Source: Thermoplasmata archaeon (lineage in GTDB: Archaea; Thermoplasmatota; Thermoplasmata; Methanomassiliicoccales; Methanomethylophilaceae). Taken from it: a stretch of DNA of 36,692 bases. How positions within the stretch are numbered: position 1 is the stretch's first letter; each line of letters opens with the position of its first letter. The translations under genes and the position numbers were made by a program. Location of the stretch: the NCBI GenBank assembly GCA_015063225.1, contig SUSU01000013.1:1-36692 (forward strand), read 5' to 3'. Below are positions 1 to 36,692 of the stretch, piece by piece. The notes below the pieces were generated by a model. It made no database searches. It saw only the letters and a list, made by a program, of their open reading frames with translations, and was not told the origin of the DNA.

Positions 1-2
1 AG

Positions 3-1307
3 AAGGAGGGAGCCGCCGCTGCCAAGAAGGACGAGGCCAAGCCCGCTGCCGCCGCTGCCGCTACCGGTGCAGCCGCTGCCGCTAAGAAGGAGGAGACTCC
101 CGCCACTCCCTTCGACAAGGTCTGCAAGGCCTGCGACGACCGCGGACTCGCATACGTCCGCAACAGCAACTCCATCCCCATGTCCTACCCCAGCAAGAAG
201 ATCGCCGTCTTCGTGTTCGAGGGCGAGCCCGACACCTCCAAGGATGCCAAGCTCGAGTCCGACGGATGGACCATCATCCGCTTCGACGGTTCCGAAGTCT
301 CCGATGGTAAGAAGGAGGCCGAGGTCATCGTCGATTATCTCGCTACCACTCCGACCGTCGCCGCCGCTGAGGAGGCCGCCGCAAAGGCCGCCGCCGAGGA
401 AGAGGCCGCGAAGAAGGCCGCCGAGGAGGCTGCTGCCAAGGAAGAGGCCGCGAAGAAGGCCGCCGAGGAGGCTGCCGCCAAGGAAGAGGCCGCGAAGAAG
501 GCCGCCGAGGAGGCTGCCGCCAAGGCTGCTGCCGAGGAGAAGGCTTCCAAGGATGCCGAGAAGGCCGCCGCAGCCGCTGCTGCTGCCGCTGCCGCCGCTG
601 CCGCAGCCGCCCCCAAGGACAAGGCCGCCGACGCATTCGAGATCGTCTGCAAGGCCTGTTACGACCGCGACCTCGTGTTCGGCCGTGACTTCGGAGAGGA
701 TGACATCCCCATGGCCTTCCCTAAGGAGAAGCTCGGAGTCTACGTCTTCTCCGGAGAGCCCGATACCTCCAAGGATGCCAAGCTCCAGGCTGCCGGATGG
801 ACCATCATCCGCTTCGATGCTGCTGAGGTTTCCGACGGTAAGAAGGAGGCCGAGGTCATCATCGACTACCTCGCCGAGCTCGAGCCCGCCGAACCCACCT
901 TCGAGGAGCCCGAACCCGTCGAGCCCGAGACCATCGTCCTCGGTCCCGACTTCTCGAACCTCGATCTCGGTATCGAGCCCGAGACCGTGGAGACCCCTGT
1001 CCGCCGTACCGCGTACAACATGGGTCTCAGGTTCCGCCGCAAGTACGGGCCCTACAAGATCCCCGTGGCCTTCGTCACCTGCAAGCTCGCCGTCTACGTC
1101 ACCGACGGAGAGCCTGAGGACGAGTTCGATGAGGAACTCAAGGCCGACGGATGGGAGATCCTCCGCTTCGACGGAGCCGATGTCACCGACGGTAAGAAGG
1201 AGGCCGACATCATCGCCGAACGCGTGAAGGAGATCACCCGCGCCCAGAAGGCCGCCGCCGCCAAGGCCAAGAGGGCCAAGGCTCGCAAGGCCGCCAAGAA
1301 GAACTAA
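3..1307 (+). CDS. Partial Ala/Lys/Glu-rich protein with three Vsr/DUF559-like repeats (5' end missing)
   Basis: The reading frame is open from the window edge, so the N-terminus lies outside; the ATG at 180 falls inside the first repeat and is not the start. Three copies of a domain of about 75 residues can be aligned. Copies 1 and 2 begin VCKAC, and all three end in a GW-x-I-[IL]-RFD...[SV]-DGKKEA pattern. This resembles the core of Vsr/DUF559 endonuclease-like folds (a beta strand ending in DG, then a 'GWxVLRFW' strand and a helix). The acidic catalytic residues of that fold look absent: the first Asp position is Pro/Val, and only the third copy keeps a DG. Copies 1 and 2 are joined by a charged helix-forming linker with three exact or near-exact 14-residue repeats and a 16-Ala run. 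The tail is Lys/Ala-rich. Not recognised as a named family; a non-catalytic nucleic-acid-binding role is only a guess. It is the only gene here ending in TAA. Confidence 0.75.
   Translation, partial: KEGAAAAKKDEAKPAAAAAATGAAAAAKKEETPATPFDKVCKACDDRGLAYVRNSNSIPMSYPSKKIAVFVFEGEPDTSKDAKLESDGWTIIRFDGSEVSDGKKEAEVIVDYLATTPTVAAAEEAAAKAAAEEEAAKKAAEEAAAKEEAAKKAAEEAAAKEEAAKKAAEEAAAKAAAEEKASKDAEKAAAAAAAAAAAAAAAAPKDKAADAFEIVCKACYDRDLVFGRDFGEDDIPMAFPKEKLGVYVFSGEPDTSKDAKLQAAGWTIIRFDAAEVSDGKKEAEVIIDYLAELEPAEPTFEEPEPVEPETIVLGPDFSNLDLGIEPETVETPVRRTAYNMGLRFRRKYGPYKIPVAFVTCKLAVYVTDGEPEDEFDEELKADGWEILRFDGADVTDGKKEADIIAERVKEITRAQKAAAAKAKRAKARKAAKKN
399..524 (+). repeat. Three tandem 42-bp repeats encoding an EEAAKKAAEEAAAK linker
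   Basis: Units at 399-440, 441-482 and 483-524 are nearly identical at the DNA level, with one synonymous difference (gctgct versus gctgcc) in the first unit. Each encodes 14 residues of alternating acidic, lysine and alanine, predicting a long single alpha-helix or coiled coil. An alanine run of 16 codons follows at about 566-613. Confidence 0.9.
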
Positions 1308-1343
1308 ACGCTTCACGGGCCCCCGGGCCCATAAACCCTTTCA

Positions 1344-1367
1344 GGGGACGGGAAACCGTCCCCTTTT
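1344..1367 (+). terminator. Intrinsic-type terminator after the repeat protein
   Basis: A perfect 8-bp stem GGGGACGG/CCGTCCCC closes on a GAAA tetraloop and is followed directly by TTTT. It lies 37 nt after the TAA stop. A second GC-rich inverted stretch (GGGCCC, 1317-1330) sits just upstream. The remainder of the gap up to the TFS promoter shows no gene I can support. Confidence 0.8.
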
Positions 1368-1450
1368 CCCCGTATTTTCCCGCCGTGCCATTTCTCGTGA
1401 CGCGGCGTCCAGCCGTGCCCCGTCCGGGTACGCTGTCTTTTCTTACAAAG

Positions 1451-1460
1451 AATATTAATA
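1451..1460 (+). promoter_or_regulatory. TATA-like element upstream of TFS
   Basis: AATATTAATA stands out from GC-rich surroundings about 43 nt before the chosen TFS start, leaving room for a short leader that carries a GGTGA ribosome-binding site at 1489-1493. Confidence 0.55.
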
Positions 1461-1498
1461 GCGCGCGCGAATGTTTTGCGCAGTACAAGGTGATTGTT

Positions 1499-1801
1499 TT
1501 GTTCTGTCCGAATTGCGGTTCGATGGTCATTCCGAAGGATGGGAAAATTGTGTGCAAATGCGGATACACAGCCGATTCCGACGGGAAGGCCCAGACCTTC
1601 ACTACCGATGCAAAGTCCAAGCAGACCATAGTCCAGTCCGATACCGACGCCCTCCTGCCCAAGGTGAGGGTCATCTGCCCCGAGTGCGGTTACACCGAGG
1701 CCACCGTCACGGTCCGTCAGACCCGCGCCGCGGATGAGCCTGAGACCATGATCTACCGTTGCTGCAACCCCAACTGCAATCACACTTGGAGACAATACTG
1801 A
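1499..1801 (+). CDS. tfs: Transcription factor S (TFIIS/RPB9-like cleavage factor)
   Basis: TFS rescues backtracked archaeal RNA polymerase by stimulating transcript cleavage. The 100-residue product starts FCPNCGSMVIPKDG, the family's N-terminal zinc ribbon. It ends with a second ribbon (CPECG...CCNPNCNHTW) carrying the RAADEPET loop, whose Asp-Glu pair reaches into the polymerase active site. I chose the TTG at 1499 because it gives the usual MxFCPxCGS beginning and is preceded by GGTGA at 1489-1493. A longer frame back to 1385 would add residues foreign to the family, and a GTG at 1490 is a weaker alternative. One oddity: the first ribbon's second pair is Cys-Lys-Cys rather than the usual Cys-x2-Cys. 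PCNA follows 12 nt downstream. Confidence 0.93.
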   Translation: MFCPNCGSMVIPKDGKIVCKCGYTADSDGKAQTFTTDAKSKQTIVQSDTDALLPKVRVICPECGYTEATVTVRQTRAADEPETMIYRCCNPNCNHTWRQY

Positions 1802-1813
1802 ACGAGGTGCAGT

Positions 1814-2551
1814 ATGTTCAAAGCGATAATCAAGGCTGAAACCCTGAAGAGCGTCATCTACGTGGTCTCCACCGTCGTCGACGAGGCCAAGATGACCATC
1901 ACCCCCGACATGGTCCGCATCAAGGCGATCGACCCCGCGCACATCGCCATGCTCGACGTCTCCGTCAAGAAGGAGGCTTTCAACACCTACGAGGCCGACG
2001 AGGGTGAGATCGGACTCGACCTCGAGAAGGTCAAGGCCGTTCTGAAGCTCGCCGACAGCTCCGACGACATCTTCCTGGAGCACGATCCCGAGCAGTGCCG
2101 TCTCATCATGCGCATCGGCAACATCACCCGCCGCATGAGCCTGGTGGACACCAGCAACATGTCCGACCCCAAGGTCCCCGAGATAAACATCGCCAACCGC
2201 ATCGCCCTCAGCGCTGACCTCCTCAAGAAGGGAATCAAGGCCTGCGAGTCCATCAGCGATTACATCCTCATCGATGCCGACCCCGAGCGTTTCACCCTCT
2301 CCTGCCAGGGGGACACCGACTACGCCTCCATGAGCGTCGGCACCGCTGATGTCATCTCCATCGACGTCCCCGGGTCTATCAAGAGCATGTACTCCCTCGA
2401 GTACTTCTCCAACATCGTCAAGGTCATACCCGACAAGACCGAGGTCGCCGTCTGCCTGGACAACAACTTCCCCGTCAAACTCCTGTTCTCCATCGCGGAG
2501 GACAACATCAACGTGGTCTACTTCCTTGCGCCGCGCATCGAGAACGAGTGA
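1814..2551 (+). CDS. pcn: DNA polymerase sliding clamp (PCNA)
   Basis: This is the trimeric ring that tethers replicative polymerases, FEN1, ligase and RFC to DNA. The 245-residue length is typical of archaeal PCNA. Family features seen are the N-terminal MFKAIIKAETLK strand, the IDPAHIAMLDV segment, the interdomain connector around SLVDTSNMSDPKVPEI, and the C-terminal tail VVYFLAPRIENE. A GAGGTG ribosome-binding site lies at 1804-1809, just after the TFS stop, so the two genes are probably co-transcribed. Its TGA stop is embedded in GTGATCC, which also serves as the ribosome-binding site of the next gene. Confidence 0.97.
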   Translation: MFKAIIKAETLKSVIYVVSTVVDEAKMTITPDMVRIKAIDPAHIAMLDVSVKKEAFNTYEADEGEIGLDLEKVKAVLKLADSSDDIFLEHDPEQCRLIMRIGNITRRMSLVDTSNMSDPKVPEINIANRIALSADLLKKGIKACESISDYILIDADPERFTLSCQGDTDYASMSVGTADVISIDVPGSIKSMYSLEYFSNIVKVIPDKTEVAVCLDNNFPVKLLFSIAEDNINVVYFLAPRIENE

Positions 2552-2556
2552 TCCAG

Positions 2557-3387
2557 ATGTCCGAGTGGGGAATCGACGATATCCAGAACTTCGCCAACAG
2601 GATGCGTTTGGACGTCATAGAGATGACCACCGCGGCCGGTTCCGGCCACCCCGGAGGATCTCTCTCCGCAGCGGATGTCATGGCCGCCCTCTACTTCAAG
2701 GTCATGAACATCGACCCCGCGGACCCCTGGAAAGAGGACCGCGACAGGTTCATCCTCTCCAAGGGACACGCCGCACCCATCCTCTACGCAGCCCTCGCTG
2801 AGAGGGGTTTCTTCCCCACGGACGAGCTCAAGACCCTCAGGAAGCTGGGCAGCCGTCTCCAGGGACATCCCGGATACAGGGACCTCCCCGGCATCGAGGC
2901 GTCCACCGGTTCGCTCGGACAGGGTCTCTCCGTCGCCTGCGGGATGGCCGCCGCCGCCCGTCTCGACGGCAAGTCCTACAAGGTCTACTGCCTCCTCGGG
3001 GACGGGGAGCTGCAGGAGGGCCAGAACTGGGAGGCCGCCATGTTCGCTAGCCAGTATTCCCTGAGCAACCTCATCGCCATCGTCGACCAGAACAAGCTCC
3101 AGATCTGCGGGCGCACCGACGACGTCATGTGCATCGAACCCCTCCCCGAGAAGTGGAAGGCCTTCGGATGGAACGTCAAGATCGTCGACGGCCACAGCAT
3201 CCGTCAGATCCTCGACGCCCTCTCCGACGCCGGGCGCGCCAGGAAGAAGCCCACTGTCGTCATCCTCAAGACCGTCAAGGGCAAGGGTGTCTCCTTCATG
3301 GAGAACAACGCCGACTTCCACGGCCGCTCCTGCACCCCCGAGGAGTACGCGAAGGCCGTCTCCGAGCTCAAGGAGGTCATCCAATGA
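2557..3387 (+). CDS. Transketolase, N-terminal (TPP-binding) subunit
   Basis: Transketolase moves two-carbon units between sugar phosphates using thiamine diphosphate. Here, as in many archaea, the enzyme is split into two adjacent genes. This 276-residue half shows the SGHPGGSLSAAD segment, the GHAAP phosphate/cofactor-contact loop, and the TPP motif from GDGELQEGQNWE to VDQNK. I start at ATG 2557, just after GTGATCC (2548-2554); a GTG at 2548 is possible but less likely. The last codons overlap the start of the C-terminal subunit through ATGA at 3384-3387. The natural split with overlap argues against a frameshifted single gene. Confidence 0.93.
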   Translation: MSEWGIDDIQNFANRMRLDVIEMTTAAGSGHPGGSLSAADVMAALYFKVMNIDPADPWKEDRDRFILSKGHAAPILYAALAERGFFPTDELKTLRKLGSRLQGHPGYRDLPGIEASTGSLGQGLSVACGMAAAARLDGKSYKVYCLLGDGELQEGQNWEAAMFASQYSLSNLIAIVDQNKLQICGRTDDVMCIEPLPEKWKAFGWNVKIVDGHSIRQILDALSDAGRARKKPTVVILKTVKGKGVSFMENNADFHGRSCTPEEYAKAVSELKEVIQ

Positions 3388-4331
3388 GCGGTGAGAAGCT
3401 CGCGCAGCGTTCCTATTACGGCAAGGCCCTCGCCGCCCTCGCCAAGAGCAACCCCGACTTCGTCGTCCTGGACGCCGACCTCGCGGGTTCCACCAAGACC
3501 GGCGATTTCAAGAAGGTCGCCCCCGAGCGCTTCTTCGAGTGCGGCATCGCCGAGGCCAACATGATCGGCATCGCCTCCGGTCTCGCCCTTTCCGGCAAGA
3601 TCCCCTTCGCATCCACCTTCGGCGTGTTCGCCACCGGCCGCTGCTGGGAGCAGATCAGGACCTCCGTGTGCTACCCGAAGGCCAACGTGAAGATCGTCGC
3701 CACCCACTGCGGTCTGTCCGTGGGTCCCGACGGAGCCACCCACCAGGCCCTCGAGGACATCGCCATCATGCGTGCCCTCCCCAACATGGTCGTCGTGGTC
3801 CCCTGCGACGCCTACGAGGCCTATGCGGCCACCCTCGCCATCGCCGAGCACGACGGTCCCTGCTACATGCGCATGGGCCGCTCCGCCTTCCCCGTCCTGA
3901 AGGACGAGGGATGCGGGTTCACCATCGGCAAGGCCGACGTCCTCAGGGAAGGCACCGACGTGAGCATCATCGCCTGCGGGCAGATGGTGCAGTCCTGCGT
4001 CGAGGCCGCGAAGATCCTCGAGTCCAAGGGCATCTCGGTCGACCTCATCAACATGGCCACCATCAAACCTCTCGACCGCGAGGCGACAGTCGCCTCCGCC
4101 AAGCGTACCGGTACGGTCGTCACCGTGGAGGAGCACAGCATCATCGGCGGTCTCGGATCCGCCGTGGCCGAATGCCTCACCGAGGAATACCCCGTCCCCG
4201 TACGCCGCATCGGCACCCGCGACGTCTTCGGACAGTCCGGCGAGGCCGATGAACTCCTGGCCGAGTACGGCCTCTCCGTGGACGACATCGTGGCCGCCGC
4301 GGAACAGTCAGTCAAACAGAAAAGGAAGTGA
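3384..4331 (+). CDS. Transketolase, C-terminal (pyrimidine-binding) subunit
   Basis: This is the partner of the preceding gene, 315 residues long. It carries the pyrimidine-binding domain, with the catalytic Glu in the FFECGIAEANMIGIASGLA segment, a GATHQALEDIAIMRALP helix region, and the C-terminal transketolase domain (IIACGQMVQ..., VTVEEHSIIGGLGSAVAE). The start ATG overlaps the previous stop (ATGA), which points to coupled translation and a fixed subunit ratio. Transaldolase follows 4 nt later, so the non-oxidative pentose phosphate enzymes are clustered. Methanogens typically use them to make ribose-5-phosphate and erythrose-4-phosphate from glycolytic intermediates. Confidence 0.93.
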   Translation: MSGEKLAQRSYYGKALAALAKSNPDFVVLDADLAGSTKTGDFKKVAPERFFECGIAEANMIGIASGLALSGKIPFASTFGVFATGRCWEQIRTSVCYPKANVKIVATHCGLSVGPDGATHQALEDIAIMRALPNMVVVVPCDAYEAYAATLAIAEHDGPCYMRMGRSAFPVLKDEGCGFTIGKADVLREGTDVSIIACGQMVQSCVEAAKILESKGISVDLINMATIKPLDREATVASAKRTGTVVTVEEHSIIGGLGSAVAECLTEEYPVPVRRIGTRDVFGQSGEADELLAEYGLSVDDIVAAAEQSVKQKRK

Positions 4332-4335
4332 ACGC

Positions 4336-4989
4336 ATGAAGTTCTTCATCGATACAGCTAATCTCGACATGATCAAGGAAATCGACAGCTGGGGCATCCT
4401 CGACGGTGTCACCACCAACCCCAGCCTGGTCGCCAAAGAGGGCACCGACACCCCCACCCGCGTCGCCGAGATCGCCAAGATCCTCGGGGACCGCCCCGTC
4501 TCCGCCGAGTGCATGTCCATGGACGCCGAGGGAATGATCGCCGAGGGCAGGAAGCTCCACGCCATCGCCCCCAACGTCAACGTCAAACTCCCCATGTGCG
4601 TGGAGTCCCTGAAGGCCACCCGCGTGCTCTCCTCCGAGGGCATCGACGTCAACATGACCCTCATCTTCTCCCCCCTCCAGGCCCTCATGGCCGCCAAGGC
4701 CGGAGCTGCCTACGTCTCCCCCTTCGTGGGGCGCCTCGACGACATCGGCACCCGCGGTTCCGACATGCTCGCCGAGACCGTCGGCATCCTCTACACCTAC
4801 GGTTTCGACACCGAGGTCATCGCCGCCTCCATCCGCCACCCCACCCACGTCCTCGACGCGGCCGATGCCGGATGCGACATCGCCACCATCCCCTACAACA
4901 TCCTCAAGATGATGGTGAGCCACCCCAAGACCGACGAAGGCATCGCCAAATTCAAAGCCGATTACGAGAAGGTCAACGGCCCTCAGTGA
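4336..4989 (+). CDS. tal: Transaldolase (small TalC/FSA-like type)
   Basis: It transfers dihydroxyacetone units between sugar phosphates through a Schiff base. The 217-residue length matches the compact TalC/fructose-6-phosphate aldolase subfamily. Visible features are MKFFIDTANL at the start, the DGVTTNPSLVAKEG signature, Lys84 in NVKLPMC as the Schiff-base lysine, and the SPFVGRLDDIG loop. The residue after KLPM is Cys, where Thr is common in this subfamily. The start ATG at 4336 is preceded by AAGTGA at the previous stop. It probably forms one transcription unit with both transketolase halves. I cannot decide from sequence alone between true transaldolase and F6P aldolase activity. Confidence 0.92.
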   Translation: MKFFIDTANLDMIKEIDSWGILDGVTTNPSLVAKEGTDTPTRVAEIAKILGDRPVSAECMSMDAEGMIAEGRKLHAIAPNVNVKLPMCVESLKATRVLSSEGIDVNMTLIFSPLQALMAAKAGAAYVSPFVGRLDDIGTRGSDMLAETVGILYTYGFDTEVIAASIRHPTHVLDAADAGCDIATIPYNILKMMVSHPKTDEGIAKFKADYEKVNGPQ

Positions 4990-4993
4990 TCAT

Positions 4994-6157
4994 TTGACCG
5001 ACGTAATCGTGGTGGGTGGGGGTCCCGCAGGGTCCCTCACCGCCTCACTTCTCGCCGCCGACGGCCGTGACGTCGTGCTCCTCGAGGAGCATACCGAGAT
5101 CGGTATGCCCGAGCACTGCGCAGGTATCGTCTCCGACGCGTTCCTCCGCAGGATACCCATCTCCCCGCCCGTGGTCAACGCCATCAAGAGGGCCGAGGTC
5201 GTGTTCCCCGGGGGCAGGGTCCTGGAGCTGGAGCGCAGCAGTCCGTTCGGATACATGCTCGACCGCAAGAACCTCGATGTCATGCTGGCCGACCACGCGG
5301 TCAGGCACGGTGTCGACCTCAGGCTCGGCATCTGTTTCAACACGGCCATCCACTCCCCCGACAAGATCACCGTGGTCACCAACAAGGGCGAGATCGACGC
5401 GGACCTGCTGGTCGGTGCCGACGGGCAGAAGTCCGCCGTCGCCAGCACCATCGGCGCGGGATACTCAAAGAACTATCTGGTCGGTGCGCAGATAGACATC
5501 CCCGTACCGCCCGAGGATGACCATTCGATGGTCCTCAGCATCGGCAACAACGTCGCGCCCGGGTTCTTCGCCTGGAAACTCCCCTACGGGGACAAGACCA
5601 GGTACGGCCTGTGCGTGGCCGGCGGCAGCGGTAATCCCGTCACCTATCTCAAGCAGCTCGTCAAGAAGGACGGCCACGATTACTCCATGAAGGGCACCTC
5701 GAAGTTCGGCGGCACCATCCCCGTCGGGAACCGCATCACCACCGTGGGCGACCGCACCCTCCTCATCGGCGATGCCGCGTCCCAGGTGAAGCCCGTCTCC
5801 GGAGGGGGACTGGCACCCATTTCTTACGTCGCCCCAATCCTGTGCGATACCATCCACGAGGCCTACGAGACCAACCTCTTCACGTCCGCCGTCCTGGGGC
5901 AGTACGAGATCAACTGGAAGAGGACACTCGGCACAACCATAGACAACGGCATGAAGATGCGCAAGCTGTTCTGCGGGCTCAGCGACGCCCGCATGGACGA
6001 GGTCGGTGAGATATTCGACACCCCGGAGATCCTCGAGCAGCTTACGTCCATAGACATCGACGACCCTTCGGGCATCGTCAAACCCATCATGTCCCAGAAA
6101 GGCGTCAAGTCCAAACTCCTCAAGACCTTCCTGAAGGCCAAGTTATGCAGAAAGTGA
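4994..6157 (+). CDS. Geranylgeranyl reductase family FAD enzyme (first copy)
   Basis: These flavoproteins saturate the geranylgeranyl chains of archaeal lipids, at the digeranylgeranylglycerophospholipid stage or on related isoprenoids. The 387-residue protein has the N-terminal Rossmann motif VVGGGPAGS, the Glu that binds ribose at the end of the second strand (LLEEH), a DADLLVGADG segment, and the FAD-binding LIGDAASQVKPVSGGG near residue 265. The start is TTG at 4994, with GTGATC of the preceding stop region as ribosome-binding site. The end overlaps the next gene by 13 nt. A second family member lies at 31212, and the two are clearly different in sequence. Which one acts on phospholipids cannot be told here. 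Confidence 0.88.
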   Translation: MTDVIVVGGGPAGSLTASLLAADGRDVVLLEEHTEIGMPEHCAGIVSDAFLRRIPISPPVVNAIKRAEVVFPGGRVLELERSSPFGYMLDRKNLDVMLADHAVRHGVDLRLGICFNTAIHSPDKITVVTNKGEIDADLLVGADGQKSAVASTIGAGYSKNYLVGAQIDIPVPPEDDHSMVLSIGNNVAPGFFAWKLPYGDKTRYGLCVAGGSGNPVTYLKQLVKKDGHDYSMKGTSKFGGTIPVGNRITTVGDRTLLIGDAASQVKPVSGGGLAPISYVAPILCDTIHEAYETNLFTSAVLGQYEINWKRTLGTTIDNGMKMRKLFCGLSDARMDEVGEIFDTPEILEQLTSIDIDDPSGIVKPIMSQKGVKSKLLKTFLKAKLCRK

Positions 6158-7167
6158 GGGCCGCGAAGGTCCCTGTCGGGGAGGCCGCCGAGGTCATACC
6201 GCGCATGCGTTCCGCGGGGATGATAGACCTCTCCTCCCGCATCTCAGGCGACGGAGAGTACCGTTTCGTCCCGCTGGTCCCCGGACGCGAGGCGGATGCC
6301 GAGGCGATGGGCTTCTCCCTCACCGAGATCCCGTCGCGTTCCGAGGGTTCCCTGAGTCCGCTGGAGAAGGTCAGGGATTCCCTTCCGGATATGGACCCCG
6401 GATTGCTGGCTCTTCTTCCCGACAAGTGGGAGATCGCCGGGCGCACGGTCACGATGAAGGTGGATCCCGCCCTGTCCCCGGTGATGGGGGACATCGGCCG
6501 TGCATACGCCGAGGCCCTGGGGGTTACCGCAGTCTACGCAGATGTCTCCGGCGTCCACGACGAGCTCCGTATCCCCGATGTCCGTCTCATCTGGGGGGAA
6601 GCATGTCCCGCAGAGAAGACGGAGAGCGGTATCACCTACACATGGGACCCGTCATGCATCATGTTCGCATCCGGGAACCTGGTGGAGCGCGCCCGCATGG
6701 GGAGGACCGACTGCACCGGGGAGACCGTCGTGGACATGTTCGCGGGCATCGGTTATTTCACTCTCCCCATCGCCCGCTTCGCAGGAGCCAGGAAGGTCTT
6801 TGCCTGCGAGAAGAATCCTGTTTCCTACGGATATCTCGTGCGCAACATAGAGCTGAACGGGGTCGGCGACAGGGTCATCCCGATTCTTGCCGACAACCGT
6901 TCGCTGTGCGGGAAGGGGTTCGCCGACCGCATCATGATGGGATATGTCCAGAGAACCTCGGAATTCATTCCCAAGGCCCTTTCCATGGCCAAACCCGGGT
7001 GCATAATCCACTACCACGACACGTTCATGGTGGGTACGGAACGCAGCGAGACCGAGAGGGTGTTCTCGGAACATGCCGGGAGGGACGGGTTCGAGATCCT
7101 CTCGATACGCGAGGTGAAATCCTTCGCGCCCAACGTCTCCCATTACGTGGCGGACGTCCGGGTATGA
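6145..7167 (+). CDS. taw2: tRNA(Phe) wybutosine-pathway aminocarboxypropyltransferase Taw2 (TYW2-like)
   Basis: Taw2 transfers the 3-amino-3-carboxypropyl group of S-adenosylmethionine to the wyosine base at position 37 of tRNA(Phe). The C-terminal half of this 340-residue protein has the Trm5/TYW2 SAM fold: VDMFAGIGYFTLPIARFAGA, then ACEKNP, then a downstream ADNR. The FAGIGYFTLP form and EKNP are closer to TYW2/Taw2 than to Trm5 methyltransferases, which typically read FAGVGPFSI. The N-terminal 90 residues are divergent. Its stop (TGA 7165-7167) abuts the stop of the opposite-strand gene with no spacer. Trm5b is the main alternative. Confidence 0.82.
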   Translation: MQKVRAAKVPVGEAAEVIPRMRSAGMIDLSSRISGDGEYRFVPLVPGREADAEAMGFSLTEIPSRSEGSLSPLEKVRDSLPDMDPGLLALLPDKWEIAGRTVTMKVDPALSPVMGDIGRAYAEALGVTAVYADVSGVHDELRIPDVRLIWGEACPAEKTESGITYTWDPSCIMFASGNLVERARMGRTDCTGETVVDMFAGIGYFTLPIARFAGARKVFACEKNPVSYGYLVRNIELNGVGDRVIPILADNRSLCGKGFADRIMMGYVQRTSEFIPKALSMAKPGCIIHYHDTFMVGTERSETERVFSEHAGRDGFEILSIREVKSFAPNVSHYVADVRV

Positions 7168-8676
7168 TCAGACGCTCTCGCCGGCGCAGGCGGCCATGAG
7201 GAGCGTGTTCATCTCCTCGCGATAGGTGGATCCGTCGGCGACGAGGACCTTCTTGGCGAAGGGTATCAGGAACTTGGCGAAATCCGCCTCCTCCGCACTC
7301 AGGGTGAGCTTCGGCACGGCCTTCTCGTCCGTGGCGTAGAAGAACGCCGCGGCCACCGATTTGGATTTGCTGTCCTTGAGGACGCAGCGGGTGAGCTCGT
7401 CCTCCATCATGGGTATGCCTCCGACCTTCCCGGCCTTGGCGAGGGCATCGGCGACGCGGGTGACGTGACCGGGTTTGAAGAACTCCGGAAGCGACTTGAC
7501 GACATCCTCGGAGATGAAGTCCCTGCGGGCCTTGACGAGGACCTCCTGGGCGGGCTGCTTCGGCCTCTCGGTGTAGTTCCTGTCGGCGAAGTCCTTCGAG
7601 GTGGTGAGTTCCACGAGGAGGTGCCAGTCGATGTCCCAGAGGGCCGCGACGGCATCGACGGTGCGGGGCGCCCTGACGATGATGGCGCACGGCCTCCTCT
7701 CGAGGAACGCGGATATGAGCTTCTTCTGCTGTTCGTCGCCTTCCAGGTCCGCAAGGAACTTGGGGATGTCATCGCCGTAGTTCCTGTCGCCGATGACGAG
7801 GGTGACGGTGTCCCCCTCGGAGAGCTCTCCCAGCTTCTCGCGGCGGATCTTGTCGATGAGGGCGCGGTCGGTGATTTTGCCGATCATGTACTCCTTGAGG
7901 TCGTTCTCGGTGACGGCGACCTCGTTCTCCCCTCCCGCGGAGTGGTAGGCGTGCCTGACGGCGACCTCGACGTCGTCGAGGACGTTCACCGCGCACATAC
8001 GGGACACGAGGAAGGCGAGCGTGGAGACGTTCTTGGCGCAGTCGTTGCAGATGTGGATGGTCTTCCCGGTGCTCTTGATGGTGATGTTGAGGGATGCGGC
8101 CCCTTCGTGGCCGCAGTCGATCCCGTCCCCGGGGAACTCGTAGGGGGACTCCCACCAGGTGTCGTAGAGGTAGTCCTCCGGCATGTTGGGCGCATCGGAA
8201 CAGACGATGTTCTCCCCCCAGGAGTACAGGTGGAGCCTCTCGGCCTTGATGAGGTCGTTGTAGAGAAGAAGCCTAAGCTTGGGGTCGTCGTAGTGCTGGA
8301 TACCAATCAGCAAGGGTGTGCGGACGGAACCCCTGACGACGTAAGGCACGCGCTCCCCCGCGATGACCGCGGTGGCGAGCAGGGGGATCTTCCCGGCGGC
8401 ATCGACGGAGATGGTACCAGCGTAGGCCTTCGCGATGTCGTTGAACCCGCGTCCGGCCAGTTTGATGAGGGTCTTCTCATCGCCCCTGTACTTCCCGATC
8501 TTGTCGATGTCTTTGAAGACCTTGTCGAAGATGCATTTACGGCAGTTGCCCGCGCACATGGGCCTGAGTACCCCGGGGTTCTGTGCGAGCTCGTTGGCGC
8601 GGCCGAGGATGTCCCCTTCCTCGCGCTTCGATGCCTGTTTTACACCCCTCATGCGAAGGTGCTTCTTCTCTGCCAT
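7168..8676 (-). CDS. Unrecognised 502-residue cysteine-containing protein
   Basis: I do not recognise this family. The start ATG at 8676 is chosen because a TATA-like GTTTTAATC lies about 26 nt upstream on the minus strand; a longer frame to 9207 would run through the divergent promoter and the neighbouring gene. The basic N-terminus is followed by C41-x3-C45-x2-C48 (CAGNCRKC). More cysteines and histidines appear in the middle (VCSDAP, DCGHEG, HICNDCAKN), suggesting a zinc-binding or Fe-S module. The C-terminal half is charged and has no membrane segments or signal peptide. Codon use matches the neighbours, so it looks native. A stand-alone, probably leaderless gene of unknown function. Confidence 0.85.
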   Translation of the reverse strand: MAEKKHLRMRGVKQASKREEGDILGRANELAQNPGVLRPMCAGNCRKCIFDKVFKDIDKIGKYRGDEKTLIKLAGRGFNDIAKAYAGTISVDAAGKIPLLATAVIAGERVPYVVRGSVRTPLLIGIQHYDDPKLRLLLYNDLIKAERLHLYSWGENIVCSDAPNMPEDYLYDTWWESPYEFPGDGIDCGHEGAASLNITIKSTGKTIHICNDCAKNVSTLAFLVSRMCAVNVLDDVEVAVRHAYHSAGGENEVAVTENDLKEYMIGKITDRALIDKIRREKLGELSEGDTVTLVIGDRNYGDDIPKFLADLEGDEQQKKLISAFLERRPCAIIVRAPRTVDAVAALWDIDWHLLVELTTSKDFADRNYTERPKQPAQEVLVKARRDFISEDVVKSLPEFFKPGHVTRVADALAKAGKVGGIPMMEDELTRCVLKDSKSKSVAAAFFYATDEKAVPKLTLSAEEADFAKFLIPFAKKVLVADGSTYREEMNTLLMAACAGESV

Positions 8677-8697
8677 GTCCCTGCCATATGTGATTGC

Positions 8698-8706
8698 GAT
8701 TAAAAC
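8698..8706 (-). promoter_or_regulatory. TATA-like box for the unrecognised minus-strand gene
   Basis: GTTTTAATC on the minus strand is centred about 26 nt from the ATG at 8676, a spacing that predicts a leaderless transcript. Confidence 0.55.
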
Positions 8707-8722
8707 AGTAACCCCTGCAGTT

Positions 8723-8742
8723 AGTCGCGCGTGTGCGCGACT
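8723..8742. promoter_or_regulatory. Inverted repeat in the divergent promoter region (possible operator)
   Basis: AGTCGCGC and GCGCGACT form perfect 8-bp arms around GTGT. The element lies between the two divergent TATA boxes, next to that of the R15P isomerase gene, where a dimeric repressor or activator could control both directions. It is not followed by a T-run, so a terminator is unlikely. Confidence 0.6.
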
Positions 8743-8747
8743 TAATG

Positions 8748-8753
8748 ATATAT
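8748..8753 (+). promoter_or_regulatory. TATA box for the R15P isomerase/RuBisCO operon
   Basis: ATATAT is centred about 27 nt before the ATG at 8777, the distance expected for a leaderless archaeal transcript. No ribosome-binding site is seen upstream of that ATG. Confidence 0.7.
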
Positions 8754-8776
8754 CCGCGAACGCATATGTACCGCCA

Positions 8777-9700
8777 ATGAAGGGTATCATAGAGACCACG
8801 GCGGATGATATCCGCGAAATGAAGGTTCGCGGCGCGGGGCGCATCGCACGTGCCGGGGCCGACGCACTTGTGAAATACGCCGAGGAATACCGCGGCAATG
8901 ATCTCAATAACTTCCTGAAGGACATCTCGGCGGCGGAGAGCACCATACTCGGCTCCCGCCCCACGGCGGTATCCCTCTGGAACGGGGTCAGGATAACCCT
9001 CAGGGATGTTCGTTCGGCATCCTCCTTCGAGGCCGCCCGCGAATCCGTGATCAGGAACGGGAAGGAGTTCTCCGAATCGTCGTTCAGGGCCGTGGACGAG
9101 ATCGCCCGCATGGGTGCGAAACGCATCTGCGACGGGGACGTGCTCCTCACCCACTGCAACAGCTCCACCGCCGTGGGGGTCATTGCGGAAGCGGTCCGCC
9201 AGGGCAAGGATGTTAAGGTCTACGCCACTGAGTCTAGGCCCTGGAGGCAGGGGCTCCTGACCGTCAGGGACCTCTCCGAGGCGGGCGTGGACGTGACCCT
9301 CATCATCGACAGCGCCGTCCGTTCGGTGATGAAGAAGGTCGACAGGGTGTTCGTCGGTGCCGATACCGTCACATCGTCCGGCGACCTGATCAACAAGGTC
9401 GGCACCTCGCAGGTCGCACTGTGCGCCCACGAGGCCCGCACCGAGTTCAACGTGTGCGCCGAGACCTACAAGTTCAGCCCTAGGACGCTCGCCGGGGAGA
9501 CCGTCGCCATAGAGGAGAGGGATCCCGGGGAGGTCGTATCCCCTTCGGACATCCCGTCGGACGTGAAGGTGTTCAACCCCGTTTTCGACGTGACGCCCGC
9601 ACGCTACATAGACAACATCATCACGGAGATCGGGATAATGTCGCCCGGCTCCGTTTACGGGGTGCTCTCGTCCCGCATGGGGGCATCCACCGACATCTGA
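8777..9700 (+). CDS. e2b2: Ribose-1,5-bisphosphate isomerase (eIF2B-like family)
   Basis: It converts ribose-1,5-bisphosphate to ribulose-1,5-bisphosphate, the middle step of the archaeal AMP/NMP degradation pathway. The 307-residue protein belongs to the eIF2B-alpha/MtnA-like fold. It has LLTHCNSSTAV with the expected catalytic Cys127, and VGADTVTSSGDLINKVGT with the expected catalytic Asp196. The neighbouring RuBisCO and AMP phosphorylase settle the choice between R15P isomerase and methylthioribose-1-phosphate isomerase or eIF2B subunits. The ATG at 8777 lies 27 nt after a TATA box. RuBisCO begins 12 nt after the stop, behind GGAAGTGA. Confidence 0.92.
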   Translation: MKGIIETTADDIREMKVRGAGRIARAGADALVKYAEEYRGNDLNNFLKDISAAESTILGSRPTAVSLWNGVRITLRDVRSASSFEAARESVIRNGKEFSESSFRAVDEIARMGAKRICDGDVLLTHCNSSTAVGVIAEAVRQGKDVKVYATESRPWRQGLLTVRDLSEAGVDVTLIIDSAVRSVMKKVDRVFVGADTVTSSGDLINKVGTSQVALCAHEARTEFNVCAETYKFSPRTLAGETVAIEERDPGEVVSPSDIPSDVKVFNPVFDVTPARYIDNIITEIGIMSPGSVYGVLSSRMGASTDI

Positions 9701-9712
9701 GGAAGTGAACCA

Positions 9713-10951
9713 ATGGAGAACTATTCGTATCTGGCTCTTGGCGAGGAACTCGACCGTGAGAACTGGGTCTTCACCAAGTACAGGGTAACGACCGACCTCC
9801 CCATGGAGAAGGCCGCTGAGAATATCGCCGCCGAGCAGTCCACCGGTACGTGGACCGGCATCTCGACCCTGAAGGACGATATCTTCAGGAAATACGCCGC
9901 CAAGGTCACCGCCATCGACGGGGACATGGTCACCATCGCCTATCCCGTGGAGGACTTCTGCATCGAGAGGGGCGCCGTGCCGCAGATCCTATCGGTCATC
10001 GCCGGGAACCTCTTCGGACTGGAGACCATCAAAGGGGTCAGGCTCGAGGACGTGGAGTTCTGTCCGTCCATCCTCAAGAAGTACAAGGGCCCCAAGTTCG
10101 GGGACAAGGGGCTGAGGGACATCCTCGGACGCCCCGAGAAGCCCCTGGTGGGCACCATCGTCAAGCCCAAGATCGGTCTCAACCCGAAGGACACCGCCGC
10201 ATACGTCTACGAGGCGGGTTCCGGAGGACTCACCAACGGAAAGGACGACGAGACCCTCGTGGACCAGGTCTTCTGCCCCATCGAGGCCCGTACCAAGGCC
10301 GTAGCCGAGGCCATCGACAAGTTGAAGGAGGAGGGCCACCGCATGGTCCACGCCATCAACATCAGCACCAACGGCCAGGATATCCGCGACCTCGCCGAGG
10401 ACGTCCAGAAATGGGGCGCTACGGAGATCATGGTCGACGTCATAACATGCGGGTACGGCGCCGTCCAGGCGGTGGCCGAGGACCCGAAGATCAAGGTCCC
10501 CGTGCACGTCCACAGGACCATGCACGGCGCTATGACCAAGGACCCCCTGAACGGTATCTCCATGAGGGTCGTGTCGAAACTCGTCCGCATGTGCGGAGGC
10601 GACGCCCTGCACATCGGTACCCTTGGCGTCGGCAAGATGGCCGGCGATCCCGCGGAGGGAAGGCTCAACCAGGACGCCTGCCAGTCCGACGACGTCCCCT
10701 TCAAGAAGGTCCTCCCCGTTTGTTCGGGAGGCATGTATCCCGGCATCGTCCCCGGCGTCATGAAGGCCGCCGGGAACAACATCCAGATCCAGGCGGGCGG
10801 CGGAGTCGCGGGACATCCCCGCGGCGTGAGGGCCGGCGCCATGGCCATGTGCCAGGCGGTCGACGCTGCCTACGAGGGCATCCCCCTCGCCGAGTATGCG
10901 AAGGATCATGCGGAGCTCCGCGAAGCCCTCGAGAGGTGGGGTTCCAAATGA
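9713..10951 (+). CDS. rbcL: Form III ribulose-1,5-bisphosphate carboxylase (RuBisCO)
   Basis: It carboxylates ribulose-1,5-bisphosphate to two 3-phosphoglycerates, here serving nucleotide salvage rather than a Calvin cycle. At 412 residues it is the usual length for archaeal form III. Catalytic positions are all present: K151 and K153 (KPK), K177 to be carbamylated with D179 and E180 (KDDE), H267 and H271 (HRTMH), loop-6 K308 (GTLGVGKMAG), S338-G-G, and the phosphate-binding AGGG at 361-364. The stretch before the carbamylated lysine reads GGLTNGK, where most RuBisCOs have GGxDxxK. No small subunit and no phosphoribulokinase are seen. The last codon overlaps the deoA start (ATGA). Confidence 0.96.
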   Translation: MENYSYLALGEELDRENWVFTKYRVTTDLPMEKAAENIAAEQSTGTWTGISTLKDDIFRKYAAKVTAIDGDMVTIAYPVEDFCIERGAVPQILSVIAGNLFGLETIKGVRLEDVEFCPSILKKYKGPKFGDKGLRDILGRPEKPLVGTIVKPKIGLNPKDTAAYVYEAGSGGLTNGKDDETLVDQVFCPIEARTKAVAEAIDKLKEEGHRMVHAINISTNGQDIRDLAEDVQKWGATEIMVDVITCGYGAVQAVAEDPKIKVPVHVHRTMHGAMTKDPLNGISMRVVSKLVRMCGGDALHIGTLGVGKMAGDPAEGRLNQDACQSDDVPFKKVLPVCSGGMYPGIVPGVMKAAGNNIQIQAGGGVAGHPRGVRAGAMAMCQAVDAAYEGIPLAEYAKDHAELREALERWGSK

Positions 10952-12450
10952 AGCTCATCGTGAAGCCGATGGATCATCTCATCACAGGGTACGTGGCCTG
11001 CATCGACCCCGCGGACGCCCTCGTCCTGGGCGTCAAGGAGAACGACCGCATACGCGTTACCGGACCCAAAGGGGAGATGGCAGTCGTCGTCGTGGTCGCA
11101 GACCGGGCCGTGAATCCCGGCGAACTCCTAGTGTCCATCCCACTGATGAAGAGGGTCGGGGCCTCCGAGGGGTGCGAGGTGTGCGTAGCATACTCCCCCA
11201 ACCCCGACAGCGTCCGTTCCATCCGCCGCAAGATGGACGGCCAGAAGCTGGATTCCATAGAGATTGTCAACATCGTCAACGACATCTACCAGGGTAATCT
11301 GTCGACCATCGAGACCTCCGCATGGCTGACCGCCCTGTACATCAACGGCATGGACCTCGACGAGATCGCGGTCTTCGCCAACGCCCTCGTGGACACCGGC
11401 GACCGCGTGGAGTTCGGGCGTTCCCCCGTCTTTGATTTCCATTCTATGGGCGGTGTTCCCGGCAACAAGATCACCCCCATCGTCGTGTCCATATGCGCCG
11501 CCGCCGGACTGATGGTCCCCAAGACCTCCTCCCGTGCCATCAGCAGCGCCTGCGGGACCTCCGATTTCGTGGAACTCTTCTGTCCCGTCGAGGTCACCCT
11601 GGACCGTCTCCGCGAGATCGGCGAGACCGTCGGTGGAGCCTTCGTCTGGGGCGGGAGCATGAACATCGCCCCCGTCGACGACATGGTCATCAAGATCGAG
11701 CACCCCCTCGGGATAAACCCCCGCGCACAGATGCTCGCATCGATTCTGGGGAAGAAGCTCGCCATCGGTGCGGACTTCCTCCTGATAGACATCCCCACCG
11801 GCGGAGGGACCAAGGTCCCCACCATCGAGGCCGCTAAGGAGTACTCCCGCGACTTCATGGCCCTGGGCGAGAAGCTGGGCATCCACATCGAGTGCGCCAT
11901 CACCTATGCCGATCAGCCCGTCGGACACGCCATCGGACCTGCCCTCGAGGCGCGCGAATGCCTTCGCGTGCTGGAGGGCGACGACCATCCCGCATCCGTC
12001 ATCGAGAAGGCCTGCGAATGCGCCGGCATGCTTCTCGAGATGGGCGGTATTCCCGATGGTGCCAGACGTGCCAGGGAGATACTCCGTACCGGTGAGGCGA
12101 GGAAGAAGTTCCTGGAGATCGTGGTCGCTCAGGGCGGCAGTGCGGACATCAAATCTTCGGACATGCCCGTCGGGAAGCACACCGTCGACATAATCTCGAA
12201 GCGCAGCGGATACGTCAACCGCGTCGTGAACTCCGACCTTGTGGCCGTCGCCAAGGCTCTCGGCGCCCCGTCCGACAAGGGTGCGGGCATCGAGGTCATC
12301 AAGAAGAGAGGCCACCGCGTGGAGGTCGGTGACGTCCTCTTCCGCCTGTACGCGGACAACGACGCCAAGCTCGCCCGTGCGAAGGACATGGCCGAGAAAC
12401 TCATGCCCGTGGTCATCGAGGGAATGATCCTCAGCCGCGTCACGGAGTGA
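10948..12450 (+). CDS. deoA: AMP phosphorylase
   Basis: It phosphorolyses AMP (also CMP/UMP) to the free base and ribose-1,5-bisphosphate, feeding the isomerase and RuBisCO encoded just upstream. The 500-residue protein has an archaeal N-terminal domain of about 85 residues that bacterial thymidine phosphorylases lack. This is followed by the pyrimidine-phosphorylase core: DFHSMGGVPGNKIT (163-176), KTSSRAISSACGTSD (192-206) and GGGTKVPT. It starts by ATGA overlap with rbcL, so all three pathway enzymes are translationally coupled or closely spaced. The stop is part of GTGATCC, the ribosome-binding site of the next gene. Confidence 0.95.
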   Translation: MKLIVKPMDHLITGYVACIDPADALVLGVKENDRIRVTGPKGEMAVVVVVADRAVNPGELLVSIPLMKRVGASEGCEVCVAYSPNPDSVRSIRRKMDGQKLDSIEIVNIVNDIYQGNLSTIETSAWLTALYINGMDLDEIAVFANALVDTGDRVEFGRSPVFDFHSMGGVPGNKITPIVVSICAAAGLMVPKTSSRAISSACGTSDFVELFCPVEVTLDRLREIGETVGGAFVWGGSMNIAPVDDMVIKIEHPLGINPRAQMLASILGKKLAIGADFLLIDIPTGGGTKVPTIEAAKEYSRDFMALGEKLGIHIECAITYADQPVGHAIGPALEARECLRVLEGDDHPASVIEKACECAGMLLEMGGIPDGARRAREILRTGEARKKFLEIVVAQGGSADIKSSDMPVGKHTVDIISKRSGYVNRVVNSDLVAVAKALGAPSDKGAGIEVIKKRGHRVEVGDVLFRLYADNDAKLARAKDMAEKLMPVVIEGMILSRVTE

Positions 12451-12454
12451 TCCG

Positions 12455-13261
12455 ATGGCCGCGGAGTTCTGTTTCACCGTCGATCTCGACAGGGACGTGA
12501 ACATCCGCGACCCGGAGAACCCCGCCGTCGCCCTCTCCGCGGACCGCGGTGACGGCACGGAACCCCGTTTCATATCCACACTGAAGGGTCTGGAGGTCCT
12601 CGTGGGGCTCCTCGACGACCTCTCCATGCCCTGCACCTTCTTCTGTGAGGGCCATACGCTGGAGGTCATCCGCGACCACGCCGGCCTCCTGGACGGGTTC
12701 GAGATAGGCGTCCACGGATACGACCACGAGTACTTTCCCTCCATGGCCCGTCCCGATTCCATGGCCGCGGTGATGCACGGCTGCGAGGCCGTGAAGGACG
12801 TGACCGGGCGCTCCCCTACATGCTTCCGCGCCCCGTACATGAAGATGCCCCGCGACATCGGGGATTTCCTGAAAGGTACGGGGATCCATGTGGATTCCTC
12901 CTCCTACGCTCCCGCGGACAGGTGCATCCCGTCTATGCTCCCGGGATACATCGCGGAGGTCCCCGTAGCCGACGGCAAGGACTTCAACGGCAACAAGATC
13001 TCCGCATACCTCTGGCCGATGCACGAGGGCAAACGCGGTCCCCTGGACTACGCCGACCTCGCACAGGCCGTTCCGGATGAGGGCTGTTTCGTCCTCGCCG
13101 ACCACTCCTGGCACATGGTCGAACTGAGGGATGACGGCGTCATGTCCGAGGACGCAGTATCGGAGAACGTCGCCCGCACGCGCAAGGCCCTCGAGGCGAT
13201 TATCGACCTGGGGTGCGCACCCGTCACCATCTCCGAGGCCTCCCGTCTCGCGGCCTTCTGA
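12455..13261 (+). CDS. Polysaccharide deacetylase (NodB-domain) family protein
   Basis: NodB-fold enzymes are metal-dependent de-N-acetylases or related amidohydrolases. This 268-residue protein shows FTVDLDRD near the N-terminus in place of the usual TFDD motif, TFFCEGHTLE, the metal-binding HGYDH (H-x3-H), and RAPY. A C-terminal ADHSWHM supplies a late histidine. There is no signal peptide or membrane segment, so it acts inside the cell. It lies 4 nt after AMP phosphorylase, with the shared GTGATCC ribosome-binding site, so it belongs to the nucleotide-salvage operon. Its substrate is unknown and need not be a polysaccharide. Confidence 0.83.
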   Translation: MAAEFCFTVDLDRDVNIRDPENPAVALSADRGDGTEPRFISTLKGLEVLVGLLDDLSMPCTFFCEGHTLEVIRDHAGLLDGFEIGVHGYDHEYFPSMARPDSMAAVMHGCEAVKDVTGRSPTCFRAPYMKMPRDIGDFLKGTGIHVDSSSYAPADRCIPSMLPGYIAEVPVADGKDFNGNKISAYLWPMHEGKRGPLDYADLAQAVPDEGCFVLADHSWHMVELRDDGVMSEDAVSENVARTRKALEAIIDLGCAPVTISEASRLAAF

Positions 13262-13280
13262 GTTCCCGCCCGCGTGTGCA

Positions 13281-13291
13281 TTATTATATAA
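13281..13291 (+). promoter_or_regulatory. TATA box for the folD operon
   Basis: TTATTATATAA is centred about 35 nt before the folD ATG, predicting a leader of roughly 10 nt. It is the only AT-rich patch in the 60-bp gap. Confidence 0.7.
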
Positions 13292-13321
13292 TTAAGAGGG
13301 GCATCGTGGACACCAGATAGT

Positions 13322-14197
13322 ATGGCTGCCGATCTCATTCTGGGAAAAGAAGTAGCAGAGGAAGTATTCGTCGACCTCCGCAAGAGGATCGATGCACTGA
13401 AGGCCGCCGGGACGCTTCCCGGACTCGCCGTCATCCTCGTCGGAGAGGACCCCGCATCGCAGGTCTACGTCCGCAACAAGGTACGCAAATGCGAGGAGCT
13501 CGGCATGCGCTCCGTCAAGATCGAGATGCCCGCCAGCACCACCCAGGAGGAACTCCTAGCCAAGGTCGCGGAGCTCAATGCCGACCCCGCCATCCACGGG
13601 TTCCTGGTGCAGCTGCCCCTCCCGAAGCACATCGACGAGAAGGCGGTCATCAACGCCATCGACCCCGCCAAGGACGCCGACTGCTTCCACCCCGTGAACG
13701 TGGGCAAGATGCTCATCGGCGAGCCTGATTTCCTTCCCGCCACCCCCGCCGGCGTCATGGAGATGCTGAAGCGCAGGGGCATTCAGACGGCCGGCAAGCA
13801 CGCCGTCGTCATCGGCCGCAGCAACATCGTCGGCAAGCCCATGGCCGCCATCCTCATGCAGAGGGGCGTCGACGCCACGGTGACCGTGGCCAACTCCCGC
13901 ACGGAGAACCTTCCCGAGATAACCCGCACCGCGGACATCCTCATCGCCGCCGTGGGAAAACCCGGTTTCGTCACCGCTGACATGGTCAAGGACGGTGCCG
14001 TCGTCATCGACGTCGGGACCAACCGCATAGACGACCCCTCGTCCCCCAAGGGCAGCCGCCTCGTCGGGGACGTGGATTTCGAGGCCGTCAAGGAGAAGGC
14101 CTCCTGGATCACGCCCGTTCCCGGAGGCGTCGGACCCATGACGATATGCATGCTGATGGCCAATGCCGTCAGGGCAGCAGAGAGGGCATCAAGATGA
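13322..14197 (+). CDS. folD: Bifunctional methylene-tetrahydrofolate dehydrogenase/cyclohydrolase FolD
   Basis: It interconverts methylene-, methenyl- and formyl-tetrahydrofolate with NAD(P). The 291-residue protein has the YVRNK catalytic motif (Y49, K53), [10 protein letters not shown], the Rossmann segment [13 protein letters not shown], and the C-terminal signature [10 protein letters not shown]. Most methanogens run C1 chemistry on tetrahydromethanopterin. FolD fits a lineage that, as reported for Methanomassiliicoccales, lacks the methyl branch of that pathway and needs folate C1 units for biosynthesis. It heads a tight operon, overlapping kptA by ATGA. Confidence 0.96.
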
Positions 14198-14859
14198 TTA
14201 ACGAATGCGAGGAACACGGATACTTCCGCGACGAGGCGTGTCCCGTCTGCGGTGCCAGCGGCGATGATGTGAAGTTCGTCATGAGCGACTACGAGGTGGA
14301 GAAGATCGGCCGCACCATGGCCGCCGTCCTCCGCCACGGTAAGTTCGACCTCGAGATGGATCCCCAGGGATTCGTGGACATGAGGGACATCGTGGCTATC
14401 GTCAGGGAGAAGAACCCCCGCCTGAAATGGCTGCGCACCCGCCACATCGAGGCGCTGGCGATCACCGACCCCAAGGGGAGGTACCAGATCCGCAGCAGGT
14501 CAGTCAGGGCCACCTACGGGCACACCATCAAGCTGGACCTCCAGCTCCCCACTGACAGGGTTCCCCCCTACCTTTACTACCCCGTCTCCGAGGAGGAGTG
14601 CGATGACGTCCTGGAGGACGGCATCGAGCCCACCGACAGGGCCATGGTCCACCTCTCCTCCACCTACGACCTCGCCTACAACGCGGGCAAGGTCCACGAT
14701 TACGAGCCCGTCGTCCTCGAGATCGACACCGCTCTCTGCGCCGAGATGGGCCACCCCATCGGCCGCGCCGCCAAGACCGTGTTCCTGGTCGACGAGGTCC
14801 CCGCGGACTGCGTGGAGATCGCCGACGAGGACGATTTCGAAGACGGTGATGACGAGTGA
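14194..14859 (+). CDS. kptA: Probable RNA 2'-phosphotransferase (KptA/Tpt1 family)
   Basis: Tpt1/KptA removes an internal 2'-phosphate from RNA using NAD+, producing ADP-ribose-1'',2''-cyclic phosphate. The 221-residue protein keeps the Arg-His-Arg-Arg catalytic tetrad of the family: R47-H48 in VLRHGK, R105 in SVRATYGH, and R149 in [11 protein letters not shown]. The usual HGT motif is replaced by YPV (LYYPVS). The first 20 residues add a C-x2-H...C-x2-C zinc-knuckle-like element (CEEHG...CPVCG) ahead of the catalytic fold. An acidic tail follows. Both ends overlap neighbours: ATGA with folD, GTGA with the next gene. Confidence 0.85.
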
Positions 14860-15806
14860 GTTACAGACTTACCCCGGATGAGGTGCGCGAGCGTTACGGC
14901 AGGATGTTCAACAGAGGCTACATGACCCTCGTCGACGAGGAGTCCGGAGTGGCCCGCATCGTGGAGACCTGCACCGCCAAGGGGCCTGCCGAGTGGGACC
15001 TTGTCAACCGCCGCCGTACCGGCGGCGTGATCAACGTCATCGACCTCGTGGGACACACGCTCGTGATGGACTGCCTGATCGGGGACCGCCCCCTGAAGGC
15101 CGGCCCCGCGTCCAAGGACCTCGGAGGCCAGGGGATATCCGCCCTCCACGTGGTCGGGGACGAGGTCCGTGTCGACTGGTACGGCATAGCCGGCGCCGGT
15201 GTGGGCGTGGGCGCATGCCTCCCCCAGGGTGACACCGTCCTGTACACCGAGTATCCTGATGACTTCAAGATGGGAGGGGGCTACGAGTCCCGCGTAACCA
15301 TCGTCAGCAGGAAGATGGTCAGGGTCATCATCGGTGTCGACGATACGGACACCAAGGAGAAGGGGGCCACCTGGGCCACCGCCCTCGCCATGGCCACCCA
15401 GTGCCCCATCGGACGTTTCATGGAGCACCGCATCATCCAGCTCAACCCCAAGTCCCCCACCAAGACCACGAACTGCTGCGCCACCGCTGTGTCGTTCGCC
15501 GTCGAGGAGAAGGACATCCCCGCACTCGTCGAGTACTGCTACGACTTCATCAAGAAGGGCTCGTACTCCGATGCTGCGGTCATGACCGTGTTTAAGGGGC
15601 TTTCCATCCCCAAGGAGCTGTCGGATTTCGGATACAGTGCAAAATCCATAATGTACGAGAAGTCCAAGGCCATCGAGATCGCCGAGGCCAACCGCGTACA
15701 GATCATGAAGGTGACCGGCGACGGCGGTCTCGTCGGCGCGGTCGCCGCCATCGGGTGCTTCGACCTCGGAACCGAGGCCGCGGGCGTGCCCGAGGATTTC
15801 GAGTGA
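14856..15806 (+). CDS. Methanogenesis marker protein 11-like (TiaS-related) protein
   Basis: The 316-residue protein carries RVIIGVDDTDTKEKGATWATALA at about 156-178, the VDDTDT nucleotide-binding motif shared with TiaS-type tRNA(Ile2) agmatinylcytidine synthetases. Its length, the glycine-rich GIAGAGVGVGACLPQG segment at 110-125, and the NPKSPTKTTNCCATA stretch resemble the methanogen-specific marker protein 11 family, whose biochemical function is unknown. It starts with GTG at 14856, overlapping the kptA stop (GTGA). The operon with an RNA-repair enzyme makes an RNA-related role worth considering, but that is inference. The family name comes from memory of the motif, without a profile search. 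Confidence 0.65.
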   Translation: MSYRLTPDEVRERYGRMFNRGYMTLVDEESGVARIVETCTAKGPAEWDLVNRRRTGGVINVIDLVGHTLVMDCLIGDRPLKAGPASKDLGGQGISALHVVGDEVRVDWYGIAGAGVGVGACLPQGDTVLYTEYPDDFKMGGGYESRVTIVSRKMVRVIIGVDDTDTKEKGATWATALAMATQCPIGRFMEHRIIQLNPKSPTKTTNCCATAVSFAVEEKDIPALVEYCYDFIKKGSYSDAAVMTVFKGLSIPKELSDFGYSAKSIMYEKSKAIEIAEANRVQIMKVTGDGGLVGAVAAIGCFDLGTEAAGVPEDFE

Positions 15807-15810
15807 TCCC

Positions 15811-16593
15811 ATGAGTCCCGGCGTCGTCGAGAAGAAGGTCTACTCCGCATACGAGCGCAAGCTCATGAAGGAGGTCGCGAAAGGAGGCAAGATGCCGAAA
15901 CACATCGCGATCATCATGGACGGCAACCGCCGCTATGCCACGGAGATCCTCGGCGACACCGAAGGACAGGAGGGGCACCTCGCCGGAAAGGCGAAGCTCC
16001 TGGAGGTGGCCGAGTGGTGCATAAACATCGGCATACCCTACATCACCGTCTACGCCTTCTCCACCGAGAACTTCAACCGTACCGACAAGGAGGTCGAGTT
16101 CCTCATGGATCTCGCCGCCGAATCGTTCAGGGAGATGGCTGACAACGAGCTCGTCCAGAAGAACAAGATACGCATCCAGGCCCTCGGCAATCTGGAGATC
16201 CTTCCGGACAACGTCCGCGAGGCCATCGAATACGCCCGTGAGCGCACCGGTCAGTTCACGGAGCACGTGATGAGCGTCTGCATAGCGTACGGCGGGAGGC
16301 AGGAGATCGTCGAGGCCACCCGCAGGATAGCCTGCCGCGTCAGGGACGGCGAGATCTCCCCCGAGGACATCAACGAGGAGATGGTCACCGACCACCTCTA
16401 CTCCTCCGGACTCCCCGATCCCGACCTCGTCCTGAGGACATCAGGCGAGGTCCGCATCTCCAACTTCCTCCTCTGGCAGCTGGCATATTCGGAACTCTAC
16501 TTCTCCGATGTCTACTGGCCCGGTTTCAGGTACATCGACCTCCTCAGGGCGATAAGGACCTATCAGCAGCGCGTGAGACGGTACGGTGCCTGA
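15811..16593 (+). CDS. uppS: cis-Prenyltransferase (undecaprenyl diphosphate synthase family)
   Basis: It condenses isopentenyl diphosphate in cis to make the long polyprenyl carrier for glycan and protein glycosylation. The 260-residue protein contains IAIIMDGNRRYA (Asp catalytic), YAFSTENFNR, the IAYGGRQEI segment, LRTSGEVRISNFL and the AYSELYF...WPGF end, all hallmarks of the family. Archaeal members typically start from geranylgeranyl diphosphate. The start ATG follows GTGATCC (15802-15808), which includes the upstream stop. The radical SAM gene follows with its ATG directly after the TGA. Confidence 0.95.
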   Translation: MSPGVVEKKVYSAYERKLMKEVAKGGKMPKHIAIIMDGNRRYATEILGDTEGQEGHLAGKAKLLEVAEWCINIGIPYITVYAFSTENFNRTDKEVEFLMDLAAESFREMADNELVQKNKIRIQALGNLEILPDNVREAIEYARERTGQFTEHVMSVCIAYGGRQEIVEATRRIACRVRDGEISPEDINEEMVTDHLYSSGLPDPDLVLRTSGEVRISNFLLWQLAYSELYFSDVYWPGFRYIDLLRAIRTYQQRVRRYGA

Positions 16594-18324
16594 ATGTCCC
16601 GTTACGACGCGGTCTTCATCCACGCCCCGAGCGTCTATGATTTCCGTAAGAAACCCATCTTCTACGGTCCGGTCAGCGACGTCATCCCCTCCTCCCCCGT
16701 ATTCGAGATGTATCCCGTCGGGTTCATGACGATCTCCGCCCATCTCATAGCGGCCGGATTCAGGACCCGCATCGTCAACATCGCCAACCTGATGCTGTCC
16801 AGCGAGAAGTTCGATGTCGAGAAGAAGATCCGCGGAATCGACGCGGACGTGTACTTCATCGACCTCCACTGGCTCCCCCACGCGCACGGCGCGATAGAAC
16901 TGGCACGCATCGTTAAGAAATACCATCCCGACTCCAAGGTCGAGTTCGGCGGCTTCTCCTCCTCTTACTTCCGCCAGGAGCTCATCCTCTATCCCGAGGT
17001 GGACCTCGTCATGCGCGGGGACACCACCGAGTATCCCACTGTGCTCATGATGGAGGCCCTGAAGAAGGGCGGGGACCTCTCGAAGGTGCCCAATCTCATC
17101 TGGAAGGACTCCGAGGGGCGTGTCCATGAGAACGATGTCACGTGGGTGCTGGATGATCTGGATTCGGTCATATTCGATTACGGCGTGATGATCAAGTCGG
17201 TCATGAAGACCATGGACATCAACGGGTCCCTGCCGTGGAAGGCCTGGTCCAAGGTCCCCCTCACGTCCGTTTTCACCGTGCGCGGGTGCAGCATCAACTG
17301 TGCCGAATGCGGAGGTTCCCATGCCGCCAACAAGACCGTCGTATGCAGGAACCGTCCCGCCTACCGCAGCCCGGCGAAGCTCGCCGAGGACATGGAGGGC
17401 ATCCAGAACTACATGAGGGCTCCCATATTCATCGTCGGCGACATCCGTCAGGCGGGTCAGAAGTACTGCGACGACCTTCTGAGCGAGGTGCGCGAGAGGG
17501 GCATCGACAACCACGTTGTCATCGAGCTCTTCAGGGGTGCGTCCGCGGAGCATTTCTCCAACATCGACCGTTCGTTCCCCGGCGGGTGGAGCATCGAGTT
17601 CTCTCCCGATTCCTATGATGAAAGCGTACGTCTGGCTCTTGGTAAGGGATACACCAACGACGCCATCGACAAGACCCTTTCCGCGGCATTCCAGAACGGC
17701 TGTTCCCGCTTCGACCTCTTCTTCATGACGGGGCTTCCCAAGCAGACCCGCGACTCCGCCCTGGACACCGCGAGGGCGGCCGGGCACCTGTGGGACCAGG
17801 TGAATCCCGGGGACGGCCTGTTCATCTACGATTCTCCGTTCGCCCCCTTCGTCGATCCCGGGAGCCGCGCCTTCCAGGAGCCCGAGAAGTGGGGCTACAG
17901 GCTGAGGGCGAGGACGCTCGAGGACCACAGGAGGCTGCTCGACAGCCCCTCGTGGAAACATACCCTCTCCTACGAGACGGAGTTCATGACCCGCGACGAC
18001 ATCGGGGAGGTCTCCTACGATGCGGCCATCGAACTCACCAACGCCGAGATGGAGACCGGCAGGATAACCCCCGAGCAGGCGAAGGCCCGCAACGAGCGCA
18101 CGGAGACCGCAAGGCACGTCATGCACCTCGTGGACGAGGCGGTGGCCATCGAGGACCCTGCCGAACGCGACAGGGCCCTCTGGGCGGTCAAGGACGAGGG
18201 CATCCGCCTGATGGACAGCACCATCACGGACAAGAACGACCTCGACTGGAGGTCCGGTTCCATCTGGAGCAATTCGCCCCGCATCCTCGCGGGGCTCATG
18301 AAGTCCTTCTTCAGGAAGGCCTGA
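16594..18324 (+). CDS. B12-binding/radical SAM protein (Ta0216-like)
   Basis: The 576-residue protein has an N-terminal cobalamin-binding-type Rossmann domain (about 1-160, with FGGFSSSYF and a VMRGD segment). A radical SAM domain follows, with the cluster motif C232-x3-C236-x2-C239 in VRGCSINCAECGG and a GDIR strand further on. It resembles the archaeal B12-binding/radical SAM family typified by Thermoplasma Ta0216, whose reaction is not established. The usual DxHxxG cobalamin-ligand motif is not evident, so cobalamin may bind base-off without a His ligand. It ends the folD operon and abuts proC at TGATCA. A late lipid or cofactor modification role would be speculation. Confidence 0.75.
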   Translation: MSRYDAVFIHAPSVYDFRKKPIFYGPVSDVIPSSPVFEMYPVGFMTISAHLIAAGFRTRIVNIANLMLSSEKFDVEKKIRGIDADVYFIDLHWLPHAHGAIELARIVKKYHPDSKVEFGGFSSSYFRQELILYPEVDLVMRGDTTEYPTVLMMEALKKGGDLSKVPNLIWKDSEGRVHENDVTWVLDDLDSVIFDYGVMIKSVMKTMDINGSLPWKAWSKVPLTSVFTVRGCSINCAECGGSHAANKTVVCRNRPAYRSPAKLAEDMEGIQNYMRAPIFIVGDIRQAGQKYCDDLLSEVRERGIDNHVVIELFRGASAEHFSNIDRSFPGGWSIEFSPDSYDESVRLALGKGYTNDAIDKTLSAAFQNGCSRFDLFFMTGLPKQTRDSALDTARAAGHLWDQVNPGDGLFIYDSPFAPFVDPGSRAFQEPEKWGYRLRARTLEDHRRLLDSPSWKHTLSYETEFMTRDDIGEVSYDAAIELTNAEMETGRITPEQAKARNERTETARHVMHLVDEAVAIEDPAERDRALWAVKDEGIRLMDSTITDKNDLDWRSGSIWSNSPRILAGLMKSFFRKA

Positions 18325-19176
18325 TCACTGCTTACCCATCTCTATGGAACGCGCCACGGTGGCGTCGACGCATTTCACGACGGTGTCCTCGAAGTTCTCG
18401 GACTCTAGCACCTTGCACCCCTCGATGGTGGTCCCTCCGGGGCTGCAGACCCCGTCTATGAGGTCGTCGAGGGATTTCCCGGCGCCCTGAATCATGCATC
18501 CCGCACCGATGAGCGACTGGGACACGAGCCTGAGCGACTGTTCCTCCGTGAGCCCGTATTTCATACCCGCGGTGACGAGGCCGCGGGCCATCATGTAGAT
18601 GAACGCGGGGGACGAGCCGGCGATGCCGGTGACCGCGTCGAGGTCCTGTTCGCGCACCTCCACGCAGAGTCCGCTGGCGCCGAAGATCTTCTCGACGGTC
18701 CTCTTATCGGAGTCGTCGCAGCCGGGGCCCATGACGTAACCCGTGGCGCCCTCGAGCATCATGCAGCAGTGGTTGGGCATGGCGCGTACGACCTTCGCAC
18801 CGGGGGCGTATTGGCTGAGGGTGTCGATCTTCACGCCGGCGGCGATGCTGATGAGCAGGGTGCCGGGACTGACGGAGAATCCCTCCTCTGTGAAGAGCGG
18901 GGGGATGTTCTTGGGTTTGCACGCGATGACAATGACATCGGTGAGAGGGGCCATCTCGGAGGCCTTCTCATACATCGAGATTCCTGCATGCTGGCACATC
19001 CTGTCGCGGGTCTCTTTCGTGGGTGCGCAGGCGATGATTTCGTCGCGGTCGTAGACGTGCTGTTCGATGAGTCCGTCTATCATCGCGCCGGCCATGCGGC
19101 CGGCTCCGATGAACCCGATCTTGACCGTTTTCTCTTCGTTCTTTCCGTCCTTTTCCTTGCGGAATCCGAATGCCAT
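18325..19176 (-). CDS. proC: Pyrroline-5-carboxylate reductase
   Basis: It catalyses the last step of proline synthesis, NAD(P)H reduction of 1-pyrroline-5-carboxylate. The 283-residue protein has the Rossmann motif IGFIGAGRMAGAM, RAMPNHCCMMLEGATG, GIAGSSPAFIYM and the C-terminal GVCSPGGTTIEG signature. The ATG at 19176 adds a charged lead (FRKEKDGKNEEK) of about 16 residues before the Rossmann strand. AGGAGG on the minus strand (19200-19195) lies 18 nt upstream of that ATG, rather far. An in-frame ATA at 19188 would be better spaced, so the exact start is uncertain. It is divergent from the fpo operon. Confidence 0.93.
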   Translation of the reverse strand: MAFGFRKEKDGKNEEKTVKIGFIGAGRMAGAMIDGLIEQHVYDRDEIIACAPTKETRDRMCQHAGISMYEKASEMAPLTDVIVIACKPKNIPPLFTEEGFSVSPGTLLISIAAGVKIDTLSQYAPGAKVVRAMPNHCCMMLEGATGYVMGPGCDDSDKRTVEKIFGASGLCVEVREQDLDAVTGIAGSSPAFIYMMARGLVTAGMKYGLTEEQSLRLVSQSLIGAGCMIQGAGKSLDDLIDGVCSPGGTTIEGCKVLESENFEDTVVKCVDATVARSIEMGKQ

Positions 19177-19216
19177 GGGCAGGTCTATGGCGCCCCTCCT
19201 AGTTAAGCACCACATT

Positions 19217-19232
19217 TATTCTTTAAAGAATA
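19217..19232. promoter_or_regulatory. 16-bp perfect palindrome at the proC promoter
   Basis: TATTCTTTAAAGAATA is a perfect palindrome within an AT-rich stretch. Read on the minus strand, it can act as the proC TATA region (about 48 nt from the ATG at 19176), and it may also bind a dimeric regulator. A partly symmetric GGGGG...CCCCC element at 19261-19280 lies between it and the fpo TATA box. Confidence 0.6.
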
Positions 19233-19300
19233 TTTAGTTTCAATTAAATTCTTCAAATTCGGGGGTATTTAAACTCCCCCTTCTTCCTCTTCATTCCTTA

Positions 19301-19307
19301 TTATATA
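19301..19307 (+). promoter_or_regulatory. TATA box of the fpo operon
   Basis: TTATATA, extended upstream by CTTA, is centred 28 nt before the fpoA ATG, consistent with a leaderless or nearly leaderless mRNA. No ribosome-binding site precedes fpoA, unlike the downstream fpo genes. Confidence 0.75.
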
Positions 19308-19331
19308 GGGTAAGTACGTGCGCAAAATCTA

Positions 19332-19694
19332 ATGACGCTTATAGAAGCCTATTTGCCGATCATTTTCGTGGGATTGATATCCCTCGGATTTGCCCCCGCA
19401 GCATGGCTGACTTCCAGGCTCATTAGGCCTGAGAAGCCCTCTAAGTGGACAGAAGAGACGTACGAGTGTGGTTCGGTACCTATCGGTGATACCCGTATCC
19501 AGTTTAGGTTCCAGTACTACGCTTTTGCGCTGATTTTCGTGGTTTTCGATCTCGTCACTACCTTCCTGCTCATCTGGGCGGTTGCGTATGAGGGGCTCCC
19601 GAAGATCGCGACGATCTACATGCTCGCGTTCCTTGGAATCATGCTCCTGGGCTGTGCCTACGCCCTCAAAAAGGAGGAAGACATATGGATATGA
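19332..19694 (+). CDS. fpoA: Fpo complex membrane subunit A (NuoA-like)
   Basis: FpoA is a small membrane subunit of the complex-I-like proton pump at the quinone/methanophenazine-site end of the membrane arm. The 120-residue protein has three hydrophobic segments (about 8-30, 62-85 and 90-110). Between the first two is the family's loop motif KWTEETYECGSVPIGDTRIQFRFQYYAFAL. It is the first gene of the operon and overlaps fpoB by 10 nt. Confidence 0.95.
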   Translation: MTLIEAYLPIIFVGLISLGFAPAAWLTSRLIRPEKPSKWTEETYECGSVPIGDTRIQFRFQYYAFALIFVVFDLVTTFLLIWAVAYEGLPKIATIYMLAFLGIMLLGCAYALKKEEDIWI

Positions 19695-20251
19695 GGTTCT
19701 ACCCGCACGCTGTCGCAATGTCTGCGGATGAGTTCATGACTTGGTCATCCGCACTCATCAACGACCTGCTCAGTTCCGGCGTGAGGAAGACCATCGACAA
19801 GCTCACCGGGCCCGTCTGGACCTGGGCTGTCAAGAACTCCATGCACCCGCTGCACTGGGGTCTTGCATGCTGCGCTCTCGAGATGGCACAGGCCTCCGCA
19901 TCCCGTTTCGACGCTGAGCGTTACGGAATGATCTACAGGTCTTCCCCCCGTCAGACTGATATCCTTCTCGTCAACGGATGGATCTCCAAGAAGATCCGCC
20001 CCGACCTGAGGAGGCTTTACGAGGAAATCCCGTGGCCCAAATGGGTCGTCGCCATGGGCGAGTGCGCCATCTCCGGCGGACCGTGGTATGACTCGTACAA
20101 CACCGTCCAGGGTCTGGATCAGATCGTCCCTGTCGACATCTACATCCCCGGATGCCCCGCGCGTCCCGATGCGATGATCGACGGATTCATGCTGCTCCAG
20201 AGGAAGATTGAAGACTACTTCAGGAGAGGAGCCCTCCTCAAGAACCACTGA
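19685..20251 (+). CDS. fpoB: Fpo complex subunit B (NuoB-like, N2 cluster)
   Basis: FpoB carries the terminal [4Fe-4S] cluster that hands electrons to the membrane carrier. In this 188-residue protein the four ligands appear as the adjacent pair C62-C63 (GLACCALEM), C127 (MGECAISGG) and C157 (IPGCPARP). This is the complete set for a functional N2 cluster. The start ATG at 19685 lies inside the end of fpoA; a second ATG two codons on is an alternative. fpoC follows after GAGGTG. Confidence 0.96.
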   Translation: MDMRFYPHAVAMSADEFMTWSSALINDLLSSGVRKTIDKLTGPVWTWAVKNSMHPLHWGLACCALEMAQASASRFDAERYGMIYRSSPRQTDILLVNGWISKKIRPDLRRLYEEIPWPKWVVAMGECAISGGPWYDSYNTVQGLDQIVPVDIYIPGCPARPDAMIDGFMLLQRKIEDYFRRGALLKNH

Positions 20252-20262
20252 GGTGCTGAGAA

Positions 20263-20745
20263 ATGGCTTTTGAAGTTCGTGAATACGACCCCTCCTGGGA
20301 GAAGGAGATCGCCGACAAGCTCACCGCTAAGTTCGGCGACAAGATCGAGATCACTGGAACCGAGACCCGCCGCATTTTCGCTAAGGCCGGCAGGTGCGAT
20401 ATCCATGACATCAACAAGTTCCTCCGCGACGAGCTCGACTTCGAGCAGTGCGCCAACGTCCTCGGTGTCGATTACATCGACCACATGACCGTGGTCTATC
20501 ACATCGAGAGCTACCGCCAGTACCGCGGAGTCGTCATCGAGATCTGTGTGGACCTCCCCGCGGACGATCTGCACATCCCCTCCATGGCCGACATCTGGGG
20601 CGGAGCCAACTGGAACGAGAGGGAGACCTGGGAGCTCTTCGGAATCGTCTTCGACGGTCACCCGAGGCTTGAGCGCCTGCTCACCCCTCAGACCTACCAG
20701 TTCTTCCCCTTCAGGAAATCATACAAGCTCAGGGGTTGGGAGTGA
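20263..20745 (+). CDS. fpoC: Fpo complex subunit C (NuoC-like 30-kDa)
   Basis: FpoC is a hydrophilic scaffold of the connecting arm. The 160-residue protein contains the family signature ANWNERETWELFGIVFDGHPRLERLLTP (NuoC/30-kDa pattern) near residue 110, and a basic end FRKSYKLRGWE. It is separate from, not fused to, FpoD. The stop lies within GAGTGA, one base before the fpoD ATG. Confidence 0.94.
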   Translation: MAFEVREYDPSWEKEIADKLTAKFGDKIEITGTETRRIFAKAGRCDIHDINKFLRDELDFEQCANVLGVDYIDHMTVVYHIESYRQYRGVVIEICVDLPADDLHIPSMADIWGGANWNERETWELFGIVFDGHPRLERLLTPQTYQFFPFRKSYKLRGWE

Positions 20746-20746
20746 A

Positions 20747-22015
20747 ATGGCTAACGACAACTACGACAGCTCGAAATACCCGAAATACCCCATCGAGGGG
20801 TTCGACACCCTGCCCCCGGACATGCACCTCACCCCCGAGGCCATCGCCGAGGGAGCGCTCCCCGAGAACGTCCCCCGCAACCCCGCTGCCTGGACCCACG
20901 TCCACGGCGGAAGGATGGACACCGACCCCATGTGGATCACCATGGGTCCCCAGCACCCCTTCTCCCACGGTCTTTGGACCCTCAGGGTCAAAGCCGACGG
21001 AGAGATGGTCACCGATGCTGAGCCCATCATCGGTTACCTCCACAGGGGATGGGAGAAGGAGGTCGAGAACCGCACCTACCCTAAGATCATCCCCATGGCC
21101 GACCGTCTCTGCTACGCCGCATCCATGACGTACACCCACCTGTACTGCATGACCTGCGAGAAAGCGCTCGGCCTCGAGATTCCCGAGAAGACCAAGTACA
21201 TCCGCATCGTCGCCGATGAGATCAACAGGCTGCAGTCCCACCTCATGTGGCTCGCTGCCGTCGGTACCGACTTTGGTAACTTCACCGGATTCATCTGGGC
21301 CACCAGGGAGAGGGAGTACTGGATGGACATGAACGTCCGCCTCTGCGGAGCCCGTATGACCACCAACTACCCCCGCATCGGCGGTGTCCGCAACGACACC
21401 CCCGAGATCTTCGACAGGGACATCATCAGGTGCTGCGACAGGTTCGACAAGGCCCTCTGGGACATCATCACCCTGTTCGACGACAACTCCACCTTCACCA
21501 GCAGGATGATCGGTACCGGAATCCTCACCCGCGAGCAGTGTGCCAACCTCGGCATCACCGGACCCGCCATGAGGGGAACCGGCGTCGACTTCGATGTGAG
21601 GCGCGACGACCCCTACGACAACTACGACAAGATCGACTTCGATGTCCCCGTGCTCACCGCCGGTGACTCCTATGCCAGGTACGTCGTCCGTGTCGAGGAG
21701 ATGTTCCAGTCCACCCGCATCATCCGTCAGGCCATGGCGAAGATCCGCGCCCTCGGAAAGAGCGCCCCCTACCGCCTCAAGGCCCCGATGAACATCCCGG
21801 CCGGAACCACCCGCATGCGCATGGAGGACCCCCGCGGTACCTCCTACATGTACCTTGTCTCCGACGGTACCGACAAGCCCTACCGTCTCAAGGTGCGCAG
21901 CCCGATCTTCAACAACGTCTCCTCCTCGAAACAGCTGGTCACCGGTTGCAGGATTGCAGATATCCCTGTTATCATGGCCATGATCGACATGTGTCTCGGA
22001 GAGACCGACAGGTGA
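20747..22015 (+). CDS. fpoD: Fpo complex subunit D (NuoD-like 49-kDa)
   Basis: FpoD, related to NiFe-hydrogenase large subunits, forms with FpoB the cavity where the membrane electron carrier is reduced. The 422-residue protein has GPQHPFSHG, the EPIIGYLHRGWEK segment, RLQSHLMWL and the C-terminal DIPVIMAMIDMCLGETDR. As in other complex I types, the hydrogenase Ni-binding Cys-x2-Cys pairs are absent. About 50 residues before GPQHP form a Tyr/Pro-rich N-terminal extension. The start ATG at 20747 is set by AGTGA of the previous stop. The stop TGA is followed at once by TAG. Confidence 0.95.
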   Translation: MANDNYDSSKYPKYPIEGFDTLPPDMHLTPEAIAEGALPENVPRNPAAWTHVHGGRMDTDPMWITMGPQHPFSHGLWTLRVKADGEMVTDAEPIIGYLHRGWEKEVENRTYPKIIPMADRLCYAASMTYTHLYCMTCEKALGLEIPEKTKYIRIVADEINRLQSHLMWLAAVGTDFGNFTGFIWATREREYWMDMNVRLCGARMTTNYPRIGGVRNDTPEIFDRDIIRCCDRFDKALWDIITLFDDNSTFTSRMIGTGILTREQCANLGITGPAMRGTGVDFDVRRDDPYDNYDKIDFDVPVLTAGDSYARYVVRVEEMFQSTRIIRQAMAKIRALGKSAPYRLKAPMNIPAGTTRMRMEDPRGTSYMYLVSDGTDKPYRLKVRSPIFNNVSSSKQLVTGCRIADIPVIMAMIDMCLGETDR

Positions 22016-22019
22016 TAGT

Positions 22020-23195
22020 ATGGTAGAGTATCAGAGTATCCTCGACTGGATCAACTTCCCCGATCCTATGAGCAACCCCTACTATCCCTTCGGAGACGCC
22101 TACAACCTGCCCTACGATATCTCCATGAAGATCTGGGAGATCCTCGGCGGAACCATCGCCTGGCTCCTTAACCTGATCTTCCCCAACAACGGCATTTCCG
22201 GATGGCTCGTCTGCGACATGACCGCGAACTTCTTCGCGCTCGTCGTGTTCATGATTCTCATGTTCGCCGTGCCCTTCATCGGATGTCTCGTCTCCCTTTG
22301 GGAGGAGAGGAAGATCCTCGGACGCGCCATGGACAGGCGCGGTACCATGATCGGTATGTGGGGATTCCTGCAGTGCGTCGCCGACGGTCTGAAGACCTTC
22401 ATGAAGGAGAACGTCCAGTCCAAGGCCGTCGACAAGATGGCCTTCATGTGGACCTGCTCCCTGGTCATCGGTGTGTCCGTCCTCCTCGCCATCATGGTCC
22501 CCCTGTCCGGCAGGTGGTTCGTGGTCGACTATGGAAGCGGACTGCTTATCATCATGGCGCTCTACGCCCTGGCTCCCTTCTTCATCCTCGTGTCCGGATG
22601 GGCCCAGAACAACAAGTTCACCCTCATCGGTGGTATCCGTGCCGCCGAGATGATGCTTGCTTACGAGATCCCGATCCTGATCATCATCGCTACTGTCGCC
22701 CTCGAGGCCGGTACCTTCAACATCAACGGGATCGTCCAGGCCCAGTACGACACCATCCCCTACTTCATCCCCCAGTTCGTCGGTTTCATCACCTTCCTGT
22801 TCTGCGCCACCGCGGAAGCCGAGCGTGCCCCGTTCGACCTCGCGGAGGCCGAGTCGGAACTCGTCGAGGGTTGGCAGACCGAGTACTCCGGTATGAAATG
22901 GGGTCTCATCATGCTTGCCGACTATCTCAGGGGATACGTCTCCTGCGCCATGATCGTCATCATGTTCTTCGGCGGTTGGAACATCCCCTTCATCGGGGAC
23001 TGGAATAACTACATGCCCGAGTTCGTGTTCCTGCTCAAGGCGTGGTTCGTCTTCCTGCTGATGATCCTCATCAGGGTCGGTACCGCCCGTGTCAGGACCG
23101 ACCAGATCCTGAACCTCGGATGGAGGGTCTTCATGCCCCTCGCCGTGGCTAACCTCATGATCGTCCTCATGCTCAAGGTAGGAGGGATTATCTGA
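22020..23195 (+). CDS. fpoH: Fpo complex membrane subunit H (NuoH-like)
   Basis: FpoH links the carrier-binding site to the proton-pumping arm. The 391-residue, multi-pass protein has EERKILGRAMDRRG after its first long helix. It also has the conserved loop AEAERAPFDLAEAESELVEG followed by TEYSGMKWGLIMLADY. A hydrophilic lead of about 45 residues precedes the first membrane helix. GGTGATAGT at the previous stop is the ribosome-binding site. The stop overlaps the fpoI start as TGATG. Confidence 0.96.
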   Translation: MVEYQSILDWINFPDPMSNPYYPFGDAYNLPYDISMKIWEILGGTIAWLLNLIFPNNGISGWLVCDMTANFFALVVFMILMFAVPFIGCLVSLWEERKILGRAMDRRGTMIGMWGFLQCVADGLKTFMKENVQSKAVDKMAFMWTCSLVIGVSVLLAIMVPLSGRWFVVDYGSGLLIIMALYALAPFFILVSGWAQNNKFTLIGGIRAAEMMLAYEIPILIIIATVALEAGTFNINGIVQAQYDTIPYFIPQFVGFITFLFCATAEAERAPFDLAEAESELVEGWQTEYSGMKWGLIMLADYLRGYVSCAMIVIMFFGGWNIPFIGDWNNYMPEFVFLLKAWFVFLLMILIRVGTARVRTDQILNLGWRVFMPLAVANLMIVLMLKVGGII

Positions 23196-23944
23196 TGGCC
23201 ATGAATTATCTTGAAGAATACAGGGACGGACGCCACCGCACCTGGAAGGACCTGTGGGTCGTAAGGCCTATCCTGGTCTGCTGCAGGCTCCTCCTCAGGA
23301 CCACCATCCACCGCCCCGTCACCGTGCTTTACCCGTACGAGGCTCTCTGGAACCCCGACAACTACCGCGGCCGCCCCGCCCTGGAATTCAACAAATGCCT
23401 GGGCTGCGGCATGTGCGTCAGGATGTGTCCCTGCACGGCCATCATCCTGGTCGAGACCCCCGACGACGAGGGCAAACCCGTCATGCGCCCCCAGATCAAC
23501 ATGGGACGCTGCTCGTTCTGCGCCTACTGCGCCGAATACTGCCCCGTCGATGCCATGACCGTCACTCCCATCGTGGAGCTCGCCGAGTACACCCGCTCCG
23601 ACCTCATCTACGGTCCCCGCAGGCTTGCTTACGAGCACACCACCGAGGGCATGAAGGTCAAGTTCGAGGAGACCCTCATATCGGATTACAAGAACGGAAA
23701 CGGAGAAATCAGGCACGATCACTTCAGCATCGACCGCCCCGAGCTGGACGAGAAGAAGTGCATCAGCTGTAAGAAGTGCGCCAAGGTCTGCCCGGTCAAC
23801 GCCATCACCATGGTGGAGCACGGGACCAACGCCAAGGGCCGCCCGATCCTCTGGCCCGAGGTCAAATCCGACGTCTGCGTCAGCTGCAGCAACTGTATCG
23901 ACGCATGTCCGAAGAGCGCACTGAAAATGAAGGAGGTGCTGTGA
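23195..23944 (+). CDS. fpoI: Enlarged Fpo subunit I with four [4Fe-4S] motifs
   Basis: NuoI/FpoI proteins normally carry two [4Fe-4S] clusters that wire the input module to FpoB. Here the N-terminal 130 residues match that: C68/C71/C74/C78 and C106/C109/C112/C116, each ending Cys-Pro. The protein then continues through a charged linker of about 70 residues into two further complete motifs, C189/C192/C195/C199 and C228/C231/C234/C238. It is 249 residues in all, clearly longer than typical FpoI (around 130-180). With no fpoF in the operon, the extra ferredoxin-like domain could be the electron entry point, docking ferredoxin or heterodisulfide reductase. That role is inference. Confidence 0.95.
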   Translation: MAMNYLEEYRDGRHRTWKDLWVVRPILVCCRLLLRTTIHRPVTVLYPYEALWNPDNYRGRPALEFNKCLGCGMCVRMCPCTAIILVETPDDEGKPVMRPQINMGRCSFCAYCAEYCPVDAMTVTPIVELAEYTRSDLIYGPRRLAYEHTTEGMKVKFEETLISDYKNGNGEIRHDHFSIDRPELDEKKCISCKKCAKVCPVNAITMVEHGTNAKGRPILWPEVKSDVCVSCSNCIDACPKSALKMKEVL

Positions 23945-23945
23945 G

Positions 23946-24266
23946 ATGGGAATACTGGAAGATATCTGGGACTTCATCTACGACTTCTGCATGTACGTCT
24001 GGACGAACGGGGACCTCCTCGCCTTCCTGATTGTCGCTGCACTCGGAGTAGCTGGTGCCCTGTACGTCGTCACCGACAAGCAGCCCGTTCACAGCGCGTT
24101 CTACCTCGCGCTCGTGTTCGTGACTGTCGCCGTCTCCTACTTCTTCATGGAGGCCGAATTCATGGGTGTCATCCAGATGCTCGTGTACGTCGGTGCGATC
24201 ACCGTCCTGTTCGCGTTCTGCATCATGCTTACGCGCAGGCACATCATCGAGGAGGGAGAGGAATGA
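23946..24266 (+). CDS. fpoJ: Fpo complex membrane subunit J, N-terminal part (NuoJ-like)
   Basis: This 106-residue protein corresponds to the first half of NuoJ. It has three hydrophobic segments; the third, FMGVIQMLVYVGAITVLFAF, holds the family's most conserved helix. NuoJ is split into two genes here, as in Methanosarcina fpo operons. The ribosome-binding site is GGAGGTG in the end of fpoI. The stop overlaps the second J gene as ATGA, so the two halves are co-translated and presumably assemble together. Confidence 0.92.
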   Translation: MGILEDIWDFIYDFCMYVWTNGDLLAFLIVAALGVAGALYVVTDKQPVHSAFYLALVFVTVAVSYFFMEAEFMGVIQMLVYVGAITVLFAFCIMLTRRHIIEEGEE

Positions 24267-24559
24267 GCAAACGCCTCGCCCTCGGAGCCGCCGTCGCCGT
24301 CGCCCTCGTGGCGGTCCTCGCCGTCGGCATCTACGCCACTACCTGGGACATGAACTACGATGAACCCCAGGCCATTGAGTACGACCCCGTCGACGACGGA
24401 AGCGAACTCGGTCACAACAGTCTGAACTACCAGATCTTCGAGCACTACGGTCCCCTGCTGATCGTCCTCGCCCTGGTCATGTTCGGTGCCATGGTGGGCG
24501 GTATCTGTATCGCCCGCGAGGAGATCGAGGTCGATGAGGACAAGGAGGTCAAGGAATGA
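24263..24559 (+). CDS. fpoJ: Fpo complex membrane subunit J, C-terminal part
   Basis: This 98-residue protein has two hydrophobic segments (about 5-25 and 62-84). Between them is a polar loop rich in acidic residues and Asn, and an acidic tail follows. Position, size and the GPLLIVLALVMFGAMVGGICIA helix fit the C-terminal portion of NuoJ. By itself the sequence would be hard to assign, so context carries the call. It overlaps both neighbours by ATGA. Confidence 0.85.
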   Translation: MSKRLALGAAVAVALVAVLAVGIYATTWDMNYDEPQAIEYDPVDDGSELGHNSLNYQIFEHYGPLLIVLALVMFGAMVGGICIAREEIEVDEDKEVKE

Positions 24560-24858
24560 TCCCGATGGAGTACTTCCTGACCTTCGGTGCGATCCTCTTC
24601 GCTATCGGAGCCTTCGGTGTCATGACCAAGAAGAACACCGTCATCATCCTGATGTGCATCGAGCTCATGCTCAACGCTGCCAACATCAACTTCATCGCGT
24701 TCTCCGCGTTCCTCGGCGACGCGATGGGTCAGGTTATGGTCATCATGACCATCTCCGTCGCGGCAGCCGAAGTTGCCGTCGGTATCGCCATCGTCCTCAA
24801 CGCATACAAGATGCGCAAGACCACTGACGCTGATGACCTTACTACCATGAGGTGGTGA
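24556..24858 (+). CDS. fpoK: Fpo complex membrane subunit K (NuoK-like)
   Basis: FpoK is a three-helix MrpC-type subunit in the proton path. The 100-residue protein has both buried glutamates of the family: one in MCIELMLNAANINF, the other in SVAAAEVAVGIAIVL. The start is ATG 24556 overlapping the previous stop, or ATG 24565 directly after TGATCC; the second would shorten it by three residues and leave the first helix intact. GAGGTGGTGA at its end serves fpoL. Confidence 0.94.
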   Translation: MIPMEYFLTFGAILFAIGAFGVMTKKNTVIILMCIELMLNAANINFIAFSAFLGDAMGQVMVIMTISVAAAEVAVGIAIVLNAYKMRKTTDADDLTTMRW

Positions 24859-24859
24859 A

Positions 24860-26911
24860 ATGTTCGTAGAATATGTTTGGCTCACCGTCCTCATACCCCT
24901 GCTCTGCTTCGTGATAGTCGGTGCCCTCGGTACCCGCATCCGCCACGGTGGAGGCCTGATCACCGTCGCCGGTGCCGCCTGTTCGTTCATCATCGCGCTG
25001 CTCGCGTCCTACGAGTTCTTCACGAGCTCGGACTACTCGGAAGTCGGTTACGTCACCGAATCCCTCGAGTGGTTCACCGTCGGATTCGGCAGCACCTCGT
25101 TCACGATCAGCATCGGATACTACCTCGACTCGCTGTCGTGCCTGATCATGATGTTCGCTTCCTTCATCTCCACCCTCATCTTCGTGTACTCCCTCGGGTA
25201 CATGGGTGACCAGGGGATCAAGAAGCGCCGCTACTTCGCCGAGGTCGCCCTCTTCCTCACCGGAATGATCGGCTGCGTCACCGCCTCCAACATGGTCCAG
25301 ATGTTCATCTTCTGGGAGATCATGGGTCTCTGCTCCTACCTGCTCATCGGGTTCTGGGGCTTCGGCCACCCCGAGGCCAAGCAGAAGGCTTCCGCCGCCA
25401 AGAAGGCTTTCCTCGTCACGAGGGCCGGAGACGTCTGCCTCATGGGAGGTATGTTCGTCCTGTTCTTCGAGATGGGATCCCTCGACTACGTCACCATCTT
25501 CAACGGCGCCAACCTCGCCGCTGCGGACCCTGAGATGCTCGCCCTCGCCTCCCTGCTGATCTTCGGCGGTGCGATCGGCAAGTCCGCCCAGTTCCCGCTG
25601 CTCGACTGGCTGCCCGATGCGATGGCCGGTCCTACCACCGTCTCCGCACTTATCCATGCGGCCACCATGGTCAAGGCCGGTGTCTACATCGTCGCCCGCT
25701 GCTTCCCCCTGTTCTGCATGAACAGCGAGGTCATGCTCTTCGTGGCGATCATCGGTGGTGTCACCGCGTTCTTCACCGCCACCATGGCGATGAACAACTT
25801 CAACATCAAGAAGGTCCTCGCATACTCCACCCTCTCCCAGCTCGGGTACATGTTCCTTGCCCTCGGAGCCGGCGGATACCTGTTCGCCCTCGGAATCGAG
25901 GAGGGAAGCGAGGAGCTCATGGCCGCCGGTGCCCTCGGATACACCGCAGCCACCCTGCACATGGCCAACCACGCCTTCTTCAAGGCATGCCTCTTCCTCG
26001 GATCCGGTTCCGTCATCCACAGCACCGGCACCGAGGACATGCGTCTGATGGGCGGTCTGGGACGCAAGATGCCCATCACCTCCATCACCATGCTGATCGC
26101 CACCCTGTCCATCGCCGGATTCCCCTTCTTCGCGGGATTCTGGTCCAAGGATCTGGTCCTGGACGTCGCCATGGATGCCTTCAAGGACGCGGCCGACCCC
26201 ACCTGCTACGTGTTCATCCTCCTGTGGTTCCTCGGAGTCGTCACCGCCTTCATGACCGCCTTCTACATGTTCAGGCTCTGGTTCATGACCTTCAGCGGCA
26301 AGGCCCGCGAGAACGCCGAGCACTGCCACGGCGAGTCCCCGCGCAGCATGGCGCTGCCCCTGGTGGTCCTCTCCGTGTTCGCCCTCGCATTCGGATTCGT
26401 CCTGCTGATCGGCTACGACGGTATCTTCACCATCGAGCTGGTCGCCGGCAACTGGATTGTCGGCGGACAGGCCGGAGAGCCCGGATTCCACTGGATCGAG
26501 CACCTGTTCACCAACCCCTACACCTACCTGACCATCGTCCTCGTCCTCGTGTCGATCTCCCTGGCGTACCTCATGTACAGCCGCGGATCGGTCAACCCCG
26601 GAAAGTTCAACAAGGACGGGCAGTCCCTGCTCTACAGGGTCATCGCCAACAGGTGGTACCTGCCCGAGATCTACGACCAGACCTCCTGGAAGCTCGGATA
26701 CGGGGTCGCCAAGTGCGTCGACTACTTCGACCGCAACATCATCGACGGATCGGTCAACGGTCTCGCCAACGCCGTCATCGGCGGCGGCGATGCCGTCAGC
26801 AAGGCCCAGGACGGTAACGTCCACACCTACTCCGCCGTCGTCATCCTCGGCATCGTCCTGCTCTTCGCAGTGGCTGCTGCCCTGGTCATCTTCTATGGGG
26901 TGATCGCATGA
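24860..26911 (+). CDS. fpoL: Fpo complex antiporter-like subunit L (NuoL-like)
   Basis: FpoL is the distal proton-pumping subunit. The 683-residue multi-pass protein has the key Glu in FIFWEIMGLCSYLLIGFW, and LLDWLPDAMAGPTTVSALIHAATMVKAGVYIVAR with the conserved lysine. Further segments (NNFNIKKVLAYSTLSQLGYMF, HAFFKACLFLGSGSVIH) line the channel. The C-terminal extension, about 130 residues with hydrophobic ends, fits the lateral helix and anchor. It overlaps fpoM as ATGA, preceded by GGGGTGATC. Confidence 0.96.
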   Translation: MFVEYVWLTVLIPLLCFVIVGALGTRIRHGGGLITVAGAACSFIIALLASYEFFTSSDYSEVGYVTESLEWFTVGFGSTSFTISIGYYLDSLSCLIMMFASFISTLIFVYSLGYMGDQGIKKRRYFAEVALFLTGMIGCVTASNMVQMFIFWEIMGLCSYLLIGFWGFGHPEAKQKASAAKKAFLVTRAGDVCLMGGMFVLFFEMGSLDYVTIFNGANLAAADPEMLALASLLIFGGAIGKSAQFPLLDWLPDAMAGPTTVSALIHAATMVKAGVYIVARCFPLFCMNSEVMLFVAIIGGVTAFFTATMAMNNFNIKKVLAYSTLSQLGYMFLALGAGGYLFALGIEEGSEELMAAGALGYTAATLHMANHAFFKACLFLGSGSVIHSTGTEDMRLMGGLGRKMPITSITMLIATLSIAGFPFFAGFWSKDLVLDVAMDAFKDAADPTCYVFILLWFLGVVTAFMTAFYMFRLWFMTFSGKARENAEHCHGESPRSMALPLVVLSVFALAFGFVLLIGYDGIFTIELVAGNWIVGGQAGEPGFHWIEHLFTNPYTYLTIVLVLVSISLAYLMYSRGSVNPGKFNKDGQSLLYRVIANRWYLPEIYDQTSWKLGYGVAKCVDYFDRNIIDGSVNGLANAVIGGGDAVSKAQDGNVHTYSAVVILGIVLLFAVAAALVIFYGVIA

Positions 26912-28404
26912 GCGGTTCTCTGATTGTTCCTCTGATAATCCTGATCCCCCTGATCGGAGCCATCATCACGATGTTCCTTTCGGGTTCCAAGGCCAGGTAC
27001 GCTTGGATAGTCAGCACCGCAGTCGCTGCGGCCGACCTCGTCCTCTGCGTCTTCATGATGGTCGTCGGCGACTACGCCGCCGGCGACTACGACTTCTGCG
27101 CCAGCTGGATCGACACCGCCGGCCTGAAGATGAGCCTCATCTTCACCGTCGACGGTCTCAGCATCCTGATGCTGTTCCTGACCGCCTTCCTCGAGGTCCT
27201 GGTGATGGTCTTCTCCTACAAGGAGAGGGACCAGGCCAACAAGTTCTTCGCGCTCCTGCTTCTCATCGAAGTCGGACTCATGGGTGTCTACACCGCCGCG
27301 GATTACTTCCTCTTCTACATCATGTGGGAGATCACCCTGATTCCGATGTACTTCCTCATCTCCTGGTACGGAGGTCCGAGGAGGCACTACTCCGCGATCA
27401 AGTTCTTCATCTACACCCACGTGGCCTCCCTGGTCATGCTCATCGGTATCTTCGCCCTCGCCTTCGAGGCTGCGGCCGTCAACGGAGGAGTCGTCGACTT
27501 CTCCTTCGAGGCCATCAAGCATGCCGCCGGGTTCTTCGATGAAGTCTTCCAGGTCGTCGTCTTCGGACTGCTCTTCTTCGGGTTCCTCGTCAAGATGCCT
27601 GCGGTTCCGTTCCACACCTGGCTGCCTGACGCGCACACCGAGGCACCTACCGCCGGATCCGTCCTGCTGGCCGGTGTCATGCTGAAGATGGGTTCCTATG
27701 GTATCATCCGCATCAACCTCGAGGTGCTCCCCCTCGGAGCCGCCGACTGGCAGTGGGTCCTGATCATCATGGGTATCCTCGCCGCCGTCTACGGAGCGTA
27801 CGCCTGCATCGCGCAGCGCGACCTCAAGAAGATGGTAGCATACTCCTCCATCAGCCACATGGGTCTCGTAATGATGGCCATGGGCTTCCTGTCCGACATC
27901 GGAATCCAGTTCGCTGTCTTCCAGATGTTCGCGCACGGTCTCATCTCCGCCATGCTCTTCATGGTCTGCGGATGGGCCGGCCACTCCGTCGGGACCAGGG
28001 AGATCCCCCTCCTGGGAGGTCTCGCTTCCAAGCTCCCGAAGTTCGCCGGAATGATGATGTTCTGCTTCATGGCCTCTCTCGGCCTGCCCGGACTCATCGG
28101 ATTCTGGGGCGAGTTCGGTATCATCTTCGGATTCTACGAGTTCCTCGTGGACGAGAACATGATCTACCTGCTCGTGTTCAGCCTGCTGTCGCTCCTGCTC
28201 ACCGCCGGTTACTACCTGTGGGCCATGCAGAGGACCCTCTTCGGTGACCTCACCGAGAAGATCGACCTCTCCCACGTCCACGACTTCAACCGCGTGGAGA
28301 TGGTCTGCCTGTGCGTCCTCGCCGCCGCCATCGTGGCGTACGGTCTGTGGCCCGACCTGGCCCTGAGCTTCATCGACACCTACTACCTCATCGGGGTGAT
28401 CTGA
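26908..28404 (+). CDS. fpoM: Fpo complex antiporter-like subunit M (NuoM-like)
   Basis: The second antiporter-like pump subunit, 498 residues. It has MWEITLIPMYFLISWYGG with the essential Glu, and TWLPDAHTEAPTAGSVLLAGVMLKMGSYGIIR with the pump lysine. RDLKKMVAYSSISHMGLVMMA follows, and then HGLISAMLFMVCG. Its end contains GGGGTGATC, the ribosome-binding site for fpoN one base after the stop. Confidence 0.96.
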   Translation: MSGSLIVPLIILIPLIGAIITMFLSGSKARYAWIVSTAVAAADLVLCVFMMVVGDYAAGDYDFCASWIDTAGLKMSLIFTVDGLSILMLFLTAFLEVLVMVFSYKERDQANKFFALLLLIEVGLMGVYTAADYFLFYIMWEITLIPMYFLISWYGGPRRHYSAIKFFIYTHVASLVMLIGIFALAFEAAAVNGGVVDFSFEAIKHAAGFFDEVFQVVVFGLLFFGFLVKMPAVPFHTWLPDAHTEAPTAGSVLLAGVMLKMGSYGIIRINLEVLPLGAADWQWVLIIMGILAAVYGAYACIAQRDLKKMVAYSSISHMGLVMMAMGFLSDIGIQFAVFQMFAHGLISAMLFMVCGWAGHSVGTREIPLLGGLASKLPKFAGMMMFCFMASLGLPGLIGFWGEFGIIFGFYEFLVDENMIYLLVFSLLSLLLTAGYYLWAMQRTLFGDLTEKIDLSHVHDFNRVEMVCLCVLAAAIVAYGLWPDLALSFIDTYYLIGVI

Positions 28405-28405
28405 G

Positions 28406-29932
28406 ATGGATGTAACATGGATTACCGACCTCATAGGAAACTACGCGGCAGTCCTTCCGATGCTCATCCTGATCGTCGGAGCCCTGCTCCTGCCCGCCAC
28501 CAACTACGTGTTCAAGAAGCGCCTGCCGGTCACCTCCATCGCGATGGTCATCGTGCTCATCTCGCTGGTCTTCAACATCCTCCTCCTCACCGGAACGGTC
28601 GAGGACGGAGGTGTGAAGTCCGCGTTCGCGCACACCGCCGCGGGCCTCTTCGCATACGATGACTTCAGCGGACTGATGATCCTGCTCTTCCAGATCGTAC
28701 TCGCCATCGTCGTGTTCGTCTCCGGTGAGAGCAACGAGACCACCAAGCTCCACTTCGGCGCCTACATGAGCCTCCTGCTGATCGCAACGACCGGCATGAT
28801 GTTCGTCGTCACCGCCGTGGACCTCATCGGCATCTTCGTCGGTGTGGAGTGCGTCTCCATCACGTCCTACGCCCTCGTCGCCCTCAAGAGGAACGATCCC
28901 CGTGCCTCCGAGGCCGCCGTCAAGTACGTCGTCATCGGCGGTCTGTCCACTGCCCTCACCATCTATGGTATCTCCATGATCTACGGGGCTCTGCACACCC
29001 TTACCATCGCCGACCTCGGCCTTGCCCTCGGTGCCTACGGATACTCCTGGGCATTCATCCTCGGTGTCATCGCCATGGTCGCCGGTTACGGGTTCAAGAT
29101 CGCCGCGGCTCCCTTCCACATGTGGGCGCCCGACGTGTACGAGGGTGCAGCCACCCCCGTCAGCATCCTGCTGGCCACCGGGTCCAAGAAGATGGGTCTC
29201 GCCGTCTTCATCAAGGTCTTCCTGGTGATGTTCGTTGCCGCCAACGCCCTCAGCGGAATCGACAACGACCCCATGCAGTACCTGTTCGCCATCATCGCTG
29301 CCATCACCATGACCATCGGTAACATCGTGGCCATCGCCCAGCACAACATCAAGAGGATGCTCGCTTACTCCTCCGTTGCGCAGGCCGGTTACATCCTGAT
29401 CGTCATGGCCGTCATGAGCGAGTACGCCCTCACCGGCGGTATCTTCCACATGTTCACCCACGTGTTCATGAAGGGCGGTGCCTTCCTGGTCGTCGGCGCC
29501 CTCATCTTCGCCGGCATCGGTGAGAAGATCAGCGACTACAACGGTCTCGCCAAGCGCGCCCCCTGGCTCGCTTTCGCGATGATGATATTCCTGATGTCCC
29601 TCGCGGGTGTGCCTCCCCTGGCAGGATTCACCTCCAAGTTCGTCCTGTTCTCCGGAGCCATCTACGGTGACGACGGTGTCATCACCCAGTGGATCTGGCT
29701 GGCCTTCGTCGCCATCCTCAACTCGGCCATCTCGCTGTACTACTACGTGAAGGTCATTCGCGCCATGTACATCGAGAAGCCCGCCAAGGATGCCAAGGCC
29801 GACCTGAAGCTCCCCAAGACCTTCTGTGTCGCTATCGCAGTCTGCGCCGTCCTGGTCGTCGTGCTCGGTATCTACCCCGCACCCATCCTGGACCTCTGCG
29901 CCGAGGCTGCTTCCGTAGTGTTCGCGATCTGA
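28406..29932 (+). CDS. fpoN: Fpo complex antiporter-like subunit N (NuoN-like)
   Basis: The third antiporter-like subunit and last gene of the operon, 508 residues. Features are GVECVSITSYALVALKRNDPRASEAAVKY (Glu in the fifth helix), FHMWAPDVYEGAATPVSILLATGSKKMG with the channel lysine, and HNIKRMLAYSSVAQAGYIL. A strong terminator follows 8 nt after the stop. There is no fpoO and no fpoF, so the pump encoded here is the 'headless' form described for Methanomassiliicoccales. Confidence 0.96.
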   Translation: MDVTWITDLIGNYAAVLPMLILIVGALLLPATNYVFKKRLPVTSIAMVIVLISLVFNILLLTGTVEDGGVKSAFAHTAAGLFAYDDFSGLMILLFQIVLAIVVFVSGESNETTKLHFGAYMSLLLIATTGMMFVVTAVDLIGIFVGVECVSITSYALVALKRNDPRASEAAVKYVVIGGLSTALTIYGISMIYGALHTLTIADLGLALGAYGYSWAFILGVIAMVAGYGFKIAAAPFHMWAPDVYEGAATPVSILLATGSKKMGLAVFIKVFLVMFVAANALSGIDNDPMQYLFAIIAAITMTIGNIVAIAQHNIKRMLAYSSVAQAGYILIVMAVMSEYALTGGIFHMFTHVFMKGGAFLVVGALIFAGIGEKISDYNGLAKRAPWLAFAMMIFLMSLAGVPPLAGFTSKFVLFSGAIYGDDGVITQWIWLAFVAILNSAISLYYYVKVIRAMYIEKPAKDAKADLKLPKTFCVAIAVCAVLVVVLGIYPAPILDLCAEAASVVFAI

Positions 29933-29940
29933 AACCTCTT

Positions 29941-29968
29941 CCCGGCCTCCGGGCCGGGTTCCCTTTTT
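29941..29968 (+). terminator. Intrinsic-type terminator of the fpo operon
   Basis: A perfect 7-bp stem CCCGGCC/GGCCGGG with a TCCG loop is followed by TTCCCTTTTT. It begins 8 nt after the fpoN stop. Its T-run overlaps the TATA-like element of the next gene. Confidence 0.85.
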
Positions 29969-29972
29969 ATCC
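29964..29972 (+). promoter_or_regulatory. TATA-like element of the small winged-helix gene
   Basis: TTTTTATCC is centred about 26 nt before the ATG at 29994, as at the other leaderless starts in the window. It shares its T-run with the fpo terminator. Confidence 0.5.
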
Positions 29973-29993
29973 CTGTTCCGTGATTTACAGCGC

Positions 29994-30170
29994 ATGGCCG
30001 TAAAGGACGAAGTCATCAAAGCCATGAAGGAGGCCGGCAAGCCCATGAGCGCCGGCGAGGTCGCAGCCGCCACCGGCATCGACCGCAAGGAGATCGACAA
30101 GGCGTTCAAGGAGCTCAAGGCCGAGAACGCCATCGTGTCCCCCGTCCGGTGCAAATGGGAGCCCGCCTGA
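29994..30170 (+). CDS. Small winged-helix DNA-binding protein (58 residues)
   Basis: ATG at 29994 opens a 58-codon gene ending in TGA. The protein begins MAVKDEVIKAMKEAGKPMSA, continues with a helix-turn-helix-like GEVAAATGIDRKEIDKAFKELK, and ends with a wing-like VSPVRCKWEPA. This is the layout of a minimal winged helix. Similar tiny regulators are common in archaea, but I cannot name a family with certainty. Codon use matches the neighbours, and a TATA-like element sits 26 nt upstream. It stands alone between the fpo terminator and the prenyl synthase promoter. Targets are unknown. Confidence 0.82.
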   Translation: MAVKDEVIKAMKEAGKPMSAGEVAAATGIDRKEIDKAFKELKAENAIVSPVRCKWEPA

Positions 30171-30190
30171 GCTGGCTCTCCTAAACCCCT

Positions 30191-30201
30191 TTCCTTTTTT
30201 C
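30191..30201 (+). terminator. Pyrimidine/T-run likely ending the small winged-helix transcript
   Basis: TTCCTTTTTTC follows 20 nt after the stop. Only a weak GAGCC/GGCTC pairing is seen upstream, so this would be a T-tract-type archaeal terminator. Confidence 0.45.
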
Positions 30202-30208
30202 AGATAAC

Positions 30209-30217
30209 GTTTAAGTA
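30209..30217 (+). promoter_or_regulatory. TATA box of the prenyl diphosphate synthase gene
   Basis: GTTTAAGTA is centred about 26 nt before the ATG at 30239, predicting a leaderless mRNA; no ribosome-binding site is visible there. Confidence 0.65.
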
Positions 30218-30238
30218 GGGTCCACATATCCAATCAAC

Positions 30239-31207
30239 ATGGCAGGAGGATTGCTGGACTGCATCTCGGACGAGATGGACCATGTCGATGAGATCATCGA
30301 CGGCATTTGCGAGTCCGGCACCCCCGAACTGACCGAGATGTGCCGCTACGTCCTTTCCAACCACGGCAAGCGTCTCCGCCCCGCCATGTCCATACTCTTC
30401 TACCACGCGCTCGGCGGCGACGGTTCCGATTCCGTCGCCAGCACCGCCGCGGCCGTCGAGATAGTGCACAACGCCACCCTCATCCACGATGACATCAACG
30501 ACGCCGGCGAGCTCAGGAGGGGCGCCAAGGCCCTCTACCGCGAGTACGGCCTCAGCAAATCCATCGTCGCCGGCGATTACCTCTATGCCATGGGCTTCAG
30601 GCTCCTGGGCACCACCAGCTCCGACATCGTCGGATACGTGCTGGACGCCGCCGTCGGACTCGCCGGGGGCGAGTTCAATCAGAGGGACTACGAGCACAAC
30701 ACGGACGTCGACGAGGCGCAGTACATCAAGATCATCGGCGGCAAGACCGCCCGTCTCTTCGAGGCCTCCGCGAAGTGCGGGGCCTATTATGCCAGACCCG
30801 GGGACATCGAGGCCATCGACCTCGCCGGGGAGTTCGCCTTCCTGGCCGGCCACGCGTTCCAGATCGCCGACGACCTCCTGGACATCATCGGCGACGTCAA
30901 GGCCACAGGCAAGCGCGTCGGCAACGACATCGTGGACGGCAAGCCCACCATCCCCGTCATCTACGCCATGGAGGATCCCGAGTACGGTCCCCGCATCCGC
31001 GAGATATTCACTTCCTCTTTGACTGATTACAAGGAGGCCGAGGAGGCCATCTCCCTCATCCTGAAGACCGATTCCGTCGAGAGGTGCAGGGCGCTCGCCA
31101 CCGCATATGCGGACAGGGCGAAGGCCGTGATCTCGAAGATCCCCGATTCCGTCTACAGGGAGACCCTCGTCAACGTCGTCGACTACATCGTCTCCAGGGA
31201 CAGGTGA
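30239..31207 (+). CDS. idsA: trans-Prenyl diphosphate synthase (geranylgeranyl-type)
   Basis: It builds all-trans prenyl diphosphates, the precursors of archaeal lipids. The 322-residue protein has GKRLRPAM, the first Asp-rich motif HDDIND (D84, D85, D88) followed by ELRRG, GGKTARLFEASAKCGA, and the second Asp-rich motif FQIADDLLDIIGD. Product length (C15, C20 or longer) cannot be fixed by eye, although the second geranylgeranyl reductase directly downstream favours C20. It ends in GGTGAG, which serves the next gene. Confidence 0.92.
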   Translation: MAGGLLDCISDEMDHVDEIIDGICESGTPELTEMCRYVLSNHGKRLRPAMSILFYHALGGDGSDSVASTAAAVEIVHNATLIHDDINDAGELRRGAKALYREYGLSKSIVAGDYLYAMGFRLLGTTSSDIVGYVLDAAVGLAGGEFNQRDYEHNTDVDEAQYIKIIGGKTARLFEASAKCGAYYARPGDIEAIDLAGEFAFLAGHAFQIADDLLDIIGDVKATGKRVGNDIVDGKPTIPVIYAMEDPEYGPRIREIFTSSLTDYKEAEEAISLILKTDSVERCRALATAYADRAKAVISKIPDSVYRETLVNVVDYIVSRDR

Positions 31208-31211
31208 GCAT

Positions 31212-32306
31212 TTGTTCGCAGACACCGACATCCTCATCGTCGGCTCCGGCCCCGCCGGCAGCGTCACCGCCCGTTACGCGGCGCAGAGCGGCCTCAAGGT
31301 CACCATGATAGAGCAGCGCCCCGAGGTCGGGGTGCCCGTCCGCTGCGGCGAGCTCGTCCCCTCGGTGGAGGAGATACAGGGGATGTTCCCCAACCTGACC
31401 GGCGCCGAGGAGCTCTTCGAGGTCCCCTCCGAGCTCAGGCGCAGGGAGATCGAGGGCATCAGGCTCGTCGACCCCAAGGACAGGAGATACGAGTTCCCCT
31501 TCACCGGATACACCACCGACCGCGACCGCTTCGACCAGCATCTGGCTCGTAAGGCCGTAGATGCCGGTGCGGAGCTCATCACGAGCTGCCGTTTCATGGA
31601 TGCTTCCGACGGTGTCGCCAGGACCACCATGGGCGACATCTCCTACAAGATAATCATCGGCGCGGACGGGCCTGGTTCCCGTACCGCCAAGGCCCTCGGC
31701 CTCCCCGCCAACCGCCACCCCTACCCGGCGGTCACCTCGCAGGCCGACGGCGACTTCGAACCCCTCGTCCAGATGTTCTTCGGAGGCATCGCCCCCGGCG
31801 CCTACGGATGGATCATCCCCAAGGACAACGAGGCCAACGTCGGCGTGGGTTTCAGCCCCAGGTTCGCCCACGGGAAGCTCTCCGATTACATGGACAGGTT
31901 CGTGGCGCAGCACAACCTCGTCCCCACCAGGAAGCTCGAGGGCAAGTTCGTGCCCAGCGAGGGCCCCATTGCACGCACCTACACCGAGAACGGCATGCTC
32001 GTCGGCGATTCCGCCGGATTCGTCATCTCCGTCAACGGCGGAGGCATCCCCCTGGCCATGATCGGCGGGAGGATATGCGCGGAGGCGGCCGTGGAGCGCA
32101 TCAGGAACGGCACCACCCTCGACCACTACCAGGCCGCCTGGGACAATGTGCTGGGGAAGCCCCTGAGGATCGCGGCCAAGAACAAGAAGCTGGCCGACAC
32201 CTTCGCCTTCCACTCCGACTGGACCACCGGGCTGTGCATGAGGATCCTCGGACAGAAGCACATGTCCAACCTGATCCGCTGCAAGCACCTCTACTTCGGC
32301 AACTGA
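31212..32306 (+). CDS. Digeranylgeranylglycerophospholipid reductase family FAD enzyme (second copy)
   Basis: This flavoprotein is predicted to hydrogenate the isoprenoid chains of archaeol-type lipids. The 364-residue protein shows ILIVGSGPAGSVTARYAA, IEQRPEVGVPVRCGE (a Cys in the family's substrate-site loop), IIIGADGPGSRTAKALG and MLVGDSAGFVISVNGGGI. The start is TTG at 31212, behind GGTGAG (31203-31208). Pairing with the prenyl synthase makes this copy the better candidate for the membrane-lipid reductase. It meets nob1 stop-to-stop at TGATCA. Confidence 0.9.
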   Translation: MFADTDILIVGSGPAGSVTARYAAQSGLKVTMIEQRPEVGVPVRCGELVPSVEEIQGMFPNLTGAEELFEVPSELRRREIEGIRLVDPKDRRYEFPFTGYTTDRDRFDQHLARKAVDAGAELITSCRFMDASDGVARTTMGDISYKIIIGADGPGSRTAKALGLPANRHPYPAVTSQADGDFEPLVQMFFGGIAPGAYGWIIPKDNEANVGVGFSPRFAHGKLSDYMDRFVAQHNLVPTRKLEGKFVPSEGPIARTYTENGMLVGDSAGFVISVNGGGIPLAMIGGRICAEAAVERIRNGTTLDHYQAAWDNVLGKPLRIAAKNKKLADTFAFHSDWTTGLCMRILGQKHMSNLIRCKHLYFGN

Positions 32307-32765
32307 TCAGCGCTTGCGGTGCGCCCTCATCGGCGAGCCGCACACCGGGCACTCGTCCTGTCTCTCCTTGAACCACTTGTGACAACCGGTGCACTGGTAG
32401 TTCCATTTCTCCACCTTCTTGATCCCGGCCTGTCCGACGCCCCTGCAGGGTATGCCCATGATGCGCGCGGTGTTCTGGATGGAGTAGTCGTCGGTGAGTA
32501 TGGTCCCGCCGGTGTCGAGGGCAAGAGCCAGTACCGTCATGTCGACGGGGGAGAGACGTCCCGAGTCCCCGGTCCTCGCGGAGGCCTCCCTCACTTTCGC
32601 TAGGGATTCCCCGGTGCAGTCGGACACCCTCAGCATGTCGCCCCAGAGGGCGAGGCGGGGGTCCTTGTACTTCGTCAGCTCCGCCACGACGCCCGGCGGG
32701 CAGCAGGACTCCTCCTCCGGGAGCTGGTCCATGGCGAATAGGGCGGAACTGTCGAGAACCAACAT
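32307..32765 (-). CDS. nob1: rRNA maturation endonuclease Nob1 (PIN domain plus zinc ribbon)
   Basis: Nob1 trims the 3' end of 16S rRNA during small-subunit assembly. The 152-residue protein has a PIN domain with the acidic residues expected for metal binding (VLDSSAL, VVAELTKY, SPVDMTVLALA, ILTDDYSIQ). A C-terminal zinc ribbon follows, C-x2-C...C-x2-C (CTGCHKW...CPVCG), and then a basic tail. A TATA-like stretch (32788-32799, minus strand) lies about 28 nt before the ATG, suggesting a leaderless mRNA divergent from carS. Confidence 0.9.
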   Translation of the reverse strand: MLVLDSSALFAMDQLPEEESCCPPGVVAELTKYKDPRLALWGDMLRVSDCTGESLAKVREASARTGDSGRLSPVDMTVLALALDTGGTILTDDYSIQNTARIMGIPCRGVGQAGIKKVEKWNYQCTGCHKWFKERQDECPVCGSPMRAHRKR

Positions 32766-32822
32766 GCGTATCGCATGGACGCTCCCGATTATCTATTCTT
32801 CCCCGTTCCCGCGGGTGAATTC

Positions 32823-32829
32823 TTTATAT
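32823..32829 (+). promoter_or_regulatory. TATA box of the carS-pyrE-udg-HAD operon
   Basis: TTTATAT is centred 24 nt before the carS ATG, predicting leaderless translation of the first gene. The downstream genes have ribosome-binding sites or overlapping starts. Confidence 0.7.
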
Positions 32830-32849
32830 CCCCCTTATAATCCGACACC

Positions 32850-33422
32850 ATGGATGCGCTGGGCGTCATCGTAATCATGCTGAACGGCCTTTGGCTGTTC
32901 CTCCCCGCAATGGTCCCCAATTCGGCCGCCGTCATCTTCGGCGGAGAGACGAAGATGGATTTCGGACGCAGCTGGAGGGGTAAGAGGATCCTCGGTGACG
33001 GCAAGTCCTGGCGCGGTTTCTTCGGCGGCGCCGTGTCTGGAATGATCTTCGGGCTGCTCCTCATCGGCATCTCCGCCATCTTCGACCCCGACGACTACTG
33101 GGGATACGGACCGTTCTGGGAGAACGTCGGCATCCTCGCGACCCTCTCCTTCGGGGCCCTGCTGGGCGACGTCTGCGCCGCGTTCTTCAAGAGGCGCATC
33201 GGTCTCGAGAGGGGTGCCAAGGCCCCCGTCCTCGACCAGTACGACTTCGTCGCCGGAGCCCTCCTGTTCACCGCGCTCTTCCACCCCGACTGGGTGTACT
33301 CCACCTACATCGAGGGATGGAACATCTGCGCCCTGATCTTCCTGCTGGCGATCATGTTCGCCATCCACAGGTCCGTCAACATCATCGGATACAAGATGCA
33401 TCTCAAGAAAGAACCCTGGTGA
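32850..33422 (+). CDS. carS: CDP-archaeol synthase CarS
   Basis: It activates 2,3-digeranylgeranylglyceryl phosphate with CTP, the step before polar head-group attachment. The 190-residue integral membrane protein shows MVPNSAAVIFGG, MDFGRSWRGKRILGDGKSWRGFFGG, GALLGDVCAAFFKRRIGLERGAKAPVLDQYDFVAGALL and several hydrophobic segments, all matching CarS. A leaderless start is likely. pyrE begins 5 nt after the stop. Confidence 0.94.
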   Translation: MDALGVIVIMLNGLWLFLPAMVPNSAAVIFGGETKMDFGRSWRGKRILGDGKSWRGFFGGAVSGMIFGLLLIGISAIFDPDDYWGYGPFWENVGILATLSFGALLGDVCAAFFKRRIGLERGAKAPVLDQYDFVAGALLFTALFHPDWVYSTYIEGWNICALIFLLAIMFAIHRSVNIIGYKMHLKKEPW

Positions 33423-33427
33423 GAACC

Positions 33428-33964
33428 ATGAACGCTAGACTCAACAAGGCATTGGAGGAGTGCGGTGCGCTCCAGTTCGGAGAATTCACCCTCGCTTCCG
33501 GAGCGAAGAGCAACTACTACATCGACATCAAGAAGGCCAGCACCAAGCCTGCCATCCTCTCCCTCATCGCCGAGACCATGGCCGAGGAGATCAAGGCCAA
33601 GGGCCTGAAGCCCGACCGCGTCGCCGGAGTCGTCCTGGGTTCGATACCCCTCGCCACCGCCCTGTCCCTGAAGACCGGGATCCCCCTGCTCATGGTCAGG
33701 AAGGAGCGCAAGGACCACGGTACCGGCAGGCTGGTGGAGGGCGAACTCAACGCCGGCGAGGCCGTCCTCGTGGTGGAGGACGTCATCACCACCGCCGGTT
33801 CGTCCATCAAGGCGATCAACGAGCTCCGCGGCGAGGGCGCCAAGGTCTCCTACGTCATGTCCGTCATCGACCGCGAGGGCGGAGGCAGGGAGAACCTCGC
33901 CGAGATCGGAGTCGAGCTCCACGCCCTCGTTAAGGGTTCCGACCTCCTGAAGGACAGGGCATGA
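33428..33964 (+). CDS. pyrE: Orotate phosphoribosyltransferase
   Basis: It joins orotate to PRPP in pyrimidine synthesis. The 178-residue protein has FTLASGAKSNYYIDIKKAS (OPRTase N-terminal signature), the MVRKERKDHGTG flexible loop with lysines, and the PRPP-binding VLVVEDVITTAGSSIKA. ATG 33428 is chosen because it gives the family length; GGTGAGA at the carS stop (33419-33425) is the likely ribosome-binding site. It overlaps udg as ATGA. Confidence 0.94.
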   Translation: MNARLNKALEECGALQFGEFTLASGAKSNYYIDIKKASTKPAILSLIAETMAEEIKAKGLKPDRVAGVVLGSIPLATALSLKTGIPLLMVRKERKDHGTGRLVEGELNAGEAVLVVEDVITTAGSSIKAINELRGEGAKVSYVMSVIDREGGGRENLAEIGVELHALVKGSDLLKDRA

Positions 33965-34500
33965 GTTTCCTCTCCCCCGATCCCGACTGTTCCCTGTGCG
34001 GGCTGTGTTCCGGACGCACCAACATCGTCCTCCCCTCCGGGGACCCCTCATCGCCGGTCCTGCTGGTGGGCGAGGGTCCGGGGGAGAACGAGGACCTCAA
34101 GGGCATGCCGTTCATAGGCAGGGCGGGGTCCATCCTCGACGGCATCATGGCCGAGGCCGGCCTCCCCAGGGAGAAGGTCCTCATCACCAACACCGTCAAG
34201 TGCAGGCCCCCGGGCAACCGCGACCCCACCGAGGAGGAGATGGCCGCCTGCCGCAGGTTCCTGGATTCCGAGATGGAGTCGAGGGCCCTCGTGGTGGGGC
34301 TCGGGAAGAGCGCCATCCGCGACCTCATGGGATACACCGGGCCGATGGGGCCCGTCGTCAACAGGAAGACGAAGATCACCGTCAACGGGAAGGAGGTCGA
34401 CTTCCTCCCCACCTACCACCCCATGGCCTGCGTCTACCGCAAGGCCGCGCGCGAGTCCCTCCTGGAGGCGATGCGCATGATCAAGGAGGAGTTCTACTGA
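33961..34500 (+). CDS. udg: Type-4 (Fe-S) uracil-DNA glycosylase
   Basis: It removes uracil from DNA, starting base-excision repair. The 179-residue protein has VGEGPGENEDLKGMPFIGRAG (motif 1 with the GExPGxxE catalytic loop), TNTVKCRPPGNRDPTEEE, and the late TYHPMACVYRK. Cysteine ligands for a [4Fe-4S] cluster are present: C13 and C16 (with C10 nearby), C81 and C97, in the spacing of thermophile type-4 enzymes. The terminal segment contains AAGGAGG, which serves as ribosome-binding site for the next gene's unusual start. Confidence 0.94.
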   Translation: MSFLSPDPDCSLCGLCSGRTNIVLPSGDPSSPVLLVGEGPGENEDLKGMPFIGRAGSILDGIMAEAGLPREKVLITNTVKCRPPGNRDPTEEEMAACRRFLDSEMESRALVVGLGKSAIRDLMGYTGPMGPVVNRKTKITVNGKEVDFLPTYHPMACVYRKAARESLLEAMRMIKEEFY

Positions 34501-35279
34501 TCGGGTTCGCCCTCGACATGGACGGGACCCTCTACAAGGGGGAGGACCCCATCCCCGGGGCGAAGGAGTTCGTCTCCGAGCTCAGGCGCAGGGGTATCCC
34601 GTTCCGCTTCCTCACCAACAACTCCTCCCATCCGTGCTCGTTCTACGCCGACAGGCTGAGGCGCATGGGGTTCGAGGCGGAGGACAGCGATGTGCTCTCC
34701 TCCACCGTCGCCACGGCCCGTTTCCTGAAGGCCGAGAGGAAGGGTGCGAAGGTGTACGTCATCGCCACCCCCCAGGTGGCCGCGGAGCTGGATGGGCTCG
34801 GCATCCCCCATTATGACGGTGCGGACCCGGACATCGTCCTGCTCTCGTTCGACACCACGATAGATTACGCCAAGATCAATGCCGGCTACCACCACCTCCT
34901 GAATGGGGCCGAGCTCGTCGCCACCCACCCCGACGACGTCTGTCCCACCGAGGACTCCTACGACGTGGACATCGGTCCCTTCATCAGGCTCTACGAGTCC
35001 CTCTGCGGGATCGAGGCGACCGTCATAGGGAAGCCGTCCCGCCGCATGCTGGAGATGGCCGCGATGGAGATGGGGATGTCCCCGTCCGACGTCGTGATGG
35101 TGGGTGACAGGCTGTCCACCGACATACGCATGGGGGAGCTCGCGGGTACGAAGACGATTCTCGTCATGAGCGGCGAGACCGACGAGGCCCTTTTCGCCAG
35201 GTCGGATTCGAAACCCACATTCAAGACGGCCTCTGTGGCCACCATATTCCCCGAGATAATCGACAAGGGGCTGCTCTGA
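34497..35279 (+). CDS. HAD-superfamily phosphatase (NagD-like) with apparent CTG start
   Basis: A HAD-IIA sugar or nucleotide phosphatase of about 260 residues. It has the nucleophile motif ALDMDGTLY, LTNNSS, the GKPSRRMLEMA lysine and VMVGDRLSTDIRMG. The first in-frame ATG (34518) falls inside DMDG and would delete the nucleophile Asp, so translation must begin upstream. No ATG, GTG or TTG lies nearby in frame. CTG at 34497 overlaps the udg stop as CTGA and sits 7 nt after AGGAGG (34484-34489), the best candidate. An extended frame far into udg is unlikely. The substrate is unknown. It meets paaK at TGATCA. Confidence 0.88.
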   Translation: MIGFALDMDGTLYKGEDPIPGAKEFVSELRRRGIPFRFLTNNSSHPCSFYADRLRRMGFEAEDSDVLSSTVATARFLKAERKGAKVYVIATPQVAAELDGLGIPHYDGADPDIVLLSFDTTIDYAKINAGYHHLLNGAELVATHPDDVCPTEDSYDVDIGPFIRLYESLCGIEATVIGKPSRRMLEMAAMEMGMSPSDVVMVGDRLSTDIRMGELAGTKTILVMSGETDEALFARSDSKPTFKTASVATIFPEIIDKGLL

Positions 35280-36515
35280 TCAGTCGTATCTCTCGTCGAT
35301 GACGCGGGCGGTCTTCTTCTCGCTCCTGGGGAGCACGCCGTTCTCCACGACCTTGACGAGCGGGGTGAAACCTATCCTGCTCTTGACCGTGGACGCGATC
35401 CTCTTCGAGAGGTCCACGAAGTCCACGGTTCCGTTGGTCTCCACGTAGAGGCGCATTGTGTCCTTCCCGTCGAGATGGGAGATGCGGATCTGATATTCGC
35501 TCGAGACCTCTGGGAAGTCCCTGAGGATCTCCTCTATCTGGGCGGGGAACACGTTCACGCCCTTGATCTTCATCATGTCGTCCGTACGGCCGGTGACGGT
35601 GTCGATGCGGGGGTAACAGCGGCCGCAGCGGCACTTCCCCGGGATGATGCGGGAGAGGTCGTGGGTGCGGTAGCGGATGAGTGGGGCGCCCTCCTTCAAG
35701 AGGGTGGTGATCACCACCTCTCCCCACTGGCCGTCCGGGAGGACCTCGCCGGTGGACGGGTCGACTATCTCCAGGTAGATGTAGTCGTCCCAGTAGTGGA
35801 TGCCGTCGTTCTCGTCGCAGCTTATCCCGATTCCGGGACCGTAGATCTCGGTCAGTCCGTAGATGTCGTAGAGCTGGATGCCGAGCCCGTTGGATATGGT
35901 CTCGCGCATCTTCGGCCCCCAGCGTTCGGAGCCGATGACCCCCTTCCTCAGTTTGATGTTGTCCCTGATGCCCCTCTTCTGGATCTCCTCGGCCAGGAGC
36001 AGGGCGTAGGACGAGGTGGAGCAGATCACGGTGGAACCCATGTCCTGCATGAACTGCAGCTGTTTCTCGGTGTTCCCCGGCCCCATGGGGATGGCCATCG
36101 CGCCGAGCTTCTCGGCACCGTACTGGAATCCTATCCCCGCGGTCCAGAGACCGTATCCGGGGGTGATCTGTATGCGGTCCTTCGCGGTTATCCCCGCTGT
36201 CTCGTAGCAGCGTTTGAACATCTCCGCCCAGTCGTCCACGTCCTTGGCGGTGTAGGGGATGATGACCGGGACCCCGGTGGTCCCCGATGACGAATGGATG
36301 CGCACTATCCTCTCCTCGGGGACGGACATCAGCCCCAGGGGGTAGGCCTCGCGGAGGTCCTTCTTGTCGGAGAAGGGGAGCCTGCGGAACTCCTCGGGCG
36401 TGGAGACGCTGGATATCCCCGCCTCCCTGAGCTTCTTCCCGTAGAAGCTCCCTGCTTCGATGAGTGCTTTTATGCGGCCGTTGACGAGTTCCAGCTGTTT
36501 CCCGGTGATGTCCAT
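35280..36515 (-). CDS. paaK: Phenylacetate-CoA ligase-like aryl-CoA ligase
   Basis: An AMP-forming ligase joining an aryl acid (phenylacetate or indoleacetate type) to CoA. The 411-residue protein has the P-loop HSSSGTTGVPVIIPYT, YDIYGLTEIYGPG, RYRTHDLSRI, and the C-terminal hinge GRTDDMMKIKGVNVFPAQIEEIL. A CRCGRC cluster follows RIIPGK. In archaea such enzymes often feed arylacetyl-CoA to indolepyruvate-type ferredoxin oxidoreductases for aromatic amino acid synthesis; that link is not visible here. A TATA-like element lies about 36 nt before its ATG. Confidence 0.92.
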   Translation of the reverse strand: MDITGKQLELVNGRIKALIEAGSFYGKKLREAGISSVSTPEEFRRLPFSDKKDLREAYPLGLMSVPEERIVRIHSSSGTTGVPVIIPYTAKDVDDWAEMFKRCYETAGITAKDRIQITPGYGLWTAGIGFQYGAEKLGAMAIPMGPGNTEKQLQFMQDMGSTVICSTSSYALLLAEEIQKRGIRDNIKLRKGVIGSERWGPKMRETISNGLGIQLYDIYGLTEIYGPGIGISCDENDGIHYWDDYIYLEIVDPSTGEVLPDGQWGEVVITTLLKEGAPLIRYRTHDLSRIIPGKCRCGRCYPRIDTVTGRTDDMMKIKGVNVFPAQIEEILRDFPEVSSEYQIRISHLDGKDTMRLYVETNGTVDFVDLSKRIASTVKSRIGFTPLVKVVENGVLPRSEKKTARVIDERYD

Positions 36516-36546
36516 GCTATCAGTGGTCTCTGGTATGGGGGCGTCG

Positions 36547-36556
36547 CCTTAAAACC
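36547..36556 (-). promoter_or_regulatory. TATA-like element of paaK
   Basis: Minus-strand GGTTTTAAGG is centred about 36 nt before the paaK ATG. It lies about 20 nt outside the end of the insertion element, so the element was inserted directly upstream of this promoter. Confidence 0.5.
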
Positions 36557-36575
36557 TGTGGGAATTTTTGGCCCC

Positions 36576-36692
36576 GTTGAAATCATAACGATCCCAACGC
36601 TGTGATCGGTCCCGAAGGGGACCTCTCCATTTCGCGGTTCTCCCACCGCAGCGCTTGCAGGCCCAAGCGCCGGATATTCCTTGCGGCGTTCA
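36576..36692 (-). mobile_element. Right end of an IS605/IS1341-type element with probable omega-RNA
   Basis: The sequence past paaK is the 3' part of a tnpB-type element on the minus strand, ending around TTTCAAC (36582-36576), a form I recall for IS605-family right ends. Two adjacent hairpins precede the end: CGATC/GATCG (36589-36593 with 36604-36608) and GGTCCC/GGGACC with a 4-nt loop (36608-36623). This is the kind of structure found in omega-RNAs that overlap tnpB 3' ends. The left end lies outside the window. The exact end is inferred, not proven. Confidence 0.6.
36583..36690 (-). CDS. tnpB: TnpB RNA-guided nuclease, C-terminal fragment (cut by window edge)
   Basis: The minus-strand frame entering from the window edge reads NAARNIRRLGLQALRWE and continues to a TGA, 35 residues in total. 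The NAARNI block matches the segment directly after the third RuvC aspartate (DRDxNAAxNI) in TnpB proteins of the IS200/IS605 family. The Gly/Ser/Pro-rich tail is also typical, because the 3' end doubles as structured RNA. The catalytic core is outside the window, so activity cannot be judged. Confidence 0.65.
   Translation of the reverse strand, partial: NAARNIRRLGLQALRWENREMERSPSGPITALGSL

Follow-up and report, generated by a model that had tools for sequence, protein, structure and literature searches.

A second NuoI-like [4Fe-4S] domain on FpoI, a putative ferredoxin relay of headless complex I in Thermoplasmatota

How do low-potential electrons enter a complex I that has neither an F420 nor an NADH head? 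The question is raised by the window analysed here, a stretch of 36,692 nucleotides from a Thermoplasmata archaeon of the Methanomethylophilaceae (contig SUSU01000013.1), which carries a complete fpo operon in the order fpoA-B-C-D-H-I-J(N)-J(C)-K-L-M-N, with fpoF and fpoO absent from it. The genes, and the evidence on which each was named, are as follows.

19332..19694, + strand: fpoA (family profile match)
19685..20251, + strand: fpoB, the NuoB subunit with the N2 cluster (family profile match)
20263..20745, + strand: fpoC (family profile match)
20747..22015, + strand: fpoD (family profile match)
22020..23195, + strand: fpoH (family profile match)
23195..23944, + strand: fpoI/nuoI-like gene, 249 residues with four [4Fe-4S] motifs (TIGR01971, 149.2 bits, cut-off 113.05)
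23946..24559, + strand: fpoJ as two genes, 23946-24266 and 24263-24559 (open reading frames, operon position, homologues in the same order at related loci)
24556..24858, + strand: fpoK (open reading frame, conserved order in related loci)
24860..29932, + strand: fpoL (24860-26911), fpoM (26908-28404) and fpoN (28406-29932) (open reading frames, conserved order)
30239..32306, + strand: polyprenyl synthase (30239-31207) and geranylgeranyl-reductase-like gene (31212-32306), directly downstream of the operon and syntenic in related loci

The two downstream genes fit a membrane prenyl carrier. Searches of the window genome (G000, 91.5% complete) with FrhB_FdhB_C (PF04432, FpoF-type) and with Complex1_51K (PF01512, NuoF) gave no match. 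An FpoF encoded elsewhere in this genome was accordingly rejected, and the FpoF partner that defines the FpoI of an F420H2 dehydrogenase is missing. With its fpoABCDHIJKLMN genes and neither FpoF nor NuoEF, the locus has the make-up of a headless 11-subunit complex I, in agreement with the earlier note on this DNA, which had described an fpo operon lacking fpoF.

The unusual component of this operon is FpoI. Its open reading frame starts with an ATG, overlaps the fpoH stop codon by 1 nt and ends at an in-frame stop, and the 249-residue product contains 19 Cys and four CX2CX2CX3CP motifs, each located by motif scan and by the invariant Cys of an alignment.

23195..23614, + strand: residues 1-140, N-terminal NuoI domain, an N-terminal helix and a 2[4Fe-4S] domain with N6a/N6b equivalents (best family NuoI, 103.6 bits; best Foldseek matches NuoI/NdhI chains)
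23396..23431, + strand: motif 1, CLGCGMCVRMCP, residues 68-79, Cys68/71/74/78
23510..23545, + strand: motif 2, CSFCAYCAEYCP, residues 106-117, Cys106/109/112/116
23615..23740, + strand: residues 141-182, interdomain linker, pLDDT about 74-88
23741..23941, + strand: residues 183-249, extra C-terminal NuoI-like 2[4Fe-4S] domain (best NCBIfam family NuoI; second ferredoxin fold in the model)
23759..23794, + strand: motif 3, CISCKKCAKVCP, residues 189-200, Cys189/192/195/199
23876..23911, + strand: motif 4, CVSCSNCIDACP, residues 228-239, Cys228/231/234/238

When the residues of FpoI were shuffled 200,000 times, one motif arose in 77 shuffles and two or more in none, which bears out the claim of four complete motifs in a single protein. 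Pfam analysis matched Fer4 to four stretches and Fer4_7 to two. All 16 motif Cys are invariant across 34 Thermoplasmatota species in an alignment whose rows were picked as four-motif forms, and in a less selected set each of 44 Methanomassiliicoccales loci encodes exactly four motifs. The score against the NuoI subfamily model TIGR01971 lies above its cut-off for the whole protein, with 103.6 bits for the N-half alone and 56.4 for the C-half, and the protein departs from this subfamily in having four motifs instead of two. Against the FpoI model NF040612 (F420H2 dehydrogenase, 135 positions) it scores 108.3 bits, below the cut-off of 180. The window FpoI is a variant of the NuoI subunit and an atypical member of its family.

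The extra half was compared with NCBIfam families, among which NuoI outscored PorD, RnfB and ordinary ferredoxins, with the same outcome for the extra domains of three divergent homologues. Since, in addition, the N- and C-halves align over a common RPxL..KC start and a long inter-motif hairpin, the extra half is probably a second NuoI-like 2[4Fe-4S] domain, formed when the NuoI dicluster domain was duplicated within the protein. A single-chain AlphaFold model of FpoI (mean pLDDT 80, pTM 0.65) contains two ferredoxin folds, and its Foldseek matches in the PDB are headed by NuoI/NdhI chains, followed by the polyferredoxin FwdF. The proposal that the added part is a ferredoxin-like dicluster domain is thereby upheld. 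The charged linker of about 70 residues described in the earlier note was right as a span, 72 residues separating Cys116 from Cys189, and too long as a linker: the first ~25 of these residues are part of the NuoI fold, and the true linker of ~50 residues has 17 charged residues and a net charge of -3.

The linker is 48-52 residues long in Methanomassiliicoccales and shorter in most other forms from the phylum, mostly 28-36 residues. Its variation in length (28-64 residues overall) and in sequence, together with the separate ferredoxin fold in the model, would suit a mobile tethered ferredoxin that swings on the linker as a captive carrier and raises the local concentration of the donor. We consider such a carrier distinctly improbable, because the linker was modelled at pLDDT about 74-88 and has some conserved positions, from which it is probably ordered, and because the six-motif forms described below resemble a chain of domains.

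We then consider whether the extended FpoI goes with the missing head. FrhB_FdhB_C was absent from 29 of the 31 genomes with an extended FpoI, the two exceptions being weak matches outside the fpo operons, and NuoF (Complex1_51K) was absent from all 26 extended-FpoI genomes of the first set. FrhB_FdhB_C was present in each of the 11 archaeal genomes whose two-motif complexes come from ANME-2, Methanothrix, Archaeoglobus, Hydrothermarchaeota and similar lineages, and wherever an archaeal genome of this set combines FrhB-family genes with a complex of non-Thermoplasmatota type, its FpoI has two motifs. A second genome set yielded two clear FrhB-like exceptions (G001 and G005), which are not likely to be FpoF, since their scores fall well short of the FpoF and FrhB cut-offs and hdrA-like genes adjoin them. 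Complex1_51K matches in four genomes (G001, G147, G198, G205) were rejected as the NuoF of complex I, as they belong to Hox-like, RnfC and formate-dehydrogenase-like clusters, and nearby two-motif open reading frames of ~390 residues, first suspected to be FpoF, proved to be CCG (TfrB/HdrD-like) proteins. In families f2 and f3 of the order, an FrhB-like protein is encoded beside hdrA-like genes (L236:1342-2484, - strand; L239:958-2127, + strand), possibly forming an F420-linked heterodisulfide reductase.

Two-motif FpoI/NuoI proteins were found in ANME-2 (128-131 residues), Archaeoglobus (134), Hydrothermarchaeota (151), Desulfurellaceae/Hippea (139) and Chloroflexi, and also in Methanothrix (178-203) and the Thermoplasmatales-like families f22 and f30 (140-170). 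Thus, FpoI proteins with an FpoF partner do not generally share the four-cluster form, as ANME-2, Archaeoglobus and Hydrothermarchaeota have two motifs. The FpoI of Methanosarcinales and the FqoI of Archaeoglobus resemble the window protein in lying between fpoH and fpoJ and in having an N-terminal helix followed by a 2[4Fe-4S] NuoI domain; the ANME-2 and Archaeoglobus proteins, however, end after two motifs at 128-134 residues and have an FrhB/FpoF-family partner in the genome, whereas the window protein continues into a second dicluster domain. The converse does not hold. The tested f22 and f30 genomes have neither FrhB nor NuoF. Their NuoI, from the same archaeal class and an equally headless 11-subunit complex, differs from the window protein in its 140-170 residues, its two motifs and its separate FpoBCDH branch. 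Methanothrix resembles the window in that its Fpo' operon lacks FpoF, ferredoxin has been proposed as donor and the C-terminus of FpoI is longer than in the FpoF-type proteins. Nevertheless, the Methanothrix extension is a Lys/Ala-rich tail of 53-74 residues without Cys (L140, L141, L149, L151, L157), as opposed to a ferredoxin domain, and Methanothrix genomes contain FrhB-family genes elsewhere, outside the fpo operon, while none matched in the window genome. Because the f22, f30 and Methanothrix complexes are headless with two motifs, the extra domain is no general requirement of headlessness, which weakens the earlier suggestion that it replaces a missing input module. At least two different C-terminal additions to FpoI therefore occur in headless complexes, the ferredoxin domain and the Methanothrix tail.

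To delimit the extended form, 147 Methanomassiliicoccales genomes were searched. A strong FpoI match was obtained in 128, the weak cases being mostly incomplete assemblies, and among 74 good-quality genomes G090 alone had no strong match. Outside the order, the four-motif form extends to Marine Group III/Poseidoniia (L103-L107, L136), to MCR-less Thermoplasmata (L093, L094, L097) and to lineages from soil (L095-L101). Families f8 and f24 (L053, L057, L065, L067-L069, L072, L086) and the MAGs branching with them (L109, L114, L117, L118, L121, L124) encode five or six motifs. Six are present in L053:7321-8229 (- strand), L057, L065, L086, L114 and L124, giving up to three ferredoxin domains per NuoI; five are present in L067-L069, L072, L109, L117, L118 and L121, in some of which one motif lacks a Cys, for example CKSHGKCAEVC in L067. 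Two cases with fewer motifs (L102, L130) were rejected as true short forms, being cut by contig ends. MCR was detected, among the genomes tested, only in Methanomassiliicoccales and Methanosarcinales-type genomes, and haem-copper oxidase was detected in nine MCR-less genomes with an extended FpoI, so that probable aerobes have it too. A methanogen-specific origin of the extra domain was rejected, because relatives without MCR possess it.

In soil Thermoplasmata (L055:7432-8992, L060, L061, L062, L064, L066, L095-L101, L246-L252), fpoB and fpoI form a two-gene cassette apart from the fpoA-C-D-H-J... operon, and some of these cassettes have genes for an FAD-linked oxidase and a CCG protein close by. 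These pairs were rejected as orphans; the same genomes encode the remaining genes of the complex at another site that lacks fpoB and fpoI, indicating relocation.

The number of origins was addressed with a quick tree of FpoB, FpoC, FpoD and FpoH, from which FpoI was left out. The multi-motif rows group together, and a single change suffices once L102 (cut by a contig end) and the two long-branch rows L070 and L228 are removed; the basal branch against L135 is weakly supported at 34. The L228 FpoI (genome G147) is a divergent protein of 331 residues whose motif 3 lacks one Cys, and its genome has an Rnf cluster. The tree is consistent with a single origin of the extended FpoI, without proving it, and the extra domain is probably an ancestral feature of a large Thermoplasmatota complex I lineage and not an invention of methanogens. 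The picture of an entry port purpose-built for this methanogen order is not supported, given that the same form is found in MCR-less Thermoplasmatota, several with haem-copper oxidase, and that the FpoBCDH tree is consistent with one old origin.

What the extra domain does is best approached from the donor. In photosynthetic NDH-1, a well-studied complex I that likewise lacks NuoEFG, ferredoxin binds to NdhI and passes its electrons straight to N6a (PMC7021789). For Methanothrix, clusters of FpoB or FpoI have been proposed as acceptors of ferredoxin electrons (PMC10470525), and in Angelarchaeales, where an hdrD-like gene lies near complex III, ferredoxin has been suggested as the donor of complex I (PMC9038741). 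Reviews describe membrane-bound ferredoxin oxidation in M. luminyensis, whose headless Fpo takes up the electrons and passes them to HdrD (PMC7374477, PMC7485788); in the light of these reports, the donor is less unsettled than had been stated. A second NuoI-like dicluster domain on NuoI, the very subunit on which ferredoxin docks in NDH-1, would most simply be an extension of the wire combined with a docking surface. We therefore lean, with moderate confidence, towards a built-in ferredoxin relay in an 11-subunit complex I that lacks both an F420 and an NADH head. Reduced ferredoxin in solution would hand over electrons at the C-terminal domain; MvhADG/HdrABC would supply it in this gut methanogen, and enzymes such as 2-oxoacid:ferredoxin oxidoreductases in the relatives. 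The iron-sulfur wire would be longer by two clusters outward, running from ferredoxin through the predicted C-terminal clusters to N6a, N6b and N2, and from N2 electrons would pass to a membrane prenyl carrier (quinone). The carrier would deliver them to HdrD in the methanogens and to a respiratory chain in their relatives, and this flow would power proton pumping.

The relay draws support from the four motifs with their 16 Cys invariant in 34 species, from the near-complete lack of FrhB_FdhB_C and the lack of NuoF in extended-FpoI genomes, from the two motifs in FrhB-carrying archaeal genomes with a non-Thermoplasmatota complex, from the NuoI-like C-half with its retained hairpin and modelled second fold, and from the NDH-1 precedent and the ferredoxin donor of M. 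luminyensis. Against it, the structural support comes from a single-chain model with a pTM of 0.65, and headless complexes with two motifs exist. NdhI resembles the window protein as the NuoI subunit of a ferredoxin-accepting complex I without NuoEFG and is among its best sequence and fold matches, yet it has two clusters only, ferredoxin docking at N6a with help from NdhV/NdhO (PMC7021789); with N6a alone sufficient to accept electrons in NDH-1, two further clusters are unneeded for input. Nor is a ferredoxin-attracting patch conserved. The net charge of the C-domain is +4 in the window and -7 to +5 across the four-motif set, slightly basic in many Methanomassiliicoccales and negative in several other lineages; a basic docking patch as a phylum-wide feature was rejected, and since the charge varies in sign, electrostatics do not decide ferredoxin docking. 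Finally, the association of extension with headlessness is confined to one clade and about one evolutionary event, so correlation alone cannot show function.

Another reading is a domain that takes no part in donor docking, serving mainly as a structural cap that steadies the exposed tip of the peripheral arm, where FpoF or NuoEFG would otherwise sit, or as a redox buffer in which electrons are stored. The existence of two-motif headless NuoI implies that extra clusters are unneeded for input, and the loss of Cys from one motif in some five-motif forms (as in L067) that not every cluster is indispensable. We regard this function as improbable, for all 16 Cys, which a purely structural cap could do without, are kept across Methanomassiliicoccales and most relatives.

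Alternatively, the C-domain could be a port on which HdrD, HdrABC-MvhADG or a TfrB/HdrD-like CCG protein docks, channelling electrons directly without diffusible ferredoxin and, in methanogens, perhaps providing an exit to HdrD. Methanomassiliicoccales are without HdrE, and HdrD has been proposed to associate with Fpo (PMC7374477, PMC10804542, PMC6147122); their longer linker would also suit a partner. CCG-domain genes lie near fpo (L053, L057, L065, L072) or fpoB-fpoI (L055, L060, L061, L062, L066) in MCR-less lineages, and CCG proteins are encoded in all 22 genomes tested. Such proteins are common, however, occurring in 12 of 14 control genomes, and the intervening genes vary by lineage; we treat the neighbouring CCG genes as a lead to a docking partner and not as a test of one. 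The window fpo operon contains no hdr gene, and MCR-less genomes, several with haem-copper oxidase, have the extended FpoI. A docking port thus appears unlikely, and docking of HdrD or HdrA, as the earlier note had it, is not the general reason for the domain, many of the lineages concerned being without methanogenesis.

It may be, though we put this forward tentatively, that the Thermoplasmatota complex I lineage exchanged the detachable input module for one of its own making. The NuoI dicluster would have been duplicated once to yield four clusters, and some lineages would have gone on to five or six motifs, a polyferredoxin arm serving methanogens, other anaerobes and aerobes alike. The polyferredoxins FwdF and MvhB likewise chain 2[4Fe-4S] domains as wires, and the window protein matches both in sequence and FwdF in fold, but they are separate subunits of other enzymes, outside complex I and with more clusters. 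Such an arm would be an independently evolved means of taking in ferredoxin electrons, different from FpoF, NuoEFG, the Methanothrix Lys-rich tail and the NdhS/V/O set of NDH-1, and would bear on low-potential electron entry into the headless complex I of Methanomassiliicoccales (gut and rumen methane) and uncultured Thermoplasmatota. The extra domain is unmentioned in the literature searched, including a full-text search on FpoI, 4Fe-4S and C-terminal, a scope outside which most subscription papers fell, so that prior mention is possible. Being conserved, removable and carried on one subunit, it makes the relay directly testable, and extended FpoI offers a sequence marker for this type of headless complex I in metagenomes.

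Two minor features of fpo loci were also observed. At three loci (L093, L094, L097), from genomes labelled Methanomassiliicoccales without an MCR match, the fpo operon contains a pair of fpoM-like genes, possibly providing an extra proton-pumping subunit. Upstream of the fpo operon, a gene for a B12-binding radical SAM protein is present both in the window (16594-18324, + strand) and in distant Thermoplasmata (L053:12849-14585, + strand), which indicates that the fpo neighbourhood is old.
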